This document shows positions 1 through 64,000 of a stretch of 64,000 bases of DNA, in pieces; positions within the stretch are counted from its first letter, which is position 1, and every line of letters starts with the position of its first letter. This DNA is from Halobacteriovorax marinus SJ (GTDB lineage: Bacteria > Bdellovibrionota > Bacteriovoracia > Bacteriovoracales > Bacteriovoracaceae). The DNA lies in NCBI RefSeq assembly GCF_000210915.2, contig NC_016620.1, forward strand, positions 1,364,001 through 1,428,000. The letters are read 5' to 3'. The translations under genes and the position numbers were made by a program. The notes beneath the pieces are model-generated. The model was not told where the DNA came from. It saw nothing but the letters and a program-made list of their open reading frames with translations, and made no database searches.

Positions 1-438
1 CGCAGATTCATCAAGCTTCTTGCGCTTTCTTGCATTTCCTTCAACGAGGATTTCAATTTTATTAAAAATAGCGTCGATGAAGACTGTTTGCGGACAGGCC
101 CAACCACACCAAACTCTTCCCCATATACTTGTGACAAAGCCAATTAAAAAGACGAAGCCAAGGAAGACAAAGATGAGTAGAGGTGCATCGTGACCCAAGA
201 GTGTCATCCCAAAGAACGTAAACTCTCTTCTAGAAATATCTAAGAGTATAGACTGTTTTCCTCCAATATTAATCCATGGAAGAAAGAGGTAGAGAAAGAT
301 TAGGAAGTAGTAGACGAAAGTTCTTCTCGTTCTCCACTTCCCTTTGACATCTTCTGGATAAAGATAGACTCTGTGTCCATCTTCATCAGTTGTTGCCAAT
401 CTCTCTTCATGTAGTTCGAATGGATTCTTTGTGGCCAT
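1..438 (-). CDS. ccoG: CcoG-type cytochrome c oxidase accessory protein (5' part)
   Basis: N-terminal 146 codons of a gene running off the left edge. CcoG (RdxA/FixG) is a membrane iron-sulfur protein involved in cbb3 oxidase assembly, probably in copper handling. The visible part has a soluble start (MATKNPFELHEERL), a first membrane segment around residues 40-57, a second around 85-105, and directly after it the motif WCGWACPQT that is typical of the family's polyferredoxin part. The ATG lies 9 bp past the ccoP stop, so it is the last visible gene of the cbb3 operon. The remaining ferredoxin cysteines and the C-terminal domain are outside the window. Confidence 0.9.
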   Translation of the reverse strand, partial: MATKNPFELHEERLATTDEDGHRVYLYPEDVKGKWRTRRTFVYYFLIFLYLFLPWINIGGKQSILLDISRREFTFFGMTLLGHDAPLLIFVFLGFVFLIGFVTSIWGRVWCGWACPQTVFIDAIFNKIEILVEGNARKRKKLDESA

Positions 439-447
439 TTTCTTTTC

Positions 448-1053
448 CTAGATCTCTTCTACCTTTTCACCTTGGGCCTCTTTCGCTTTAGGCGGAGTTG
501 TACCCTTAAGTTCCATGATGTGAGCAATGGCCGCATAGATCTCTTCTTTACTTAGGATTTCGCCCCATGCTGGCATACCTTTTTCTTCAAAACCATCTCT
601 AATGAATGGAAAGAGCTCTTCTGGTGATCTATTCTTTAAATGAATCCAATAACCATCTGTTAGGTTTGGTCCAATATCACCACCACCTCCAGCGGCGTGG
701 CAACTAAAGCAATTCGTCTCATAGACTTCGTCGCCCATTTTCTTAGAATCATTCTTCTCTAGCCACTCATTATAGTGAGCGATATCAAAGTTTGAAACAT
801 CGGCTGCGGCAATGGCCTTAAGTTCATTTATTTTAACCATATTTCTAGCCAGCTCTTCTGAGGAAGTTGGACCTCCCGCGAAGTGGTAGAACATAACGTA
901 AGCGACACTAAAGACAATGGATGCCGCCCAACACTTCATCCACCAACTTGGTAGAGGGTAGTTGAGCTCTTGAATTCCATCGTAGTCGTGGTCAAGTAGA
1001 AGGTCTCTTTCGCCTTCAAGGATATGGAGTTCTTCTTTATTATTTTCTTTCAT
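448..1053 (-). CDS. ccoP: cbb3 cytochrome c oxidase subunit III, short one-haem CcoP
   Basis: CcoP passes electrons from soluble cytochrome c to the oxidase core. Residues 22-60 match the FixP N-terminal region (DYDGIQELNYPLPSWW followed by one membrane helix). Only one haem-c site is visible: CFSCH at residues 115-119, with a likely Met axial ligand in KGMPAW near 160. The usual CcoP is about 290-310 aa with two CxxCH motifs; this one is 201 aa with one. The reading frame is intact and ends in a charged tail, so it looks like a natural short form, not a truncated gene. Its start lies inside the end of ccoQ. Confidence 0.93.
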   Translation of the reverse strand: MKENNKEELHILEGERDLLLDHDYDGIQELNYPLPSWWMKCWAASIVFSVAYVMFYHFAGGPTSSEELARNMVKINELKAIAAADVSNFDIAHYNEWLEKNDSKKMGDEVYETNCFSCHAAGGGGDIGPNLTDGYWIHLKNRSPEELFPFIRDGFEEKGMPAWGEILSKEEIYAAIAHIMELKGTTPPKAKEAQGEKVEEI

Positions 1054-1219
1054 TTCTTACTCCTTCCTCAAGAGCTAGGTTCTGGGCCTTTTTGTAATAT
1101 CCATTTGATCCTTTTCTGTTGATCCAAAAAAGCATAGATATAAAGAGGGCCACAAAAGTAATAGTTACTAAAGTTTGTAAAAGAGAGTAGTCAAAGTTCA
1201 TCATTGTTTCTTTAATCAT
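1040..1219 (-). CDS. ccoQ: small cbb3 oxidase subunit CcoQ
   Basis: A 59-aa ORF between ccoNO and ccoP. It has one membrane segment (about residues 10-29) followed by a basic, polar tail (WINRKGSNGYYKKAQ), the usual form of CcoQ/FixQ, which stabilises the cbb3 complex. The chosen ATG overlaps the ccoNO stop codon and has a GAGGAG ribosome site 7 bp upstream. Two further in-frame ATGs follow at codons 6 and 7. The 3' end overlaps the ccoP start by 14 bp, suggesting translational coupling. Identification rests on position and topology, since this family has little sequence conservation. Confidence 0.8.
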   Translation of the reverse strand: MIKETMMNFDYSLLQTLVTITFVALFISMLFWINRKGSNGYYKKAQNLALEEGVRNERK

Positions 1220-3380
1220 TTTGATTCTCCTCTTTTGCTTTAGCTTCCTCTTGCATCTTTAAACTCTTTGCCCCATCAACACCAAGTCGCTGAAGGTAGG
1301 CAATGAGAGGAATAATTTCTTTAGATTGCATATTCATATCGACGCCATCAGCACTTAGACCTTTAGTGATCTCAAATGCTTGTTTACTAGCACTATCAAT
1401 AGAAGAGGCAATTTCTTCATCGCTATATGGGACTCCGAGAGATTGCATAACTCTTAATTTCTTCGGGAGTGACTTTAAGTCATACTTCTTTTTAAAGAGC
1501 CAAGGGTAAACTGGCATAATAGACTTTGGAGTAACTTCTCTTGGGTCTAGCATATGGCGGTAGTGCCACATATCATTGTATTTACCGCCAACTCTTGCGA
1601 TATCTGGTCCAATTCTTCTAGAACCCCATTGGAAAGGTCTGTCATATACAGACTCTGAAGCCCTAGAGGCAGCACCGTAGCGCAAGATTTCATCGGCCAT
1701 AGGACGAACATGTTGAGAGTGACAAGTGTAACAACCTTCTTTGATAAAGATATCTCGTCCAACGATCTCTAGTGGAGAGTAAGGTTTAATATTGGCATCT
1801 TTCTCAACGAACTTATCACTAATAAGAGATGGAACAATCTCAACTACTCCGCCTACAAGTACAGCGAGGAAAGTAAGAATTGAAAAGAGAGTAGTGAGCC
1901 CCTCTAGCTTTCTATGTCCCGATTCTCCTGGCTCAGTGTGAGAGTGGTCAATTGCTGGTGCCATATACTCGTGTTCTTGAACCCCATCAGAACTCTTTGC
2001 TGTCTTCCAAAGGTTGTAAATCATAAGAATGAAACCTACGAGAACGAGTACTCCACCAATTCCTCTTACCCAGTACATTGGAACAATTCTAACTACTGTT
2101 TCAATGAAGTTTGGATATACTAGTTTTCCTGTCTCATCAATTGCACTCCACATAAGAGATTGTGTGATACCTGCTGTCCACATGGCCATCATATAAAGAA
2201 GAAGTCCAATAGTGGCCAACCAAAACTGAGTGTTGGCAAGCTTAACAGAGTAGAGCTTAGTATTATACATTTTTGGAACTAAGTAGTAGAGGATCCCTGC
2301 AATCATCATGTAGTTCCAACCAATTGTTCCTGAATGAACGTGGCCAACAATCCAATCTGTATAGTGGGCCATTGCACTTACTGATTTTATCGCTAGTAGT
2401 GGACCTTCAAAAGTCGCCATACCATAGAATGTTACTGATGTAGCAAGGAACTTTAAAACTGGATCTGTTCTAACTTTATCCCATGCTCCTCTTAGAGTGA
2501 GAAGACCATTGATCATACCACCCCAACTAGGCATCCATAGCATAATTGAGAAGACCATCCCTGTAGTTTGAACCCAATCAGGTACAGCAGTATTTAGAAG
2601 GTGGTGAGGTCCTGCCCAGATATAAATAAAGACGAGAGACCAGAAGTGGATAATAGAGAGTCTATAAGAGTAGACAGGTCTATTTGCCGCTTTAGGGATA
2701 AAGTAATACATGAGCCCTAGAAAAGGTGTTGTTAAAAAGAAAGCAACAGCATTGTGTCCGTACCACCACTGTACTAGCGCATCTTGTACCCCCGCATAGA
2801 CAGGATAAGACTTCATTAAGTCGACTGGTAGTGAAATGGCATTTACTACGTGAAGTAGGGCAACTGTGATGATTGTTGCAATATAGAACCAAATAGAAAC
2901 ATAGATATGCTTCTCTCTTCTTCTAGCTAATGTTCCAAAGAAGTTGATGGCAAATATAATCCATACTACTGCAATGGCAATATCAATAGGCCATTCAAGT
3001 TCTGCATATTCTTTTGCTTGTGAAAGCCCAAGAGGTAGCGAAATAGCAGCAGCAACAATAATTAATTGCCATCCCCAAAAGTGTACTCTACCCAGAAAAT
3101 CACTAAAGAGTCTTGCTTTAACTAATCTCTGTGTTGAGTAGTAGATTCCTGCAAACATTGCATTACCTACGAATGCAAAGATTGCTGCATTAGTGTGTAG
3201 TGGGCGCAGTCTACCAAAAGTTGTCCACTCCATCCCTAAGTTAACCTTCCAACTTGCAAGCTGGAAAGCGACTGTAACCCCAAGTGCAAGAGCTATGAAA
3301 CCCCAAATGATAGTTGCATAGACAAAGAGCTTGGGGAGATCTTCATCATACTTGAATTTCTCCATTTTCACTTCACTCAT
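1212..3380 (-). CDS. ccoNO: fused cbb3 oxidase subunits I and II (CcoN-CcoO)
   Basis: 722-aa fusion. The first ~475 residues are the haem-copper core: many membrane helices with metal-ligand motifs LRPLHTNAA, WWYGHNAV, GPHHLLNT and VGHVHSGTIGW. After a hydrophilic linker (EYMAPAIDHSHTEPGESGH) and another membrane helix, the last ~220 residues are CcoO with the haem-c site CYTCHSQHVRP. CcoN and CcoO are separate genes in most Proteobacteria; fused forms are known elsewhere, for instance in Bacteroidota. The enzyme reduces O2 with high affinity and pumps protons. It starts 4 bp inside ccoS and overlaps ccoQ, so it sits in a tight operon. Confidence 0.96.
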   Translation of the reverse strand: MSEVKMEKFKYDEDLPKLFVYATIIWGFIALALGVTVAFQLASWKVNLGMEWTTFGRLRPLHTNAAIFAFVGNAMFAGIYYSTQRLVKARLFSDFLGRVHFWGWQLIIVAAAISLPLGLSQAKEYAELEWPIDIAIAVVWIIFAINFFGTLARRREKHIYVSIWFYIATIITVALLHVVNAISLPVDLMKSYPVYAGVQDALVQWWYGHNAVAFFLTTPFLGLMYYFIPKAANRPVYSYRLSIIHFWSLVFIYIWAGPHHLLNTAVPDWVQTTGMVFSIMLWMPSWGGMINGLLTLRGAWDKVRTDPVLKFLATSVTFYGMATFEGPLLAIKSVSAMAHYTDWIVGHVHSGTIGWNYMMIAGILYYLVPKMYNTKLYSVKLANTQFWLATIGLLLYMMAMWTAGITQSLMWSAIDETGKLVYPNFIETVVRIVPMYWVRGIGGVLVLVGFILMIYNLWKTAKSSDGVQEHEYMAPAIDHSHTEPGESGHRKLEGLTTLFSILTFLAVLVGGVVEIVPSLISDKFVEKDANIKPYSPLEIVGRDIFIKEGCYTCHSQHVRPMADEILRYGAASRASESVYDRPFQWGSRRIGPDIARVGGKYNDMWHYRHMLDPREVTPKSIMPVYPWLFKKKYDLKSLPKKLRVMQSLGVPYSDEEIASSIDSASKQAFEITKGLSADGVDMNMQSKEIIPLIAYLQRLGVDGAKSLKMQEEAKAKEENQND

Positions 3381-3562
3381 TCTTTTCTTCCTTTTCTTTC
3401 AGTTATATTTTTATTTCTAATTAAATCGTCATCTAAAACTATTCTTGCTGCGGGAGTATCAAGGTCATCAAATTGTCCTTTCTTCGTTGCCCATATAAAT
3501 GCACCTACAAAGAAAACTCCAAGTAGTAGGGCGAGTGGTACAAGTAGGTAGAGAATATTCAC
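3377..3562 (-). CDS. ccoS: cbb3 oxidase assembly protein CcoS
   Basis: 61-aa protein with one N-terminal membrane helix (LYLLVPLALLLGVFFVGAFIW) followed by the family signature around KKGQFDDLDTPAARIVLDDD. CcoS is required for haem/copper insertion into cbb3 oxidases. The gene overlaps both neighbours by 4 bp (ccoI upstream, ccoNO downstream), consistent with coupled translation. Length and motif match the family closely. Confidence 0.93.
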   Translation of the reverse strand: MNILYLLVPLALLLGVFFVGAFIWATKKGQFDDLDTPAARIVLDDDLIRNKNITERKGRKE

Positions 3563-5949
3563 GACTTCTTTACTCCTCTTATCTTTACGATTGTTGCAAT
3601 AAGCACACTCAAAGAGCTGACAGGCATTAAGACTGCTGCTCCCAGTGGAGTAATAAGCCCCAACAATGAGAGTGTGACTCCAATAGCATTGTATATAAGT
3701 GATATTAATAGATTTAGCTTAATAGAAGTATTGGTTAACTTTGCTAGTTTTATGAGAAATATCATACTTTTAAGAGGTGCTTTTGTTAGGTAGATATCGC
3801 TGGCCCTAAGACCTATATCCATGGCGCCAGAAACAGCAATAGAGACGGTCGCCTTCTTCATGGCTATTGCATCATTGGCTCCATCTCCCACCATAATACT
3901 CTCATTAAAGTTCTCAATAAATTCAGACTTTGTCTCAGGTGTTTGGTTTGCGACTTGATTACCCAGAGGAATACTTAAAAATGTTCCAACTTGAGAAACG
4001 GCCCTTTCATTATCTCCAGAGAGAATATAAGAGTTAAATTTTTGTTCCCCTAGGAACTCTATTAATTCATTTGCATGAGACTTAATTTGATCACTTAGAT
4101 AGAATGTTCCAATAATTTCATTATTTCTTACTAAGTCGACGGCACTAAAAGATTCACATTTTTTAGGACTTTTAATAATTTGAAAAAAATCTCCCTTATA
4201 TTTTCCGCTAACTCCTTTAGATGGGAGTTCTTGAATATCATCAATATGAATTTGACTCTTATCCCTTGTCCAGCTCTGAAGTGCTCTGGCGATAGGATGA
4301 TTGGAGACTTCTTCTAAGTTATAGATGACTTTTTCAAATAACCTTAACTGTTCTTCGTTGTCGACTTTGGCGACACTGAAGTTTCCATCAGTGAGAGTTC
4401 CTGTCTTGTCAAAGAAGATATTCTTAATACGAGCAATGTCTTCGATGCTGGAATCATTTTTAATAATGATGCCATTTTCAGTGGCCCTATTCATTGAACT
4501 TGCTATGGCAAGGGGAGCCGCTAGTCCAAGTGCACATGGACATGAGACAATAATAAGGGCTAGAGTCCTTTCTATAGCTGTATTTAAGTCGTAGAAGTAG
4601 GCGAAGTATAGAAATGAACCAAGTGAGAGTGTAAAGACAGTAGCTATAAAGTAGCGACTGATTTTATCAGTGATTGATTGTATTCTCTGCTTAGACTTTG
4701 AGTCGGTCTCAACCTTTTGAATAATATCTCCTAGCACACTATCCTTAAAAGTTTTTTCAACTCGAATCTTTACCTCTTCTCCCAAATTTACTGCACCAGC
4801 AAATACTGTTTCATTTTCTAAAACTTTTTGAGGCCTACTCTCTCCTGTGATTAAAGAATTATTAATATAGGCCAAAGAGTCTAGGAGCACACCATCAGCA
4901 GGTATAGTCTTAGTCTTATCAATAAGAACAATATCTCCTCGTTCAAGATATTTTGTATGGATAACTTCGTATTCATTACTTACTTTATTTAATCTCTTTA
5001 TTGATGTTTGCTCAAAGAGTGCTGAAAGTCCATTTGAGTTCAATCCTTTTTGAATTGATTTCTGCACCAATAGTCTTGAAGATAAAAGGAGAAAGACTAG
5101 AACACTCAATGAGTCGAAGTAGTAGTGAGTACTTCCTATTATCAAATTGTAGAGGCCAAAGAGAGAACCAAGGATAATTGCAAAAGATATGGGGATATCA
5201 ATATTGAGACTCTTAGTTCTTATTGCAGAAATTGAACTCTTATAAAATGGTGTCGCACTATAAAAGATAACTGGAAGGGAGAGAAAGAAACTTACCCAGC
5301 CAAAGAGTGAAGAGAATTCAACTCCTGCTCCAGCGTATATAGCGATAGAGTAGAGCATGATATTGGCACTACAAGCGCCGGCCACACCTATCTTTATTAA
5401 CTTTGTATGTTCTTCTGATTTTTGTAAGTTTTGAGCCTCAGTTTCATTCTTGATTGCGTGAGGTCTATAGCCAAAATTAAAAATCTGATTCGCAAGTAAT
5501 TCTAGATCACAATTATCAACTAGCGTGAGCTCCATAATAGAGCTACTCATATTAATTCGACTGGATAGAATTTCTTTATTAATAGAAGGAATTTTCTCTA
5601 AAAGCCAGATACAGGCCAAGCAGTGTACACCTTCAATATATAACTTTAAATGCTTAAGATTATCCCTCGTGCTTAAGAACTCTTCTCTAAAGCGCGATTC
5701 ATTCATATAGCTAAAGTCTTCTCTATTTCTATTTTCAGGAGTTAGATTCTCAGATATACCGAGCTCCTCTCGAACTCGGTAGTAGTCTAGAAGACCCCCT
5801 GATTCAAGGGCGAGATGAACCGTATGACAACCATGACAGCAAAAAACTTTTTCGTTCTCATAAATTGCATCAATAACAATTTCATTACAGTGATGACAAC
5901 TTAGAGTTGAGTTCTTATTCATGGCCTTTGATTCTTCTTGCCCTTTCAT
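3559..5949 (-). CDS. ccoI: copper-translocating P-type ATPase for cbb3 assembly (CcoI/FixI)
   Basis: 796-aa P1B-type ATPase. The N-terminus has a cysteine-rich pair of clusters (CHHC, then CCHGC) typical of CcoI, followed by a heavy-metal-associated domain with GVHCLAC around residues 105-112. The transport site is the CPC motif in SCPCALGLAAPLAIA, the phosphorylation site is DKTGTLTDG, and the hinge is GDGANDAIAMKKA. It delivers copper toward the CuB site of the oxidase. The first ATG has a weak ribosome site; a second in-frame ATG at codon 10 follows AAAGGCC and is an alternative start. It overlaps ccoS by 4 bp. Confidence 0.94.
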   Translation of the reverse strand: MKGQEESKAMNKNSTLSCHHCNEIVIDAIYENEKVFCCHGCHTVHLALESGGLLDYYRVREELGISENLTPENRNREDFSYMNESRFREEFLSTRDNLKHLKLYIEGVHCLACIWLLEKIPSINKEILSSRINMSSSIMELTLVDNCDLELLANQIFNFGYRPHAIKNETEAQNLQKSEEHTKLIKIGVAGACSANIMLYSIAIYAGAGVEFSSLFGWVSFFLSLPVIFYSATPFYKSSISAIRTKSLNIDIPISFAIILGSLFGLYNLIIGSTHYYFDSLSVLVFLLLSSRLLVQKSIQKGLNSNGLSALFEQTSIKRLNKVSNEYEVIHTKYLERGDIVLIDKTKTIPADGVLLDSLAYINNSLITGESRPQKVLENETVFAGAVNLGEEVKIRVEKTFKDSVLGDIIQKVETDSKSKQRIQSITDKISRYFIATVFTLSLGSFLYFAYFYDLNTAIERTLALIIVSCPCALGLAAPLAIASSMNRATENGIIIKNDSSIEDIARIKNIFFDKTGTLTDGNFSVAKVDNEEQLRLFEKVIYNLEEVSNHPIARALQSWTRDKSQIHIDDIQELPSKGVSGKYKGDFFQIIKSPKKCESFSAVDLVRNNEIIGTFYLSDQIKSHANELIEFLGEQKFNSYILSGDNERAVSQVGTFLSIPLGNQVANQTPETKSEFIENFNESIMVGDGANDAIAMKKATVSIAVSGAMDIGLRASDIYLTKAPLKSMIFLIKLAKLTNTSIKLNLLISLIYNAIGVTLSLLGLITPLGAAVLMPVSSLSVLIATIVKIRGVKKS

Positions 5950-5953
5950 AACA

Positions 5954-6403
5954 TCAACTTTCTTTTGGTCTTAATATATGAACATCGCAAGGTGAGTACT
6001 TAACGAGATGCTCTGTAAAAGAACTAGAGAAAAGTCCTTCTATTCCATGCTTTTGCTTTGAGGCCACGACAACTAAGTCCGCACTTACGTCTGAGAGATA
6101 CTCAGTAATTTTCTGCTTTGGACTATAGGCAAAGTAACATTCAACTTGGGATTTAGAGAGTTGATTAGGTGTACAAATAGACTCTGCAATTGTTTGCATG
6201 ACATTCTTAGATGCTTCCTCAATTTCAGGGTATTTCTCCTCTGACGGAAAAATATAGGGAGAGAAGTCCGAAGTGTAGACATGGATTTCAAAGATGTGAA
6301 CAAAGTGAAGAGTGGCATTTTCAAGTGCCGACTTTCCTTTCAGGGCCTTTAGAAGCTCTATGTTTTCATCCTCTAAAGAACAGCAAATGACGACGTTTTT
6401 CAT
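5954..6403 (-). CDS. universal stress protein (UspA family)
   Basis: 149-aa single Usp domain: starts NVVICCSLEDENIELL, has VVVASKQKHGIEGLFSSS in the position of the usual ATP-binding G-x2-G-x9-G(S/T) loop, and ends CDVHILRP. The loop lacks the standard glycine spacing, so nucleotide binding is uncertain. It stands directly upstream of ccoI, with its TGA 4 bp before the ccoI start, and downstream of two Crp/Fnr-type genes. Usp genes often belong to Fnr-type low-oxygen regulons, which fits this position. The ribosome site is GGAGG 5 bp before the ATG. Confidence 0.9.
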   Translation of the reverse strand: MKNVVICCSLEDENIELLKALKGKSALENATLHFVHIFEIHVYTSDFSPYIFPSEEKYPEIEEASKNVMQTIAESICTPNQLSKSQVECYFAYSPKQKITEYLSDVSADLVVVASKQKHGIEGLFSSSFTEHLVKYSPCDVHILRPKES

Positions 6404-6482
6404 AATTCCTCCAAGATCAATTTTAAGTAGTTCTTAAATGATCCGTAAAAAATATTGTTTAGTCTAGTTTAAAATCGATAAG

Positions 6483-6872
6483 TTAGGTGAAATTTGGGGT
6501 TGTATCTACATTTAAAAGGTTTTGGACAAATTCCTTAAGCGGTGTTTGTCCACTCTCTTTCAAAATCCCCAAAATGGTGCTTCTATCAATAAAGCAAACC
6601 TCTGTACCTGGAAGAATTTGAGCGTCTACGCTTATAGGCGAGTTCGTCATAAGCTCTTTTAATCCTATGACACTACCTCTAGTAAAAGTTCCTACAACCT
6701 TACCATTCTTTGTAAAGTGCACGAGCCCATTTAGAAGAAGATAGGCCACTATAGGTGTTTGTCCTGAATAAAAGAGATTCGATGGACTTGAATACTTGAG
6801 TGGACGTGCGATATCTAAAATCGTCTTAATTAAAGTCTCTGGAATTTTAAGTTTTTGATTACTATCATTCAT
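6483..6872 (-). CDS. cyclic-nucleotide-binding-domain protein without a DNA-binding domain
   Basis: 129-aa protein related to the sensory half of Crp/Fnr regulators. It shows the beta-roll pattern (YSGQTPIVAYLLLNGLVHFTKNG, then GSVIGLKELMTN) and a segment TEVCFIDRSTILGILKESG closely resembling SEVCFIDKSFILKMINEKP of the Fnr-like protein encoded upstream. It stops after the domain, with no helix-turn-helix and no Fe-S cysteine cluster. Plausible roles are a ligand sensor, or a partner or antagonist of the Fnr-like protein; both are inference. It could also derive from a decayed full-length regulator, but the ORF is clean. Confidence 0.8.
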   Translation of the reverse strand: MNDSNQKLKIPETLIKTILDIARPLKYSSPSNLFYSGQTPIVAYLLLNGLVHFTKNGKVVGTFTRGSVIGLKELMTNSPISVDAQILPGTEVCFIDRSTILGILKESGQTPLKEFVQNLLNVDTTPNFT

Positions 6873-6900
6873 GACTTAACTCTAGTTTAAAACTCTTTTA

Positions 6901-6926
6901 AAAAACATGTTCTGGGTCATGTTTTT
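6901..6926. terminator. inverted repeat between the two regulator genes (terminator or operator)
   Basis: Perfect 9-bp arms, AAAAACATG and CATGTTTTT, around an 8-bp loop, located 9 bp after the stop of the Fnr-like gene and 29 bp before the start of the next gene. On the minus strand it forms an A/T-rich hairpin ending in a T run, so it may act as a weak intrinsic terminator. Its position just upstream of the 129-aa gene also allows an operator role. Confidence 0.5.
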
Positions 6927-6934
6927 ATCTACTT

Positions 6935-7642
6935 TTAGTAGGGTAGGTTGGCCCACTCTGAAAGCTTTTCTTCGTCCTTAATAATGATGTGCTTACCATC
7001 TTGTTCAATAAGGTTTTCGTCTTTAAATTCAGAGATAAACCTGATTAATGTTTCATTGGCCGTACCAATCATTGTCGCCATCTCTTCTCTTGTAAGTTTA
7101 AGATTGAGTTTTATTCTACCGTCGCTAATAGCTTCTCCGTGTGACTTCGAAAGCACAATAAGGAGTTCTGCCAATCTCTCTCTCACATTCTTTTGATGAA
7201 ATGAGCTGAGCTTAGTTTCGGCCTTACCCATATCGACTGAGAGCTTATTGATAATATTTAAAGAGACAGAAGGCTTTTCATTTATCATTTTTAAAATAAA
7301 GCTCTTGTCTATGAAGCAAACTTCAGAATCTTCAATCGCCGTTGCTGTCGCTGTATAGTGCTCTTCAGTAAATAGCGAGCGGTGTCCGATAATATCTCCA
7401 CCGTGACAAATTCTTACGATTGATTCTTTTCCATCTGCACCAACCTTTGTGACTTTAATATTACCCTTTGAAATACAGAAGATACCAAATGGGTGATTTC
7501 CTTGTACAAAGAGGGTTTGTCCCTTTTTGTACTTATTAATCACTTTATGTTGGTCGACATCTTCAAGATCAAACCCATGGAGCTCACAGAAGATTCCACT
7601 TGAGTTTGAAGGGCAATTTTCACACTTTATAGGTGCTTTCAT
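6935..7642 (-). CDS. Crp/Fnr family transcription regulator with likely Fe-S cluster
   Basis: 235-aa regulator with an effector domain (about residues 35-125) and a C-terminal winged helix (TREEMATMIGTANETLIRFI, about 182-201). Cysteines 7, 10 and 19 form an N-terminal cluster, and C109 in SEVCFIDK aligns with the fourth cluster ligand of E. coli FNR (C122). The spacing C-x2-C-x8-C differs from E. coli FNR (C-x2-C-x5-C). I infer an O2-sensing 4Fe-4S protein controlling the adjacent cbb3 operon. Two matching palindromes lie just upstream of its start, suggesting autoregulation. Confidence 0.88.
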   Translation of the reverse strand: MKAPIKCENCPSNSSGIFCELHGFDLEDVDQHKVINKYKKGQTLFVQGNHPFGIFCISKGNIKVTKVGADGKESIVRICHGGDIIGHRSLFTEEHYTATATAIEDSEVCFIDKSFILKMINEKPSVSLNIINKLSVDMGKAETKLSSFHQKNVRERLAELLIVLSKSHGEAISDGRIKLNLKLTREEMATMIGTANETLIRFISEFKDENLIEQDGKHIIIKDEEKLSEWANLPY

Positions 7643-7674
7643 TTCTTATTCCTCATTAAAATTAGAGATACCTT

Positions 7675-7691
7675 TAATCTAACATAGATTA
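7675..7691. promoter_or_regulatory. palindromic operator candidate, copy 1
   Basis: TAATCT-AACAT-AGATTA: perfect 6-bp inverted half sites with a 5-bp spacer, 32 bp upstream of the Fnr-like start codon and in the divergent region shared with moeA. A near-identical copy lies 29 bp away centre to centre. Pairing with the neighbouring Crp/Fnr regulator is inferred from position and dyad symmetry. Confidence 0.55.
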
Positions 7692-7703
7692 GTTTATTAA
7701 ATA

Positions 7704-7720
7704 TGATCTAAGTCAGATTA
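7704..7720. promoter_or_regulatory. palindromic operator candidate, copy 2
   Basis: TGATCT-AAGTC-AGATTA: same architecture as copy 1 with one base differing in the left half site. The centre-to-centre distance of 29 bp is close to three helical turns, so two dimers could bind on one face of the DNA. The TGAT half also resembles the FNR half site TTGAT. Confidence 0.55.
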
Positions 7721-7859
7721 TTGATTTATTATTCTAATATTTATTGCAATTTGTACACGCAATTTCAGTTAGATAGGTCATTTGTCTTAGACCATAGCCT
7801 TTGCCTTGGCATAAAACTTGAGTAAGATGTGCAAAAAATAGATACTCGGAGTTATAAAA

Positions 7860-9083
7860 ATGCTTAGTGCAAGCGAAGCACATAATGAAGTTCTAGCGGC
7901 TGATATTGATAAAGAAATCTATAAGGTAATTACTAGAGAAACGACCTCTTCAAGAGGATATGTCTTGGCCCAAGATATTGTGGCCACTCGCAGTCATCCT
8001 CCATTTAATAGAGTGATGATGGATGGCATCGCAATCTCATTTGATGGTGTTTCTTTAAGAGAGTTCAAAAAACAGGGGATTGCTCGAGCTGGAGAAGAGT
8101 GTAAAAGTCTTCTAAGCAGTGATCACTGTATAGAAGTGATGACGGGAGCACCTCTTCCTATGGGATGTGATTGTGTTATTCCTTATGAGGAGATCATTGA
8201 AAATGAAAAGAGTTTTCTTTTAAGCGAAAGTTCTCATCCAAAGAGGAATCAATTCATTCATCCTCTTGGAGTTGACTATCAAAGAGATGACAAGCTTATC
8301 TCAAAGGGAACTCTTATTAACTCTGGCGCCCTCTCTATTATTTATTCTCAAGGACTCTCTAGTGTAGAGGTCTATCAGCTTGAGAGTGTTGCTATTATTA
8401 GTACTGGGGATGAACTGGTAGATCTAGGTGAGAAAGTTCTAGATCATCAAATCTATCGCTCAAACTCCTACGTTATAAAAAATGAAATAGAATCTTTCTT
8501 TACTGGGGCGAAAGTATCACTCTATCACTTCAATGATGATAAAGAGGAAATTCTAGAGGGCCTAGCTTCTATAGTTCAAAAGTATAAAGTGATTATTATC
8601 TCTGGGGGAGTGTCCAAGGGGAAGTTTGACTTTATCCCTCAGTGCTTAGAAGAGCTTGGAATAAAGAAAGCTTTTCATAAAGTTAGGCAAAGACCTGGAA
8701 AGCCACTCTTTTTTGGAAAAGGAGCTAGAGGGCAAGTCGTCTTCGGTCTCCCTGGTAATCCCGTTTCTTCTTTTGTGAATACGAGAAGACATATAATTCC
8801 TCTTTTACAAAAGTCTTTTTTGAATTCTGAAGTCACTACAGTCGATGTATTTTCTGATCGAGAGTTAGAATTGGGTTCTGATTTCACTTTCTTTATCCCC
8901 GCAAAGATAAGCTTCCTGGAGGGGAGAGTTGTGGCCTCTCCAAGACTTGGGCATAACTCAGGTGATTTTTCTAAGTTAACTGAAACTGATGGCTTCTTTG
9001 AAGTGCCAGCTCCTTTGGGAAGAATCGAGATGAATAAACAATATCAATTCTATCCTTGGGGTGGAGGCATTGGGCCTGTTTAA
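7860..9083 (+). CDS. moeA: molybdopterin molybdenumtransferase MoeA
   Basis: 407-aa enzyme that inserts molybdate into adenylylated molybdopterin to make molybdenum cofactor. Visible family motifs: SHPPFNRVMMDGIA (about 47-60), VMTGAPLPMGCDCVIPYEE (about 97-115), STGDELVDLG, SGGVSKGKFDFIP and GLPGNPVSS. Length is normal. It is transcribed away from the Fnr-like regulator; no other molybdenum-cofactor gene is visible nearby. A GGAG ribosome site lies upstream of the ATG. The divergent arrangement suggests possible oxygen-linked control, which is inference. Confidence 0.95.
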   Translation: MLSASEAHNEVLAADIDKEIYKVITRETTSSRGYVLAQDIVATRSHPPFNRVMMDGIAISFDGVSLREFKKQGIARAGEECKSLLSSDHCIEVMTGAPLPMGCDCVIPYEEIIENEKSFLLSESSHPKRNQFIHPLGVDYQRDDKLISKGTLINSGALSIIYSQGLSSVEVYQLESVAIISTGDELVDLGEKVLDHQIYRSNSYVIKNEIESFFTGAKVSLYHFNDDKEEILEGLASIVQKYKVIIISGGVSKGKFDFIPQCLEELGIKKAFHKVRQRPGKPLFFGKGARGQVVFGLPGNPVSSFVNTRRHIIPLLQKSFLNSEVTTVDVFSDRELELGSDFTFFIPAKISFLEGRVVASPRLGHNSGDFSKLTETDGFFEVPAPLGRIEMNKQYQFYPWGGGIGPV

Positions 9084-9112
9084 CAAGATTAGAGGCCTGT
9101 TCATGGCCATGG

Positions 9113-9146
9113 GGCGTATAATTTGCTATATAACGCCTTTATTTTA
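9113..9146 (+). terminator. likely intrinsic terminator after moeA
   Basis: GGCGT at 9113 and ACGCC at 9133 enclose a short A/T-rich sequence, followed by TTTATTTT. It lies 30 bp after the moeA stop. The stem is short and has one unpaired base when extended, so confidence is moderate. The region also contains TATAAT, an alternative reading as a promoter for the next gene. Confidence 0.5.
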
Positions 9147-9161
9147 AATGTCGGAGCATTA

Positions 9162-10868
9162 ATGAGTAAGAGTGGATCTAACTTAATTACAAATATACTA
9201 AAAGAGGCGCAAGCCTACTCCTCAATGGACATCATTGAGTCTTATATTGAAAAAGGGGAAGACCTCTCAAATCTTCCTGTACAACCACTCTATACGGCGA
9301 TTAAGTCCCTATCTACGGATCTTGTCGCTTCATCACTTTCAAAGTTTAGCCCTAAGCAAAGGCAAGTCTTTTTGGACCTAGATCTTTGGAAGAAAGATGA
9401 TCTCGATCCAAACTCATTCTCATATTGGATTGATGTTTACTCTAAATGCAATGATGACAAGATAAAGAGCGAGTTTTTAAATAGTACTGAGTTTGCTCTC
9501 TTCTTAAAGGGAAGAATGAGTATTTGGACTTTTGATTCTGAAGATCCTCAGTATCCAGATCACGATTTTTACTTTCTTACAGAAGATAATCTCCTCCTCT
9601 TTGAATTTGAAGAGGACTATCCCTATATAGGAGAAGTTAAGCAATTCGTTGCAGACCTCTATACCGAGCATGGAGTTGAAGGAGCCTATCAGTATATCTT
9701 TAAAATTGTTTCTGAAGGCTTCTTAAATATGCAAGAGGAAGAGTACCGCTTTAAGAAGCACCGTTTAAATGATTTTGGTTTTGTGGATTACTACGATGCT
9801 CTTGAATTATGTAATCCTTTTCCAAGCCTCTCTCATATTAACTTCTTTATCTCAAAGAAAGAGGCCCACACGCCAAATATTGACCGCGAAGCTCAGAATC
9901 AGTGCCTAGATAATAACGCACTCATTGCTTTTAAAGATAGAGTTGATGAGCTGAGTGAAGAACTTTCCAAAGTTAACTCTCAGGAGAGACTGAGCTACCT
10001 ACAATTTAATTTTACGAGACTTATTAATTCTAGCCTGACAGTGGAAGATGCTCTTAAAGATGGAGCGCTGGCCATGACTCGAATCGGGAAGAAGACTCTC
10101 GCCTATATGAAGCTAGGTTTTAGTTATATTTTAGAAAATACTAAAGATAATTCTCAAAATATCTTCGCCGATGAAGGTGTCTTTTCGGCCTTTGACTTTG
10201 TTGAGATTTATAATATTGGTCACTCGCTCATTCTTTTTGAACAAAAGAGAATTAAGAAGGCCATGGCCCAAAATGGCTTTAATGCAGAGAATGACACTTT
10301 TTTAGGAGAAGTGATTGGCACAATCTTAGACGAGTCTTTTAATGAGCCAGTTCAATTTATTAGCAACAAGATTGATAATACTAAGAACACAGTAGATAGC
10401 TTTGAGGAGCTTCTTAATCTTCAAAATGATATTTCACTCATCGGTGGAATACTTCCATTTGCGAGAGGGTTCTTTACAACATTTAAAGAATTAGAAGAGT
10501 CTAATAAGCTAATGGATGAGTATTACTTAAATTTCACTGTGGCCGATATTGATTTTGAAGCACTGCTTTTAAGTACATTTGTAAATTTCTCAAATGGAGT
10601 TAAGCTCGATGGGGACTCTGGAAAAATAGGTTTACTGGTTAGCGAACTTAAGAAGTTCTCTTTAGAGACTATGTCTAATCAAGGGACTTTAGAGAGCAAA
10701 ATCAAAGAGTTTACTCAATCTTTTGGTTTAAGTAGTGTTCACAAAGTTGAAGACTATCTCCAAACACTTGTTCAATTCCACCTTAGTGGATATGATATAA
10801 CACATCTCACTGAAGAAGAATTTCGCCACGTCGGTGGTCCTCTTCTTCTCAATATAGGGAGCAATTAG
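9162..10868 (+). CDS. conserved hypothetical protein, possibly DUF6178-like
   Basis: 568-aa soluble, acidic protein with no signal peptide or membrane helix. The start chosen is the ATG at 9162, with TCGGAG 6 bp upstream; an upstream in-frame start at 9123 has no ribosome site. A recognisable stretch is HRLNDFGFVDYYDALELC (about residues 207-224), which recalls DUF6178 proteins of Geobacter- and Bdellovibrio-type bacteria; this is from memory. The protein is largely helical by composition. Function unknown. It stands alone between the moeA terminator and a hairpin at 10891. Confidence 0.75.
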   Translation: MSKSGSNLITNILKEAQAYSSMDIIESYIEKGEDLSNLPVQPLYTAIKSLSTDLVASSLSKFSPKQRQVFLDLDLWKKDDLDPNSFSYWIDVYSKCNDDKIKSEFLNSTEFALFLKGRMSIWTFDSEDPQYPDHDFYFLTEDNLLLFEFEEDYPYIGEVKQFVADLYTEHGVEGAYQYIFKIVSEGFLNMQEEEYRFKKHRLNDFGFVDYYDALELCNPFPSLSHINFFISKKEAHTPNIDREAQNQCLDNNALIAFKDRVDELSEELSKVNSQERLSYLQFNFTRLINSSLTVEDALKDGALAMTRIGKKTLAYMKLGFSYILENTKDNSQNIFADEGVFSAFDFVEIYNIGHSLILFEQKRIKKAMAQNGFNAENDTFLGEVIGTILDESFNEPVQFISNKIDNTKNTVDSFEELLNLQNDISLIGGILPFARGFFTTFKELEESNKLMDEYYLNFTVADIDFEALLLSTFVNFSNGVKLDGDSGKIGLLVSELKKFSLETMSNQGTLESKIKEFTQSFGLSSVHKVEDYLQTLVQFHLSGYDITHLTEEEFRHVGGPLLLNIGSN

Positions 10869-10890
10869 CACCCTTTTTCATGCGCTGCGA

Positions 10891-10936
10891 GGTGCTTAAT
10901 GACATTATACTTAAGTGAAAGTGTCAGTTAAGCACC
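10891..10936. other. imperfect inverted repeat, hairpin in intergenic region
   Basis: GGTGCTTAATGACA (10891-10904) and TGTCAGTTAAGCACC (10922-10936) pair over 14 bp with a single extra G, around a 17-nt loop. It lies 23 bp after the stop of the 568-aa gene. No T tract follows directly, so it may be a rho-independent-like processing hairpin, a terminator aided by other factors, or a regulatory structure. The rest of the 248-bp gap to the next gene holds only A/T-rich, promoter-like sequence. Confidence 0.5.
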
Positions 10937-11116
10937 AGAATCACTTCTTATTTTTGGCACGCTAAATGCAATAACAATTTTTAAATGAAAATATTTCAAT
11001 GATTGAATTAGTTTTTGTGCAAGTCGTAAAAAATTAGATATGACTTGGATCTTATATTTTGTTTAGTACGACTCTGACCATTTCGGAGTATTCACATAGA
11101 AGTAGAGGGAGAAAAA

Positions 11117-12007
11117 ATGAAGCGTACACTTTTAGAATCGACAAAGAAATCCTTATTAGCATTAACTGCTTTAACTGTACTTGCTAGCTGTGGTGGCGGC
11201 GGAGGCGGTGGTGGTGGAGGTGGAAGCACTTCTACTTACGGGGCAAAGAATAGTCCTTATATCTCTGCTAATGGTTTTGTAAACGCTCTTAATGATGTTG
11301 ATGGTTACTCTGATAATGAGCTTGTTAAAGATGAGTGGGATACAGTTAGATCTGACTGGGATGGAGAAGATTGGTTCGTCATCTATGATGCTGAATACGG
11401 AGAGTACGTAGCTGTTTCTTTACAATATATCAGAACGATTACTTATTATGATTACTATTCTTCAAACTACAACTTAGCTGATGAGTTTAGAGATATCCAA
11501 GATGATCATGACTTTTACAACGGTCTAATTGGTGATGGTTACGGTGATGATTATGAGATCGTTGATTATGAATACACTGATACTTGGGGAGAAGACTACT
11601 ACCGTGGATTCGACTCTGGTTACCTATACGAAGATGGTGAAGAGACTACAGATGTTTCTTTAATGGCAGCTGAAAAAGAGAATAAAGAATTCTTCAAAAA
11701 AGCAGCTGATGTATCTTTTGCTTACTCAATTGATATGAAGACTTCACTTTCACTTGTTACGCTTGGAAGTAAAGTTGAGAAAATGATTGATAGAGCAAGT
11801 GGTGAGAAATTAACTCAAGAAGATGAGCTAGCTCTTGCAAATGATATCGAAAAAGTAACTGGTGCTAGCTTTGCTGCCTTCAATGAAGCTGCAAATAACC
11901 CAGAAGTAAAAGAAGTTCTTATCGAAGATATCGCTAAGAAAATCGGAACGACTGCTGATAATCTAGAGAATAGATTACTTCCAGAAGTTTTCGGAATTGA
12001 TCTTTAA
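11117..12007 (+). CDS. poly-glycine lipoprotein of unknown function
   Basis: 296-aa secreted protein. Residues 1-24 are a lipoprotein signal ending in the lipobox LASC, so the cysteine at 25 should be lipidated. It is followed by eleven consecutive glycines (nt 11192-11224, mixed GGN codons), a flexible tether. The middle is very acidic and aromatic, rich in Asp, Glu and Tyr (for example TYYDYYSS, YEYTDTWGEDYYRG). The C-terminal ~110 residues are helical. A GGGAG ribosome site precedes the ATG and a strong terminator follows, so it is probably a single-gene transcript. Function unknown. Confidence 0.8.
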   Translation: MKRTLLESTKKSLLALTALTVLASCGGGGGGGGGGGSTSTYGAKNSPYISANGFVNALNDVDGYSDNELVKDEWDTVRSDWDGEDWFVIYDAEYGEYVAVSLQYIRTITYYDYYSSNYNLADEFRDIQDDHDFYNGLIGDGYGDDYEIVDYEYTDTWGEDYYRGFDSGYLYEDGEETTDVSLMAAEKENKEFFKKAADVSFAYSIDMKTSLSLVTLGSKVEKMIDRASGEKLTQEDELALANDIEKVTGASFAAFNEAANNPEVKEVLIEDIAKKIGTTADNLENRLLPEVFGIDL

Positions 12008-12025
12008 TTAAAAGAAAAATATTGA

Positions 12026-12051
12026 ACAGGGCCAATCGGCCCTGTTTTTTT
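12026..12051 (+). terminator. intrinsic terminator
   Basis: ACAGGGCC-AATC-GGCCCTGT followed by seven T: perfect 8-bp G/C-rich stem with a 4-nt loop, 18 bp after the lipoprotein stop. Confidence 0.93.
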
Positions 12052-12157
12052 AGCCACTTAGAATTATACACATCCACTAAATTTTACATACTATCTGGGG
12101 TCTAGTGACTCACTGTGTTACTGTGTGTAAATACTTTTTTTCTAGGAATTAATTTAG

Positions 12158-15100
12158 ATGTATAAGCTGTTGAAAATACTTATTTTATCTTCATTTCTCT
12201 GTCACTTTGCGGGAGCAGCTGTCGAGAGAATACCACTAGATAGTTCTAGAATCCCAAGTAATGACCTTGTTCATCCAGAGTTAGGTGTCTTAGATGCTGA
12301 GCAAGCATGGCAGTTACAAAATGATGAAATTAACCCTTTAGATTTATCTAAACTAGATCCTCAGGCAAGTGCTGTTTGGAAGAATAAAGAAGATCTCTCA
12401 CTGGATACGAGTTCTGATTATTTCCCAGTAACTACTAATGGCCTTATATACTTAGGAGTCATTGCCTCACAATCTGGCACTCTTAGATTTAGTGTTCTAG
12501 ATGAAGGAACTGGAAATGTTCTCACTATAGTTATTGATAAGAACCTTCATACATTCTTTCTTAGAAGAAATTTACTTAGAAAGCTTGGTTACAATATTGG
12601 GCCTATGAAGTATGAGAAGAAAATCAATGTACGATTTAATTCTACCGAGGAAAAAGATCACTTCTTAGAGAGAGTCATTCCAGAGAATACTTTTGGAGCT
12701 CCTTCTAGGTGGTTAGTTGGTGATAGTGAATTTTCAATTGATCTTCAGGATGCGATGGTTATGCTTCCTGCTTATAATGAACATTACAATGTCGCTTTTG
12801 GAGTTCCGCCAAAGTCCCTGAAGTCGAGAACTCTGAGATCCCTTATCATTCCATATGCACTTTTAAACTTAGATGAAAGTGTTAATGTCTTAAGTTGGAA
12901 GGCCGCAAGAATTGAAGAAGAGTCAGTTGAGTTAGAGCATTTCACACTAGCAGATATGAATCCAACAATTGATGATGCAAAGTGGATGTTAAATAAAATT
13001 AAATTCATGACTAGAAGAGACTTTGAAGAAATTGTCTACGCTTCTCATTATCCAAAAGAAGTAGCAATGCTACTCGTTGAGAAGTTAATCTCTAGAAGAA
13101 ATAGTTTAATGCGAGTATTTGCCATCGATATTGATGATATTACTTTTAATTCAAAAATTTCTAGTGGAGAGATTTTAAAAGAAGGTCGCTTACTTCAAGA
13201 GCGTTTTGAGGGATATGGATCAAGGTTTGCTTATGGTGATCCTGATTCTCCATTTAAGGAATTTAAGTATTCTCTATTAAGTAAACTTCAATCAGATGTT
13301 CTTGAGAACTTAGTCGGAAGGGCAAATAGAGAATTACAAGTTTTCGATATTAATGATGCTAGACTTGATTATTATAAAGAAGAATTTCAAAACGGCCTCG
13401 ACCACTTTGTAGAGACAGGTGAATTCCTAGAGCAAGAGGTAGGAGCATGGGTTTCTCCAATTGTTAATGGGAGTTTAATCCTCTCAAGAGATGTTGTGGT
13501 AGGAAACCATCAAGGGAGTGATGACCTCGTTCAGACGGCCGATACATTTGGATACGGTGTCTCTCTAGGAGCTAATGTTGGTTTTGAAGGTCTTCCTGTA
13601 GGCTATTCAGCACTAATGAAAGGTGAAGTGAATTATGTCAAAACATATACTCACTTAAAGCCTGTTCAGTCACTAAAAGCTTCTTTAAAAGAACCTTATA
13701 AGAATATGGTGGTAACTCTATTTAAGAAAGACGTTCTTAGAGAGTTAGAGAATTTATCAAATATTGAAAACCTAAGTGACGAAGAAATTAGAGAAGAGAA
13801 GACAAAGGCCATAATTGATGACCTAAGTAAGAAGCTAGGTGTAGGCGAATCATTGGTAATCTCTGATCGATTAACACCAAGTTTTATGGCAAGAGGCGGA
13901 TATTCTTGGGCCAATACTAAAATTTCATTAACCTTAAGTTCGAAGTCTGTTCTCGTTAAGAGAATTCATATCTACCGCTCTAGTGCTGATCTTATTCAAG
14001 TCTATATTGATAAGGGAGAGCTTGGAGAGCTTGGTTTTGTTCTAGGTCTTGATAATTATATTCCGATTACGAGAATCGACTTTAGTAGAGCAAAAGGGAA
14101 ATATAAAGTAGAGCTTTATAATGTAAATATTGATTCTGATATCACTACTAATCCTGATCTCTATAAGGGAGCTTCCGCTCTTCATCAACTTATTCAAGAT
14201 GGTGATAAAGAGTTATTAGAAAATTACCAATCTCCTTATAAGCTAGAAAATAATTTTAGAGATACTAGTACTAAGTACTCTTTCCTAAACTGGCGTCTTA
14301 AGAAGCTAAAGAAGAGAGGAAAGATCGAAATAACTACACCAGAGAACTATGAGACTCAATTTTATAAGTACACTCATGAAAAACAAGTTGGTGCAAATAA
14401 CTGGGCCTTTGGTAGAGATATTGTAAATTACTATCTTAATCAGATTACAGAGTTTATTACACTTAGAAATGAACCATGGAAGAACCCGGCCAGAACATTC
14501 ACAGGTGTGAGTTCTACACAGAGCTTTAGATTTGAGTCTCGTTTTCAAGATCAAGCAAGTGGAAGAAATAAGTATGCTGATTCATTTCTTGCAATGGAAG
14601 TTAGAAAAGAAGGCTGGAAAATCAAAGAGAAGAAATTAAAGAAAGTTATCAGAGAACTCAATGAGCAGTTCGGTGCAGATATCTTCTCTGACGATGATGC
14701 TAACGACGCTACAACACTTAAGCTCTACTCTATATTTGTTAATTTAAATATCTATGAAAAAGGTGTGTGGAATTTACTGAATTTTGACGAAGATAAAATT
14801 AAAGAGATGGCCAGAAGATATAGAAGACTTAATTATGACAGACGTCACTGTTCGGCCACTAGACTTAATGGGGCGCCGATAGCTAAGAAGATTAAGTGTG
14901 GAAATTTTCAAGTTTTCATTGATAAGAGAGATAAGTGTGAGTCTAAATTCAATAGTAATAAAGACAGTGCTGTATCATGCTTAGTCGATTTAGCGATTCT
15001 CTATGAGAGCTACTTAGAGTTTAAGCATTTTAAAGAAATTCTAGGTAAAGACAATATCTTTATCTATGGAAAGATCACTGGATTTAGAGAAGAGAGTGAT

Positions 15101-15238
15101 ATTTTAACTAAGCCAATCGATGGTAACTCACAAGGTAAGATCACTGGAAAGTATTGGAACGGTCCAGTTGAGGAAGTTAGAACAAAAATGAAAATGCAGG
15201 CAAATGAATTCAATGGCTCGTGGCTAAGGGAGAGTATC
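12158..15238 (+). CDS. large secreted protein of unknown function, coupled to a subtilase
   Basis: 1027-aa protein (stop codon at 15239-15241) with a signal peptide (LLKILILSSFLCHFAGA, cut near residue 20). I recognise no known domain. The N-terminal half is mixed alpha/beta; the centre has amphipathic, alternating stretches (for example TKISLTLSSKSVLVKRIHIY). The last ~150 residues carry five or more cysteines among many basic residues (RRHCSATR, KIKCGNF, RDKCESK, AVSCLVD) and end with KDNIFIYGKITGF. That C-terminal layout resembles the 706-aa protein at 42322. The stop codon shares one base with the start of the downstream subtilase (TAATG), so translation is probably coupled. Confidence 0.85.
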
Positions 15239-15240
15239 TA

Positions 15241-18066
15241 ATGAAATCTCTTTTAATTTTACCATTACTTATTTTCTCTTCACTTGCCCATGGAAATGAC
15301 CCTCTAAGTAGTATGCAGTGGGGAATAAAGAATATTGGTCAACCTATCTTTAGAGCAACGGGGGAGCTGACACGAGAGCTCGTTCGAGGAAAGCCAGGGG
15401 TCGATATTGCTATCCCATCTGACTTTGTTCAAAGTAAGAGAAAGGTTATAGTTGCAGTCATTGATTCAGGTGTAGATATTAACCACCCTGATCTAAAGGA
15501 TAATATTTGGTTCAACCCTAAGTGTGAAGGGATGAGCGATGAAGATATTGCCAAGACTGATTGCTATGGTTGGAATTTCTTAGACGGAAACCCTGATGTT
15601 AGTGATGATATCGGTCACGGAACACATGTGGCGGGGATTATCGGTGCCGTTAAAGACAATGGTATCGGAATTAAAGGAGTCGCCGCCGATAATGTAAGTA
15701 TTATGCCACTTAAGATACTCAACTCTAAAGTTAGTACATTTGTTTATGATAAGAAGGTTATTACTAATATTATAGCAGATGCTATTGCTTATGCTGTTAG
15801 CAATGGAGCTGAAGTTATTAATTTAAGTTTAGGTTGGCCTGCTCTTATCCATACTAAGAAAATTAGATACGCTATTGAAACGGCCATTAAGAGAAATGTT
15901 GCCGTTATTGTGGCCGCGGGAAATAACAATAAGAAACTTCCTGTTTATCCATGTGCAAATGATGAAGTTATTTGTGTTGGCGCTATGGATAATGTGGGAG
16001 AGGTTCCAGAGTTTTCAAACTTTGGTGGGAAAGTTGATATTATCGCTCCAGGAGAGAGTATTATTTCTACTTACCCTAGAGGTCTTGAGTCTAGAACTCT
16101 TAGAATTTCAGGCTATGAAATTAAGAAGGGATCCTCTCAAGCAGCACCATTCCTTGCAGGTATTGTTGCACTTTTAAAATCAAAGAATCAAAGTATGAGC
16201 TTTGATGAGATTAAGTATAGATTGTATAAAAGTGCTGAGAGAGACTTTTCGCTTAAAGATGTAAAGTACGGAAAAGTGAATGTTGAAAAAGCTCTTAGTC
16301 TAAAAACAGAAAAAGGTTTTCCTCTTTTTAAATTCAAAGGTCTGACAGAAGTTGGAATTAATGAAGATGGTAGTGTAAAGTTCTCCCTTCCGTATAGAGC
16401 GCTTTTGAAAGATATTTCACAATTAGACTTTAAGGTAGAACTTGAAGATAAAATAAACGGTAAAATACTTTACTCAAAGAAATTTGAAGTTTCGAATGTC
16501 TCTAGTGAGAAAGATCAAGCTGTTGTTATTGATACTGTTATTTCTAATTTCTCTACTTCATCTCACTTAGGACTTAAAGTTTATTACGAGGACAAGGTTA
16601 GCGCTCACGAGATAGCTCTCGTTAGAAATATGCTAGATATAGCTGAGAAAGTAAGTGTAAAACTACCTTTTAGAGACAGTGAAGTTCTTTTAAGCAATAA
16701 TGGTCGACTTTCTTCTTCTCTTAGAAAGGTCGTCTCAAATAAGTTTAAGGGCCAAAGTTTAGATTACTACGTTAGAAGAAGTGCTAGTGCTGGAAAAACA
16801 AAGATTGATCTATCTAGGGTAACACTTTCAGATGTAGAGAGAATTCAATTTGAGATTGATGAAGTTGGGAAGATTGTTAGTATTGTAAAGAATGACTTTA
16901 ATAATGATGGTGTTGAAGACTTTATGATTTACTCTCTCTCAAAAGAAGAGAAGCACCTTGTTCTTAGCTTTGTTACAAAAGAGGGGAGACCTCTCTATGG
17001 AAACCTATATCAATGGTACTTTGAAATATCTACTTTTGAAGGTCTTCCTTTTTTCAATGGTGACATTAAATTTGATTTCATTAATTACGATTTTTCTACA
17101 TTTGGAAAAGTTAAGATACCAGTCTTTATGAAAGATTGGTCTATGCCTGAAGCGGATAATACTCTCGATCCTCTCGATAGAATTGATGAGAATTATATCT
17201 CTAAGAAGCCTTATTTATTATTACCAAAGATTAAAGCAAATAATGTTGAATTAGAGATTAGAACACTGGCCTCTGTTAAGTTCTTGGAAGAGGTTAGAAA
17301 GAAGTACTCTCTTCCTATTCGTGATGGAGTTCTATTTGATCAAATCGTTGAGCAAGATGAGTTCTCTTCTACTTTAACTGGCCTACTTATTTCTGGTAGA
17401 GAATTTAATAAGAGATACTTTCAAATTGAGTATGAGTCTGTTGATTCATATCAAATTACAGAAGTGGATTTCTATGGGTTAAGTCTAGAGTCTAATCGTA
17501 CTCTCGTAACACGTAGAAATGAAAGTATTGCCAATGCCTCATTTGCGCTTAATACCAGAGAGGAGTTAAGGGCGATCTTTTGGGATTTTGAAGGGAATAA
17601 GAGAATTCAAAACTTCAGTACTGGAAGTTGGGGAGATATTATAATTGATATCTTCGATTACTCAAACCGTGATGGGCGTGATTTAATCTTATTAGAGTCT
17701 AGATACTTTATTCATGCCATTACTGGTGATGGTAAGTCGTCTAAACTTCCAATTAATAGAGAAAGTAGTTTTCCTGGGGTGAGCTTTTCAGAAACCTTTA
17801 AAAAGGTAAATGTAGAAACAAAGTCATCAAATGCCCGAGGTATCCTAGTGGACTCCACACTCATTTATGGAGATAGAATTTACTCCATGGTTCAAGATGG
17901 AGATGTCTTTTCTTCTCCAATATATGCGAGCTTTTCTTTACCAAAGAATTGTAAGTACTTGGACGTCGCAGAGTTTGAAGGAGTAGGTCATATCGTTGTT
18001 GCTTGTCATGATAGATTTCTAAGATCTACAATTGAGTTGATCCCACTAAAAGAGAGCGTTAAATAG
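15241..18066 (+). CDS. secreted S8 (subtilisin-like) serine protease
   Basis: 941-aa protein with signal peptide (LLILPLLIFSSLAHG) and an S8 catalytic domain to about residue 345. Catalytic residues: D75 in AVIDSGVDINHPDL, H126 in GHGTHVAG, S299 in KGSSQAAPFLAG, with oxyanion N228 in AAGNNN. The ~590-residue C-terminal part is of unknown type, with one FG-GAP-like segment (NDFNNDGVEDFMIYS). The ATG at 15241 is chosen because GGGAGAG precedes it and it begins the signal peptide; an in-frame ATG at 15220 would add 7 residues inside the upstream gene. It may process or act with the upstream partner (inference). Confidence 0.92.
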   Translation: MKSLLILPLLIFSSLAHGNDPLSSMQWGIKNIGQPIFRATGELTRELVRGKPGVDIAIPSDFVQSKRKVIVAVIDSGVDINHPDLKDNIWFNPKCEGMSDEDIAKTDCYGWNFLDGNPDVSDDIGHGTHVAGIIGAVKDNGIGIKGVAADNVSIMPLKILNSKVSTFVYDKKVITNIIADAIAYAVSNGAEVINLSLGWPALIHTKKIRYAIETAIKRNVAVIVAAGNNNKKLPVYPCANDEVICVGAMDNVGEVPEFSNFGGKVDIIAPGESIISTYPRGLESRTLRISGYEIKKGSSQAAPFLAGIVALLKSKNQSMSFDEIKYRLYKSAERDFSLKDVKYGKVNVEKALSLKTEKGFPLFKFKGLTEVGINEDGSVKFSLPYRALLKDISQLDFKVELEDKINGKILYSKKFEVSNVSSEKDQAVVIDTVISNFSTSSHLGLKVYYEDKVSAHEIALVRNMLDIAEKVSVKLPFRDSEVLLSNNGRLSSSLRKVVSNKFKGQSLDYYVRRSASAGKTKIDLSRVTLSDVERIQFEIDEVGKIVSIVKNDFNNDGVEDFMIYSLSKEEKHLVLSFVTKEGRPLYGNLYQWYFEISTFEGLPFFNGDIKFDFINYDFSTFGKVKIPVFMKDWSMPEADNTLDPLDRIDENYISKKPYLLLPKIKANNVELEIRTLASVKFLEEVRKKYSLPIRDGVLFDQIVEQDEFSSTLTGLLISGREFNKRYFQIEYESVDSYQITEVDFYGLSLESNRTLVTRRNESIANASFALNTREELRAIFWDFEGNKRIQNFSTGSWGDIIIDIFDYSNRDGRDLILLESRYFIHAITGDGKSSKLPINRESSFPGVSFSETFKKVNVETKSSNARGILVDSTLIYGDRIYSMVQDGDVFSSPIYASFSLPKNCKYLDVAEFEGVGHIVVACHDRFLRSTIELIPLKESVK

Positions 18067-18414
18067 CTTTTCAAGATGCTTATTAAGTGGGCTATACTCA
18101 CTCATTTGAAACTCTACTAGATCTTTCTTGATTTGTTTTCTTTGAATATCTTGCTTTTTAAGTATGTGAGAAGTTTGATTAAAATTTTTATAGTTATTAA
18201 TTTTTGTACCAAAGAATTTAGATAGCTTTTCAAGTCGATGAGCTTCATCTTCCAAGAAATTATAGAGTAGGTAGGAGTCGTTCAGTTTTTCGGCTTCTCT
18301 TTGTTTCTTCTCAACTTCGAGCTTCTCATGTTCATCAATGACTAAGTCCATGATTTCTTCAAAGCCTTTTATTTCATCTAATTTCTCTTTTGATATTAGC
18401 TTTTTCTTAACCAT
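18046..18414 (-). CDS. small coiled-coil hypothetical protein
   Basis: 122-aa, highly charged (Lys/Glu-rich), predicted helical throughout, without signal peptide or membrane segment. It begins one base inside the stop of the upstream 165-aa gene (TAATG-type overlap), so the two are likely cotranslated. Its last 21 bp overlap the 3' end of the subtilase on the other strand. I recognise no family. Confidence 0.65.
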   Translation of the reverse strand: MVKKKLISKEKLDEIKGFEEIMDLVIDEHEKLEVEKKQREAEKLNDSYLLYNFLEDEAHRLEKLSKFFGTKINNYKNFNQTSHILKKQDIQRKQIKKDLVEFQMSEYSPLNKHLEKLFNALF

Positions 18415-18911
18415 TAATCCCTCTGCTTCTCTTGTAAGGCGAAGGCCACTTCTTCATAGAAGTTGAGCTCTTTAGTTTGCTTGTAGAGATTTCTCTGATC
18501 ATTGGCCGAGTCTCTAATGACTTTTTGGTTATCGTAGAGAGGCATATTGAGTACTTTCTCACAAAGAACTCCAACTTTGCTAAGTAAAAGTAGCTCTTTA
18601 TTCTTTAATCGCTTTGACTTCTTAAAGTAATGTGATGGTAATTCATCTACTGAGCTAAATACACTTATAGTTGTTCCTCTAACAGGAGTTTCACTTACAA
18701 TATAGAATGGGTATGGGAAGAGTGGATTCTTATGTAAGTCTTTTAGTGCTTGTTCGATATTTGTAATCGCACTTTCTTTTTCTTCATCTGTAATATTGTA
18801 AAGACTTGTGTACATGGGAAGAGAGCCTATTCTAGACTCTTTAAATTTCTCTTTTAAATATTCTAGAGAGAAATTATCAAGTACGAGTTCTTCATAAATT
18901 GGAATACGCAT
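18414..18911 (-). CDS. hypothetical protein, partner of the coiled-coil gene
   Basis: 165-aa soluble protein starting MRIPIYEELVLDNFSLEYL. No signal peptide, no familiar domain. It has a central segment FPYPFYIVSETPVRGTTISV that could be a beta hairpin and a helical, basic C-terminus. It is the first gene of a two-gene minus-strand unit, divergent from the TTG-started gene at 19020. Function unknown. Confidence 0.68.
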   Translation of the reverse strand: MRIPIYEELVLDNFSLEYLKEKFKESRIGSLPMYTSLYNITDEEKESAITNIEQALKDLHKNPLFPYPFYIVSETPVRGTTISVFSSVDELPSHYFKKSKRLKNKELLLLSKVGVLCEKVLNMPLYDNQKVIRDSANDQRNLYKQTKELNFYEEVAFALQEKQRD

Positions 18912-19019
18912 AAAAACCTCAACTTATTATAGCATTTTTTTAAAGGGGAAACATAGTCGTCACTTGTTGCCCAAATTTTAAAGAGTTAGAATAGAATAAA
19001 AGTATCTAAGAGGTAGAGA

Positions 19020-19706
19020 TTGGATTTTCATTTTGCAAATTTACCAGATGACTTTACTCATCTTTTAAAGGTGAATATGCAAAGTTCTGGTAAGCATTTT
19101 TCTGATTTACAAAGTTATATTGTAGAGCGCAAGGGTCTCTATCTTCTCTTTAGACAAATTTTCAAAGATATTGATAATAGTGGCAACGTTGAAAAGGTTC
19201 TAAAGTCCGCAGGCTGGCACGGCATTAGAGATCGTCTATGCTGTCTGTATATAGAGAATTTAATAAATGGTGAATATCCCAGCTCTGTTCAAACTGGAAA
19301 TTGCTACGGAATTCTTGGCTTTGAAGATATTTTAAAACCATACTCTATTGGGGGGTACTCTAGGGCCTTCTTACTGGGCTTTTACTTGAAAATGTCTTCT
19401 ATTGAGCAAAATCTCTTAGGCAAGTCTACAGGAGCCATTAATTTTAATATTCATGAGGTGGTAGAGATTCTCTCTATATCCAGTGCTAGGACTGTTAAGA
19501 TTGATTTACTTGTTATTTTAATTAAGCACTTAATTGACTTTTTTGGAAAGGATCAACTCAAAGAACATATAGGGCAAGGGTTAAAATACAAAGACCTTTA
19601 TGAGCGTTTGAATCTCGAACAAAAGAGTCTAATGGTAAATAACTTTCTATCTTATGGAAGTTCAATAAACGAAAAAGAAATATTTATTATGGAGCATATA
19701 GGTTAG
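19020..19706 (+). CDS. hypothetical protein upstream of CpaF-type ATPase (TTG start)
   Basis: 228-aa soluble protein, mostly helical, with no recognised domain. No ATG fits the start; TTG at 19020 is preceded by AGAGG with 6-bp spacing and begins the conserved-looking stretch DFHFANLPDDFTHLLK. It ends 2 bp before the CpaF-type ATPase gene, so the two form an operon and it may be a partner or regulator of the ATPase. Two Cys (DRLCCLY) near residue 73 are notable. Confidence 0.75.
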   Translation: MDFHFANLPDDFTHLLKVNMQSSGKHFSDLQSYIVERKGLYLLFRQIFKDIDNSGNVEKVLKSAGWHGIRDRLCCLYIENLINGEYPSSVQTGNCYGILGFEDILKPYSIGGYSRAFLLGFYLKMSSIEQNLLGKSTGAINFNIHEVVEILSISSARTVKIDLLVILIKHLIDFFGKDQLKEHIGQGLKYKDLYERLNLEQKSLMVNNFLSYGSSINEKEIFIMEHIG

Positions 19707-19708
19707 CG

Positions 19709-20740
19709 ATGAGTAGTGAAAATTCAGTTTGGAAATTAATTAACGACCTCAACACGAAGAAAGGTATTACTGAAATAGTTATTAATGGACCAAAGTCTGT
19801 TTTTGTAGAAAGAGGCGGTCAATTTATACAATTAAATATTTCACTTACAAAACAAGATATCTATAAATTCATTGAAGAGGTCGCTGACTATAATAAGAAA
19901 GTGTGTAATCAAGAGAAACCAATTTTAGATGGTAATCTTCCAGATGGTTCGAGAATAAATATTATTATTGAACCCTTTGTAAGTGGCTTTCCTTCAATTT
20001 CGATTCGTAAATATATTAGAACAATAGTTGATTTTGATAGCTCTCCAGGAATCTTTAGCATTCCTCCTAATTGGGTAGAGTTTTTAAAGGCCGCTGTCTC
20101 GGCCCGAATGAATATTATTATCTCTGGTGGTACGGGAGTTGGTAAAACAACTTTCATGAATTTACTTCTAAAGGAAGTTAGTCCTGCTGAGAGAGTGATC
20201 ACAATAGAGGATACTTTAGAGCTTAATCTCACTAACCCAAACCTTGTTCGCTTAGAGGCGGGGAGTAAAGTGGAGGCCAGTGATATTTCGGTACGTGATC
20301 TTGTTAAGAATACTCTTAGAATGAGACCTGATAGAATTATTCTTGGTGAGATTAGAGGGGGAGAGCTCTTTGATTTATTACAGGCCATGAATACTGGTCA
20401 CGATGGAAGTATGACATCTCTCCATGCTAATTCAGCAGCAGAATGTATTAATCGTATGGAGACACTATTTTTAATGGCGGGATATGATGTTCCCTACCAT
20501 GTTGTAAGAAGACAGATGAGTACTGCGGTAGATTTTATCTTTCAACTTTCTAGAGATAGAGAGGGTAACAGAGTGTTAAAAACCATTCAGGAAATTACTG
20601 GAATGGAAGGAAGTAATATTCTCTCGCAAACAATCGCTACTCACGAAGATGGAAAGCTCGTAGCTACAGGCATCACTCCAAAGAATATGGAAAAGCTCCA
20701 CCATATGGGAGCTCTTCCTCTAGACTTTATCAATAAGTAA
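19709..20740 (+). CDS. CpaF/VirB11-family secretion ATPase
   Basis: 343-aa hexameric-type traffic ATPase. It has an N-terminal domain with ITEIVINGP, Walker A GGTGVGKTT (140-148), an Asp box TIEDTLEL, Walker B region RMRPDRIILGEIRGGE and His box MTSLHANS. Family members power Tad pili, type IV secretion or related machines at the inner membrane. No other Tad, pilin or secretion gene lies in the window, so its machine is unknown. It ends 1 bp from the convergent Nif3-like gene. Confidence 0.92.
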   Translation: MSSENSVWKLINDLNTKKGITEIVINGPKSVFVERGGQFIQLNISLTKQDIYKFIEEVADYNKKVCNQEKPILDGNLPDGSRINIIIEPFVSGFPSISIRKYIRTIVDFDSSPGIFSIPPNWVEFLKAAVSARMNIIISGGTGVGKTTFMNLLLKEVSPAERVITIEDTLELNLTNPNLVRLEAGSKVEASDISVRDLVKNTLRMRPDRIILGEIRGGELFDLLQAMNTGHDGSMTSLHANSAAECINRMETLFLMAGYDVPYHVVRRQMSTAVDFIFQLSRDREGNRVLKTIQEITGMEGSNILSQTIATHEDGKLVATGITPKNMEKLHHMGALPLDFINK

Positions 20741-20741
20741 A

Positions 20742-21512
20742 TTAGGCGGGATTTTGGCTCTCAATGAAGAAGCACTCTAGGCCAAATTCTCGCTCGACTT
20801 CTTTCATAAGAAGCTGAACTCCGAATTGTTCTGTGGCGTTGTGACCTCCTGCAAACATTGTTACACCGCCTTCAGCGCTTTCATGCCAGTCGTGTTCACT
20901 CATCTCTCCTGTAAGGTAAGCATCTAAACCTAGGCGCATGGCACCTGCCCACTCACTATTTGCCCCGCCAGTAATGATGGCCAGAGTTCTTATCTCTTCC
21001 TGTTCCTGTGGGATAGAGAAGATGACTTTATGATTGAGAATGCTTTCTAACTCTTTAGCTAGTTCCTCTCTCTTATATTTCTTTGGGAGTTTTCCCCTAA
21101 GTCCTGTAGGTGAGCCTTTATAGTCTCCAAATGGTGTTACGTCTGTCATCTTTAGAAGTTTTGCAATTCCAGCAGCGTTACCAACTTCAAGATGGGCATC
21201 GAGAGGAAGGTGATAACCAAAGAGGTTAATCTCATTTCTTACGAGAGGGAAAACTCTCTTTGCAAATGGTCCCTTTAGGGCACGTGTGCCGTGAAATTTC
21301 CAAAAAAGTCCGTGGTGAACTATCAATGCATTGGCTCCATTTTTTGCGGCTTCATTAATTGAGTGTCTCGTTGCCGAAACAGCGAAGGCCACTTTAGAGA
21401 CTTCATCCACACCTTCGACTTGTAAACCGTTTGGTCCATAGTCTTGGTACTCATAAATATTAAGGAGGTTATTTAGAAATTTTTCGAGATCTTTTCTTTT
21501 TACAACTGACAT
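20742..21512 (-). CDS. Nif3-like dinuclear metal centre protein (YbgI/NIF3 family)
   Basis: 256-aa protein of the NIF3/YbgI family, which forms a hexameric ring with a two-metal site. Metal-ligand motifs are visible: NALIVHHGLFW (about 61-71), GYHLPLDAHLEVGNA (about 98-112), the C-terminal GGHNATEQFGVQLL and the glycine-rich ITGGANSEW. Biochemical role in the family is still debated (possible GTP cyclohydrolase-like or metal-chaperone activities). Length matches bacterial members without the inserted CutA1-like domain. Confidence 0.93.
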   Translation of the reverse strand: MSVVKRKDLEKFLNNLLNIYEYQDYGPNGLQVEGVDEVSKVAFAVSATRHSINEAAKNGANALIVHHGLFWKFHGTRALKGPFAKRVFPLVRNEINLFGYHLPLDAHLEVGNAAGIAKLLKMTDVTPFGDYKGSPTGLRGKLPKKYKREELAKELESILNHKVIFSIPQEQEEIRTLAIITGGANSEWAGAMRLGLDAYLTGEMSEHDWHESAEGGVTMFAGGHNATEQFGVQLLMKEVEREFGLECFFIESQNPA

Positions 21513-21553
21513 AATTGGCCTTTTTAAAGTTCATTATGTCAGTCATTATAGCA

Positions 21554-22837
21554 TTAATTTACTGGAGAGTCGTCAGTTTCTGAATTTTCAACTTCTTCAC
21601 TGATATCCCAATTCACTTTAAACTCTTCTTTGTTTGAGCTTGTGTGAATTGACTTCTTCAGTCTTTCAACCGTTGCATGAAGTTCTTCGTGATATGGTGC
21701 TAGTGTCAACGCTTTAGAAAATTCCTCTAAGGCCTTAGGAAGATTCTTTACCGTCATATAGGCGCGTCCAGCATTGATATAAGGATATTCTCTATTTTGG
21801 TAGTTAATAGATTTCTTGGCCATTTCAAACCACTTCAAACTTTCTTCTACCTGTCCTTCACTTAATAAATAAGTTCCAAGGTCATTATATGGAGGCCCAT
21901 AGTCAGCATCAGTTTGAATGGCCTTAAGACAGAAAGTCTTGGCCTTATCTAGGCGACCATCTAGAGAGTGAACCCAACCGATAAGAGTAAGAACTTCTGC
22001 TGTCTCTTTATAGTTTAAGGCCCTTGTAAATTTCTCAAGTGCTTCAGCGAAATTCTTTTCAAAAACTGCCTCATGACCTTCATGTAGGAGCTTGTCGTAC
22101 TTCTTATCTCTTTGCCACTCTAAACTTCCAATTGAACCAAGTCCGGCTCCTTGAAAGCGAATGATATTTTCTTTATCTAATTTAAAGAGAGGAATAATTT
22201 TATCTTCTTCTCCCTCATCGTCATGATCACTATCTTCATCGATATCATCATAGTCATCTTCAAGACTTAATTCATCATCCTGAGCACCACCGTCAATAAT
22301 GGAGAATCCACTTTGGTGCAGGCGAGGAGTAGAGTCGACAAGTTCTTCACTCTCTTCTTTAAGAGTGTTGTTCATCTCATCTTCCATATCCATTAAGTAT
22401 TTTGGAGAAGTCACTACCGCCTCAATGAGGTTTACTCTTGGAAGCTGAATACTAATATCTGTAAAGTCTGAAAGTAGGTGATGCCACTCATGAGCATATT
22501 CATAAAGGAGGTTAATGAAGTTAACCGTTGTATCAAGAGTTTTTTCGCTATTTAATTCTAGACGAATCATTCTCTCTAGAAGATCAGTAGTATCTTTACA
22601 CTTATACTTTAATTCTCTTAATGTAATATTTCTGACGTTCTCATTGATGAAGTCTTTAGAGAAAACATGTACCTCTAAAAGCTCAACGATATCGAAATTC
22701 ATTTTCTGAGTTAGTTCTTTAGACTCTGGGAGCTGAGCAATTTTTGAAAGATCGGAGATCGCGTGGATGAGCCTCTCGTAATATGACCAGGCACAATGCA
22801 ATTCACTAGTTAATAAATTTCTAATATTTTCTTCCAT
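21554..22837 (-). CDS. tetratricopeptide repeat protein
   Basis: About 427-aa cytoplasmic protein. The N-terminal ~150 residues are helical, a long acidic linker follows (DDYDDIDEDSDHDDEGEEDK), and the C-terminal part has three or four TPR units (LTLIGWVHSLDGRLDKAKTF, PPYNDLGTYLLSEGQVEESL, YPYINAGRAYMTVKNLPKAL). It probably serves as a binding scaffold. The ATG at 22837 is given; a TTG 10 codons upstream (22867) has a better-spaced AAAGGA and is a real alternative, giving 437 aa. Confidence 0.85.
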   Translation of the reverse strand: MEENIRNLLTSELHCAWSYYERLIHAISDLSKIAQLPESKELTQKMNFDIVELLEVHVFSKDFINENVRNITLRELKYKCKDTTDLLERMIRLELNSEKTLDTTVNFINLLYEYAHEWHHLLSDFTDISIQLPRVNLIEAVVTSPKYLMDMEDEMNNTLKEESEELVDSTPRLHQSGFSIIDGGAQDDELSLEDDYDDIDEDSDHDDEGEEDKIIPLFKLDKENIIRFQGAGLGSIGSLEWQRDKKYDKLLHEGHEAVFEKNFAEALEKFTRALNYKETAEVLTLIGWVHSLDGRLDKAKTFCLKAIQTDADYGPPYNDLGTYLLSEGQVEESLKWFEMAKKSINYQNREYPYINAGRAYMTVKNLPKALEEFSKALTLAPYHEELHATVERLKKSIHTSSNKEEFKVNWDISEEVENSETDDSPVN

Positions 22838-22930
22838 CAAAATGAGCGTTCCTTTATTCTCTTTCAAGTGTCATTCCTTTGACCAATCTATACGTTAAGA
22901 GTTGACATTGGCAACCCAAGTCATCAATGT

Positions 22931-23065
22931 TTAGCTAAATTTAATAAGCCAGTCGCCCATTGTAAGTGCCCAATATGTGAATAATTTCAATGAAATTACT
23001 CCCAGCGGCAGTTTCCAATTCATTGTTTTTGCTTTTGCTCTAATTCTGTAGTTCTTCTGTCTCAT
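22931..23065 (-). CDS. small basic protein of 44 aa with one hydrophobic segment
   Basis: Small ORF in an otherwise empty 370-bp gap. It has an excellent ribosome site (AAAGGAG, 6 bp before the ATG), a strongly basic N-terminus (MRQKNYRIRAKAKTMNWK) and a hydrophobic stretch (LPLGVISLKLFTYWALTM) that could cross or dock on a membrane. Unknown function. Coding status rests on the ribosome site and composition only. The remainder of the gap, apart from the terminator at 23170, shows nothing clear. Confidence 0.5.
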   Translation of the reverse strand: MRQKNYRIRAKAKTMNWKLPLGVISLKLFTYWALTMGDWLIKFS

Positions 23066-23169
23066 TGTTTTACTCCTTTAAACAATGGGTCTTAGAAGAA
23101 TATTATACAAAAGGTATGCCAAGAGGCTGAGGGGTAAGTAGTTGTATTCACTATGCCTATTTGGCACCA

Positions 23170-23199
23170 TGAAAAAAAGAAGGGCCCAAATAGGACCCT
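23170..23199 (-). terminator. intrinsic terminator of the 313-aa gene
   Basis: On the minus strand: AGGGTCC-TATTT-GGGCCCT, a 7-bp stem with one G-U pair, followed by TCTTTTTTT. It lies just after the stop of the 313-aa secreted-protein gene. Confidence 0.85.
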
Positions 23200-23207
23200 A
23201 AAATGAT

Positions 23208-24149
23208 TTAATCTTGATGTGATTTTAAGGCCTGGTGACCTTCGTAATTTATAATTTGAATTGGGAGATCCTTATACTTTTCTCCAGCCTCGTTCAAGGC
23301 TTCTGAGTCAATTGGGCACCCAATTGCAAAGCCTCTCTCTTCATCGTATTGGGCCATACGCTCTTTTACTTTTTCCACCATGCTCTCAGTTCTAAACCAT
23401 GAGCAGTTGATTCCTTCATCCCATGCACTATCAATATAGTCACTGAAGTCGATATCTCTTACTTTATGCCACTTCTCTTTTTCACAGACAATATATGGCT
23501 CTACCTCTTCTTGAGTGAGAACATCTGGGTTTTTCCCAAGCATTGTATTCCAAAATCGCATTCCATTGAAATTTGCGACCATGTCAGCGTAGCTCATCAC
23601 ACCTGTCATTGTGGCGCCAAGAATTCCCGTCTCGGCCCTGTAGCCAATATCCATCGCGTCTTCAAGACTTCCATTTTTAAGGTAGTATTTCTTAAAGTAA
23701 TTATAGCCAGAGCCCATGAAGTGCTCGAACTTATCTGTTCCTATATGTACTCCTGCAACTTTCATTATCTGTCCTGCTGGGTCACTAATTTTTGCAAAAA
23801 GCCCAGGGACAATGGCCTGAAACCATTTAAATTCTTGGTAAATAGAGTCACTTGTTCTTGTCGTAACTTTATCTAATTCATCAGTTTTCACAACCCACTT
23901 AGAGAATTCTGAAGTGTATTGATTTCTAAACTTCTTTCTAAGGGCCTTATATAATTTCTTTTCAGAGCACGAATGATTCTTCTTATTTAGCTTAGCTAAA
24001 GCGTCTTTCATCATGAGGTTGGCCTTGGCATTGATTGGTGCAAGAGAGTCCTCAAGTGACTTCGTTCTATTGTTAAACGGATCAATTTCTGATGAGTAGG
24101 CATTAGATAGTGTTGCCAAGGCAACGAGTAAAACGACACTTTTCTTCAT
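23208..24149 (-). CDS. secreted protein with DKFEHF motif, unknown function
   Basis: 313-aa protein with signal peptide (KSVVLLVALATLSNAYS). The central segment HIGTDKFEHFMGSGYNYFKK followed by a Gly/Ala-rich stretch (GILGATMTGVMSYADM) resembles the D-K-x2-H-F pattern of YfiM/DUF2279-type envelope proteins, but overall similarity is uncertain. It contains five cysteines, so disulfides are possible after export. The start is preceded by a hairpin that contains its AGGA ribosome site (24156-24196). It has its own terminator, so it is likely a single-gene unit. Confidence 0.78.
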   Translation of the reverse strand: MKKSVVLLVALATLSNAYSSEIDPFNNRTKSLEDSLAPINAKANLMMKDALAKLNKKNHSCSEKKLYKALRKKFRNQYTSEFSKWVVKTDELDKVTTRTSDSIYQEFKWFQAIVPGLFAKISDPAGQIMKVAGVHIGTDKFEHFMGSGYNYFKKYYLKNGSLEDAMDIGYRAETGILGATMTGVMSYADMVANFNGMRFWNTMLGKNPDVLTQEEVEPYIVCEKEKWHKVRDIDFSDYIDSAWDEGINCSWFRTESMVEKVKERMAQYDEERGFAIGCPIDSEALNEAGEKYKDLPIQIINYEGHQALKSHQD

Positions 24150-24155
24150 GGTTTA

Positions 24156-24196
24156 TAATCCTGTGATAATTTTCTTTTATTTATATCACAGGATTA
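24156..24196 (-). promoter_or_regulatory. 13-bp perfect inverted repeat covering the ribosome site of the 313-aa gene
   Basis: Arms TAATCCTGTGATA (24156-24168) and TATCACAGGATTA (24184-24196) with a 15-nt A/T loop. In the mRNA of the minus-strand gene, the 3' arm contains AGGA, the only Shine-Dalgarno sequence, 9 nt before the ATG. Folding would hide it. The dyad could equally be a protein operator at DNA level; the TGTGA/TCACA core also recalls a Crp-type half site. Confidence 0.75.
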
Positions 24197-24239
24197 ATGT
24201 TGCATTGCGTTCTGTGTATTAATTACAATGGGTGTAGGA

Positions 24240-26333
24240 TTATTTCTTAGTGTACTCCTGAAGGCGATTATCCTTATTAACGGCAGAGTATCTCTTTGAA
24301 ATCATTTGGAAAATTGAGCCATTCTTAGACCCTACATCCGAAGCTACTCCTCTGAAGTTAAGAACACCATTCTTATTGCCATTCTTCTTTCCAAAGAGCT
24401 TAGAGAATGGATTTTCGGCCTTTGACTTACTGGCCACTCTTCTCTTTGATCCCGAGCTAAAGCTAAGCCCACCACCTGAAGAGTATTTTAACTTCTTTGA
24501 AGAACCAACATATGGCTTATTGGCTCCCTGTCCACCTGTTCTAGCAGATCCATTGGCCGGAGCTGAAGCTCCACCTGAGGCTCCGCCGCCACCGCCACCT
24601 CCGCCGGCACCGATTCCATTAGAACCTGTTGCCGCAACAGAAGCTGCCGCCACTGGGTCGTCGGCCAATCCGCTTCCTTTTCCAACTGGATCAATTGGGG
24701 CTCCAATTCCACCAACACTACTTCCTCTATCTGTGCTGTCGCCAGCACCATCGGTATTTCTCACGGCTGTATCGTCTGTTGGAAGAGTTGAGTCAGAAGT
24801 CGCAAATTGCATACCACTAACGCTTATCCCATCGTTATGATAACCAACACCTCTTTCATATTGAGCGCTAACACAATTTTCTGAATTAGGGTTTACCTGA
24901 CATTCAGTTACTGCGACATCTTCGCCAGTATAGGCGAGAGATTCTGGCTCGTGATCTTCAACTAATTTAATAGCATCACCAACTCTTCCGGCCTGCTTAT
25001 CTAAAATCTCAGCAGTCCCTAGCATTGTCGCAATATTCATACCGGCATCAATAAGTGCTTGTTGAATAACTCCCTTCGCTTCTGAGTTTTGAATGAGGGC
25101 GTGGGATGCAGTTTGTGTATTTCCAACGTGCGTTCTACATGCTCCATCTATATTTCCTTTAATTAAATTACTTATGTCGTTACTTTCATCCGAAAGAAGA
25201 GCAAGCTTTTTAGACCATTGGCCATAGTAATCGCTAAAACTATTTAGTTGGTTCTCTATTTGGAGTCTCTCTATTTTAGCATTACACTCTTTTGTAAGTT
25301 CTTCGAGCTCTGGAATTTTCTCCATTGCTGCCCAAAGAGCACCAACAGCAGCAGTTTCTGTCGCTGCTCTTGTTCTAGCCATCTCTGCTTTAGTTTGAAT
25401 ATCTTCTTTTTGAGCTTTAAGACCAGCGGTAGCATCTGTCTGAGCATTCTTGGCCATATCAGTTTGGATATCCATAGACTTATCCATGTATTGGAAGCCT
25501 TGTGCAGTCTCTACGGCCTTTCTTCCAATGAAGACAGCATCGTAGAAAGTAGTAGCTTCTTTACAAGCTTTATAATCTTGAGTTTCGTAGCCATAGCTTG
25601 AACATTTTAATTTTCCATCAAATGACTTGGCAGACTGAGTTTTATTATAATCACTATAGTCCATTCCTCTTGCTTGCACACCATTAGAGACAACAGAGTA
25701 GAGGGCTGAGCATCTTGCGACCTCACTTACAATGTCTGCCATTTTTGTTCTAAGCCTTGCTCTTGCTGTCATAACTTGCTTAAGAAGAGGTTCAAGCTCT
25801 TCTTCATTCATTTTAGGAATTTGAGCAATGCTCGATCCTTCCTTTAGGACATGGCATGAAGTATTGGAACTCTCTCTTTGAGGACACTGATTTTGATCTA
25901 CTAAATTAAGGTCTAGGTCACTTTCTTTAAGGAGATAATATTCAGCTCTTGCAGCACCTGGCACTACTACAGTGACGTAACCAGGTTGTATTGATCCACT
26001 ATTAAAGTCTATAAGTGTATCTAGACTTTGATCTTTAATTAAGTTTTTCAAACTAGGGGCATTGTCTTTTACGATATTATTAAAATCAATGGCAGCTTCT
26101 TTCGCAGATCTAAGTGCATACTCATTAAAGTCAGGAGCACTCGCTTTCCAGCCTCCACTCATTTCCTGACAAGTGGTAATCTCCGGACCATAGAGCTCTC
26201 CCTTAACAGCTGCTGGGGCATCATCTACCTGAGGAAGAGGCAGAATATCTGCATGTACCTGAGATTGGCATAAGGCAGATACTAGAAGAGAAGCCATGAT
26301 TAATTTTAAATGTTTCGATTTTGATTTTTTCAT
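24240..26333 (-). CDS. large secreted protein with glycine-rich C-terminal region
   Basis: 697-aa protein with signal peptide (LKLIMASLLVSALCQSQVHA). Residues ~70-430 are largely helical with Ala/Gln-rich coiled-coil character (NAQTDATAGLKAQKEDIQTK) and eight or more cysteines. Residues ~530-590 are Gly/Ser/Ala-rich, including GIGAGGGGGGGGASGG. The basic C-terminus ends SIFQMISKRYSAVNKDN, a short tail I suspect is a recurrent element of secreted proteins in this lineage (weak). Role unknown; surface or periplasmic location likely. It is separated from the 313-aa gene by 90 bp containing that gene's leader hairpin. Confidence 0.8.
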   Translation of the reverse strand: MKKSKSKHLKLIMASLLVSALCQSQVHADILPLPQVDDAPAAVKGELYGPEITTCQEMSGGWKASAPDFNEYALRSAKEAAIDFNNIVKDNAPSLKNLIKDQSLDTLIDFNSGSIQPGYVTVVVPGAARAEYYLLKESDLDLNLVDQNQCPQRESSNTSCHVLKEGSSIAQIPKMNEEELEPLLKQVMTARARLRTKMADIVSEVARCSALYSVVSNGVQARGMDYSDYNKTQSAKSFDGKLKCSSYGYETQDYKACKEATTFYDAVFIGRKAVETAQGFQYMDKSMDIQTDMAKNAQTDATAGLKAQKEDIQTKAEMARTRAATETAAVGALWAAMEKIPELEELTKECNAKIERLQIENQLNSFSDYYGQWSKKLALLSDESNDISNLIKGNIDGACRTHVGNTQTASHALIQNSEAKGVIQQALIDAGMNIATMLGTAEILDKQAGRVGDAIKLVEDHEPESLAYTGEDVAVTECQVNPNSENCVSAQYERGVGYHNDGISVSGMQFATSDSTLPTDDTAVRNTDGAGDSTDRGSSVGGIGAPIDPVGKGSGLADDPVAAASVAATGSNGIGAGGGGGGGGASGGASAPANGSARTGGQGANKPYVGSSKKLKYSSGGGLSFSSGSKRRVASKSKAENPFSKLFGKKNGNKNGVLNFRGVASDVGSKNGSIFQMISKRYSAVNKDNRLQEYTKK

Positions 26334-26509
26334 AAGTTTTAACCAGTTAAGTTTATACTCTATGTATATTATACGAAACTTGTCGGTTATTTCTGAGGAT
26401 ATCTTGAGTGGAAATGGGTGTTAAGGGGGAATTTATTAGACAAATACCTGAAATAATTTACAAAACTTCTAAATTAGATCAAGATGAAATTCATAATGAA
26501 TCAATAGCG

Positions 26510-26531
26510 AATGGCATAGAAAGTTGCCATT
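26510..26531 (+). promoter_or_regulatory. short hairpin in the leader of the thioesterase gene
   Basis: AATGGCA (26510-26516) and TGCCATT (26525-26531) pair perfectly across an 8-nt loop, 23 bp before the start codon. It does not include the AAGGA ribosome site. The rest of the 221-bp intergenic region contains, on the minus strand, a TATAAT at about 26368-26373 that probably serves the 697-aa gene. Confidence 0.4.
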
Positions 26532-26554
26532 ATTGAAGAACAAGGACTAAATCG

Positions 26555-26962
26555 ATGATTTCTTTTGAGTACCCATTAACAATCTTAGAAAAGCACCTGG
26601 ATACTTTTGGACACGTAAATAATGCGGTCTATCTCTCTCTATATGAAGAGGCGAGATGGGACTTTATTACTAAAGGTGGCTTTGGTCTTAGAGAGATTCA
26701 AGAGAAGAAGGTTGGCCCTGTTGTTTTGGAACTCAATATTAAATTTTCTGCAGAGTTAAAAAATCGTGAGGATATAGTGATTCATTCTAAAGTTTTAGGA
26801 ATGAAGAACTCTCTAGTAATGGAGATGGAACAGTCCATGATTAAGAGTGATGGGACAGTGGCCTCTACGATGATTATTGCTTTTGGACTCTTTGATTTAA
26901 ATAGAAGAAAACTTATCCCACCAACTGATGATTGGAAAAAGGCCATTGGAGATGAGAGTTAA
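26555..26962 (+). CDS. acyl-CoA thioesterase, YbgC/4HBT hotdog fold
   Basis: 135-aa single hotdog domain. The active-site signature LDTFGHVNNAVYLSLYEEAR (about 15-34) matches the 4-hydroxybenzoyl-CoA thioesterase-like family, with Asp16 as the likely catalytic residue. It hydrolyses acyl-CoA thioesters; the natural substrate cannot be read from sequence. Ribosome site AAGGA lies 9 bp before the ATG. It stands alone. Confidence 0.9.
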   Translation: MISFEYPLTILEKHLDTFGHVNNAVYLSLYEEARWDFITKGGFGLREIQEKKVGPVVLELNIKFSAELKNREDIVIHSKVLGMKNSLVMEMEQSMIKSDGTVASTMIIAFGLFDLNRRKLIPPTDDWKKAIGDES

Positions 26963-27060
26963 GAAAATTAACTTTAGTTAAATAAATTTTAATTTACTTA
27001 ACCACAACTTCACTTGAGAAAAAGAGGTCAAAACCGTTAAATAATGTAAAGGAATACATT

Positions 27061-27336
27061 ATGGCGGAAATGAATCAAAATTTTTCAATACAAGAAGAGC
27101 AGATTTATACTAAATGGACTGAGCAGGCTGAAGCTTTCCTTGCTGCCAATGAAGCGCTAGAGAGAAAAGAGCTGGCCGAGATTGAAAGAAGCCGAAAGTT
27201 TAAGTTGGGTGCTAATATTCTCTTTACTGCTGTTATGATATTTTCAATTATTCAGATATTTTTTGGAATCGTTTTAATTCTCATTCAATTTCCTGAGATG
27301 AGCTGGTTAAAGAATTTACTTATTAGCTATTTTTAA
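27061..27336 (+). CDS. small membrane protein with one or two C-terminal helices
   Basis: 91-aa protein: a charged, helical N-terminal half (QEEQIYTKWTEQAEAFLAAN) and a hydrophobic segment of about 26 residues (ILFTAVMIFSIIQIFFGIVL) near residues 53-76, possibly followed by a short amphipathic end. Ribosome site AAAGGA is present. Unknown function. Its stop codon overlaps that of the convergent small subtilase by 3-4 bp. Confidence 0.65.
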   Translation: MAEMNQNFSIQEEQIYTKWTEQAEAFLAANEALERKELAEIERSRKFKLGANILFTAVMIFSIIQIFFGIVLILIQFPEMSWLKNLLISYF

Positions 27337-28157
27337 AAACTTAAAACTTCCACTTTTTCATTATCATTAAAAATTTCAATTTTCTTTTTCACTTTATCTA
27401 AGCAAGTTGCAAGGGGTTCTCTCTTTTTCAACTCTTGATAGCAATGATGAATGGCCTTAGCACTAGCAATGGCACAGGCGCGGCTCGTTCCTTTAAAAGA
27501 ATCATTAGCGCCACCTCCTTCAAAGAAGAATTTCATTTGAGTAGGGTTAATGAGAGTGTAGTCAGGTCTTGCCGGGAGGTCACTATCTTTAGGAGTATAG
27601 CTGCCAATAGTAAAGACATTTGGAAGCTTAAACTGACTCTGTGGCCAGAGAATGGACTTGTACTGAATGCCTCTACCTAATGTTGCTCCAGCGACTACAA
27701 TAGGGATCGATATTTTAATATTTTCTAATTGTGGAGTTGATTTTATTCCAGCTGCAATAATGAAGAGGTGGTAATCATTCTGCTTGGAGAATGCACGACT
27801 CCAATATACTTCATTTTGTTTGGCATATTTATCAAAAATAATAAATGGGGTAATTTCAATTTCATGACCAGAAGGAAGCTCTTTTAGAAATCTCTCTAAA
27901 ACCCAATTACCATGTAATCTTCTATTCTTATTTTTAAGTTTCTTACAATCAAAGTGATTACTCTTCGTGAGGTCAATGCTTTCTTTGAAAGTGATATTCT
28001 TTGAGTAGGAGAGTTTGTCTGGGCAAAAGCCTGTGTCTAAAACTGCAATCTTAAGGGGAGAGGCGATTAGTGGGAGTGAAAAAAAGAGAAGGAGGGATAA
28101 AATCCCTCCTCTAAGGTAAACCTTATTCTCTCTCTTCGGCCATTTCAAATGGCGCAT
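27333..28157 (-). CDS. small secreted subtilisin-like protease
   Basis: 274-aa S8-type protein. Signal peptide after a long basic start (LSLLLFFSLPLIAS). Catalytic motifs: D41 in KIAVLDTGF, H82 in RRLHGNWV, S225 in FKGTSRACAIASAKA. The usual oxyanion Asn of AAGN is replaced (FIIAAGIKS, Ile at 138), so activity is uncertain. The ATG at 28157 is preceded by AAGGG; an earlier in-frame start at 28232 lies deep in the upstream gene. It overlaps the end of the 1198-aa gene by 35 bp, and a terminator-like hairpin lies inside its signal-peptide codons. Confidence 0.83.
   Translation of the reverse strand: MRHLKWPKRENKVYLRGGILSLLLFFSLPLIASPLKIAVLDTGFCPDKLSYSKNITFKESIDLTKSNHFDCKKLKNKNRRLHGNWVLERFLKELPSGHEIEITPFIIFDKYAKQNEVYWSRAFSKQNDYHLFIIAAGIKSTPQLENIKISIPIVVAGATLGRGIQYKSILWPQSQFKLPNVFTIGSYTPKDSDLPARPDYTLINPTQMKFFFEGGGANDSFKGTSRACAIASAKAIHHCYQELKKREPLATCLDKVKKKIEIFNDNEKVEVLSF
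28079..28110 (-). terminator. terminator-like hairpin inside the signal-peptide codons of the small subtilase
   Basis: Minus-strand RNA: 9-bp perfect stem AGGAGGGAU/AUCCCUCCU with a 3-nt loop, followed by UCUC and seven U. It lies 13 bp after the stop of the 1198-aa gene and 47 bp into the subtilase ORF. It has all the marks of an intrinsic terminator or attenuator. Confidence 0.8.
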
Positions 28158-31100
28158 GAATTCCCTTATTATTTGAAACTTGCTTGTAAAGTTTTTTGTC
28201 ATACTTCTTAAGTGCCTTGTAACTCTTATCAACTTCTTTTAATGCCGCTGAGATAAAGAGTGCTCCAAACATTCTATTTTGAATCGCAAACTTTACTCTG
28301 TCTTCGATTGGATCGTAGAACTTAAGCGCGTTTCTCATAGTATAATAGAAGTCGTGAGCAAAGAGAAATAGTGAAACATTGCTATCTCTAGTTTTTCCGT
28401 CAACTAAGTCTCCAAGTCTATTATGGAAGAGTGACTTGTCATCTTTTAAAAGATTAGCAATATCTTTATCTCTACCTAATCCACTACCACTTAGGTCGTA
28501 GTGCTTGTTGATTCTCATCGTCTCATCAATACCTCTGATAATACCCATTTGCATTAATTGCTTATTGGCCGTTGATGAAGCAAAGAATGAGCTCTTGTTT
28601 ACATTTGACTCAATCTTCTTAAGAATTTGGTCATTTGAAAGCTTCATTAACTCTGCAAGAGCAAGGTACTTCTTATAAGATCTGATATCTGAAGCAAGTA
28701 CTGGTACTGCTGTCTTTAATCCAGATGCTCTTAGTGGATTTGCAAAAATCATCTTAGTATTTGTATCAACTCCTGCAACATTAAAGTTAAAGCTCTCAGC
28801 ATCTTTGAAAGTTGAGATTGATTTAACTCCACCAAATCCATTCTGTAATTCATCAATTAAAACAACTGAAGTATTTGCAGATTTCTTTAGCATCCCATCG
28901 ATATCTTTAATTGCACCTTTCTCTAATAGAAGAAGAGTCTTTCCTTTTACTCCATTAGCAAGTGGAGTTTTATTTAAACTTCTTAAACTTGTATCTAGAA
29001 CACTTGCACCCTGTAGTCCGCCCATTGTTGCAAGAAGGTCTACAAGATCATTTGCAGCGTAATCAGAGTTTGCGACTACAACTGGCTTTCCAGCTTTCTC
29101 TACGTAAGGAGCCTTGGCCATTGTCGTAAGGGCCCTGTCGAGAACACCTAAAGTCACTCCATTCTTAGATACTTTTACATTAAATGTAATTGGCGTGTAG
29201 ATATCTGCTTCGTCAGAAACGTTTACTACTGAATCATTTAATTGAGTTGAACGATCTAACTTAGTTAGAGAATTAAACCCTTTTGTGATGACTTTAGATC
29301 TCGCGTTTGAAGAGATATCTAGCTTCAATTCACCTTGGTAACTTCTCTTTGAGTTATTTGAAAGCTTAACTGATAGAGAGTTATTCTTTCCAATAATGAT
29401 TGTACCATTTGTCGACAATGAACTAAGTGCAAGAGGGTAGTTAACTCTATTTGATTTTCTATCTCCAGAGTTAAGTTTTCCCTGTGCAAGGTTAGCGTAG
29501 TGACGACCTTGGATGTCAGCTTGTGCATTTAAAGGTAGGTATACATTTACGACCTTTGTATCTGTCTTTCCAAGAGAAGCATTAACAGTAGACTTAGAAG
29601 CACCCTTAACTTTTGTTATCGATTTTGCTGGGATAGAAGCAATTGTTGATTTTGCTCCATTTTCCATAACTACGACAACATTCTTTGCTTCTGTATCTCC
29701 AAAGTTCTGGATAACAACATCGTGGTAAGTTGTCTCTCCTGGTTGGAAGATACCGTCTTTTGCTGCAACACCATTTATACCTCCATCAGTGATTGATGAA
29801 GAAACAAATTTAAGAACTGGATTTTCAGAATAAATCTTTGAAACACTTTCAAATTTCTTCTTTCTAAAAATTTCAGTTTGTTCTGCTATATTAGTATTGA
29901 AAGTATTGGTTTCAACTCTACGGTACTCTGTCGCTCTGATGCTCTCATACTCAGATTCATAAACATTACTTTCGACTCTTGCATAAGTACTTTGATACTC
30001 TGGAGCAGAAGTGTTTGGTGAAATACTGAATTGAGTTCTAAAGCGGTTATACGCATTATCATAGTGAACACCGTAATCTCTATTGTAAGCATCTGACTGA
30101 CCTTGCTCATAACCAGCTTGTCTATCAGTAGGGTAGGCTCTATTGTAATGAACATCATAGTTGTTATTATAGCTAGCCGTATAAGTGTCATTATAGATTC
30201 TTGGGATGACAGTTTCATATGTTGAACGAAGTCTTGCTCTATACCTCTTCTTATAACCATCTTTAAAAGCTTGCTCTACAATCTTTCTAGCGAAACCACC
30301 TTGTGGATTAAAGTTTCTACCTTGGTGCTCGCTTGGGAAAGCTGGGATCACTCTAGCGAATGAGCCTGCAAAAGAACCATTTACTTCTTTTGAATCTAAT
30401 TTTCTTGTCTCAAATTTCTTGATCGCTTCATTTTTACCATTTTCAGTACCGATTTGATCACCTGTTCTGATTGCTCTCTGCATACCAGCGGCAGATCCTT
30501 GATTGGCGCCAACTACTGCAGCGTCAGACGCTTGTGCTCTATTGGCCCCATCAACCTGAGCAGTCTTTGTAGCAGCATCTACATTTCCTGCATAAGTCCC
30601 TTCAATCGTACCTGCAGCTGTTCCTTCTTGTTCGGCCCTCGCCGCTCCGTCGTGTTGACCTTCTTGATATCCGATATCTCTTTGACGCTCGCGTCCTGCT
30701 CTTGTACCTTCGTTGATTCCGTCATTCTCACCATCTCTTGATCCATAGTGAGTTCCAAGTCTATTAGAAAGATAGCGACCGTCAGACTCACCGTCTAGCG
30801 ATCCTTCATTGGCTCCCTTCTTATTGGCGTCAAGTACTCTTGCGATAAGTCTTTCTCTAAATTTCTCCTTATCTAGTTGAGCAATATTTAGAGCATTACT
30901 TAAATTCTTAGTTTCATTTTGTAGTTTCGTTAACTCGGTCTGTGCTACTTTTAACTTTTGAGTTAAATCTTTTAGTGATGCTTTACTTTGAACTAGTTTT
31001 TGATTCTTTGTCGCTATTTCAGTTCCTAGTTTATCAACCTGTGCTTTTTGCTCAGCGATCTTCTTTTTAAGTTGATTAACTTTCTTCTTCTCTTGCTTTG

Positions 31101-31719
31101 CATTTTCGCTAAGATTCTCTAACTGCTTCTGTGCTTTAGCAACTGATTGTGTGTAAACTTCTACATCTTGCTTAAGCTCAGCAACTTTCTTCTTACACGC
31201 TGGAGTAGGCTCTGCCTCACAGGCCTCTGATTGTTTTTCAAGCCTCTGTTGTTTCTTCGTTAGCGTTTGCTCTAGCTCTTTAACTTCTTTTGTTTTCTTA
31301 TTTACTTTATTATCTGCTTGAGCTTGAAGGCTTTCGGCCTTTGGAAGCTCCTGCTCATTCTTAGTGATTTCTTTTTTGAGATTACCTTGTTCAGTGATGG
31401 CCTTGGAGATTTGATTGCCAAGCTTTGTCACTTCTTGATTGGCCTCTTGCTTCTTTGTTTTTAAATTATTTACATTCTGCTTCTTAGCTTTCTCTCTTTG
31501 TTGTGCTTGATTGAGAGCTGTTGTTGCAACTTCTACTCTGCGAATTCTTTGACTAAGGTCTTCATCTTGATTCAGTCTAAAGTTTAGATTACCAATATAT
31601 CCACGGGCCCAGTTGGGGTTATTATCTGCTAAGATTTTTGGTGAAATTGATAATAAGAGTGCAAGTGTGATTGATGTTGCGATCTTAGACTTGTTTCCTG
31701 GCCCCATTAGCTGTTTCAT
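28123..31719 (-). CDS. 1198-aa secreted coiled-coil and repeat protein
   Basis: Signal peptide (IATSITLALLLSISPKILA), then a long coiled coil (~45-290, Lys/Gln/Glu-rich). Residues ~298-425 are a glycine-repeat region with period near 4 (NEGSLDGESDG, SRDGENDGINEGTRAG, GTAAGTIEGTYAG). Residues ~490-640 are Tyr/Asn/Arg-rich with repeats such as YDVHYNRAYPTDR and YGVHYDNAYNRFR. A beta domain follows with DGIFQPGETTYHDVVIQN, like cell-surface Ig-type or NEW3/CARDB modules; the rest (~720-1198) is unassigned. Probably an extracellular or periplasmic fibrous protein. It overlaps the subtilase gene downstream by 35 bp. Confidence 0.88.
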   Translation of the reverse strand: MKQLMGPGNKSKIATSITLALLLSISPKILADNNPNWARGYIGNLNFRLNQDEDLSQRIRRVEVATTALNQAQQREKAKKQNVNNLKTKKQEANQEVTKLGNQISKAITEQGNLKKEITKNEQELPKAESLQAQADNKVNKKTKEVKELEQTLTKKQQRLEKQSEACEAEPTPACKKKVAELKQDVEVYTQSVAKAQKQLENLSENAKQEKKKVNQLKKKIAEQKAQVDKLGTEIATKNQKLVQSKASLKDLTQKLKVAQTELTKLQNETKNLSNALNIAQLDKEKFRERLIARVLDANKKGANEGSLDGESDGRYLSNRLGTHYGSRDGENDGINEGTRAGRERQRDIGYQEGQHDGAARAEQEGTAAGTIEGTYAGNVDAATKTAQVDGANRAQASDAAVVGANQGSAAGMQRAIRTGDQIGTENGKNEAIKKFETRKLDSKEVNGSFAGSFARVIPAFPSEHQGRNFNPQGGFARKIVEQAFKDGYKKRYRARLRSTYETVIPRIYNDTYTASYNNNYDVHYNRAYPTDRQAGYEQGQSDAYNRDYGVHYDNAYNRFRTQFSISPNTSAPEYQSTYARVESNVYESEYESIRATEYRRVETNTFNTNIAEQTEIFRKKKFESVSKIYSENPVLKFVSSSITDGGINGVAAKDGIFQPGETTYHDVVIQNFGDTEAKNVVVVMENGAKSTIASIPAKSITKVKGASKSTVNASLGKTDTKVVNVYLPLNAQADIQGRHYANLAQGKLNSGDRKSNRVNYPLALSSLSTNGTIIIGKNNSLSVKLSNNSKRSYQGELKLDISSNARSKVITKGFNSLTKLDRSTQLNDSVVNVSDEADIYTPITFNVKVSKNGVTLGVLDRALTTMAKAPYVEKAGKPVVVANSDYAANDLVDLLATMGGLQGASVLDTSLRSLNKTPLANGVKGKTLLLLEKGAIKDIDGMLKKSANTSVVLIDELQNGFGGVKSISTFKDAESFNFNVAGVDTNTKMIFANPLRASGLKTAVPVLASDIRSYKKYLALAELMKLSNDQILKKIESNVNKSSFFASSTANKQLMQMGIIRGIDETMRINKHYDLSGSGLGRDKDIANLLKDDKSLFHNRLGDLVDGKTRDSNVSLFLFAHDFYYTMRNALKFYDPIEDRVKFAIQNRMFGALFISAALKEVDKSYKALKKYDKKLYKQVSNNKGIHAPFEMAEERE

Positions 31720-31756
31720 TTTGAGATGTCTCCTTAAATTGTGGTGTCACGCTGGT

Positions 31757-31896
31757 CGCATTAAAAGTACGCAGTAGCAGTTAGACACCGTTTTAGTTGC
31801 ATTCTGTCCCTAAAAAGATGTCCATTTCTTCTTTAGATGGGTGATGTAAATAGTAATAGCAACCACTATGCCACTTTTGGGTACGCAATAAAAGTA
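31757..31896. repeat. pair of short direct repeats in a divergent promoter region
   Basis: CGCATTAAAAGTA (31757-31769) and CGCAATAAAAGTA (31884-31896) differ by one base; GTACGCA also occurs twice (31767-31773, 31881-31887) interleaved with them. They lie between the 1198-aa gene (minus) and the methyltransferase gene (plus). They may be regulator half sites. A TATAAT lies at about 31928, just before the methyltransferase start. Confidence 0.4.
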
Positions 31897-31947
31897 GTTG
31901 TTGTGCAGCGTGTAAAAACAACTCGGTATAATCTGTTATAATTTCTT

Positions 31948-32613
31948 ATGAGTTTTTATGATCACCAGTATAATAATGTATTATCAAATAGTTATGAGTA
32001 TTCTCCCAATAATTCACTCTTAGATCTTATTCAGCTTTTCAAGGGACAGTATCCAAGTTTTGTCCCAAAAAAGGCCCTTGAGGTGGGTTGTGGAGCTGGG
32101 CTTCATCTTGTTAACACTTTTGAAGGCCTCCAGCTTGACGGTCTCGATATTAGTGAAGGTGCTATAAATTATGTCTCCAAGGAAAATAAAGGGCAGTTTT
32201 ATTGTTGTGACTTTCTTAACTTTGAAAGTGAGCGTAAGTGGGATCTTATTTTAGATGGACACCTCCTTCATTGTTTAATAGGTGCAAGCTCTTTTGATAG
32301 TTACTTTAGTAAGGTGAGTGAACTGCTTAGCGATAAAGGTTATTTGCTTCTAGAGGTTATGTGCAATACTAGGAATATGGACTTTGATGAGGGGTTTTAT
32401 TTTGATGAGAGGAGTTCTGTGCTTAGTGATAGCACTAAAGAAATTCGTACAATCCTAACAGCTTTTGAAATAGAGCAATTAATTCAGCGAAATGGCCTTA
32501 AAATTGTTTACTTAAGAGTTGATGAAACGATAAAATTTATACCAAATTCAATTCGAAATGAAAGTCGTCCAAGTGATCCAGATAGAATGAGGGTTATTTG
32601 TCTAAAGGAATAG
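31948..32613 (+). CDS. class I SAM-dependent methyltransferase
   Basis: 221-aa methyltransferase. Motif I ALEVGCGAGLHLVNTF (about 43-58), acidic loop GLDISEGAINY (about 65-75), and motif IV region WDLILDGHLLHCL (about 98-110). The substrate is unknown; the fold class is shared by enzymes acting on small molecules, lipids or proteins. It ends 2 bp before the MscS gene and is likely cotranscribed with it and the RND transporter. Confidence 0.88.
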   Translation: MSFYDHQYNNVLSNSYEYSPNNSLLDLIQLFKGQYPSFVPKKALEVGCGAGLHLVNTFEGLQLDGLDISEGAINYVSKENKGQFYCCDFLNFESERKWDLILDGHLLHCLIGASSFDSYFSKVSELLSDKGYLLLEVMCNTRNMDFDEGFYFDERSSVLSDSTKEIRTILTAFEIEQLIQRNGLKIVYLRVDETIKFIPNSIRNESRPSDPDRMRVICLKE

Positions 32614-32615
32614 AA

Positions 32616-33458
32616 ATGACGTGGTTGCAAACAACATTTAAGTATCTCTCTATGCCGCTTTTTGAGATTAGCGGAAATAAAATTTCTCTCATATCAATTT
32701 TTCTCGCCGTCGGGGTTTTCTTTCTAACAACGACTCTCGCAAAGATGAGTGAGCGCTTCATTGAGCGAATACTCATTGATAAGCAGATAGACTCAGGAGT
32801 TAGAGGCTCAATCGTTAGAATTTCAAGATACGTTGTCCTCTTTGTGGGAATTCTCATCACATTAGATACAGTAGGGATTTCACTCTCTTCGCTAGCTGCT
32901 TTAGGGGCTGTCTTAATGGTGGGGATTGGTTTTGGCCTCCAAAATATTACTCAGAACTTTATCTCTGGAATAATTATTCTCTTTGAGAGACCTGTAAAGG
33001 TAGGTGACTTTGTTCACGTTAAAGATATTTCAGGTAGAGTTGTAGAAATTGGTGCGAGATCAACTCTTATTCACACGAGAGACGATGTGGCGATTATTGT
33101 TCCCAATAGCCAATTTATTTCAGAGCAGGTCATCAATCAAAGTTTCACTGGTGAGAATATGAGAATGACGGTTGATGTGGGTGTTTCCTACGGCTCTGAT
33201 ACTGCGAAGGTTAAGAGTGTACTTTTAGAAGTTGCCAGTGAAACAGCTGGAATCTTAACAGACCCTGCACCAAAGGTGTTCTTTGAAAACTTTGGTGACT
33301 CATCACTAGACTTTAGTCTTGCCGTCTGGATTAATGATATTTGGGATAATCGAGAAACCCTTTCTAATGTTCGTCTAGAAATTGATAGACGTTTTAGAGA
33401 AGAGGGGATTTCGATACCATTTCCACAAAGAGATATTCACATTATAAAAGAAGCATAA
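32616..33458 (+). CDS. small-conductance mechanosensitive channel (MscS family)
   Basis: 280-aa channel. Three membrane segments in the first ~110 residues; the pore helix lies in LSSLAALGAVLMVGIGFGLQ, with the Gly/Ala-rich pattern of MscS TM3. The beta domain follows: FERPVKVGDFVHV and IVPNSQFISEQVINQS. It releases osmolytes on hypo-osmotic shock. ATG at 32616 is chosen because AAGGA precedes it by 6 bp; an in-frame upstream ATG at 32598 lies inside the methyltransferase gene. Its TAA is followed directly by the ATG of the RND gene. Confidence 0.92.
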   Translation: MTWLQTTFKYLSMPLFEISGNKISLISIFLAVGVFFLTTTLAKMSERFIERILIDKQIDSGVRGSIVRISRYVVLFVGILITLDTVGISLSSLAALGAVLMVGIGFGLQNITQNFISGIIILFERPVKVGDFVHVKDISGRVVEIGARSTLIHTRDDVAIIVPNSQFISEQVINQSFTGENMRMTVDVGVSYGSDTAKVKSVLLEVASETAGILTDPAPKVFFENFGDSSLDFSLAVWINDIWDNRETLSNVRLEIDRRFREEGISIPFPQRDIHIIKEA

Positions 33459-36400
33459 ATGAAATCAATTATTACGTACTTTACTAAGAATCACCTTGTC
33501 TCCAACATCCTCTTCGTTGGAGTCTTTCTCATGGCCATCTTTGCTTGGAATCAAATAGGTAAAGAGGAGATGCCAGAGTTTGAGAGTAATTGGATGAGGG
33601 TCTCAGCTTCTTATCCTGGTGCAGCCGCTGAAGATGTCGAACTCTTCGTGACTAAGCCCATTGAAGACGAACTTAAGGAAGTAACGGGAATAGAAGAAAT
33701 TTATACGACTTCTTCAACAGGCTCATCTTCTTTTAGAATCGTCATAGATGAGGATTCAGCAAATTATAGTGAAGTTGTTCAAAATATTAAGGACGCAACT
33801 CTAAGAGCAAGTCTTCCAAGAGAAGTTGATACTCCGACATTTAGACAATTTAAGTCTACAGAAAAGGCCATAATTGATGTTGGGTTCTACCTAGAAGGTG
33901 AAAGGGCCCTCGACTATGCAGCGAGAAAGAAGTTGCAAAGTATGGTTCTAAACTTTGAAAATCAAATTAAATCTTTAGGTGTTGTTAGTGGCATTGATAA
34001 GAAAGGATACGACGATCCTGAGCTACATATATTAATTGATCCAGATAAGCTTAATGAAAACGATTTATCTATAGATAGATTGGTAAGCATCATAAGAAAT
34101 AACCATATAAGAGTTCCTCTCGGAACTTTAGAGGATAAGGATCAATCTAAAGTTACAGCTATTCATGAGTTAGAGGATAAGGAAAGTTTAGACTCACTCT
34201 TTGTTGTGGGAAATTATGGTGGGAAAGGTGTTCGCCTAGGAGAGATTGCCCACGTTGAGCCTCAATTCAAGAAATCAACAACCATCAGAAAGCTGCAAGG
34301 ACATGAGGGAATTGTCATTAATGTAAAAAAGAAATTCTCTACAGATATCCTAACCGCTCAAGAAAATGTGGTGAAATTTGTTGAAGAGTTTAAGAAGACT
34401 CACTCTGAGAGTGGGCTAAGAGTCGTGCTTATGGATGATGAATCCTATGATGTTAAGAATAGACTCTCTATTGTGGCGTCTAATGGAATTATCGGATTTA
34501 TTCTTATCTTTCTTGTTCTCTTTGTTTTCTTAGACTTTAAATCTGGTCTATGGGTTGGGATGGGAATTCCATTCACTCTGGCCTTTGCGATTATAAGTAT
34601 GACTCTTGTAGGTTATACAATTAATAATATGACTCTTGCTGCCGTGATTATCGTAATGGGAATCGTCGTTGATGATGCAATTGTTGTTGCTGAAAATATC
34701 TCTAGGAAGAGATATCTGGGAGAGAGCCCCATTGATGCAGCTGTGAATGGTACACATCAAATTATTACTCCTGTTTTTGGAAGTATTCTAACAACATGTG
34801 TGGCCTTTGTTCCTCTTCTTTTCTTTGAAGGTTTCTTTGGTAAATTCGTTGAGTATATTCCTTTTGTTATTATATCAATGTTAGTGGCCTCTCTTTTGGA
34901 GTCTACGACTATCCTTCCATCGCACTTATTAGAGAGAAAATCTTTCTTTTCAAGATTTAAATTCTTAAGTTTTAATTCAAGTTGGTTCTTTAAGTATGAA
35001 GAAAAGTTCTCTGTGCTACTTGAGAAGTGTCTAAGGTGGAGAGCCGCAGTTCTTTTAGTCGCTGTGCTCCTTTCAGGTATATCAGGATATTTATTTAAAA
35101 CGAAAATGAAGTTTGTGATGTTTCCTAGAGAAGAAGGAAAAGAAGTTCATATAAAAGTTATCGGTCCTAAGGGGGCAAATAGGTTTGAGATGTCTAAGCT
35201 GATCGAGCCTTTAGAGGAGATGATTCTTAGGGATAAGAAAGATGGTGTGGTTGCTGTTCAATCAACTATTGGGGAGAGTAGAAGAGGCTCTGGTGTTCTT
35301 GAAAATCAAGCGAGTGTTAATGTAGAGCTTGTTAATAAAGATGACAGGGAATTGGGTCTAAATGATTTTATTGAGCGTTGGGAGAAAGAATCTCAAGAAA
35401 TAAAGGGGCTCACTAAGATTAACTTCTTAAAGTCTCGCTGGGGAAGAAGTAGTGGCTCTGCACTAGAGATTCAAGTGCAGGAAAATAATGATAAGAATCG
35501 CGATGAAGTCACAAAACTTATCGAAAAATATATGCTTGAAGACGAATCTCTAAAAGATGTAGAGATCGAGAAACCTCTAAATAGAAGAGAGTATAATTTT
35601 AAAATCAATCAAGAAAGACTTGTAAGGTTTAACCTCTCACCTGAAAATATCACAACTTCTCTAAGGTCTTTTGTTGAAGGCGCAATCCTCTACACCATTA
35701 GTAAAGGAGATGAAGATGTGGAAGTCCGTCTTACGGTGGATGATAAGAATAAATTTGATCTAAGTAATCTACGTGAGTTAAAAATTGAAAATAATTCAGG
35801 TGGTTTCATCACTTTGGATAAAGTTGTCTCTATTGAAGAGTATATGAAGCCTGCTAATATTCAACGTAAAGATTACAAGAGAACGACAATTGTCTATGGG
35901 AATATCAAAGATGGTGTTGCCATTACTCCAGTTGAAGTGGCCGAGAAGTACGAAGCTAAAGTTTTTCCTAAAATTATCAAGGACTATCCTAGTTCAGTCA
36001 TTACCTTTATTGGTGAAGTTAAAGATACTCGAGAGTCAGGCGGGGACTTTGTTATCTCACTTATAATGGTTATTGGTGTGATTTATATTATTCTCGTTAT
36101 TATGTTTAACTCTCTCGGTGCACCATTGTTGATTATGGCAATTGTTCCCTTTGGACTTTCTGGCGTCGTCTACGCACTCTTAGCACATGGTATGTATGTC
36201 TATGGCTTCTTTGCTGCTGTTGGGGCCCTTGGTATGATTGGTGTCGTCGTAAATGATGCCATTATAATGATTTCTAAATTAGAAGAAGATATCTCAACTA
36301 TGGAAGAAAACTCTCTGGCTAAAATCGCTTCGGTTTCTTCTACGAGACTTAGACCAATTGTTGTTACGACTCTTACGACGGTAGCGGGGGTCTTACCAAC

Positions 36401-36578
36401 GGCCTATGGAATCGCTGGCTATGATTCTATGTTGGCCGAGATGATGCTCAGTATGGGGTGGGGTCTATTGCTTGCCACGATTGTTACACTCTTTTTAATC
36501 CCGTGTCTTTACTCTTATTTCTTTAGTGTAAGACTATTTATTTTGAAGAAAACTCATATTCACTTGGAGGACGAATGA
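33459..36578 (+). CDS. RND-family efflux transporter (AcrB/heavy-metal type)
   Basis: 1039 aa with the RND layout: one N-terminal helix, a large periplasmic loop, helices 2-7, a second loop, helices 8-12. Signature segments: SASYPGAAAEDVELFVTKPI, the TM4 motif VIVMGIVVDDAIVVAENI with the two proton-relay Asp residues, and the equivalent GVVVNDAIIMISKLEED in the second half. No periplasmic adaptor or outer-membrane TolC-like gene is adjacent, so partners are elsewhere or it exports to the periplasm. The next gene overlaps its stop by 4 bp. Confidence 0.93.
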   Translation: MKSIITYFTKNHLVSNILFVGVFLMAIFAWNQIGKEEMPEFESNWMRVSASYPGAAAEDVELFVTKPIEDELKEVTGIEEIYTTSSTGSSSFRIVIDEDSANYSEVVQNIKDATLRASLPREVDTPTFRQFKSTEKAIIDVGFYLEGERALDYAARKKLQSMVLNFENQIKSLGVVSGIDKKGYDDPELHILIDPDKLNENDLSIDRLVSIIRNNHIRVPLGTLEDKDQSKVTAIHELEDKESLDSLFVVGNYGGKGVRLGEIAHVEPQFKKSTTIRKLQGHEGIVINVKKKFSTDILTAQENVVKFVEEFKKTHSESGLRVVLMDDESYDVKNRLSIVASNGIIGFILIFLVLFVFLDFKSGLWVGMGIPFTLAFAIISMTLVGYTINNMTLAAVIIVMGIVVDDAIVVAENISRKRYLGESPIDAAVNGTHQIITPVFGSILTTCVAFVPLLFFEGFFGKFVEYIPFVIISMLVASLLESTTILPSHLLERKSFFSRFKFLSFNSSWFFKYEEKFSVLLEKCLRWRAAVLLVAVLLSGISGYLFKTKMKFVMFPREEGKEVHIKVIGPKGANRFEMSKLIEPLEEMILRDKKDGVVAVQSTIGESRRGSGVLENQASVNVELVNKDDRELGLNDFIERWEKESQEIKGLTKINFLKSRWGRSSGSALEIQVQENNDKNRDEVTKLIEKYMLEDESLKDVEIEKPLNRREYNFKINQERLVRFNLSPENITTSLRSFVEGAILYTISKGDEDVEVRLTVDDKNKFDLSNLRELKIENNSGGFITLDKVVSIEEYMKPANIQRKDYKRTTIVYGNIKDGVAITPVEVAEKYEAKVFPKIIKDYPSSVITFIGEVKDTRESGGDFVISLIMVIGVIYIILVIMFNSLGAPLLIMAIVPFGLSGVVYALLAHGMYVYGFFAAVGALGMIGVVVNDAIIMISKLEEDISTMEENSLAKIASVSSTRLRPIVVTTLTTVAGVLPTAYGIAGYDSMLAEMMLSMGWGLLLATIVTLFLIPCLYSYFFSVRLFILKKTHIHLEDE

Positions 36579-37738
36579 AACTTTTAAAGTTACTACTCAC
36601 TTTTCTTGTTACTATCAACAGTTATGCCATTAATGTTGAGCTTGTGGCCAGAGCTGATGAATATGGTTCATTTAATCTTCCAGAAACTAGCTTTATTAGT
36701 AATTCAACGATCCAAAATAGCTCCAGTGGCGCAATTTCGTTTAATTTTGCCACTCTTTATAATGAGGAAGTGAGAATGGGGCTTTGGATTCAAAATGTCC
36801 TTCACCCTAATGGGAAAACACTCTATCTGGCACAAAGTGGAAACTATATAAGCGATCCTTCTCTTAACGATAGAGGGGATATTACTTTTGTTGTTTATAA
36901 TGAATTCGATTTTATAGGACTTTTTCTCTATGACTTTAAATCAGATTCGTTAACTAAAGTCATGGCACCAGATTCTTCTACTCTTATTTCAATTGCTAAC
37001 CCTAGAATCAATAATAATCAAGATATTCTCTTTCGCGCTGGTTATAAGAGTGGTGAAAAAGCTGTTGTGATCTATAAGAGTGGTGAGTTACAAACAATTG
37101 TCTCTGATAAGAATTCAGAAATATCTTATCTCTTCAATGCTAGTTTTATAGATGGTGACAATATTGCTCTGAAGGTAAGAGAAGGCTCTTCTCTCTCTGA
37201 TTCTTCTCCCGACTCGCTACGTGTTTATAAGGGAGAGAATAGTTTTGAAAGAGTTAACTACGATAATGATTATAGTGAAGAGTCCACTTTTAGTGACTTT
37301 AATAATTCTCTTGGTTCTCACTTTTCTTCAAAGTACATGGCCTTCATTGCTAAGATGAAGAGCGGTAAAAGAGTTCTAGTTAGACAGCTTGGCAATCGCT
37401 ATGAAATCATTGCAACTGAGGGAGAAGGTGGTATTAAAACACTTGAATACTTTGCACCTGCCATCAACTCAAAGGGATTCATCGCCTTTAGGGCCATCAA
37501 CTCTACAAATAAGAGAGGAATCTTCTTCTATGATGGCTTTGTTATTAGAGAAGTTCTCTCCGAAGGAAACTTAGTGCAAACAGATGCCTCAACTGCTGTG
37601 ATCCACGCTGCCAAAGGACCATGCTTTGGAGGGGGACTCTCTTTGAATTCGGCCAATGAGATAGTCATTCAAGCGAGAATTTATACGAAGTATAAAGAAA
37701 AGGCCCTTGGAACTGCAGTTCTCAAAATTAGTCTCTAA
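36575..37738 (+). CDS. secreted beta-propeller-like protein coupled to the RND gene
   Basis: 387-aa protein with signal peptide (LLKLLLTFLVTINSYA). It has repeated blade-like units with a P-x-(I/L)-N-x3-(D/G)-I-x-F pattern: PSLNDRGDITFVVY, PRINNNQDILFRAGY, PAINSKGFIAFRAIN. This resembles the repeats of secreted DUF7453-type proteins (family name from memory). Start overlaps the RND stop by 4 bp, so the two are cotranslated; it may be an accessory envelope protein for that transporter (inference). Confidence 0.78.
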   Translation: MKLLKLLLTFLVTINSYAINVELVARADEYGSFNLPETSFISNSTIQNSSSGAISFNFATLYNEEVRMGLWIQNVLHPNGKTLYLAQSGNYISDPSLNDRGDITFVVYNEFDFIGLFLYDFKSDSLTKVMAPDSSTLISIANPRINNNQDILFRAGYKSGEKAVVIYKSGELQTIVSDKNSEISYLFNASFIDGDNIALKVREGSSLSDSSPDSLRVYKGENSFERVNYDNDYSEESTFSDFNNSLGSHFSSKYMAFIAKMKSGKRVLVRQLGNRYEIIATEGEGGIKTLEYFAPAINSKGFIAFRAINSTNKRGIFFYDGFVIREVLSEGNLVQTDASTAVIHAAKGPCFGGGLSLNSANEIVIQARIYTKYKEKALGTAVLKISL

Positions 37739-37752
37739 AATTAAGGGTGTGC

Positions 37753-37845
37753 AGGGTGTTAATAGACCCTAAACCCCCTACAAATCATAGTTTTTATGTA
37801 GGAAACTTGGTAAAGTATTGACCCTATAATAGATATATTTAGGGT
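37753..37845. promoter_or_regulatory. region with three inverted repeats upstream of the CrtI-like/FabG cassette
   Basis: Three dyads lie in 93 bp: AGGGT/ACCCT (37753-37757, 37766-37770), CCTACA/TGTAGG (37777-37782, 37797-37802) and ACCCTA/TAGGGT (37821-37826, 37840-37845). The third encloses a TATAAT at 37825-37830 and ends 7 bp before the start codon. The first and third share the AGGGT half site. The first two may also act as a transcription stop for the preceding operon. Confidence 0.5.
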
Positions 37846-37851
37846 TATAAA

Positions 37852-39267
37852 ATGTTACTCAAAAAGAAAGATAAAATTACAAAAGATTATGATGTTATTG
37901 TTATCGGCTCTGGCCTAGCGGGAATGACTGCAGCAAATAAGTTAGCACAGAATGGCCGCAGTGTTCTTCTATTAGAATCTCATAATAAGCTAGGGGGATT
38001 TGCTACTTGGTTTAAGAGACAATCTGGTGATCATATCTTTGATGTCTCTCTACACGGTTTTCCTGTAGGCATGATTAAGACTTGTAAGAAGTATTGGTCT
38101 AGAGAGATTGCAAATCAAATTGTTCAAGTTAAGAGTGTTAAATTTTCTAATCCCCAATTTGATATAGAGACAGACTTCACTAAAGAGCACTATATTGAAG
38201 TTCTCACTACTAAGTTTAATCTTGAACGCGATAATGTAATCTCTTTCTTTGATCATCTAGCGGCCATGAATTTCTACGACGATAGTGGAATGACTAATGG
38301 AGAGCTATTTGAAAAATTCTTCCCAAAGAGAAATGATGTTCACCGCTTCTTAATGGAGCCAATTGTCTACGCTAATGGATCAACTCTTGAAGATCCTGCG
38401 ATTACTTATGGAATCGTTTTCTCTAACTTCATGAGTAAGGGCGTTTATATTTTCAAAGGTGGAACAGATAAGCTTATCTCTATGATGAAAGAAGAGCTTA
38501 TTAAGAATGGCGTCGATATTAAGTTACATTCAAAGGTCGAAGAGATTGTCGTTGAGGATAAGAAAGTTCAGGGCGTAATGCTTGGTGGAGAACTTATTAA
38601 GAGTAAGTCTGTGCTTTCAAACTCAAACCTTTTAAGCACTGTTTTTAAATTGGCCGGTGCCGATAATTTTGATCCTGAATATATAGAGAAGGCCAAAGAA
38701 GTTAGACTTAATACTTCTAGTTGCCAAGTCTTTATGGGAATTAAAAAGGGTGAAACTATCCCTGATATAGGTGAGTTGGTATTTTACTCAGACGATCAAG
38801 ATTTTAATACTGATCTCATTCTCTCTCCAAAAGTAGGTAGTCAAACATTCTCAGTATACTATCCAGAGATGAGAGAAGATAGAGAAGGTCGTTACGCCGT
38901 TGTTTCTTCAAGTAATGCGCGCTATGAAGACTGGAGTGAATTATCAAAAGAAGAGTATCTAGAGAAGAAGAAGTTCACTATTGAAAGGGCCCTAGTTACT
39001 TTAGAGAAAATCATTCCTGGTGTGCGAGATAAAATAGATTACATAGATTGTTCAACACCTCTTACAGTTGAGAAATATACTCACCATAGAAAAGGTGCGA
39101 GCTTTGGAACGAAGTTTGAGGGCTTACCCATTAGTATGGAAATGCACAAGCAAGTCGACGGTCTCTTCCATTCTGGTTCTGTTGGAATAATCATGTCTGG
39201 ATGGCTTGGAGCTGCAAATTACGGTGTAATTCAGTCTCACGAAGTAGAAACATATTTATCAAAGTAG
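37852..39267 (+). CDS. FAD-dependent oxidoreductase, CrtI/retinol-saturase type (cassette copy 1)
   Basis: 471-aa flavoenzyme. N-terminal dinucleotide fold DVIVIGSGLAGMTAANKLAQ (about 15-34), then LLLESHNKLGGFATWF typical of phytoene-desaturase-like enzymes, and a C-terminal FAD motif GLFHSGSVGIIMSGWLGAANYG. Relatives saturate, desaturate or isomerise carbon-carbon double bonds in polyenes. It is the first gene of a cassette with FabG-, FabZ- and FabI-like enzymes, so I infer action on the chain made by that set. A related enzyme is encoded at 50510. No carotenoid synthase (crtB/crtE) is nearby. Confidence 0.86.
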   Translation: MLLKKKDKITKDYDVIVIGSGLAGMTAANKLAQNGRSVLLLESHNKLGGFATWFKRQSGDHIFDVSLHGFPVGMIKTCKKYWSREIANQIVQVKSVKFSNPQFDIETDFTKEHYIEVLTTKFNLERDNVISFFDHLAAMNFYDDSGMTNGELFEKFFPKRNDVHRFLMEPIVYANGSTLEDPAITYGIVFSNFMSKGVYIFKGGTDKLISMMKEELIKNGVDIKLHSKVEEIVVEDKKVQGVMLGGELIKSKSVLSNSNLLSTVFKLAGADNFDPEYIEKAKEVRLNTSSCQVFMGIKKGETIPDIGELVFYSDDQDFNTDLILSPKVGSQTFSVYYPEMREDREGRYAVVSSSNARYEDWSELSKEEYLEKKKFTIERALVTLEKIIPGVRDKIDYIDCSTPLTVEKYTHHRKGASFGTKFEGLPISMEMHKQVDGLFHSGSVGIIMSGWLGAANYGVIQSHEVETYLSK

Positions 39268-39274
39268 GTAATAG

Positions 39275-40021
39275 ATGATGAATTTTAATTTTAATGAAAA
39301 AATTGTAGTTGTGACAGGCGGAACTCGTGGAATTGGAAAAGGTGTGACAACAGCATTCTTAGAAAATGGTGCTAAAGTTATCGCGACCTATACTTCTAAT
39401 GATGAAGCTGCGAATGCGTTTAAAGACTCTTTAGGTGAGTTAGCCAAGAATATAGATTTAAGAAAGTTTGATGTCTCTCTTGAGAGTGATGTGACTGATT
39501 TTTATAATTACTTAGAGAGTGAATATGAGAGAGTTGATATTTTAGTCAATAACTCTGGAATTAGAAAAGACCATGTCTTAGCTTTAATGCCAAGCGAGGA
39601 TTGGGATAAGGTTCTAGATGTAAATCTTAAGGGAACTTTTCTTATGACTAAAATGGCCATTCCTCTAATGATGAGAAATCGTTTTGGACGAGTTATTAAT
39701 ATGAGCTCTGTTGGTGGAGCACTTGGGCTTTCTGGTCAGGCGAATTATGCAGCCTCTAAAGCGGGTCAAGTGGCCTTATCAAAGTCTTTATCTAAGGAAG
39801 TTGGTAAGAAGGGTATTACTATTAATAATATATGCCCTGGTTTTATTGAAACAGAACTTATTTCTGACTTACCTGCTGAGCAAGTTAAAGAGTATAAGAA
39901 ACAAGTTCCACTTAAACGTTTTGGTAAGGTTGAAGAAGTTGCAAGTGCTGTTCTGTTTTTAGCTAGTGAGCACGCAGCTTATATCACAGGAACATCTCTT
40001 GAAATAACTGGCGGTCTTTAA
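39275..40021 (+). CDS. 3-oxoacyl-[ACP] reductase-like SDR (FabG type)
   Basis: 248-aa short-chain dehydrogenase. Cofactor motif VVTGGTRGIGKG (12-23), NNSG at 92-95, active-site Ser around 144-145 and Y158-x3-K162 (NYAASKAG). Length, the Ser-Tyr-Lys set and C-terminal GTSLEITGGL match FabG, the NADPH-dependent reducer of 3-oxoacyl-ACP. Its TAA shares a base with the ATG of the dehydratase gene next to it, which strengthens the fatty-acid assignment. Confidence 0.88.
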   Translation: MMNFNFNEKIVVVTGGTRGIGKGVTTAFLENGAKVIATYTSNDEAANAFKDSLGELAKNIDLRKFDVSLESDVTDFYNYLESEYERVDILVNNSGIRKDHVLALMPSEDWDKVLDVNLKGTFLMTKMAIPLMMRNRFGRVINMSSVGGALGLSGQANYAASKAGQVALSKSLSKEVGKKGITINNICPGFIETELISDLPAEQVKEYKKQVPLKRFGKVEEVASAVLFLASEHAAYITGTSLEITGGL

Positions 40022-40443
40022 TGTCTAAGTTTAGTGCTGAAGTCCTTGAACTACTACCACAAAAACCTCCATTTCTATTCGTAGATAAAGTTATTGAAAG
40101 GGGAGAGGGTGTCATTACAACTTCTCTGACATTAACTGGTGAGGAAGATTTCTTTATGGGACATTTTCCAGGAAATCCAATTATGCCTGGTGTTTTACTG
40201 CAAGAAGCTTCTTTTCAATCGGGTGCTCTTTTAATGGCCTCTCTGTCTGGAAAAGGACTAGGAGTTGTCACTAAGGTGAGTAATGCAAAGTTCAAAAACT
40301 TTGTGAAGCCTGGTGATGAATTAATTATGCAAGTGAGTCTTGTTGATCAAGTGTCCAATGCTTACTATATGAAGGCCAAGAGTACAGTGAATGGTAAAGT
40401 GGTTATGGCCATTGAGTTTAGTTGTGCACTAATTGAGGAATAG
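40021..40443 (+). CDS. fabZ: 3-hydroxyacyl-[ACP] dehydratase (FabZ type)
   Basis: 140-aa hotdog-fold dehydratase. The active-site region MGHFPGNPIMPGVLLQEA has catalytic His48 and Glu62; LLPQKPPFLFVDKVIE near the start is also typical of FabZ. It removes water from 3-hydroxyacyl-ACP. This is probably not the housekeeping fabZ, which usually neighbours lpx genes; here it sits in a dedicated cassette. Coupled by a TAATG overlap to the FabG-like gene. Confidence 0.9.
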   Translation: MSKFSAEVLELLPQKPPFLFVDKVIERGEGVITTSLTLTGEEDFFMGHFPGNPIMPGVLLQEASFQSGALLMASLSGKGLGVVTKVSNAKFKNFVKPGDELIMQVSLVDQVSNAYYMKAKSTVNGKVVMAIEFSCALIEE

Positions 40444-40446
40444 AAA

Positions 40447-41241
40447 ATGGATTTTGGTTTTAAAAATAAAAACTTTGTAATATCAGGTGTGGCAAATCGT
40501 AAGAGTGTTGCCTACTTTGTTGCTAAAAGCCTAAGTGAGTCCGGAGCAAACCTTATTCTAACTGTCCAATCAGAGGATCATTTAACTAAGGTTCAAAAAC
40601 TTATCCCAGAGGCACTCACTTATATTGTTGATGTTGAAAATAGTGATGATATTTCAAATTTTGGAAAAGAGATTTCAAAATTAGGTCGAAAGATTGATGG
40701 CTTTCTTCACTCTATCGCCTTTGCCAATTACTCAGAAGGTATTAAGCCTTTTCATGAAACGAAATTAGAAGATTATTTACAGGCAACTAATATTTCTTCA
40801 TTCTCCTTAGTTGCCTTATCTAATACTCTGAGACCTTCTTTTAGTGAAGATGCTTCAATTGTGACTGTATCTATCTCTGATACAAGGGCCACTAGTTATG
40901 GATATATGGGTCCTATTAAGGCCTCTCTCGATGCCACAGTGGCGTACTTAGCAAAATCTCTAAGTGCTGAGTCAAGAATTCGATGTAATGCTGTTTGTGC
41001 GGGACCTTTGAAAACTTCTGCTTCAGCTGGAATTCCAGGCTATATCAATAATTACCTCTTTGCTCAAAGTCTTACTTTAAGAAAAGAGAATTTAAAGACA
41101 GCAGAAGTCGCGAATACTATTTCATTCTTATTGAGTTCTCTTTCAAGTGGAATTAATGCAACTGGTATTAAGGTTGATGCAGGTATGAGTTGTAATCATT
41201 TTGATGCTGATGTTGTAAATACAGTAGCAAATAATTTATAA
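40447..41241 (+). CDS. enoyl-[ACP] reductase-like SDR (FabI type)
   Basis: 264-aa SDR. The N-terminal motif VISGVANRKSVAYFVAKSL lacks the classical GxxxGxG spacing and matches the FabI version (G-x5-S). Catalytic pair Y151-x6-K158 (YGYMGPIK) has the FabI Y-x6-K spacing, not the Y-x3-K of FabG. It would reduce enoyl-ACP, completing the elongation cycle with the two preceding genes. Fourth gene of the cassette; followed by a terminator hairpin. Chain specificity is unknown. Confidence 0.86.
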   Translation: MDFGFKNKNFVISGVANRKSVAYFVAKSLSESGANLILTVQSEDHLTKVQKLIPEALTYIVDVENSDDISNFGKEISKLGRKIDGFLHSIAFANYSEGIKPFHETKLEDYLQATNISSFSLVALSNTLRPSFSEDASIVTVSISDTRATSYGYMGPIKASLDATVAYLAKSLSAESRIRCNAVCAGPLKTSASAGIPGYINNYLFAQSLTLRKENLKTAEVANTISFLLSSLSSGINATGIKVDAGMSCNHFDADVVNTVANNL

Positions 41242-41244
41242 AGA

Positions 41245-41275
41245 AAGCCTCGCCCGTAGTGGGCGAGTTCTCTTT
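41245..41275. terminator. bidirectional terminator between convergent genes
   Basis: CTCGCCC-GTAGT-GGGCGAG: perfect 7-bp G/C-rich stem (41249-41267), with TTCTCTTTC after it on the plus strand and GCTTTCTTT after it on the minus strand. It separates the FabI-like gene from the convergent peroxiredoxin gene. Confidence 0.85.
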
Positions 41276-42007
41276 CTATGAAAAATACTTTTCTAAATCA
41301 TCACTTCCACCAATTCTCTTTCCATCTACAAATACTTGAGGAACCTTTCCTTGCCCTGTAAGTGCAGCTAAAGAAACACTGGTCGCATCTCTTCCAAGAA
41401 TCACTTCTTCAAAGTCTAGCTCCTTGCTTCTTAATAACTCTTTCGCTTTTGTACAAAAAGGACATCCCGGTTTCGTGATAACTGTGATGGCCTTTGGAAG
41501 CTCTGCTTTATCATTAATGAAGGCAAGCATTGTATCAGCATCACTGACTTCAAATGGGTCACCTGGCTTATCTGGTTCAATGAACATTTTCTCAATAACT
41601 CCATTATTTACAAGCATTGAGTAGCGCCAAGATCTCTTACCAAATCCTAAATCTGACTTATCTACTAATAGACCCATCTTCTCAGTAAATTCACCATTAC
41701 CATCCGCTAGTAGAGTTACCTTATCTGCTTCTTGACTTTCTCCCCAAGATTTCATCACGAAGGCATCATTAACAGAGAGACAAACAATTTCGTCGACACC
41801 TTCTTTTGCAAAAGTCTTTGCTAGTTGATTATAGCGAGGAAGGTGAGTGGAAGAGCATGTTGGTGTAAAGGCACCTGGTAGTGAAAACAAGATGACTTTC
41901 TTATTCTTGAATAAATCATCTGATGCAATACTTTGTAGTCCTTTTTCATTTATTATTTTAAAGTCCGCACTTGGAATTCTTTGTCCTTCTCTATTTTCAA
42001 AACTCAT
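41276..42007 (-). CDS. hybrid peroxiredoxin 5-glutaredoxin
   Basis: 243-aa fusion. Residues 1-165 are a Prx5 domain with peroxidatic Cys51 in PGAFTPTCSSTHLP. Residues ~170-243 are a glutaredoxin domain with the CPFC site (182-185) and GKVPQVFVDGKRIGG. Such hybrids reduce peroxides using glutathione through their own Grx part, as described for the Haemophilus influenzae enzyme. It may protect against lipid peroxides next to the unsaturated-chain genes, which is inference. Full length and intact. Confidence 0.94.
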   Translation of the reverse strand: MSFENREGQRIPSADFKIINEKGLQSIASDDLFKNKKVILFSLPGAFTPTCSSTHLPRYNQLAKTFAKEGVDEIVCLSVNDAFVMKSWGESQEADKVTLLADGNGEFTEKMGLLVDKSDLGFGKRSWRYSMLVNNGVIEKMFIEPDKPGDPFEVSDADTMLAFINDKAELPKAITVITKPGCPFCTKAKELLRSKELDFEEVILGRDATSVSLAALTGQGKVPQVFVDGKRIGGSDDLEKYFS

Positions 42008-42123
42008 TTACGCCTCCTATTCTTTGCGTTTCATTCTGATATATAGTTTATAAAAAATGGCGATATAGTTAAAATCGAAATAATCTAAAGAGCGATAGAT
42101 ATTCTCAATCTTGTAAGTGTTTG

Positions 42124-42152
42124 ATTCTTTGTTTGTTATTTTAACAAAGAAT
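42124..42152. repeat. perfect 10-bp inverted repeat in the 314-bp gap before the 706-aa gene
   Basis: ATTCTTTGTT (42124-42133) and AACAAAGAAT (42143-42152) around a 9-nt loop. Position between divergent genes (peroxiredoxin minus, secreted protein plus) suggests an operator. No T-rich tail of terminator type. The rest of the gap shows no other clear element. Confidence 0.5.
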
Positions 42153-42321
42153 TAGCTAAATAGGTTAAAAATGGGGAATTTCTCATATTGCTTAACCTAT
42201 ATATTAAGTCAACAATTGAGCTGTCCGAAAAGTCTATGATAGAATTCACGAATCGCTGATTGTTATACTGCACGTTTGATCACTAATCATCAGTCCCACG
42301 AATTCTGTAATAGGTAGTGAG

Positions 42322-44442
42322 ATGAAATTAGTGCAGTATGTTCTTATTAGTGTCATCCTATATCTTTCCACAAAGGTATTGGCACAAGAAGAGAGCTTCG
42401 AACATTTTAAAATCGTAGACAAAGAGAAGCTTCATTCTCTCTATGGTGATGTGTTTGTAGGCCTCAAAAGTTCTGACATCGAATTAAAAGATGATAATGC
42501 TCTCTACCGAAGTATTCTTAATGAGTACTCTAATACCTATGAGAGTATTGGACAGAGGCAAGCAGCAAATGTCCTAAACGATAGAAATATCTCTGTCTTT
42601 GGAGGACTTAATAATATTGGAATTAAGTATTCAAAAGACTTCTTAGATTTCTCTATTATTGCTGGAAGGACTGTGGCCCCTGATTTATTTAGTGATGATA
42701 AGTGGATCGTTACAGATGAGTTCACTATTGATATCAACGCCTCAAAACTGCTTTCAAATTTAAAGGATCAAGGAGTAGTTGACTTCAGTGAAAAGCAATA
42801 TGCAGCTTTTGCTGGAGTGAGCTTTAAGAGAACGTTTAGATCTGTTCACTTTGCTGATAGTTATGCAAGTGGACTTACAATGCACTTTGATAAGCTTTTC
42901 TTATCCTTTCAAAAATTTACTAATAAAGAGTATTTAAATTTATCGGAGTATGAATTTCTTCAAAAAGAAGATTTCATCTCCCTTAAGGCCGGAGCAATTG
43001 CTGGGGCACCTATTTATGGACCTATCGTTGGTAGTGCAGGTGTCCTTGCTAGTTATGAGTCCCTATCTCGTGTTGATATACAAGCGGTTCATGACAATGA
43101 AAAGACAAGTGCTCATGAAAAATTAAGAATCAGTATGGAAAAGACTAAGTCGGCCAGTGTAGGTATCTCGGCAAGCATTGGTCTTGAGTTTTTAAAGCTT
43201 CTTAGGATGACTCTTCTTAAGTATGACTTTACATATGAATTAGAAGATTCAAAGAAAACGTATCTAAGCTTCTATGAACAAGACTATGAAAGACTTAAGA
43301 AAGATAGCTATTATGCTGCTCAAGTTGATAGAATCTTAAGGTTTAGAAAGTCTGATCTCTATGTCTTAAAAGATAATATTGTGAGTCTTGAGCAGAGAAA
43401 AACTGAGAAAAAGGAATCAAAGTATAGTCTTCTCTTTTGGGGAGGACAAAAAGAAGCAAGTACTCAGCAGATTGAAATCGTCAAAGAGGGAAGCGTTCAT
43501 AGATTTTTTAAACACTACTTTGAAAAAATCAAATATAAGCAGAATATCTTCTCTCGCCTCGTTTCTGTATTAGTTAAGTCCCTACTTAAACTTGATACTG
43601 TAATCAATAAAGATAGTAGTGATTCTAAGAAGGTTATTGTTGAGTATTCCGCTGATGAAAATTTAATTGAATCTAAAGGTGATGTTGATATGAAGACTGA
43701 GGAGAAAGTCTCTATCGGTTTCTCTCATAACTTCTTCACATCTTCAACTCAGGGTAGAACAAAGAAGAGTCAAAAGAAGGTTGCGCTAGAGATACTTAAT
43801 AATTACTCAGGTGTTGATCCCCTCGCGATAAAATTATTTGAGAGAGATCAAATCGTTGGTCCAGTTAAAATAAATGGTGATTATAAAATCAATCGTGACG
43901 GGCTTAATTATCTACTTAGCTTCAAACAAAGTGATTTGAAGAATCGTTACTACTCTATGTGTGGAGCAAAATCTAAGGGGATTTTTAAGTGGTTTAGAAA
44001 TCTCTTTAATAATTGCCTCCATAAGATGAATAATTCATCAAAGAAATTCTATACCGAGTGGGCCCTTAATGATTTCACTGGAGATTTATACACTTATTGT
44101 AAGAATAAAACGAAGAAGTATAGCTTCTTTAAGCGCTCTAGAAAGAGAAGAAAGTGCATGGAAGAGTATTCATATAGGAATAACCCAAGTGATCTGGCAC
44201 AAGTTCCTCTTTGGAGACTTAAAGATATCATTCAAACAATTTATTTAGAGCATAAGAATAAGACACAAATTCTCTCATTCTTTGGACATAATAATGTATT
44301 TTACTATGGCAATTTTCAGGCCAAAACCTCTACAGGTAGTCCTTTTGTAAGCTATTTTAATGAGGGGAGATTTGATGGTCTTGGAGTTGTTGATAATTTT
44401 CGTAGAGAAAATAACTTAAGAAGTCCTGCATCTTTAGAATAA
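42322..44442 (+). CDS. secreted protein of unknown function, distant relative of the 1027-aa protein
   Basis: 706-aa protein with signal peptide (YVLISVILYLSTKVLA). Central Gly/Ala/Ser-rich stretches (KAGAIAGAPIYGPIVGSAG) alternate with beta-like segments, possibly an outer-membrane or secreted beta protein. The C-terminal ~180 residues have cysteines set among Lys/Arg (YYSMCGAKSKG, NNCLHKM, YTYCKNKTKK, RRKCMEEY) and end with FFGHNNVFYYGNF. This order matches the end of the 1027-aa protein (ILGKDNIFIYGKI), suggesting a shared C-terminal module. No protease gene follows it. Confidence 0.8.
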   Translation: MKLVQYVLISVILYLSTKVLAQEESFEHFKIVDKEKLHSLYGDVFVGLKSSDIELKDDNALYRSILNEYSNTYESIGQRQAANVLNDRNISVFGGLNNIGIKYSKDFLDFSIIAGRTVAPDLFSDDKWIVTDEFTIDINASKLLSNLKDQGVVDFSEKQYAAFAGVSFKRTFRSVHFADSYASGLTMHFDKLFLSFQKFTNKEYLNLSEYEFLQKEDFISLKAGAIAGAPIYGPIVGSAGVLASYESLSRVDIQAVHDNEKTSAHEKLRISMEKTKSASVGISASIGLEFLKLLRMTLLKYDFTYELEDSKKTYLSFYEQDYERLKKDSYYAAQVDRILRFRKSDLYVLKDNIVSLEQRKTEKKESKYSLLFWGGQKEASTQQIEIVKEGSVHRFFKHYFEKIKYKQNIFSRLVSVLVKSLLKLDTVINKDSSDSKKVIVEYSADENLIESKGDVDMKTEEKVSIGFSHNFFTSSTQGRTKKSQKKVALEILNNYSGVDPLAIKLFERDQIVGPVKINGDYKINRDGLNYLLSFKQSDLKNRYYSMCGAKSKGIFKWFRNLFNNCLHKMNNSSKKFYTEWALNDFTGDLYTYCKNKTKKYSFFKRSRKRRKCMEEYSYRNNPSDLAQVPLWRLKDIIQTIYLEHKNKTQILSFFGHNNVFYYGNFQAKTSTGSPFVSYFNEGRFDGLGVVDNFRRENNLRSPASLE

Positions 44443-44504
44443 ATTAATAATTGTCAGCTAAAATTGGCCATATAAATACCGTAGAGAAGTTCATAGGGTA
44501 TTAA

Positions 44505-45998
44505 ATGGCCGTAAGTTCAAAAGTTATATTAATTAGTAAGAAGTCTACATTTTCAGATCTTGTGACATTTTCATTGCAAAGTAATTACAACTTTGAAGTC
44601 ACTCTTCTTTCTGAACAGGAAGAGTTTCAATCTGCAATAGACTCAAAAAATCAATACGCTCTAGTCGTGTGCGATGGCTCAATTCCACTTGGAGAAAGTG
44701 AAGATATATTCATCTCTTTTTGCGATCATAGATTAAATATTCCATACTTTGTTATCGGGAATCAGGAATATATAAGCACCTTTAAAGGAAGAGGCCCTGA
44801 AGTTTTTAATAGAGATGATTGCCTAAATGAAATGAATGACTCTCTTAAGAAGTATTTTGTAGAAAATCCGCTTGTTTCACCCAAGGATTATTGTCCAATA
44901 GATTTTTCAATTCTCACTGCTTTTGAGGGACTAAGTTGTGATGTCTATATTAAGTTGATTACTGGTAGACATCTGAAGATCTTTAGAGAGAGTGATTTGA
45001 TTGTTGAAGAAGATGTGAAGAAATACGAGTCAAAAGGAGTGGATACTCTCTATCTCAAAAGAAGAACTGCTCACTGGATTCTAAAGCAGGTAAATTTAAA
45101 CTTTAAAAAAGTTCTAACAGCGATAGAGAGTGGTGAGAAGGTTGAGATTAATGAACAAACTAATTCGAGCAATAGTTTCGCTGATCTTGTAAATGAAATA
45201 AAACAAGAGAAGAATAGTGAAAAAGAGCAAGAAGAAGCTGAAGAAGACTCAAGTGATAAGAAAGAGCAGAGCTTTGCAGACCTTCTTGCGGAAATAAAGA
45301 ATGAAAAGGCCGCAAAGAAAGAGAAGAAGATACAAGAAAGTGTAGATGGCACTTTTAAGTTATCAGATGAGTTCAAAAAAGACATTGATAAGAAAGTTCA
45401 TAAGGCCATTAAGGTTATGACTAAGGCCAATAACTTAAAGAAATTCTTCCAAAAACTAAGTGTTGATAGAAATCCTGATCAATACGTTAAGATTCATATT
45501 AATCTTCTTTGTAAAATCACTTGTGCGATTGCAGATATAATGGAGTGGAATCACGAATCTACTTTAGAGAAGTTAATTTATGTGAGTTATATGCACGATA
45601 TAACCATGGTAGAGATGCCACATGTTGCCCGTATAGAAAATATGGAAGCCTTTGAGAAGATAAAAGACACTTTGAGTGAGACTGAGCAGAAGATGTATCT
45701 TAATCACCCACAAATTATTGCTGATATGGTGCTAGAGACTGATGATTACCCTGTAGATGCTGAAAAAATTATTCTTCAACATCACGAGCTTCCTGGTCAG
45801 AACGGATTTCCACACAAGATTCAAACTACACGAATACTTCCTCTTTCGTGTTTATTTATTATTGCTCATGACTTGGTCGACTATATAATTGAAAATCCTG
45901 AATGGACTCTTGAGGAGTATATTCCTATTTGCAAAGAGAAGTTCTCTGGGCCAGGGTTTACAAAAATTATTCGTAAACTACCGGAGCTTAAGGCGTAA
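44505..45998 (+). CDS. receiver-like plus HD-domain (HD-GYP-like) protein
   Basis: 497-aa cytoplasmic protein. Residues 1-115 resemble a response-regulator receiver (VILISKKSTFSDLVTF, ALVVCDGSIP), though the acidic pocket is incomplete. Residues ~205-285 are a charged linker with two similar units, NSFADLVNEIKQEKNSEK and QSFADLLAEIKNEKAAKK. The C-terminal HD domain has YMHDITM and HHELPGQNGFP, the latter close to the HD-GYP signature but with the GYP altered to GFP. It may bind or degrade a cyclic dinucleotide, or be a degenerate sensor. Its last 11 bp overlap the convergent oleD end. Confidence 0.8.
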   Translation: MAVSSKVILISKKSTFSDLVTFSLQSNYNFEVTLLSEQEEFQSAIDSKNQYALVVCDGSIPLGESEDIFISFCDHRLNIPYFVIGNQEYISTFKGRGPEVFNRDDCLNEMNDSLKKYFVENPLVSPKDYCPIDFSILTAFEGLSCDVYIKLITGRHLKIFRESDLIVEEDVKKYESKGVDTLYLKRRTAHWILKQVNLNFKKVLTAIESGEKVEINEQTNSSNSFADLVNEIKQEKNSEKEQEEAEEDSSDKKEQSFADLLAEIKNEKAAKKEKKIQESVDGTFKLSDEFKKDIDKKVHKAIKVMTKANNLKKFFQKLSVDRNPDQYVKIHINLLCKITCAIADIMEWNHESTLEKLIYVSYMHDITMVEMPHVARIENMEAFEKIKDTLSETEQKMYLNHPQIIADMVLETDDYPVDAEKIILQHHELPGQNGFPHKIQTTRILPLSCLFIIAHDLVDYIIENPEWTLEEYIPICKEKFSGPGFTKIIRKLPELKA

Positions 45999-46965
45999 TT
46001 CTTTTAAGTGATTCTTCAATACCAATGTCTGGGTGATAATTAAAATCATTCACAGCTTTATCGTGCTTGAAATAGTGACTTTTCCCAAGTTGTAGAGCAA
46101 CAAACCTTGTCATTGGTGGATGAATATTCCAGATCTTAAAGAGGCGCAGAATCTTCTCAATGATAGTTCCAATAAAGTAGGCCTTCTTAACTGAGATGGA
46201 CTTTGTCACTTTCGATTGTCCGTTGACCTCTAAGATTTTATTAATAAAGTCCCAGAGATTGACGGGTCTTTCCTGTGCTATAAAGTAGGCGCTTCCTGCT
46301 ACAGGAGAGTCTACACTTAGTTTTTCAAAGGCCTGTATATGAGCTTTGGCGGCATTCTCTACATAAATAATATCTACGAGATTTTCACCATCACCAATTC
46401 GCTTGAGCTTCTTCTTCTTTTGCGCTTCAACCAGTCTTGGAATGATATTCTTATCTCTTGGACCAAAGATGAGGTGCGGTCTTAGGGCGCAAGTGAGAAA
46501 TTCTTTTGAGTTTTGTTCTAAAACAAATTGCTCTGCAAGCATTTTAGACTTTGCATAGAGGCTAAGCGAATCATCAGGGTAGGGAAGTGATTCATCACCA
46601 TTTATTATATCTCCCTCTCCAAAAACTACACTAGGTGTAGAAGTATAAATGAATTTCTTAATAGATTTCTTTTTGGCAGCATGGACTAGGTTCTTCGTTC
46701 CTACCGTATTTGTCTGGTAAAAATCATCCCATTTTCCCCACATCGCTACTTTTCCTGCAACATGGAAGATCGCTTCAATCCCATCGAGTGCAGCCTCAAT
46801 TGATTCAGGGTCATTGAGATTTCCAGTTCGAGTCGTAACTTCAATTTGATCTAGGTCAGCATGGTGGGTTCTTGAAAAATTATAAACTTCATGGCCAAGA
46901 CTCTTTAAATCTCTCGCTATATAGAAACCTAGAAATCCACCTGCACCAGTAACTAGAATTTTCAT
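45988..46965 (-). CDS. oleD: OleD: NAD(P)H-dependent 2-alkyl-3-ketoacid reductase
   Basis: 325-aa extended SDR of the 3-beta-hydroxysteroid dehydrogenase type. Cofactor motif VTGAGGFLGFYIARDL (5-20), catalytic Y137-x3-K141 (YAKSK). In the olefin pathway OleD reduces the 2-alkyl-3-ketoacid made by OleA to the 2-alkyl-3-hydroxyacid. Assignment rests on the contiguous oleA-oleB-oleC-oleD order as much as on sequence; alone it could be another sugar or sterol epimerase/dehydrogenase. It overlaps oleC by 4 bp. Confidence 0.88.
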   Translation of the reverse strand: MKILVTGAGGFLGFYIARDLKSLGHEVYNFSRTHHADLDQIEVTTRTGNLNDPESIEAALDGIEAIFHVAGKVAMWGKWDDFYQTNTVGTKNLVHAAKKKSIKKFIYTSTPSVVFGEGDIINGDESLPYPDDSLSLYAKSKMLAEQFVLEQNSKEFLTCALRPHLIFGPRDKNIIPRLVEAQKKKKLKRIGDGENLVDIIYVENAAKAHIQAFEKLSVDSPVAGSAYFIAQERPVNLWDFINKILEVNGQSKVTKSISVKKAYFIGTIIEKILRLFKIWNIHPPMTRFVALQLGKSHYFKHDKAVNDFNYHPDIGIEESLKRITP

Positions 46966-48590
46966 TGTAGCTCACCTCTGCTTGCCATATCTCTTAATTT
47001 TAATCGATCAATTTTGATATTATGTCTCACATCAACAGGGAAGTTGTCATGAAACCAAATGGTTTTAATTTCTTTTGTATGATCATAGGCCTGCCCCATC
47101 TTTAGAAGCTCTTCTTTTAGGGCACTGCTTTTCTTTGACTTGTCTCTTAATTGCACAACGAGTTGAGGCTCTTCGTATCCACCTTTAACGATTCCAACCA
47201 GAGCACTCTTTTCTACATTCTCATGTCTATTAAATATCGCCTCACATTGAATCGAGCTCATTAGGCCTTTCTCGCTTTGAACTCGGTGAGTCTTTCTTCC
47301 GCAAAACCATAATTGGCCATCATCATCTAAGTATCCAATATCCCCAATACGATGCCACAAACTCTCTCCATCATAAATTTTTGCCTCAAGGGTTTTCTCT
47401 GGCATTTCAAAATACCTCTTAGTTACTGTTTCACCCTTAACAATAATTTCTCCAATTGCGCCTCTTTGGAGCTCTTTCATATCATCGATAGTTGGAATTA
47501 TTTCATCTGTGATTTCTATGATCTTTATTTCCACTTCATCAATCGGAGCACCAACGCAAGTTCCAAGTCCTTGTAGCGATTTTTGAGCAGTATTCTCTAA
47601 AAGATACTTACCTGAAATATTTGCTACTGGAAGAGATTCAGTTGCTCCATAAGGAGTATAGGTAGTTCCGCCGGTTAGTACCTTGCTAAAATCGGCATGA
47701 ATCTCTTTACTCACAGGAGCGCCAAACATAACCATATATTTAACGCTTGGAAGAGTTAAATTATTTTGGACACAGTACTTAGCAACTTTATCCCATATTG
47801 CCGGGGAGCCTGCTACGAATGTGGCCTTATTATCTATAATATTTTGTATGAGTTTTTTCGGGTCTGCTTTGGCCGGCTTAGATGGATCCATATCTGGTAT
47901 ACAGCTTGTCATCCCCATGGCGATGGTAAAGAGAGCAAAGAGTGGAAACCCTGGTATATCAGTATCTGCAGGTGTTAGAGAGAATATCTTTTGTAGCAAC
48001 TCTGTTTGCTTAGAGAAAATTCTATGAGTATATTCCACTCCCTTAGGGATGCCCGTTCCTCCCGAGGTGAAGAGAATGGCCGCAAGCTCATTTTCATCTA
48101 TATCCGATTGGACTGGGGCACTTGGATAACTCTTTAGCTCTTTTAAAGACTTTAGTCCTGGCCAAGTAAGTGAACCTGTCGTGATAAAGACTTCAACCGA
48201 TTTAAAAGCATCTCTTTTAAATAATCTAAGAAAGTGAACAATAGGAACTGCTATCAGGGCCTTAGGCTTCACTTGCTTAATTGATCTTAAAAGATTTTCC
48301 TTTCCCATCCCTGGATCTATGAAGACGGGAACAATACCAAGAGAGAAGAGTGCAAATGTAACTGCTGGGAAGTCTAGACCAGGTCTAATAAAGACTATGG
48401 CCTTATCTCCTTTCATGAGACCTTGGGCCTTTAGGCCATTAGCTATTGATCTAGATCTATCAAGAAGATCTTTAAAGCTAAGGGATTCGTAGTGATATTC
48501 ACCATTACTCTTTCTACCTTTGGGTGCTCTAATTGCATCTTTAGTAGGGTGTTCTTTAGCTCTTTGTTCCAGCAGTTGTGCAATATTCAT
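46962..48590 (-). CDS. oleC: OleC: beta-lactone synthetase (AMP-dependent ligase superfamily)
   Basis: 542-aa adenylating enzyme. AMP-binding motif LFTSGGTGIPKGVEYTHR, then TPYGATESLP and the hinge region GDIGYLDDDGQLWFCGRKTH. OleC converts the 2-alkyl-3-hydroxyacid to a beta-lactone with ATP. Length and the fairly short C-terminal subdomain fit OleC. Start shares one base with the oleB stop. A generic acyl-CoA ligase is the alternative, made unlikely by the neighbours. Confidence 0.9.
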   Translation of the reverse strand: MNIAQLLEQRAKEHPTKDAIRAPKGRKSNGEYHYESLSFKDLLDRSRSIANGLKAQGLMKGDKAIVFIRPGLDFPAVTFALFSLGIVPVFIDPGMGKENLLRSIKQVKPKALIAVPIVHFLRLFKRDAFKSVEVFITTGSLTWPGLKSLKELKSYPSAPVQSDIDENELAAILFTSGGTGIPKGVEYTHRIFSKQTELLQKIFSLTPADTDIPGFPLFALFTIAMGMTSCIPDMDPSKPAKADPKKLIQNIIDNKATFVAGSPAIWDKVAKYCVQNNLTLPSVKYMVMFGAPVSKEIHADFSKVLTGGTTYTPYGATESLPVANISGKYLLENTAQKSLQGLGTCVGAPIDEVEIKIIEITDEIIPTIDDMKELQRGAIGEIIVKGETVTKRYFEMPEKTLEAKIYDGESLWHRIGDIGYLDDDGQLWFCGRKTHRVQSEKGLMSSIQCEAIFNRHENVEKSALVGIVKGGYEEPQLVVQLRDKSKKSSALKEELLKMGQAYDHTKEIKTIWFHDNFPVDVRHNIKIDRLKLRDMASRGELQ

Positions 48591-49471
48591 TAAGATTCTC
48601 TTAGAAAATTAAATATATCTTTATTGATCTCTTCTTTGGCATCCTCTAAGACGTAGTGTCCAGCTCCGCTAAAGACTTTTGTCTCTGCTTTTGGGTAGAT
48701 CTCAGTCCATCTCTTAAAGAATTGCATATTAAAACAAAAGTCCTTCTCTCCCCAGAGAATTAATTTAGGACACTCTAGAGTGCTTAAATTATTTTCAATA
48801 TTTTTTAGCGTACTCCAACTTGGGTGTTGGTCATCCATTGGGATATCTCTAACAAATCTTGCAGTCGCAATTCTATTTTCATAATTATTGTAAGGTAGAA
48901 GATAACCTTCTTTAACGACTTGGCTTAGACCTTTGCTGGTGGCCATAAATGTCGCAGGCCATGCAAAGGCATTAAACTTTCTAACCATCCACTCCCCAAA
49001 GATTGGGTTCTTACATAGATTAATTGTCTTTGGAATTAAGTTCGAGGTAAAGGCCGCGGTATTTAGGATTACGGCCTTCTTTAGATTCTTAGGCCTTCTT
49101 GTACCAAGTCCCATTCCAATGGCTCCGCCCCAGTCATGAACAATGAGATTAAAGTCTTCAATTTTTAACTCATCAATAAGAGATTCAAGATTATCTATAT
49201 GGTTCTTTAGGGTGTAATCATAGTCTTGTGGCTTATCTGAAAGGCCACAACCAATATGATCAGGAACAATAACTCGAAAATTTTCTTTTAGTGTTTTAAC
49301 TATATCTCTGTAATAAAATGACCATGTCGGATTTCCGTGGGCCATAATAACTACAGGGCCTTCTCCTTCATCTAAGTAGGAAAGGGTGTGCCCTGAGGAT
49401 AATTTTAATTTCTTTGGCTCAAATGGATATTCTTCCCTCAATGAAGCGGGGATACTTATAGCTCTCACCAC
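48590..49471 (-). CDS. oleB: OleB: beta-lactone decarboxylase (alpha/beta hydrolase)
   Basis: 293-aa alpha/beta hydrolase of the haloalkane-dehalogenase-like subgroup. HGNPTWSFYYRD (45-56) contains the halide/oxyanion-type Asn-Trp region, nucleophile Asp113 lies in VHDWGGAIGMG, and the catalytic His is in SGAGHYVLED near the end. In the Ole pathway OleB decarboxylates the beta-lactone to the final cis-olefin. It overlaps oleA by 7 bp. Confidence 0.9.
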   Translation of the reverse strand: MVRAISIPASLREEYPFEPKKLKLSSGHTLSYLDEGEGPVVIMAHGNPTWSFYYRDIVKTLKENFRVIVPDHIGCGLSDKPQDYDYTLKNHIDNLESLIDELKIEDFNLIVHDWGGAIGMGLGTRRPKNLKKAVILNTAAFTSNLIPKTINLCKNPIFGEWMVRKFNAFAWPATFMATSKGLSQVVKEGYLLPYNNYENRIATARFVRDIPMDDQHPSWSTLKNIENNLSTLECPKLILWGEKDFCFNMQFFKRWTEIYPKAETKVFSGAGHYVLEDAKEEINKDIFNFLRES

Positions 49472-50496
49472 TGTACTCCTAACATTATGGAAGTAAGTCC
49501 ACTTCCTATTCCAAGGAGGGCAACTTTCTCGCCCTTCTTTATCTTTTGTTTTTCACTTAATTTTGCAAGAGTAATAGGAAGTGCGGAGGAGCCAGTATTT
49601 CCTAGAGTCTCATAAGTTGTAAAAGTTTTATGATCTTGTAGCTCCATGGCCTTCATGGTTAAAGTTTCATGGGCGGTTCCAACTTGATGACCTACAACCC
49701 AATCTATATCTTTATTCTCTAGAGAGAGTTCTTGCTTAGTCTTAGTCCAATTCTTCTTGGCAAGTTCTAATCCGTGCTTAAGCAATTCTTCTGAGTCTGT
49801 TTCCATCATCAGGGAAGTTGTATCTCCATCGCCCTGACAAAGTATATTTGCACTAGAGTCTGTACAGACAGCACCACCAAGAATTCTTGGAGCATCTGGC
49901 GCGAGAGAGCTATCACATAGGAGATAGGCCACTGCTGCAGAACCAATCGTTAGATTTGCTATATATTTTTTTATACTCTTTCTTGTTAGCGTTTCATCAT
50001 TATTGAGATGCTCGATTGTTTGAGTCAAGAGTGGTCCACCATTTTCGCCAGAGACAATGAGAGCATACTTTATTTGACCAAGTTCAATCATATTAGAGGC
50101 CATGGCCATGGCATTGACAACACCAAGGCATGCATTAGAGAGATCATAAATCATTGCGTCTTCATTTAACTCTAGATTGTGATGTACAACCGATGCTGTA
50201 GATGGTTCTAGAAAGTCACGGCATACACTTGCGTGAATAAGAAGACCAATTTCATTTCTATTAATACCAGATTTTTCAAGTACTCTTTCTGCTGCTCTTG
50301 TTGAGAGTTCACTTGGTCTCATTCCATTGGCCCAAAGACCTCTGGACTTTATTCCTGTCATTAACTCTAATCGTCCAGCAGGCAGATTGAGCCTCTTATA
50401 AACTGGAGCAAGCTTTGTTTCTATATCGTCTGATGTAAGAAACTCATCAGGTTCTAAGTAATCAAAGCTATGTATTGCGACTTTTGTATATTTCAT
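49465..50496 (-). CDS. oleA: OleA: thiolase-fold acyl-CoA condensing enzyme
   Basis: 343-aa thiolase-superfamily protein. Nucleophile Cys123 in SNACLGVVNA, His270 in VVGHQVG, Asn300 in LGNTGSSALP, and Glu97 in CRDFLEPSTA, which matches the OleA-specific glutamate that deprotonates the second acyl chain. OleA joins two fatty acyl-CoAs head to head to a 2-alkyl-3-ketoacid. The glutamate argues against plain FabH. First of the oleABCD run, 13 bp after the CrtI-like gene. Confidence 0.92.
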   Translation of the reverse strand: MKYTKVAIHSFDYLEPDEFLTSDDIETKLAPVYKRLNLPAGRLELMTGIKSRGLWANGMRPSELSTRAAERVLEKSGINRNEIGLLIHASVCRDFLEPSTASVVHHNLELNEDAMIYDLSNACLGVVNAMAMASNMIELGQIKYALIVSGENGGPLLTQTIEHLNNDETLTRKSIKKYIANLTIGSAAVAYLLCDSSLAPDAPRILGGAVCTDSSANILCQGDGDTTSLMMETDSEELLKHGLELAKKNWTKTKQELSLENKDIDWVVGHQVGTAHETLTMKAMELQDHKTFTTYETLGNTGSSALPITLAKLSEKQKIKKGEKVALLGIGSGLTSIMLGVQW

Positions 50497-50509
50497 TCTT
50501 AGTTCCTAT

Positions 50510-51889
50510 TTAGTCCATTAATCCGTAGAGATTTGCCATTGATATTCCTGATAGCATTGAACCTACAATTCCTAGGAAGCCTTGATCTGTCCCACAAATA
50601 TAGAGTCCCTCTACCTCAGTAGAGCCATCTCTTGTCTTATCTGTTGATCCATAGACCGTACCTCCAAAGTGGCCAGTATATTTCTTTATTGTTGTAGGGG
50701 AGAAGATATCTTTAAAAACTATTTCTTCATTCCACGCAGGCATAATTTTTTTAGTAAGCTGGCAGGCACTTTGAAAGACTTTTTCTTTTTCTTCTTTATA
50801 CTGTGGTCGCTCAAGCTCATTCCACAATTTGAAGTTGGCCATATTTGTAATTCGAACCCAACCCTCATCAAAGTCATCGTGACCAAAATTATTAGGGAGA
50901 CAAATCACTGCCGACTTATCGTCAAAGAGCTCACTTGGCTCTCGGTAAAGATACTTTGGTCTATCGTTATAAAAGATAATTGTACTGTCGAGGTTAAGCT
51001 CTCTTGGCTTTTTATCTAAGACAAGAATACTCTCACAGAAAGTCATCTTTCCTGTTGCAGGAGTTGTTCTTGGATTCATTCCCTCTACTACTGAAAGTGT
51101 TTCAGGATATCCCATACTGGAGATGATTTTATCACATAGAAGCTCTTCACCACTTTTTAATGTGAGGCCTACCACTTTACCATCTCTTGTGTTAATTCTT
51201 TGAACTTCACTTCTAAAGCGAACAATTTGCCCAAGATCTTCTAGCTTTTTGAGTAGAATATTAATAATAGTTCTTACTCCACCTTCTGGTCTTGAGAAGC
51301 CTTCCATGTAAATACTTTTAAACATGATGACAAATTGAGAGAAGTCCATGTCATTTTCCCAAGCTGATCCATAGATGAGTAGGGGACAGAAAATCATTTC
51401 TAATAATTCTTCATTGGTTATATATTTTCTAACAACTTCTTTGGCCAAGATATGTTCATTATCTAGTGCCGTCTCGCTGAAGTCATTTATATGTTCTAAT
51501 AATTTATTAAAACCATCTACTTGAGATGGAAAGTACTCGGCGATCTCTTCAATAAAGTCATTGAGATCGTTGGTAAAGCGCAGAGTTGTTTCTGGGAAGA
51601 TAATCTTTGAATGTCTCTGGGGTGAGAGCTTTAAGTCTTCATAAGGTATTCGTAATTGTTTAAGAAGTTTTGAAAGAGGCTTTCTTCGCTCACCTTTTTC
51701 AATATAATTGGTAAGAGCGTGCAGCCCAACGTCGAAGTCTCTTCTGGCCCTCTTGTAATAGCTATTGAGTCCACCTGAGATGACATGCTTTTCAAGAAGT
51801 AGAACTTTCTTATCAAACATGGCGAGTCTTATGGCCGCGGCCATGCCACTCATTCCTGCGCCAATAATGATGACGTCGTATTTTTCCAT
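50510..51889 (-). CDS. FAD-dependent oxidoreductase, CrtI/retinol-saturase type (cassette copy 2)
   Basis: 459-aa flavoenzyme with DVIIIGAGMSGMAAAIRLAM (about 5-24) and LLLEKHVISGGLNSYYKR, then a C-terminal FAD segment GLYICGTDQGFLGIVGSMLSG. It resembles the enzyme at 37852 in the same family and layout. Family members act on conjugated or isolated double bonds in long chains. Its place between the acyl carrier protein and oleA suggests it modifies the acyl chain before or after head-to-head condensation (inference). Confidence 0.86.
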   Translation of the reverse strand: MEKYDVIIIGAGMSGMAAAIRLAMFDKKVLLLEKHVISGGLNSYYKRARRDFDVGLHALTNYIEKGERRKPLSKLLKQLRIPYEDLKLSPQRHSKIIFPETTLRFTNDLNDFIEEIAEYFPSQVDGFNKLLEHINDFSETALDNEHILAKEVVRKYITNEELLEMIFCPLLIYGSAWENDMDFSQFVIMFKSIYMEGFSRPEGGVRTIINILLKKLEDLGQIVRFRSEVQRINTRDGKVVGLTLKSGEELLCDKIISSMGYPETLSVVEGMNPRTTPATGKMTFCESILVLDKKPRELNLDSTIIFYNDRPKYLYREPSELFDDKSAVICLPNNFGHDDFDEGWVRITNMANFKLWNELERPQYKEEKEKVFQSACQLTKKIMPAWNEEIVFKDIFSPTTIKKYTGHFGGTVYGSTDKTRDGSTEVEGLYICGTDQGFLGIVGSMLSGISMANLYGLMD

Positions 51890-51933
51890 AGATAAAACCT
51901 TAAAAGGGCCACGCTAATGTGGCCCAGTTATTC

Positions 51934-52188
51934 TTATGCTAGTGCAACAAACTTTGGAGTTAGGTACTCAACACAGCTATTCATACTTGCTAGCTGAGGA
52001 TAATCTTCCTGAGGTACTTCGATCTTATGTCTCTTCTTTAATTCCATTACGATATCAAGGAAGTCCATTGAATCTAAATCTAGTTGATCTCTAAGCGCAA
52101 CGGCATCATCAATAGTTGTTACATCATCATCTAGAGCAACGTCAGCGATAATATTTAATACATGTTCTCTTACTTGTTCTCTTTCCAT
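51934..52188 (-). CDS. acyl carrier protein
   Basis: 84-aa acidic protein with the phosphopantetheine site DLDSMDFLDIV, Ser40 being the attachment residue. It has an excellent AGGAGG ribosome site. It lies 10 bp after the KAS II gene. It is divergent from a typical AcpP, so a dedicated carrier for this cassette is likely. Confidence 0.92.
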   Translation of the reverse strand: MEREQVREHVLNIIADVALDDDVTTIDDAVALRDQLDLDSMDFLDIVMELKKRHKIEVPQEDYPQLASMNSCVEYLTPKFVALA

Positions 52189-52198
52189 TGTAGTCCTC

Positions 52199-53428
52199 CT
52201 AATGGATATATTTTTTTACGATTAATGAAGAGTTAATTCCCAGCATGCCAAATGAATTATTTAAAATATAATTCACTTCCTTTTGAACTTTCTCGCCATT
52301 AACGAGATTTTTCAAATTACATTTTGGATCTATATTTTCAATTTTCTTACATGGGTGGATAAAGCCATCCTTAAAACTAGGAAGATTACCAGCTAGCTCA
52401 AGTGCCCCGGCAGCTCCCATAGCGTGGCCAATAAATCCTTTGGCGCAATTTACATAAGTATTGTCACTATAACCAAAGACTTGGCTTACAGCTTCACACT
52501 CTTGGATATCACCCATCTTTGTTCCCGTTGCATGAAGACTAACGATATCAATATCACTGACTTCAAGTCCGGCCTTTTCAATGGCCCTATTCATACATTG
52601 AATTTGTCTCTGTGTATTTGGAAGAACAAAATCACTAGCGTCACTATTAGAGTGGAAGCCAACGATTTCAGCGATGATCTCTGCCCCTCTTGCTTTAGCA
52701 TCTTCTAGTCTTTCTAGTGTATAAATAGCTCCACCTTCTGAGATGACAATTCCATTTCTATCGACATCTAAAGGTCTTGTAGCTAGAGTAGGGTCTTCAT
52801 GTTCCCCTAGGGCCCCTTGTGCTGCAAAGGCTGCAAAGATACCAAAGGTTTGAGGAGATTCACTCACACCACCTGCTAGGGCAATATCAACTTCCTCTAA
52901 TTGAAGCATTTGTGCTGCCTGAATAACTCCTAAGTTTCCAGCCGCGCAAGCCGCACCAATAGTATAGTGAGGTCCAGTAATATTTAAATTAAGTGTCACT
53001 TCACCTGCAGGGTTGTTGGCAACTGTTCTAGGGTTGTGATGATGAGACCAGAACTCTGTATTTAAATCATTTTGGTAGAGGTCATGGATTTCATTCTCAG
53101 TTTCAACGTTACCGTGTTCTGTAATACCAAGATAGACACCAACTCTATCCTTATCAATATTTTCCCAGTCTAACTTGGCATCGACGATGGCCTCATTAGC
53201 ACAATAGATGGAGATGGCACCGACTCTAGTTCCGCGCTTTCTTGTTTTCTTTGACTGATACTTAGCTTCATCAAAGTCACAAAGTCCTGCGGCCCTAATT
53301 CCCATATGGCGAATTTCTGTGTGAGTAATTCCAGACTTACCCTCTAATAGAGCATTTCTAAATTCATTGATATTATTTCCATTTGGAGCAGTAAGGCCTA
53401 CACCAGTGATGACAATTCTATGTTTCAT
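52199..53428 (-). CDS. 3-oxoacyl-[ACP] synthase II-like (FabF/KAS II family)
   Basis: 409-aa condensing enzyme with complete Cys-His-His triad: C161 in GAACAAGNLG, H299 in SLHATGTKMGD, H335 in GFIGHAMGAAG, plus K330. It elongates acyl-ACP by two carbons with malonyl-ACP. The partnering ACP follows it. It lacks an obvious chain-length-factor change. It overlaps the upstream regulator gene by 4 bp. Confidence 0.92.
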   Translation of the reverse strand: MKHRIVITGVGLTAPNGNNINEFRNALLEGKSGITHTEIRHMGIRAAGLCDFDEAKYQSKKTRKRGTRVGAISIYCANEAIVDAKLDWENIDKDRVGVYLGITEHGNVETENEIHDLYQNDLNTEFWSHHHNPRTVANNPAGEVTLNLNITGPHYTIGAACAAGNLGVIQAAQMLQLEEVDIALAGGVSESPQTFGIFAAFAAQGALGEHEDPTLATRPLDVDRNGIVISEGGAIYTLERLEDAKARGAEIIAEIVGFHSNSDASDFVLPNTQRQIQCMNRAIEKAGLEVSDIDIVSLHATGTKMGDIQECEAVSQVFGYSDNTYVNCAKGFIGHAMGAAGALELAGNLPSFKDGFIHPCKKIENIDPKCNLKNLVNGEKVQKEVNYILNNSFGMLGINSSLIVKKYIH

Positions 53429-54087
53429 TTTGTCACTTCTCCCGATAGTCTTTCCAGACCACCTTTTAATTTATTTGTTAAACTCTTTTTGACTTGATCA
53501 GTAAGATTGGCCATAGGTACAACTCCCGAGGAGAGTAGGCTAAGGGTCTTAGGTAATTGCTTTACAATTTGAGGGTACTCTTCTGGCAGTTTACTCTTTG
53601 TAAGCTCTACAACGAAACTCATAACACTCTCGGCGATCTCACAAGTTGAGATGATAGACTTGAGCCTCTTGGCCCTTGGATCATTGTCTGAGGAGATTTC
53701 GTTAGATATTTTTTCTAGGCGAAGGGCCATATGCTTAAACTCTTGGATCGTTTCTTGTTCTCTCTTTCTAAAGACACTTGAGACAATTTGTAAGCTATCT
53801 TCTTTTACTGAGTGGACTTTAACTCTTCTTTCAAACTCTTCTTTCTTAACATCTCTAGATATGACGGCCCCATAGTGAGTAAGGACTTTAAGAGCATTGG
53901 AGACTGCTGGTTGTGAAAGTGAGAGGGTCGTTTCAATCTCTGAACTCATTAAAGGTCTCGGTGAGAGGACTAGGAGTCCATAAACTGAGCCCTCAATTCT
54001 TTTAAAGCCAATCTGATTGAGAAAGTTTTCAAAAACTGGTAGCTCTTTTAAGAGAGCTTCTTCTACAATTTCTTGATCATTCATCAC
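53425..54087 (-). CDS. GbsR/MarR-type transcription regulator of the Ole cassette
   Basis: 220-aa regulator. A winged helix lies in ~20-95 (PLMSSEIETTLSLSQPAVSNALKVLT for the recognition part, in pieces), typical of GbsR/MarR-like proteins, followed by a helical C-terminal part that may dimerise or bind a ligand. It is the first gene of the minus-strand KAS-ACP-oleABCD operon (4-bp overlap), so it most likely controls this operon. A palindrome suitable as its operator lies 24 bp upstream of the start codon. Confidence 0.86.
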   Translation of the reverse strand: MMNDQEIVEEALLKELPVFENFLNQIGFKRIEGSVYGLLVLSPRPLMSSEIETTLSLSQPAVSNALKVLTHYGAVISRDVKKEEFERRVKVHSVKEDSLQIVSSVFRKREQETIQEFKHMALRLEKISNEISSDNDPRAKRLKSIISTCEIAESVMSFVVELTKSKLPEEYPQIVKQLPKTLSLLSSGVVPMANLTDQVKKSLTNKLKGGLERLSGEVTK

Positions 54088-54110
54088 TTAAGTTCCCGTA
54101 AATTTTAATT

Positions 54111-54128
54111 TATTACAAATATGTAATA
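54111..54128. promoter_or_regulatory. palindromic operator candidate upstream of the Ole-cassette regulator
   Basis: TATTAC-AAATAT-GTAATA: perfect 6-bp arms, 6-bp spacer, and the whole 18-mer is a near-complete palindrome. Its position suits autoregulation by the GbsR-type protein. I did not find an exact copy upstream of the plus-strand cassette at 37852, only a TACAAAT half site. Confidence 0.6.
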
Positions 54129-54235
54129 TATAAAATTTTTAAAATATTAGACTAGAGTGATGCTGACACTACGTCAACGAGAACCGTTAAAAATAGTTTC
54201 TTTTTAATGTTAGCAAAGCGTTGAATTAGAGTGGC

Positions 54236-54661
54236 TTAATCAAGTTCTATTATTACGAGAGACTTTGAGTTTAGTTTCGGTCTACTTGGAAGCACTGCAA
54301 CTGAATCAGGATTTTCTTCTACAAATTTTAGGATGTCTTGAACTTTTTGAATTTGCTTTGGTGGATGGGCCCTACCTGAGAAGAGCTTCCTTCGCCAGTA
54401 GGATAGAAATTGATTGGTATCCATCTCTACAATATTCATTAGAAAAGTATCGAAGGCCTTATCCTCAATGGGTAAGTGAATTGGCTGAATTCTAGAGCCA
54501 TTACTCCAAAATAATTTACTACCGAGATAGATATCTTTCACAGTTTCTCTATCAATACTCTTAATTTCTGAATTCTTCTTACTCACAACGAGATAGTCTT
54601 TGGCCACTAGGCCTTGGCAGGAGAAGAGAGTAAAAAATGTAAGTATTAATTTAACCTTCAT
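54236..54661 (-). CDS. small periplasmic phosphate-binding-like (PBP-like) protein
   Basis: 141-aa protein with signal peptide (KLILTFFTLFSCQGLVA). The mature part contains DRETVKDIYLGSKLFWSNG and FLSYWRRKLFSG, typical of short PstS-like domains found beside sensor kinases and porins. It is about half the length of a transport PstS, so a sensor accessory role is more likely than uptake. Divergent from the porin gene. No Pst permease is visible. Confidence 0.82.
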   Translation of the reverse strand: MKVKLILTFFTLFSCQGLVAKDYLVVSKKNSEIKSIDRETVKDIYLGSKLFWSNGSRIQPIHLPIEDKAFDTFLMNIVEMDTNQFLSYWRRKLFSGRAHPPKQIQKVQDILKFVEENPDSVAVLPSRPKLNSKSLVIIELD

Positions 54662-54744
54662 TTAGTAGTAAATCCAACTATAATTATTTGTATAACTTTA
54701 TGATAGCAGTTAATATTGTTTAGTACACAACTATTTAGGTTTAT

Positions 54745-55860
54745 ATGAGAAATATAATTTTTATTTTTAGTTTTTTATTGTCCTCACACTCTATGGCGCA
54801 ATTTGATTTTAATCGAATTAACTTGAATGGCTTTGGAACTTTTTCTTTTTCTAGAAGTACTAGTGACAAAGAGTACGTCGCCTATGCTGGTCGAGTAAAG
54901 AATAAGAATAACTTTGTTGCTGGTAGTAGGGCAGGTTTAACTTTAAATAAGCGCTTCGATGATCACTGGGATTTCACTCTTCAGTTTTTGGCCAAGCCAG
55001 ATAGAGATGGAGAGCTCTCTCCTCAAGTTGATTTATTTCAGCTCACTTGGACTCCATACTCTATGTTATCAATTAGAACAGGGCGAGTAAGAATGCCGCT
55101 TTGGATGATCTCAGAGTATTACGAAGTAGGTGCCTTAATACCTTGGATTAGACCACCAGATGAAGTGTATGCAAGCTTACCTCTCGAAGAATTAAATGGT
55201 GCTAGTGTTAATTATAAGATGGAGAAGGGCGCTATTCTTGCTGAGTTTGATCTCTATGGTGGTGCAGGGAATATGAACACAGATGGCGCATCCTCAATTC
55301 GTGGTGAATTAAATAATGCAATTGGTGCTAGCTTCTCACTAGGGCATGATCTTCTTTCTCTTAGAGTTTCATACTTACAAGGTACCTATACTGCTGATGT
55401 CTACACGGATGCCATTTCTGCCAGTTCTACACCTGGTACTTCTATTGTCACTAATACAAGAAGCTCCCTTGATTTAGGACATACTTACTTTCTCTCATTA
55501 GGGCTAAAGAGTGAGATCGAGAATCTCTTAATTATGAGTGAGTACGCCAAGTGGAAGTCATCCGCTAGTATTCTAAGGGAGAACCAAGCTTACTATATTC
55601 TTGCTGGTTATTACTTCTTAGAAAAGAAACTACTAATGAACTTTACTTATTCCGCTCTTACTAAATTAGACTCTCAGATTAATTTCTATAGCGGAAGACA
55701 GAAGTCGAAAACTATTGGTGCTAATTACCATGTTAATTCCAATATTGTTCTTAAGCTTCAGGATAAGATCATCTCTCCTGAAGGAGTGACTTTCTTTGAG
55801 AGTGACCCAGGCAGAAGTGATATTCATATCTACGAATTTGCTGTGGATTTTGTCTTTTAA
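54745..55860 (+). CDS. outer-membrane porin-like beta-barrel protein
   Basis: 371-aa protein with signal peptide (NIIFIFSFLLSSHSMA). The mature start RINLNGFGTFSFSRS, segments such as WDFTLQFLAKP and GRVRMPLWMISEY, and the aromatic C-terminus ending in FAVDFVF (terminal Phe) indicate an outer-membrane barrel. Such porins stand beside PBP-like and histidine-kinase genes in marine bacteria. Substrate unknown. Confidence 0.83.
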   Translation: MRNIIFIFSFLLSSHSMAQFDFNRINLNGFGTFSFSRSTSDKEYVAYAGRVKNKNNFVAGSRAGLTLNKRFDDHWDFTLQFLAKPDRDGELSPQVDLFQLTWTPYSMLSIRTGRVRMPLWMISEYYEVGALIPWIRPPDEVYASLPLEELNGASVNYKMEKGAILAEFDLYGGAGNMNTDGASSIRGELNNAIGASFSLGHDLLSLRVSYLQGTYTADVYTDAISASSTPGTSIVTNTRSSLDLGHTYFLSLGLKSEIENLLIMSEYAKWKSSASILRENQAYYILAGYYFLEKKLLMNFTYSALTKLDSQINFYSGRQKSKTIGANYHVNSNIVLKLQDKIISPEGVTFFESDPGRSDIHIYEFAVDFVF

Positions 55861-55948
55861 AATCAATAAGTTAATAATTTTTCCACATTTCTACTAAATA
55901 ATATATGTGATATTTCCGACAAGATGAGTAGGTTAATGTGGGAATTTT

Positions 55949-56611
55949 ATGAACCAAAGAGAATTATTGCCAAAGAATTTAATTATCTTCGCAGTACTCA
56001 TTAGTATGGTGTACTTAGTTGGTGTGCTCTTTTTAACTTTAAAGCTCTCCTCTCATTTTAAATCTATCAATGATACACACTTACCCCTTCTAGAGATGAA
56101 TGCAATTAATATTCGAATAGGAGATTCTCTAACAAGTCGAACCAAGGGGCTAATACAAGATTATAATTCAAAAGATTACGAAGAGTACTTAATCGATAAG
56201 GATTCTCTTAAATTTAATTTCATAAATTATAAGCAGACATTAAAGAACACCCGTCTCAATTTCTCATCTAAGGATGCATTTAACAGAGACACGCTCTTTG
56301 ATATGGAAGAGAAAATAATTGAATTAGCTAAGGATTCAAAGAAGAAAGAGGCCTTAGCAATTTTCAATTCTAAGAACTACCGAGAAGAGCAGACGCGCTT
56401 TACTACTTCTATTCAGATTATTGCTGAAAAACTAAGTGGACAGCGAGATTTCTTTTTCAAAGAGCAGGTTCGCATTATTCAAATGGGGATTATCTTTTCA
56501 ATTATTACATTTGTTATTATAGCTCTAGCGTGGAGTCGAGTGTATTTGGCCTATAGAAGAAATTCTAAAGAAAGAAGTAGAGCCCTTAATGAATTGAATC
56601 TAGAGAGTTAA
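55949..56611 (+). CDS. histidine kinase sensor half (frame-shifted from its kinase half)
   Basis: 220-aa membrane sensor: helix 1 at about 9-30, a ~130-residue periplasmic helical region (four-helix-bundle type), helix 2 at about 175-195, then a charged coiled-coil start. It stops at TAA 56609-56611. Removing one T just before that stop joins it directly into the kinase half at 56631 (LNLESKSSHNAKMASLGE). So this is most likely the N-terminal part of one histidine kinase interrupted by a single-base change. Cotranscribed with the porin. Confidence 0.72.
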   Translation: MNQRELLPKNLIIFAVLISMVYLVGVLFLTLKLSSHFKSINDTHLPLLEMNAINIRIGDSLTSRTKGLIQDYNSKDYEEYLIDKDSLKFNFINYKQTLKNTRLNFSSKDAFNRDTLFDMEEKIIELAKDSKKKEALAIFNSKNYREEQTRFTTSIQIIAEKLSGQRDFFFKEQVRIIQMGIIFSIITFVIIALAWSRVYLAYRRNSKERSRALNELNLES

Positions 56612-56630
56612 ATCTTCTCATAATGCAAAG

Positions 56631-57341
56631 ATGGCCTCTCTTGGTGAAATGGCCGCCGGACTTGCCCATGAAATTAACAATCCTCTCACTATTATCCAGG
56701 GATTTTCTGAACGTCTTCTAAAGATGTCTGAGCGAGAGGAATTAGATGCTCCTAGGATAGAGAGATATTCAGAGAAGATTTATAATACGACAAAGAGAAT
56801 TAATACAATGATTCAGGGGCTGAAAGTCTTCTCTAAAAATAATAAAGAAGTTGATTTAAAACTTTCAAAAGTCTCAGATATTATCGAAGACACCCTAAGT
56901 TTTTGTAGAGAGAAATTAAAATCAAGTGGAATTGATTTACATATTATTTGTGATGAAAAAGAAGAGGTCTATATTATGGCCAGACCTGTAGAAATTTCGC
57001 AAGTCATTCTCAATTTACTTAATAATGCTTTTGACGAGCTACAGGGAAGTGATGAGCTCATTCACTGTTGGATTAAAATTGAAACTAAGCAAGACGAACA
57101 CTTTGTCTATATAAGTGTTGAAGATAGTGGTCTAGGAATTAGTGATGAGCTAAAAGAGAAGATCTTTGATCCCTTCTTTACGACCAAAGAAGGGAGTCAT
57201 GGAACTGGGCTCGGCCTTAGTATCTCAAGTACCATAGTAAAGAAACATGGTGGCCAATTCTATTTGGATAATAGTGTGACCACCGAATTTATTATAAAGC
57301 TTCCTCGACCTAAGAGTGATGAGCTAAAGGCAGCAGCTTAA
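56631..57341 (+). CDS. histidine kinase catalytic half (HisKA and ATPase domains)
   Basis: 236-aa: HisKA with phosphoacceptor His13 in GLAHEINNPL, then ATPase boxes LNLLNNAFDELQG (N), DSGLGISDEL (G1), DPFFTTKEG (F) and GTGLGLSIS (G2). All catalytic motifs are intact. The ATG at 56631 is only the first in frame; no good ribosome site precedes it, and upstream codons in this frame continue the kinase linker (SSHNAK) until a stop at 56601. No partner response regulator is adjacent. Stop overlaps the convergent PaaZ stop. Confidence 0.75.
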   Translation: MASLGEMAAGLAHEINNPLTIIQGFSERLLKMSEREELDAPRIERYSEKIYNTTKRINTMIQGLKVFSKNNKEVDLKLSKVSDIIEDTLSFCREKLKSSGIDLHIICDEKEEVYIMARPVEISQVILNLLNNAFDELQGSDELIHCWIKIETKQDEHFVYISVEDSGLGISDELKEKIFDPFFTTKEGSHGTGLGLSISSTIVKKHGGQFYLDNSVTTEFIIKLPRPKSDELKAAA

Positions 57342-59377
57342 TTCTTCTTTGCAACGAGAGTAAGAATTGTCGCTAGGGCAACGACTTCATCAGTTTCATC
57401 GCTAACTTCTACTTGCCACTTTACAACACCTCTAGGCTCTTCACCTTCACGGGCCTCTTGATCAATTTTTTCCTTACACGTAAGCTTTACACTAATTGTG
57501 GCCCCAGCGTAGACAGGCTTGATAAATCTCAACTCATCAAGGCCATAATTTGCGAGTACAGGCCCCTTTCCTGGATCAACAAAGAGTCCAGCAGCCGCCG
57601 AGATAATAAAGTATCCGTGGGCCACGCGTTTTTCAAAAATAGTTCCCTCTAGTGAGGTTGTGTCTGTGTGGGCATAGAAATGATCCCAACTAACATTGGC
57701 AAAATTTACTATATCTGTTTCAGTAATTGTTCTCTTATGAGTTTGATGAGTATCTCCAATGCGAAGCTCCTCAAAGTACTTTCTAAATGGGTGAGTGCCT
57801 GGATCTAATTGCTCACTACCTGGTTGATAGACATTGGTAAGGGCAGTAAGTGTTGTTGGATGACCTTGGATTGCAGTTCTTTGCATATAGTGATGAACAC
57901 CTCGAATTCCGCCCATCTCTTCTCCTCCTCCGGCCCTTCCCGGTCCACCGTGAACGAGTTGTGGCATTGGAGAGCCGTGACCTGTAGATTCTTTTGCACA
58001 GTCTCTATTTAAGACGAGCATTCTACCGTGGCTTGAAGCTGTCTCTAGAACAATTTCAGTTGCAAACTCATTGTCGTGAGTGACGACTGAACTCACTAAT
58101 GAACCACCGCCCATGTGAGCAAACTCAATTGCTTCTTCAGTTGAATTATAAGGAATAATTGTGCTCACTGGTCCAAAGGCTTCAGTTGAGTGAACAGCGC
58201 TAGCTTTCATTGGGTCTTGGCATAGAAGAAGTGTTGGAGATACGAATGCTCCCTTATCAGCATCAGCACCTAAGATTTCCTTTGGTAGACTTCCACCATA
58301 AATGAGTTCGCACTCATTTCTAAGCTCACTAATCTTTGCTAGAACTTCTTCTCTTTGGTCTAAACTCGCAAGAGGACCCATGCGAACATCTTTATTTCTA
58401 GGGTCACCAATTGTAACTTTTTCTAGTCTTGCACTAAGAGCTTTGCTCACTTCCTCGACGCTTTCACTAGGAATAATAATTCTTCTTATGGCCGTACACT
58501 TTTGACCGGCCTTAATAGTCATCTCTTTTGAAACTTCTTTAACGAAGAGATCAAATTCCGGTGTTCCTGGTTTTGCATCAGGACCAAGGATTGATGCATT
58601 TAGGGAGTCGGCCTCTAGGTTAAATGGAATATTATGATTTAAAATATTTTCATGAGACTTAAGCATTCTTCCAGTGTGTGCTGAGCCCGTGAAGGTAATA
58701 ACATCAGAGGAAGTCGCATGGTCTAAAATACCTGATGCGCTACCCATAACAAGTTGTAGTGATCCTTCAGGGAGAAGCTTTGAGTCAATAATTTCTCTAA
58801 AGACAACTTCTGTTAAATAACTCGTTGCTGTTGCTGGCTTAACAATGGCAGGCATACCCGCCAAAATATTTACAGCTATTTTTTCTAGCATTCCCCATAC
58901 TGGAAAATTAAACGCATTAATATGAACGGCACAGCCTCTCTTTGGTGTCCAAATATGGTGACCAAGAAATGTTCCATTCTTACTGAGGTGCTCAGGGGCA
59001 CCGTCAACTAGAAACTTCTCATTTGGAAGCTCTCTTCTTCCTTTTGATGAATAGACGAAGAGGTTTCCAATCCCACCTTCAATATCAATCCAGCTATCAA
59101 TCTTTGTAGCTCCTGTTTGATAAGAGATAGTATAGAACCTCTCTTTGTGCTCTAGGAGGTGAAGAGCGAGTGCTTTAAGGGCGCGTGCTCTTTCGTGAAA
59201 AGTCATATTTCGAAGATTCTTATTTCCAATTCTTCGACCAAAGTCGAGCATTTCTCCAAAGTCTAAACCTTTAGAGCAAACACTTCCTATGAGATTTCCA
59301 TTTGAGGCGTCGAGTAGATTTGTTCCCTCTGTTTTTCCTTCGCTCCATTGTCCAAGAGCATAACTTTGTAACTTCAT
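57338..59377 (-). CDS. paaZ: PaaZ-type fusion: aldehyde dehydrogenase plus MaoC-like hydratase
   Basis: 679-aa fusion close in length to E. coli PaaZ (681). The N-terminal ~510 residues are an aldehyde dehydrogenase: INAFNFPVWGMLEKIA, TFTGSAHTG, catalytic Cys in KAGQKCTAIRRI. The C-terminal ~150 residues are a MaoC-type hotdog hydratase (NFANVSWDHFYAHTD, VAHGYFIISAAAGLF). In phenylacetate breakdown it opens the oxepin-CoA ring and oxidises the aldehyde. No other paa gene is seen here, so its pathway partners must lie elsewhere or it serves another substrate. Confidence 0.92.
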   Translation of the reverse strand: MKLQSYALGQWSEGKTEGTNLLDASNGNLIGSVCSKGLDFGEMLDFGRRIGNKNLRNMTFHERARALKALALHLLEHKERFYTISYQTGATKIDSWIDIEGGIGNLFVYSSKGRRELPNEKFLVDGAPEHLSKNGTFLGHHIWTPKRGCAVHINAFNFPVWGMLEKIAVNILAGMPAIVKPATATSYLTEVVFREIIDSKLLPEGSLQLVMGSASGILDHATSSDVITFTGSAHTGRMLKSHENILNHNIPFNLEADSLNASILGPDAKPGTPEFDLFVKEVSKEMTIKAGQKCTAIRRIIIPSESVEEVSKALSARLEKVTIGDPRNKDVRMGPLASLDQREEVLAKISELRNECELIYGGSLPKEILGADADKGAFVSPTLLLCQDPMKASAVHSTEAFGPVSTIIPYNSTEEAIEFAHMGGGSLVSSVVTHDNEFATEIVLETASSHGRMLVLNRDCAKESTGHGSPMPQLVHGGPGRAGGGEEMGGIRGVHHYMQRTAIQGHPTTLTALTNVYQPGSEQLDPGTHPFRKYFEELRIGDTHQTHKRTITETDIVNFANVSWDHFYAHTDTTSLEGTIFEKRVAHGYFIISAAAGLFVDPGKGPVLANYGLDELRFIKPVYAGATISVKLTCKEKIDQEAREGEEPRGVVKWQVEVSDETDEVVALATILTLVAKKN

Positions 59378-59460
59378 ATTGATCCTTATTTGACTTATAT
59401 TTTATGCAGTAAGTGTATAGGAGAGTGGGGTGGTGTGACTAGAAAGAATGCGTCATTAAA

Positions 59461-59489
59461 GGTGCTCTTTAGACATGCTTAAGAGCACC
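59461..59489 (-). terminator. hairpin after the ParB-like gene
   Basis: GGTGCTCTT (59461-59469) and AAGAGCACC (59481-59489), perfect 9-bp arms. It lies 14 bp after the ParB-like stop, and the minus-strand side continues TTTAATG, a weak T tract. Probably a terminator. Confidence 0.6.
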
Positions 59490-59502
59490 AAATTAAGTTA
59501 TA

Positions 59503-60405
59503 TTAGTTATAGAATTCCATTAATTCATCAATTGATGACTTAAGTGAAGCAAGCTCTTTGAGAGCATCTTCTCTCTCTGGGCCATCTACAAATCTATTTT
59601 CAGTAATAACTTTAACTAGAGATCTATTTAGTCTCTTTGTTGTATTCTTTATGGCCTTGAAGTCAGTTGTAAGTGGGTCTTTGGCCAAGACTTTTTCAAT
59701 TGCTTCTTTCGCCCCAACATTTTGTACTTCTTTCACTAGGTCTTTAACAACATTAGAGGCCTTCTCTCTAATATATGGAAGAATTTCTTCTTGAATATCT
59801 TGTGGAAGCTTAATTAATTCATTGGCCTGTGTCGCGCCAAGCTCTCCATTAAGTCTAGCACTTTTAACACTGTGAGAAGAGTCTCTATCTCTAAGGATCG
59901 CTGCCTTTATGGCCCTTTCACTTAAGCCTGTTTTCTCTGCCGTATCTTTTACAAAAGTTCTTATTTCTGCCTGCTCAGTTTGGGCCATCATCTCTTCATT
60001 AAGCTCTTCTTCTACAACTTTCTTCTTTGATGGTCTGGCCAGATCCTTAATCGTGATTTCTTCTACTGACTCGGGGTTTAGTTTTTCATAAATCTCTTTT
60101 CCTCTTCTGAGGCAATTTTCAAATTCTAAATCAGTTAAGTTCTTTCTAACCAAGTTCTCATCAATTGAGATGAGCTCTTCTTTTAGGTCTCCTTCATCAA
60201 CTTTAATGATTGGTACTTCTTCTCTTCCCATTTGCTTAAGGGCCGAGTAGCGTCTTCCACCAGCGATAAGTTTATTTTCTTGGTTAATGATTAGTGGACT
60301 AATGAGGCCAATATTTTCGATACTCTCAATAAGTGTATCTACGTTTGTATTTGTTCTGAGATATTTATTTTGTACGATGATGTCAGTGATGGGCATCATT
60401 TCCAT
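59503..60405 (-). CDS. ParB/Spo0J-like nuclease-domain protein
   Basis: 300-aa protein with a ParB N-terminal domain: SIENIGLISPLIINQENKLI, then AGGRRYSALKQMG and NLVRKNLTDLEFE (residues ~5-105), and a central helix-turn-helix-like region KTGLSERAIKAAILRD. The charged C-terminal part is helical. No ParA ATPase gene or clustered parS-like palindrome is seen beside it, so it is not obviously the chromosome partition ParB. It may act as an accessory DNA-binding protein, or a ParB-type regulator. Confidence 0.82.
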   Translation of the reverse strand: MEMMPITDIIVQNKYLRTNTNVDTLIESIENIGLISPLIINQENKLIAGGRRYSALKQMGREEVPIIKVDEGDLKEELISIDENLVRKNLTDLEFENCLRRGKEIYEKLNPESVEEITIKDLARPSKKKVVEEELNEEMMAQTEQAEIRTFVKDTAEKTGLSERAIKAAILRDRDSSHSVKSARLNGELGATQANELIKLPQDIQEEILPYIREKASNVVKDLVKEVQNVGAKEAIEKVLAKDPLTTDFKAIKNTTKRLNRSLVKVITENRFVDGPEREDALKELASLKSSIDELMEFYN

Positions 60406-60564
60406 AAGTGTGTCTCCATTTTTGTGTCATTGTGTGTGGCGAATATTTGAGCAGAAGGAGAGTGTTTTGGCGAGTCAAAAAAGATTTTTCTTTCTAACAC
60501 CTAAGCTACTAAATGAAATTTCGTGAGGATAGTTTTAGAAAACAGTATCTTGGCGCAAGGCGTA

Positions 60565-61398
60565 CTAATCGGAGTCCGTTAGGGGGAAGAATTGGATATT
60601 GAGCTGATACACTTCGTCGGCAGGGTTTTGCTCAATTTCTTCTGAGAACTTCATTTGAAATTCTCTAATTAATTCTTTTGCCTTGGGTAAGTCTTCCCTT
60701 AAAACAGAAAGGGTAGAGGCATGGAGCGCTCTCTTATTCTTATCGATATTAATCGCCTCGTAGGAATTTTCCATTAGACCCTTGTGGTAGGCCTTCGCTG
60801 CATCCATAGTGACTTCTTTAGTAGGGTGAATTGCACCCACTGCAACGAGAGTTTTCTTTCCTCCTATTTCACTTTCTTCTAGGAAGTTATTTTTTAGGAG
60901 AGCAGATAAGAGTTTATTGGCCTCATCTTTCTTTATTAAATTATTTGTTCTCTTCTCTACCCATTCTCCATCTGGTGTGAAGTCCTTAAGTTGAGAGAGC
61001 TCTTTTATACAATGGGCCTTCCAGTTAAAGAAGAGATCAACTTGTTCTGTATTCTCTTCGCGCAGAGATTTTAAATCTTCATTTTGCTCTAGTAGTAGAA
61101 TCGTTAAACTTGGATCATTCTTACTACTCTTGGCGATCTTAACCAGTTCTTCAAAGTAGTAAGACTCTTTTGAATTGAAGTTAAAGTAGTTAATGAGGGA
61201 GGCTTGAATTTTCTTTCCCGCATGCCTCTGTCCATTGATAATCATGGTGATAGAGGAGATGCTATTTAGACCAAGCTTTGAAGCCCATAATCCAAATGAC
61301 CATGAAGGATTTACACGCTTTTTCATATCGTTAAAATCCCGTAAAAATTCACGGTAATCACTATATTCGAATATATTAAGTTTCTTCTCTTTTTCCAT
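60565..61398 (-). CDS. TIGR02147-family protein (DUF4423 type)
   Basis: 277-aa protein. It starts NIFEYSDYREFLRDF and has the helix-turn-helix-like SFGLWASKLGLNSISSITMI and INGQRHAGKKIQASLINYFN, the signature of TIGR02147, a putative regulator family common in Fibrobacteres and Bdellovibrio-type bacteria. The C-terminal half includes the DUF4423 segment. Function not established. It is divergent from a short secreted-protein gene. Confidence 0.85.
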   Translation of the reverse strand: MEKEKKLNIFEYSDYREFLRDFNDMKKRVNPSWSFGLWASKLGLNSISSITMIINGQRHAGKKIQASLINYFNFNSKESYYFEELVKIAKSSKNDPSLTILLLEQNEDLKSLREENTEQVDLFFNWKAHCIKELSQLKDFTPDGEWVEKRTNNLIKKDEANKLLSALLKNNFLEESEIGGKKTLVAVGAIHPTKEVTMDAAKAYHKGLMENSYEAINIDKNKRALHASTLSVLREDLPKAKELIREFQMKFSEEIEQNPADEVYQLNIQFFPLTDSD

Positions 61399-61444
61399 AA
61401 TTCTAGAAACTTATCGTTACTTTACTAATAGGACTTAAATTTAT

Positions 61445-61461
61445 TTCGCATCTTTTGCGAA
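61445..61461. promoter_or_regulatory. inverted repeat in divergent promoter region
   Basis: TTCGCA-TCTTT-TGCGAA (6-bp arms, 5-bp spacer), 47 bp upstream of the TIGR02147 start. It is a candidate operator. A TTGACA lies at 61489-61494 and may be the -35 element of the gene at 61577; its -10 element is poor. Confidence 0.45.
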
Positions 61462-61576
61462 TAATTCACAAAATTTGCGCAGGAAAACTTGACACGATTA
61501 CTCAGAGGTAATTGTAAAAGGAAATCAATCATTCTAGAAAGCCCTACAACAAATTAAAAAATTTGGAGATTGTTTT

Positions 61577-61993
61577 ATGAAGAAATTCTTATCAGCACTT
61601 TGCTTACTTACTATATTCTCTGTAATGGCAGACACTCAAGTTGTTTACCGTTATTTGAATAATGAGTTAGCAGGAAAGTTTGATAATAGAATGGAGAGAA
61701 TTATCAGTAAGACAATCGTCAATAGATGTTTTGGCGGAGAAGTGGAGCTGCTTGATCAAAAGATGGATATCCTTATGACGGATTCTATGACAAGTATTAT
61801 TCCAGTTCCTGAGAACTCTAAAACTTCTTTTGATACTAGAATCTCAATTATTTTTGAGTTCAGAAATTTTGATGCTGTTAGCGAGGAAGAGGCCTTTGAG
61901 ACAGTTGAAGTATTTATTGAAACAAGTTCTAATCCAAATTTTAAAGAATTAATGAAAGTTGATATCTCTTCTTCTACTGGGTTGTGCCAGTAG
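61577..61993 (+). CDS. small secreted protein of unknown function
   Basis: 138-aa protein with signal peptide (FLSALCLLTIFSVMA). Mature part ~120 residues with two cysteines (NRCFGG and near the C-terminus GLCQ) that could form a disulfide; mixed beta strands (ISIIFEFRNF, ETVEVFIETSS). No known family recognised. GGAG ribosome site is present and a strong terminator follows. Confidence 0.7.
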   Translation: MKKFLSALCLLTIFSVMADTQVVYRYLNNELAGKFDNRMERIISKTIVNRCFGGEVELLDQKMDILMTDSMTSIIPVPENSKTSFDTRISIIFEFRNFDAVSEEEAFETVEVFIETSSNPNFKELMKVDISSSTGLCQ

Positions 61994-62014
61994 AAAGATG
62001 TGTAGTGTGTGGGT

Positions 62015-62053
62015 GTCAGGTAACAAGCTTCGGCTTGTTACCTGACTTTTTTT
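62015..62053 (+). terminator. strong intrinsic terminator
   Basis: Perfect 14-bp stem (GTCAGGTAACAAGC and its complement) with a TTCG tetraloop, followed by seven T. It lies 22 bp after the stop of the small secreted-protein gene. The stem also separates it from the convergent DOMON-like gene. Confidence 0.95.
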
Positions 62054-62564
62054 ATAGTGCTACAAATAAGTTTTGATCATGAAAATTTGGTCCATTTTGA
62101 GAATGCTCTATGGCCCAATAACTTAAGTCATTTTCTTTTATTACCGCCGTTAAATTCATTCTTAGGTCCTTTGAAAAATCAAAGTTCTCAATCAGCGACA
62201 ATTTATTAATTTCCACTTCTAAAAGATAAGTTGTGCTCTCTCTTTTCTCAGATATATTTAAAATTTCGCATTCACTTTCTTTTAAAGGTGAGCGGTACTG
62301 ATCAAAGTAGAAGCAATTCCACTGCCCGCATGGGGAGAAATTGAATTCATAGTAGTGTCCCGCGCAGTCTCTTAAGAAGAACTCAAAACAAGTTCTCTCC
62401 CATAATCCAATCTCTCTATTTGAGGAAACTCTTGTAGGTAAGCTCGTATTGGAGTTTAACTTTTCTAGTTTAAATTGTAGTAGAATGGAATCATCACTTA
62501 GGCTTGCACTCGCCAGAAGTTCTAGCGAGTGAGCTTTATCAAATGGTTTTAAATTGTAAATCAT
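62052..62564 (-). CDS. DOMON-like domain protein
   Basis: 170-aa beta-rich protein without signal peptide. [33 protein letters not shown] and [14 protein letters not shown] are typical of the DOMON-like/carbohydrate-binding-like families (ligand or haem binding in some relatives). It overlaps the slipin gene by 4 bp and is likely cotranslated, so it may be a soluble partner in the membrane domain (inference). Confidence 0.75.
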
Positions 62565-63307
62565 CTCTTAGATATATTATTTAAGAAGTCTATTGGTAGA
62601 GGGAAGAATGTTGTTGATTTTCCATCTCCTGAAGAGATTTCTTTCATAGTATCTAGGTATCTAAGAATGATTGCATCTTTTTCACTTCCTAGTATAGCAG
62701 CAGCTTCGGCCAACTTCTTAGAAGCCTGTAGCTCTCCATCAGCAGAAATAACTTTCGCTCTCTTATCTCTCTCTGCTTCTGCTTGCTTGGCCATGGCCCT
62801 TTGCATTTCTATTGGAAGGTCGATGGCCTTTACTTCTACCGCAGAAACTTTAATTCCCCATGGCTCTGTTTGGTCATCTAGAATTGTTTGAAGCTTTTGA
62901 TTGATATCTTCTCTTTGTGAGAGAATTTCATCTAATTCAAATTGTCCAATAACTGATCTAAGTGTAGTCTGAGAGATTTGAGCAGTTGCTTGTAAGCTGT
63001 CTTCAACTGCGATAATTGCTTTCTCTGGATTATTTACTCTAAAGTAGACAACACCATTTACTTTTAAAGTTACGTTATCTTTTGAGATAATATCTTGTGA
63101 AGGAATATCCATAGTCACAGTTCTTAGATCAACTCTTCTCATCTTTTCAAGACCAGGAATTAAAATGATAAGTCCAGGTCCTCGTACACCTGAAAAACGT
63201 CCAAGTCTAAAGATAACAGCTCTCTCATATTCGTTGAGAATTTTGACTGTATTAAAGACTAGAATCAGTAGAATAACGATAAAGGGTACAAAGGGCATGA
63301 TATTCAT
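62561..63307 (-). CDS. slipin (SPFH/Band 7 stomatin-like protein)
   Basis: 248-aa SPFH protein: one N-terminal membrane segment ([17 protein letters not shown]), then the Band 7 domain ([34 protein letters not shown]) and a C-terminal coiled coil ([20 protein letters not shown]). Slipins organise membrane microdomains and often pair with an NfeD protein, which is not seen here. Its start region contains a palindrome that touches the ribosome site (63314-63334). Confidence 0.93.
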
Positions 63308-63313
63308 AATTTC

Positions 63314-63334
63314 TCCAAATTTATAAAATTTGGA
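63314..63334 (-). promoter_or_regulatory. 9-bp palindrome overlapping the slipin ribosome site
   Basis: TCCAAATTT-ATA-AAATTTGGA, perfect 9-bp arms with a 3-bp centre, 6 bp upstream of the slipin ATG. On the minus-strand mRNA the last three bases of the 3' arm (GGA) form the start of GGAG, the Shine-Dalgarno sequence. It may hide the ribosome site or act as an operator. The rest of this 319-bp gap has no other convincing gene or structure. Confidence 0.65.
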
Positions 63335-63626
63335 TCATTTTACCCTGATAAAAATAAGGACTTCAAGAAGATCAGGTACTCGTTGCGTTGCGACTTAAAT
63401 AAAAACCAATTTGACCTAAACTTTACAATATTGTGACAACTCTATGTTTCGTGAATGTAATTATACTTATGAAGGACACTTAGACGCCACTAAGTTAAAA
63501 AATTCTAATTCCCTTCCCCAAATCCCACCTAAATTTTCCCCCCATCTGAGTGTCCTGACCCATTCTGGGTATTGACGTTCTCCTTGTGGATTGAGAAATT
63601 ATTTCTACACACAATCAGGAGCAATA

Positions 63627-64000
63627 ATGAACACACAAGAGTATGTAAAGCTAGCAATTAAAACGGAGTCAACTGACTTTGAATCTATGAATACAAGACT
63701 GCAAGACGATGGACTAAAGAGATTGCTTCATGCAGGGATCGGACTTTCTACGGAAGCCGGCGAATTCTTAGATGCATTAAAGAAACATATTTTCTATGGC
63801 AAAGAACTTGATCGTGTCAATTTAGCAGAGGAGATGGGGGATTTATTTTGGTATCTCGCTATTGTTGCTGATGAGCTCGGTGTAAATATGGATGATGTCA
63901 TGGAGAGAAATATAGAGAAATTAAAGGCCAGGTATGGGGAGAAATTCTCAGAAGAGAAGGCCGAGAATAGAGATCTAAAAAATGAGAGATCAATTCTTGA
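63627..64000 (+). CDS. MazG-like nucleotide pyrophosphohydrolase (3' end cut by window)
   Basis: First ~124 codons of an all-alpha NTP pyrophosphohydrolase. HAGIGLSTEAGEFLDALK holds the first metal-binding E-x3-E pattern, and LAEEMGDLFWYLAIVADE the second E-x2-D pattern, as in MazG/dCTPase-type enzymes. It probably hydrolyses a (d)NTP to the monophosphate and pyrophosphate. Ribosome site AGGAG lies 5 bp before the ATG. The end lies beyond the right edge. Confidence 0.88.
   Translation, partial: MNTQEYVKLAIKTESTDFESMNTRLQDDGLKRLLHAGIGLSTEAGEFLDALKKHIFYGKELDRVNLAEEMGDLFWYLAIVADELGVNMDDVMERNIEKLKARYGEKFSEEKAENRDLKNERSIL

Follow-up and report, generated by a model that had tools for sequence, protein, structure and literature searches.

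Why would a gene for a secreted protein carry its only Shine-Dalgarno sequence inside a perfect hairpin? The question is raised by positions 24156-24196 of the window, that is, the whole stretch of 64,000 nucleotides from Halobacteriovorax marinus SJ that we analyzed. On the reverse strand, which is that of the gene, the repeat has the form TAATCCTGTGATA-N15-TATCACAGGATTA, with 13 perfect pairs and a 15-nt loop, and it lies at exactly the positions where a first, sequence-only reading had reported a 13-bp perfect hairpin. Folded as RNA of this strand it reaches -16.9 kcal/mol (z -5.7), a value that none of 200 shuffles equaled. It is one of only two perfect inverted repeats in the window with arms of at least 13 bp (spacer 3-40), and no second copy with up to three mismatches was found in the 3.44-Mb genome. 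At 62015-62046, an inverted repeat with perfect arms of 14 bp and the loop TTCG was seen. The 3' arm TATCACAGGATTA (24156-24168, reverse strand) contains the Shine-Dalgarno sequence AGGA (24162-24159), which precedes the ATG at 24149 by 9 nt; reading of the sequence disclosed no other one before this ATG. Predicted folds of a long mRNA pair this sequence, in agreement with the earlier proposal that the stem hides it. Within a 464-kb genome sample, made of the window and 20 evenly spaced 20-kb stretches, eight perfect repeats with arms of at least 10 bp lie directly before a possible start codon, and only that at 24156-24196 has a Shine-Dalgarno word in its 3' arm.

The controlled gene (23208-24149, reverse strand) encodes a 313-aa secreted protein from a paralogue family of the Bacteriovoracaceae. 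By reading, the protein begins with a signal-peptide-like stretch; it has homologues in 90 of 129 family genomes and no significant match among Pfam, NCBIfam and PDB sequences. The upstream gene (697 aa, 24240-26333, same strand), which we propose as the source of read-through, leaves a gap of 90 nt to the ATG at 24149, in which no terminator-like site was found. A terminator-like stem followed by a T run is present 3' of the 313-aa gene (23181-23199, reverse strand). The order of the two genes is conserved in the four other genomes of the genus (G001-G004, five genomes in all with that of the window), with extra genes inserted between them in G002. In eight genomes (G019, G059, G082, G084, G085, G086, G088 and G098) the two genes are convergent instead of lying on the same strand. 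The relatives in which we read the gene pair display either a masking stem, or a terminator recognized by eye, or the convergent arrangement.

The answer depends on where the message of the 313-aa gene begins. A palindromic 13-mer, TGTAA-N3-TTACA, is found in the upstream regions of the homologues (n=105), 50 of which have a box of 8/10 or better. In the window this conserved promoter box, probably a regulator site, is TGTAATTAATACA (24215-24227, reverse strand); it is identical in G004 and differs at two bases in G003. Among the 50 boxed homologues, matches to TATAAT peak at offset 42 from the start of the box (2.98, for a background of mean 1.93 and sd 0.32 over 47 offsets), and a TG three bases before the hexamer is present in 16 of 50 at offset 42 and in 11 of 50 at offset 43, with 0-5 at the other listed offsets. 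The register is blunter under a strict cut (score at least 13): 8 of 43 at offset 42, 6 of 43 at offset 43, but 7 at offset 57. Box and -10 together score at least 12.5 in 34 of 105 homologues for 0.5 expected from shuffles, an excess mostly due to the box. In about half of the secreted-protein paralogue family, TGTAA-N3-TTACA and an extended -10 are separated by a constant distance. A genome search for the box with TATAA, allowing two mismatches, gave 23 hits for 22 in a reversed control, and we thus claim no regulon beyond the family. A regulon built on the half-site TCCTGTGRTATAA was also discarded, as only five occurrences exist in the five genus genomes, three of them at the 313-aa gene, one in the window inside a coding frame and one in G004.

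At the hairpin itself, the extended -10 TGATATAAA (24180-24188, reverse strand; TG at 24188-24187, hexamer at 24185-24180) lies 42 nt after the start of the box. A strict scan of 23900-24500 returned no sigma-70-like promoter, and this proposed extended -10 is also absent from its list. The register places the -10 at the border between arm and loop: the 5' arm TAATCCTGTGATA (24184-24196, reverse strand) contains the TG and the first two bases of the hexamer, and the loop (24169-24183, reverse strand) contains the remainder together with the predicted transcription start. From this register we infer a start at about 24173, within the loop, so that the 5' arm (24196-24184) would be missing from the gene's own mRNA. 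According to the sequence-only reading, initiation would require a protein, an RNA, a ligand or temperature to open the stem; it had named a start inside the repeat as the observation that would speak against it; such a start is what the conserved promoter register predicts.

We consider it likely that 24156-24196 is a promoter-embedded translational lock against read-through from the upstream gene. The 313-aa gene would have its own promoter, with the -10 at the border of 5' arm and loop. The mRNA from this promoter would begin in the loop, lack the 5' arm and expose the Shine-Dalgarno sequence. A read-through mRNA from the unterminated 697-aa gene would carry both arms, form the 13-bp stem and hide it. 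As the read-through mRNA would fold shut and the gene's own mRNA would not, the secreted protein would be made only when its box-controlled promoter fires. Predicted costs of opening the start region are consistent with such a lock: in a long RNA they are 15.5 kcal/mol for the window, 14.5 for G003 and 15.4 for G004, and with a 25-nt leader 2.2, 0.7 and 3.2, respectively. The hairpin thus probably forms only in messages running on from the upstream gene, and the proposal presumes that such messages exist and that their translation at the 313-aa gene is blocked. Since the message from the gene's own promoter is predicted to begin past the lock, no key would be needed. The proposal builds on the stem, which is conserved in two relatives, on the promoter register, on the finding of different stems at the same place in other lineages, and on their link with close unterminated upstream genes.

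Within the genus, the two nearest relatives, G003 and G004, have the hairpin as well; their gaps are also short and contain no terminator by our rule. It is absent from G001, where the gap contains an 8-bp stem, and from G002, which has a terminator-like stem 3' of its upstream gene and keeps a recognizable promoter box without the hairpin. When the window is compared with G003 and G004, 35 of 38 cells are paired, and the changes consist of one A-U to C-G double change and of G.U changes in two pairs. Conservation of pairing with sequence change had been put forward as a check of the hairpin; sequence changes with the pairing kept are indeed seen in these two relatives, but not beyond what shuffles give, 175 of 500 being as good with three sequences, which are too few.

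Does the same arrangement exist elsewhere in the family? We measured masking as the cost of opening -18 to +2 within -100 to +20, compared with dinucleotide shuffles of -100 to -26 (200 shuffles for the opening costs of the window, G003 and G004, 60 for the 105 homologues and 27 further ones, and 25 for the genome samples). The scan of the 105 homologues brought new loci to the top of the ranking. In L062, a 5' arm containing the -10 (TAAGAT) pairs against the Shine-Dalgarno sequence and the ATG. In L058 and its sister L068, the 5' arm of a hairpin includes TATAGT, L120 has a 12-bp stem reaching the ATG, and L009 has an unrelated hairpin at the same place before the start. In L227 and its sister L226, a stem of about 21 pairs extends across the start codon, and comparison of the two shows one G-C to A-U double change. 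From lineage to lineage, the arms are unrelated in sequence; what the hairpins of different lineages share is their position relative to promoter and start codon. Twelve loci combine a masking z of at least 2.5 with a promoter score of at least 12, and in 11 of them most masking pairs involve bases upstream of the predicted start (15/15, 13/16, 10/10, 15/15, 14/14, 11/16, 12/15, 13/14, 8/8, 7/10 and 9/9). The exception is L226 (1/17), in which the best-scoring promoter puts the start upstream of the stem.

Strong masking is also linked to the upstream neighbor. A z of at least 3 was reached by 8 of the 21 homologues that lie 50-100 nt behind a same-strand gene with no terminator by rule in between, versus 1 of 84 outside this class, with a p of 6e-6 that is too small because the class was set on viewed data and the loci are related by descent, three of the eight masked ones coming from one genus. 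By same-strand gap, the counts are 0 of 8 below 50 nt, 0 of 28 at 101-200 nt and 1 of 17 at 201-700 nt, and none of the 29 homologues without a same-strand frame within 700 nt is strongly masked. Thirteen of the 21 class members are not strongly masked, L010 (z 0.0) and L117 (z 1.4) among them. A follow-up set of 72 regions comprised 16 without usable alignment, 28 duplicates, one unusable and 27 new loci. Four of the new loci reach z of at least 3, all after an unterminated same-strand gene 84-131 nt away, and only one locus of the follow-up falls in the 50-100 nt class chosen first. When all 132 loci are taken together, strong masking is found in 9 of 22 versus 4 of 110 for gaps of 50-100 nt, a class set after the 105-homologue scan, and 12 of 38 versus 1 of 94 for gaps of 50-140 nt, a class set after the follow-up. 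The terminator rule misses some stems that consume their own T run: L004, L008, L114, L116 and L125 have terminators by eye and were scored as having none, and L125 (86 nt, z -1.3) was accordingly counted in the no-terminator class against the reading by eye.

These comparisons bear on another explanation, that of a DNA operator, in which the dyad around the transcription start would bind a dimeric repressor or a Crp-like protein. The idea has its attraction, the perfect dyad overlapping the -10 and the predicted start, a usual position for a repressor. We nevertheless regard it as unlikely. Other lineages have dyads of unrelated sequence in this position, the genome holds no second copy even at three mismatches, and the one-arm changes in G003 and G004 give G.U pairs, which keep the symmetry of an RNA and not that of a DNA site. 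Such a dyad would also leave the link with unterminated upstream genes unexplained. As for the Crp-like operator suggested by the sequence-only reading, TGTGA and TCACA are 19 nt apart and not 6, and this spacing, together with the missing genomic copies, speaks against a Crp/FNR site of the form TGTGA-N6-TCACA.

Masking was also measured beyond this family. We examined the 391 testable starts of the 464-kb sample; the genes of all genome samples, including that of Escherichia coli, were called by our own open-frame rule, with some starts wrong. A z of at least 3 was found for 10 of 46 starts behind same-strand unterminated gaps of 50-140 nt versus 11 of 345 others (p 3e-5), and for 1 of 128 starts with an opposite-strand upstream neighbor. 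Leaving out the window, the counts are 7 of 37 versus 10 of 306 (p 8e-4). The sister genome G003 gave 6 of 40 versus 9 of 276 (p 0.006), the distant phylum mate G041 3 of 39 versus 7 of 300 (p 0.10), and E. coli K-12 (8 x 50 kb) 3 of 41 versus 6 of 288 (p 0.09). The effect is thus clear within the genus and a weak trend in E. coli and G041. Masking looks frequent, with about one in five of such gaps concerned in the sample and about one in seven in G003. By mean best -10 score, the masked starts of the genus (4.75, n=20) resemble promoter-bearing genes: unmasked starts of the same class score 4.57 (n=54), starts with an opposite-strand neighbor 4.53 (n=238) and operon-like starts 4.00 (n=247).

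A second hairpin of the window, of the same design, offers a closer view. It belongs to the NIF3 gene and has the form ACTGACATAAT-N17-ATTATGTCAGT (21505-21543, reverse strand), with an 11-bp stem over the start codon. An extended -10, TGCTATAAT (21545-21553, reverse strand), ends one base before the 5' arm. The stem is present in all five genus genomes, with 54 of 55 cells paired and four pairs showing double changes; one column pair shows five pair types in the five genomes. Only 1 of 500 shuffles covaries as well by this score, and all slid versions fall far short. An extended -10 (TGnTAnnAT) directly precedes the 5' arm in all five genomes. The NIF3 set comprised 30 loci out of a longer list, one of them too short. 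In the 24 loci of other genera, most of which follow the upstream gene closely, we saw no stem of this kind accompanied by such a -10; L340 and L343 have high opening costs without a stem of the NIF3 type.

One could also assume that these stems are terminators, or stabilizers of the 3' end of the upstream mRNA, which overlap the next leader by chance. The gap of the 313-aa gene does hold terminator-like stems in G002 and other relatives, and it is in short unterminated gaps that strong stems are found most often. This assumption appears improbable since no T run follows the stem at 24156-24196 on either strand, which speaks against an intrinsic terminator there, since the masking measure seeks pairing with the start region itself, and since the stem covers the start codon in several cases (L062, L227, NIF3). 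A leader switch, in which transcription would start upstream of the 5' arm and temperature, a ligand, a protein or a small RNA would open the stem, is very unlikely: the masking of the only Shine-Dalgarno sequence would suit it, but the strict scan lists no sigma-70-like promoter (with the reserve that it misses the proposed extended -10 too), the conserved register puts the -10 where arm and loop meet, a stem of 13 perfect pairs and such stability is unlikely to be a thermometer, G002 retains its promoter box without the stem, and the window contains no Rfam match at gathering score (thermometer, riboswitch or other), which speaks against a known Rfam element at 24156-24196.

Returning to the lock against read-through, the evidence points to a kind of device that occurs commonly within the genus. 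Masked starts need not all act in this way, because a SurA-like gene (L191:12493-13404, reverse strand; L275-L279) has a stem of about 20 pairs over its Shine-Dalgarno sequence and ATG in all five genus genomes, with no evident promoter matching this hairpin. Other masked starts were also observed. The gene for a 568-aa secreted protein, located 75 nt after a same-strand gene, has TATAAAT in the 5' arm of its stem (L197:11663-11705), and the arms differ between G000 and G003. The starts at 44505 and 55949 of the window (forward strand) are strongly masked and have same-strand genes 62 and 88 nt upstream. Stems also mask the starts of a catalase (L196:5754-7316, reverse strand) and of a LysM transglycosylase (L204:15813-17219, reverse strand); the same-strand gaps before them measure 133 and 81 nt, respectively, and are unterminated.

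A broader proposal, for which doubt slightly outweighs belief, is that promoter-embedded start-site hairpins are a standing and repeatedly re-invented insulator in Halobacteriovorax and its relatives. Wherever an unterminated same-strand neighbor precedes a gene that has its own promoter, selection would tend to create a stem linking promoter and start site, and translation instead of termination would separate the units. If this were true, many adjacent, operon-looking bacterial genes would be translationally insulated, and both operon prediction and expression estimates based on RNA-seq would be misleading for them. Pairing between promoter and start offers a computable test for any genome with mapped starts.

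How does such a lock compare with known systems? To our knowledge, silencing of read-through messages by a stem is known from single cases. In the open-access literature we found neither a description of such locks as a common property of a bacterial genome nor one of the 313-aa gene in Halobacteriovorax, which does not prove that none exists. A parallel can be drawn with the transposase of Tn10/IS10, which is protected because transcripts from outside fold over the ribosome site and transcripts from inside do not. There too the fold at the start site forms in outside transcripts only; unlike here, the element is mobile and the stem derives from its end.

In phage T4, early read-through mRNAs of genes e, soc, 49 and I-TevI are described as silenced by a stem that hides the Shine-Dalgarno sequence or the AUG of the long mRNA (PMC3014915). 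For gene e, late promoters lie in the region of the stem's 5' strand and give transcripts that lack it and are well translated; a 100-fold effect is reported for the lysozyme (PMC3014915). The 313-aa gene is like gene e in that a stem hides its Shine-Dalgarno sequence in predicted folds of the long mRNA; its -10 is predicted at the border of arm and loop, which would leave its own mRNA without the 5' arm. It differs in being a chromosomal bacterial gene for a secreted protein, with an extended -10 and a predicted start, and in that different stems occur at many genes. In Bacillus subtilis, a large predicted stem of 20 or more pairs is proposed to block read-through translation of sigG, located downstream of spoIIGA-sigE, and not to form in mRNA from the promoter of sigG itself (PMC5942855). 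Like the 313-aa gene, sigG is a chromosomal gene; it follows a same-strand operon and has a stem proposed to act against read-through translation; unlike the 313-aa gene, it is a single gene of the sporulation cascade, with an unrelated product and setting. The mechanism of the lock is thus already known from T4 lysozyme and sigG, and it is its recurrence that is the interesting part.

Follow-up and report, generated by a model that had tools for sequence, protein, structure and literature searches.

The gene for a secreted subtilase-like protease of Halobacteriovorax marinus SJ begins within the end of a long gene on the same strand, and the codons of its signal peptide contain a hairpin followed by a run of U. 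This locus raises the question of whether one stretch of DNA can serve both as an export signal and as the intrinsic terminator of the preceding gene. The coordinates below refer to the window, the whole stretch of 64,000 nucleotides that was analyzed (NC_016620.1, positions 1,364,001 to 1,428,000). The locus comprises the following features:

28123..31719, minus strand: gene for a 1198-aa secreted protein of no known family.
28123..28125, minus strand: TAA stop codon of this gene, read from the sequence.
27333..28157, minus strand: secreted subtilase-like protease gene, an open frame of 274 aa with ATG at 28157.
28090..28110, minus strand: hairpin with a 9-bp stem, AGGAGGGAT/ATCCCTCCT, and a UUU loop (stem AGGAGGGAT at 28110-28102, loop TTT at 28101-28099, stem ATCCCTCCT at 28098-28090), assigned from sequence, folding, covariation and a synonymous null.
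28079..28089, minus strand: U-run of UCUC (TCTC, 28089-28086) and seven U (TTTTTTT, 28085-28079), coding for L-L-F-F of the hydrophobic core.

A preliminary description had reported a perfect 9-bp stem followed by UCUC and U7 on the minus strand (28110-28079), located past the stop of the 1198-aa gene (TAA, 28125-28123) yet inside the subtilase frame (28157 to 27333), and the sequence bore out both points. The stem could be extended to 10 bp with one G-U pair. The stop of the upstream gene lies 13 nt from the hairpin core, the upstream gene and the protease frame overlap by 35 nt, and the codons over the element read L-R-G-G-I-L-S-L-L-L-F-F-S within a signal peptide of approximately MRHLKWPKRENKVYLRGGILSLLLFFSLPLIAS. 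The features of an intrinsic terminator were present, namely a G+C-rich stable stem, a short 3-nt loop, and a U-rich run directly 3' of the stem. The 61-nt stretch containing the hairpin showed a folding energy of -19.7 kcal/mol (z = -2.6 against shuffles), with one small separate hairpin upstream in the fold. When the protein was held fixed, the window copy gave p = 0.018 for the hairpin alone and p = 0.046 for the hairpin and U-run jointly. By itself, the window copy was thus barely distinguishable from chance (synonymous-codon null, p ~0.02-0.05). Its terminator score, an approximation of the published d'Aubenton Carafa score in function and coefficients with approximate stacking energies, was low, and a terminator scan of 16 kb yielded 15 sites versus 10.9 ± 3.1 in shuffles. 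An ordinary terminator for comparison with the embedded one (AGGGTCC-TATTT-GGGCCCT, then TCTTTTTTT) lies at 23199-23181, just past the stop of a 313-aa gene. We judged the embedded element to exceed chance because of its relatives, not because of the window copy alone.

The protease matched Pfam Peptidase_S8 (PF00082) weakly (20.4 bits, E = 3.6e-4; curated cut-off, 21.8 bits), and a search of PDB sequences using the profile of the protease returned no match. The Asp-His-Ser triad of the subtilase type (D68, H109, and S252) was invariant across the sequences of 38 relatives. A second, far larger subtilase-like gene (948 aa, GTG start) is encoded at 15220-18066 of the window and overlaps the end of its preceding 1027-aa gene by 22 nt. 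The 1198-aa protein matched no Pfam family and, in NCBIfam, only coiled-coil entries; it consists of a coiled coil, G-rich repeats, and a beta-sandwich C-terminal part. The structure of the C-terminal part was predicted confidently (pLDDT 89.7), and the fold matches of this model suggested a partial beta-sandwich resemblance only, with low TM-scores that are uninformative on function. Of 129 genomes of the family, 49 contained an orthologue, and the protein is nearly limited to this class, the remaining genomes of the phylum yielding two weaker matches.

Within this family, which in the genome set used makes up the entire order and class, 47 usable genomes contained a protease orthologue. At 40 of the 47 loci, the protease lies immediately behind the long gene or overlaps it, so that the element lies between two same-strand genes able to be co-transcribed, and a hairpin with a U-rich run in the signal-peptide codons was found at 38 of these 40 tandem loci (exceptions, L007 and L043), although the loci share ancestry and such counts are not independent trials. 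The terminator score was positive at 32 of the 38 element-bearing tandem loci. The stems differed wholly between genera, as in GGGTCCTCTATTTGGGGACCC-T8, GGGTCAGTATTCTTACTGGCCC-T8, and GCCCCAGGATTATTCCTGGGGC-T7. Across the relatives, the U-run was formed chiefly by Phe and Leu codons of the hydrophobic core, and the tail contained on average 7.25 T per nine bases (40 loci), with poor U-runs at a few loci, such as L048 (TTTAG) and L044 (TCTTTATAA). The hairpin lay 5 to 49 nt past the upstream stop, with a median of 13 nt.

To separate selection on RNA from selection on protein, synonymous codons were resampled at each locus with the codon usage of that locus and with the protein fixed. Of 40 loci compared with this null, 35 had a more stable hairpin at p ≤ 0.01, 39 did at p ≤ 0.05, and 38 reached p ≤ 0.05 for the joint score of hairpin and U-run. 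The excess of T in the nine bases after the stem was smaller (290 summed over 40 loci versus a synonymous expectation of 272 ± 4.6). Permutation of codons within the region, which is a weaker null in that it reuses the stem codons, gave fewer significant loci than synonymous resampling. Among eleven alignable loci of one genus, 97% of the stem cells were paired and seven of the nine pairs had changed on both sides; none of 500 shuffles equaled the observed pairing, and slid-register controls were 33-61% paired. In the genus of the window itself (five species), five of the nine stem pairs had changed on both sides. These data supported a selected, terminator-type element within the signal-peptide codons: pairing, the loss of which in close relatives had been named beforehand as evidence against the element, was kept through compensatory changes. 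The preliminary description had proposed to look for synonymous compensations. The compensation itself held, and the term synonymous understated it, as many of the changes alter the amino acid; for example, the two arms encode Pro-Leu ... Gly-Ala in some species versus Leu-Ala ... Gly-Pro in others. At these positions, the protein thus follows the RNA.

The occurrence of the element mainly accompanied a same-strand gene immediately upstream, with exceptions in both directions. Seven genomes have a protease gene that does not directly follow the long gene, and five of them lack the element (L017, L036, L038, L046, and L047). Where the long gene has no protease behind it, an ordinary intergenic terminator usually follows shortly past its stop (L112, L115, L117, and L118). 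Conversely, the element is retained at L042, with a different gene ahead of the protease, and at L050, where the long gene is missing, which indicates that the neighbourhood is not the whole explanation.

The pattern extended to other genes for secreted proteins. In a control set drawn from four genomes of the class (~1.6 Mb of coding sequence, with mechanical gene calls), 542 N-terminal hydrophobic segments contained nine sites with a positive score versus 1.4 expected from synonymous resampling, and five strong sites (d > 20) versus 0.03 expected. The protease itself accounts for two of these nine sites, and another two possibly reflect mis-assigned starts. In eight of the nine, the gene starts at most 60 nt from the upstream gene or overlaps it, and N-terminal segments without a close upstream gene showed no clear enrichment (one site observed versus 0.68 expected, d > 0). 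The 485 internal hydrophobic segments contained no strong site, and weak ones were depleted (3 versus 7.7 expected). At the level of families, 14 of 30 loci of a TPR lipoprotein behind a ~510-aa gene carried the element at p ≤ 0.01, and the stems covaried. The same threshold was reached at 14 of 19 loci of a third, unrelated secreted family, which has no Pfam match and lies behind a ~315-aa gene; seven of them had a positive terminator score. The pattern is therefore recurrent, being shared by at least two further families of secreted proteins in the class, and it is most consistent in the protease pair.

Based on these data, we consider it highly probable that the hairpin and U-run are a selected intrinsic (Rho-independent) terminator overprinted on signal-peptide codons, which terminates the majority of upstream-gene transcripts and acts as an obligatory attenuator of the protease. 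Most mRNAs of the 1198-aa gene would have their 3' end at this terminator, which is placed a short distance past the stop, like other terminators of these genomes. The protease would then be encoded only by read-through transcripts, and a partial terminator would hold it at a low level relative to its upstream partner. In the window protease, no in-frame ATG, GTG, or TTG occurs from the hairpin to the catalytic IAVLDTG motif; every protease start therefore lies upstream, and the hairpin falls in translated codons whichever start is used. The attenuation of the protease that had been suggested at the outset would follow from this geometry, provided that the element terminates at all. We infer termination in vivo, the size of the read-through, and any tuning of it by the ribosome finishing the upstream gene alike; that some polymerases do read through is suggested by the protease frame, which is conserved and intact and retains its catalytic triad. 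A signal peptide would be suited to host such an element, in that its Phe and Leu codons can provide the U-run and the tolerant sequence before them the stem. A likely cost is that ribosomes starting the protease on terminated transcripts would reach a non-stop end.

Several other explanations were weighed against this terminator. Phe-, Leu-, and Gly-rich signal peptides in an AT-rich genome could yield hairpin-plus-U patterns by chance, and both the borderline window copy and the origin of the U-runs, largely a by-product of Phe and Leu codons, are in line with this. However, the 35 of 40 loci significant at p ≤ 0.01 with protein and codon usage kept, the covariation, and the internal hydrophobic segments without the pattern make chance a very improbable source, and hydrophobic codon content was rejected for the family on the basis of the synonymous nulls and the internal-segment control. 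It is even less probable that the protease begins downstream of the hairpin, which would place the hairpin in an ordinary intergenic gap. An in-frame start candidate past the hairpin exists at some loci, but the window and most relatives lack any ATG, GTG, or TTG between the hairpin and the catalytic motif, and a mis-assigned start was rejected on this ground. Moreover, the frame is open through the hairpin at every locus and codes for a signal-peptide-like stretch, and several relatives have an ATG just 18 nt ahead of the hairpin.

That the hairpin was selected as an RNA structure rather than as a terminator, either protecting or defining the processed 3' end of the long mRNA or slowing ribosomes at the signal peptide, is unlikely. 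The hairpin is indeed the strongest signal and the excess of U is modest (290 versus 272), but the U-run is enriched, lies directly 3' of the hairpin on the coding strand, and the element chiefly accompanies a co-directional gene upstream (one site versus 0.68 expected where no close one exists). A regulated switch would refine the terminator reading rather than replace it: translation would set the read-through, and lagging translation would halt transcription, so that the element would act as a sensor of coupling and not as a fixed divider. In E. coli, terminators located less than 100 bp into a coding region are efficient, as the ribosome of that frame lags behind, and the ribosome finishing an upstream gene suppresses, partly or fully, terminators less than ~27 nt from its stop (PMC4824070); the hairpin lies 5-49 nt (median 13) past the upstream stop. 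By analogy with these data, the 13-nt spacing suggests that any ribosome melting the hairpin, as had been proposed for the protease, would more likely be one finishing the 1198-aa gene than one starting the protease. Terminators melted by ribosomes also control pil1 of S. gallolyticus (PMC3894217). The spacing is not special, however: ordinary terminators of the same genomes showed median stop-to-hairpin distances of 11-27 nt, matching the 13 nt of the embedded element; bacteria with uncoupled transcription routinely use equally short distances (PMC7858274); and the spacing exceeds 22 nt at 13 of 37 measured loci. Because uncoupled bacteria also have short spacings, the likelihood of a fixed divider is no lower than that of a switch, and we regard the switch as possible but doubtful.

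The E. coli frd terminator doubles as the ampC attenuator and is located in the ampC leader, not in coding sequence. There, as here, the terminator of an upstream gene attenuates a downstream exported enzyme, whereas the element described here is within the protease coding sequence. Terminators in leader-peptide ORFs (pyrBI, bmrB, and pil1) and partial terminators within operons are already established. The attenuators of E. coli pyrBI and amino-acid operons resemble the present element in placing an intrinsic terminator in translated codons near the 5' end, and their termination efficiency depends on ribosome position (PMC4824070). In contrast, their host ORF is a dedicated leader peptide of the trp/pyrBI type, whereas the host ORF here is a functional secreted enzyme, the protease itself, with the terminator in its signal peptide. 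Similarly, the terminators of B. subtilis bmrB-bmrCD and S. gallolyticus pil1 lie in or next to a translated ORF, and translation alters their read-through (PMC4191407; PMC3894217); unlike the present case, these ORFs are short leader peptides and no upstream structural gene is terminated, and no repeat switch was seen here. Part of one report describes ioTTS of Methanococcus maripaludis and Clostridium ABC transporter operons, in which partial termination between operon genes lowers the downstream gene (PMC10450193); these belong to another domain or phylum, and that part does not mention an overlap with a downstream signal peptide. Full-text searches of open-licence papers retrieved no terminator in the signal peptide of a functional secreted enzyme that is preserved by covariation throughout a class and recurs in other genes.

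If the terminator reading is correct, one DNA stretch is under two strong constraints, an export signal and a terminator, and RNA pairing drives amino-acid changes. This suggests that signal peptides, which are sequence-tolerant and rich in Phe and Leu, can host terminators where genes are tightly packed. Terminator annotation would change, as searches usually leave out coding sequence, and so would operon prediction and the interpretation of codon-level selection at signal peptides. The locus would also offer a natural, testable system for transcription-translation coupling beyond model bacteria. Only tentatively, and with less likelihood than not, can this be generalized to the joint proposal that signal peptides of this class are general terminator sites, that downstream secreted genes are expressed only by read-through of a terminator in their own export signal, that signal-peptide sequence is shaped by RNA pairing, and that read-through is gated by the closeness of the ribosome to RNA polymerase on the upstream gene.

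In the same genome, the lipoprotein signal codons of the TPR lipoprotein gene (L125:9392-10237) include a strong terminator, as do those at the loci L205-L217, L225, and L232; the terminator is located 6-25 nt past the stop of the ~510-aa gene, and its stems covary between genera (e.g., GGCGCTGGTTTTTATCAGCGCC-T6 and GGGGCTAGCTTTGCTGGCCCC-T8). Loci of the third secreted family with terminators embedded in the signal peptide include L155:19077-19934, L199:14515-15189, L239, L243, L246, L249, and L260. Single further terminator-like elements in signal or membrane-anchor codons just past an upstream stop were observed at L202:12131-12940, L166:6971-7765, and L126:15774-16097.
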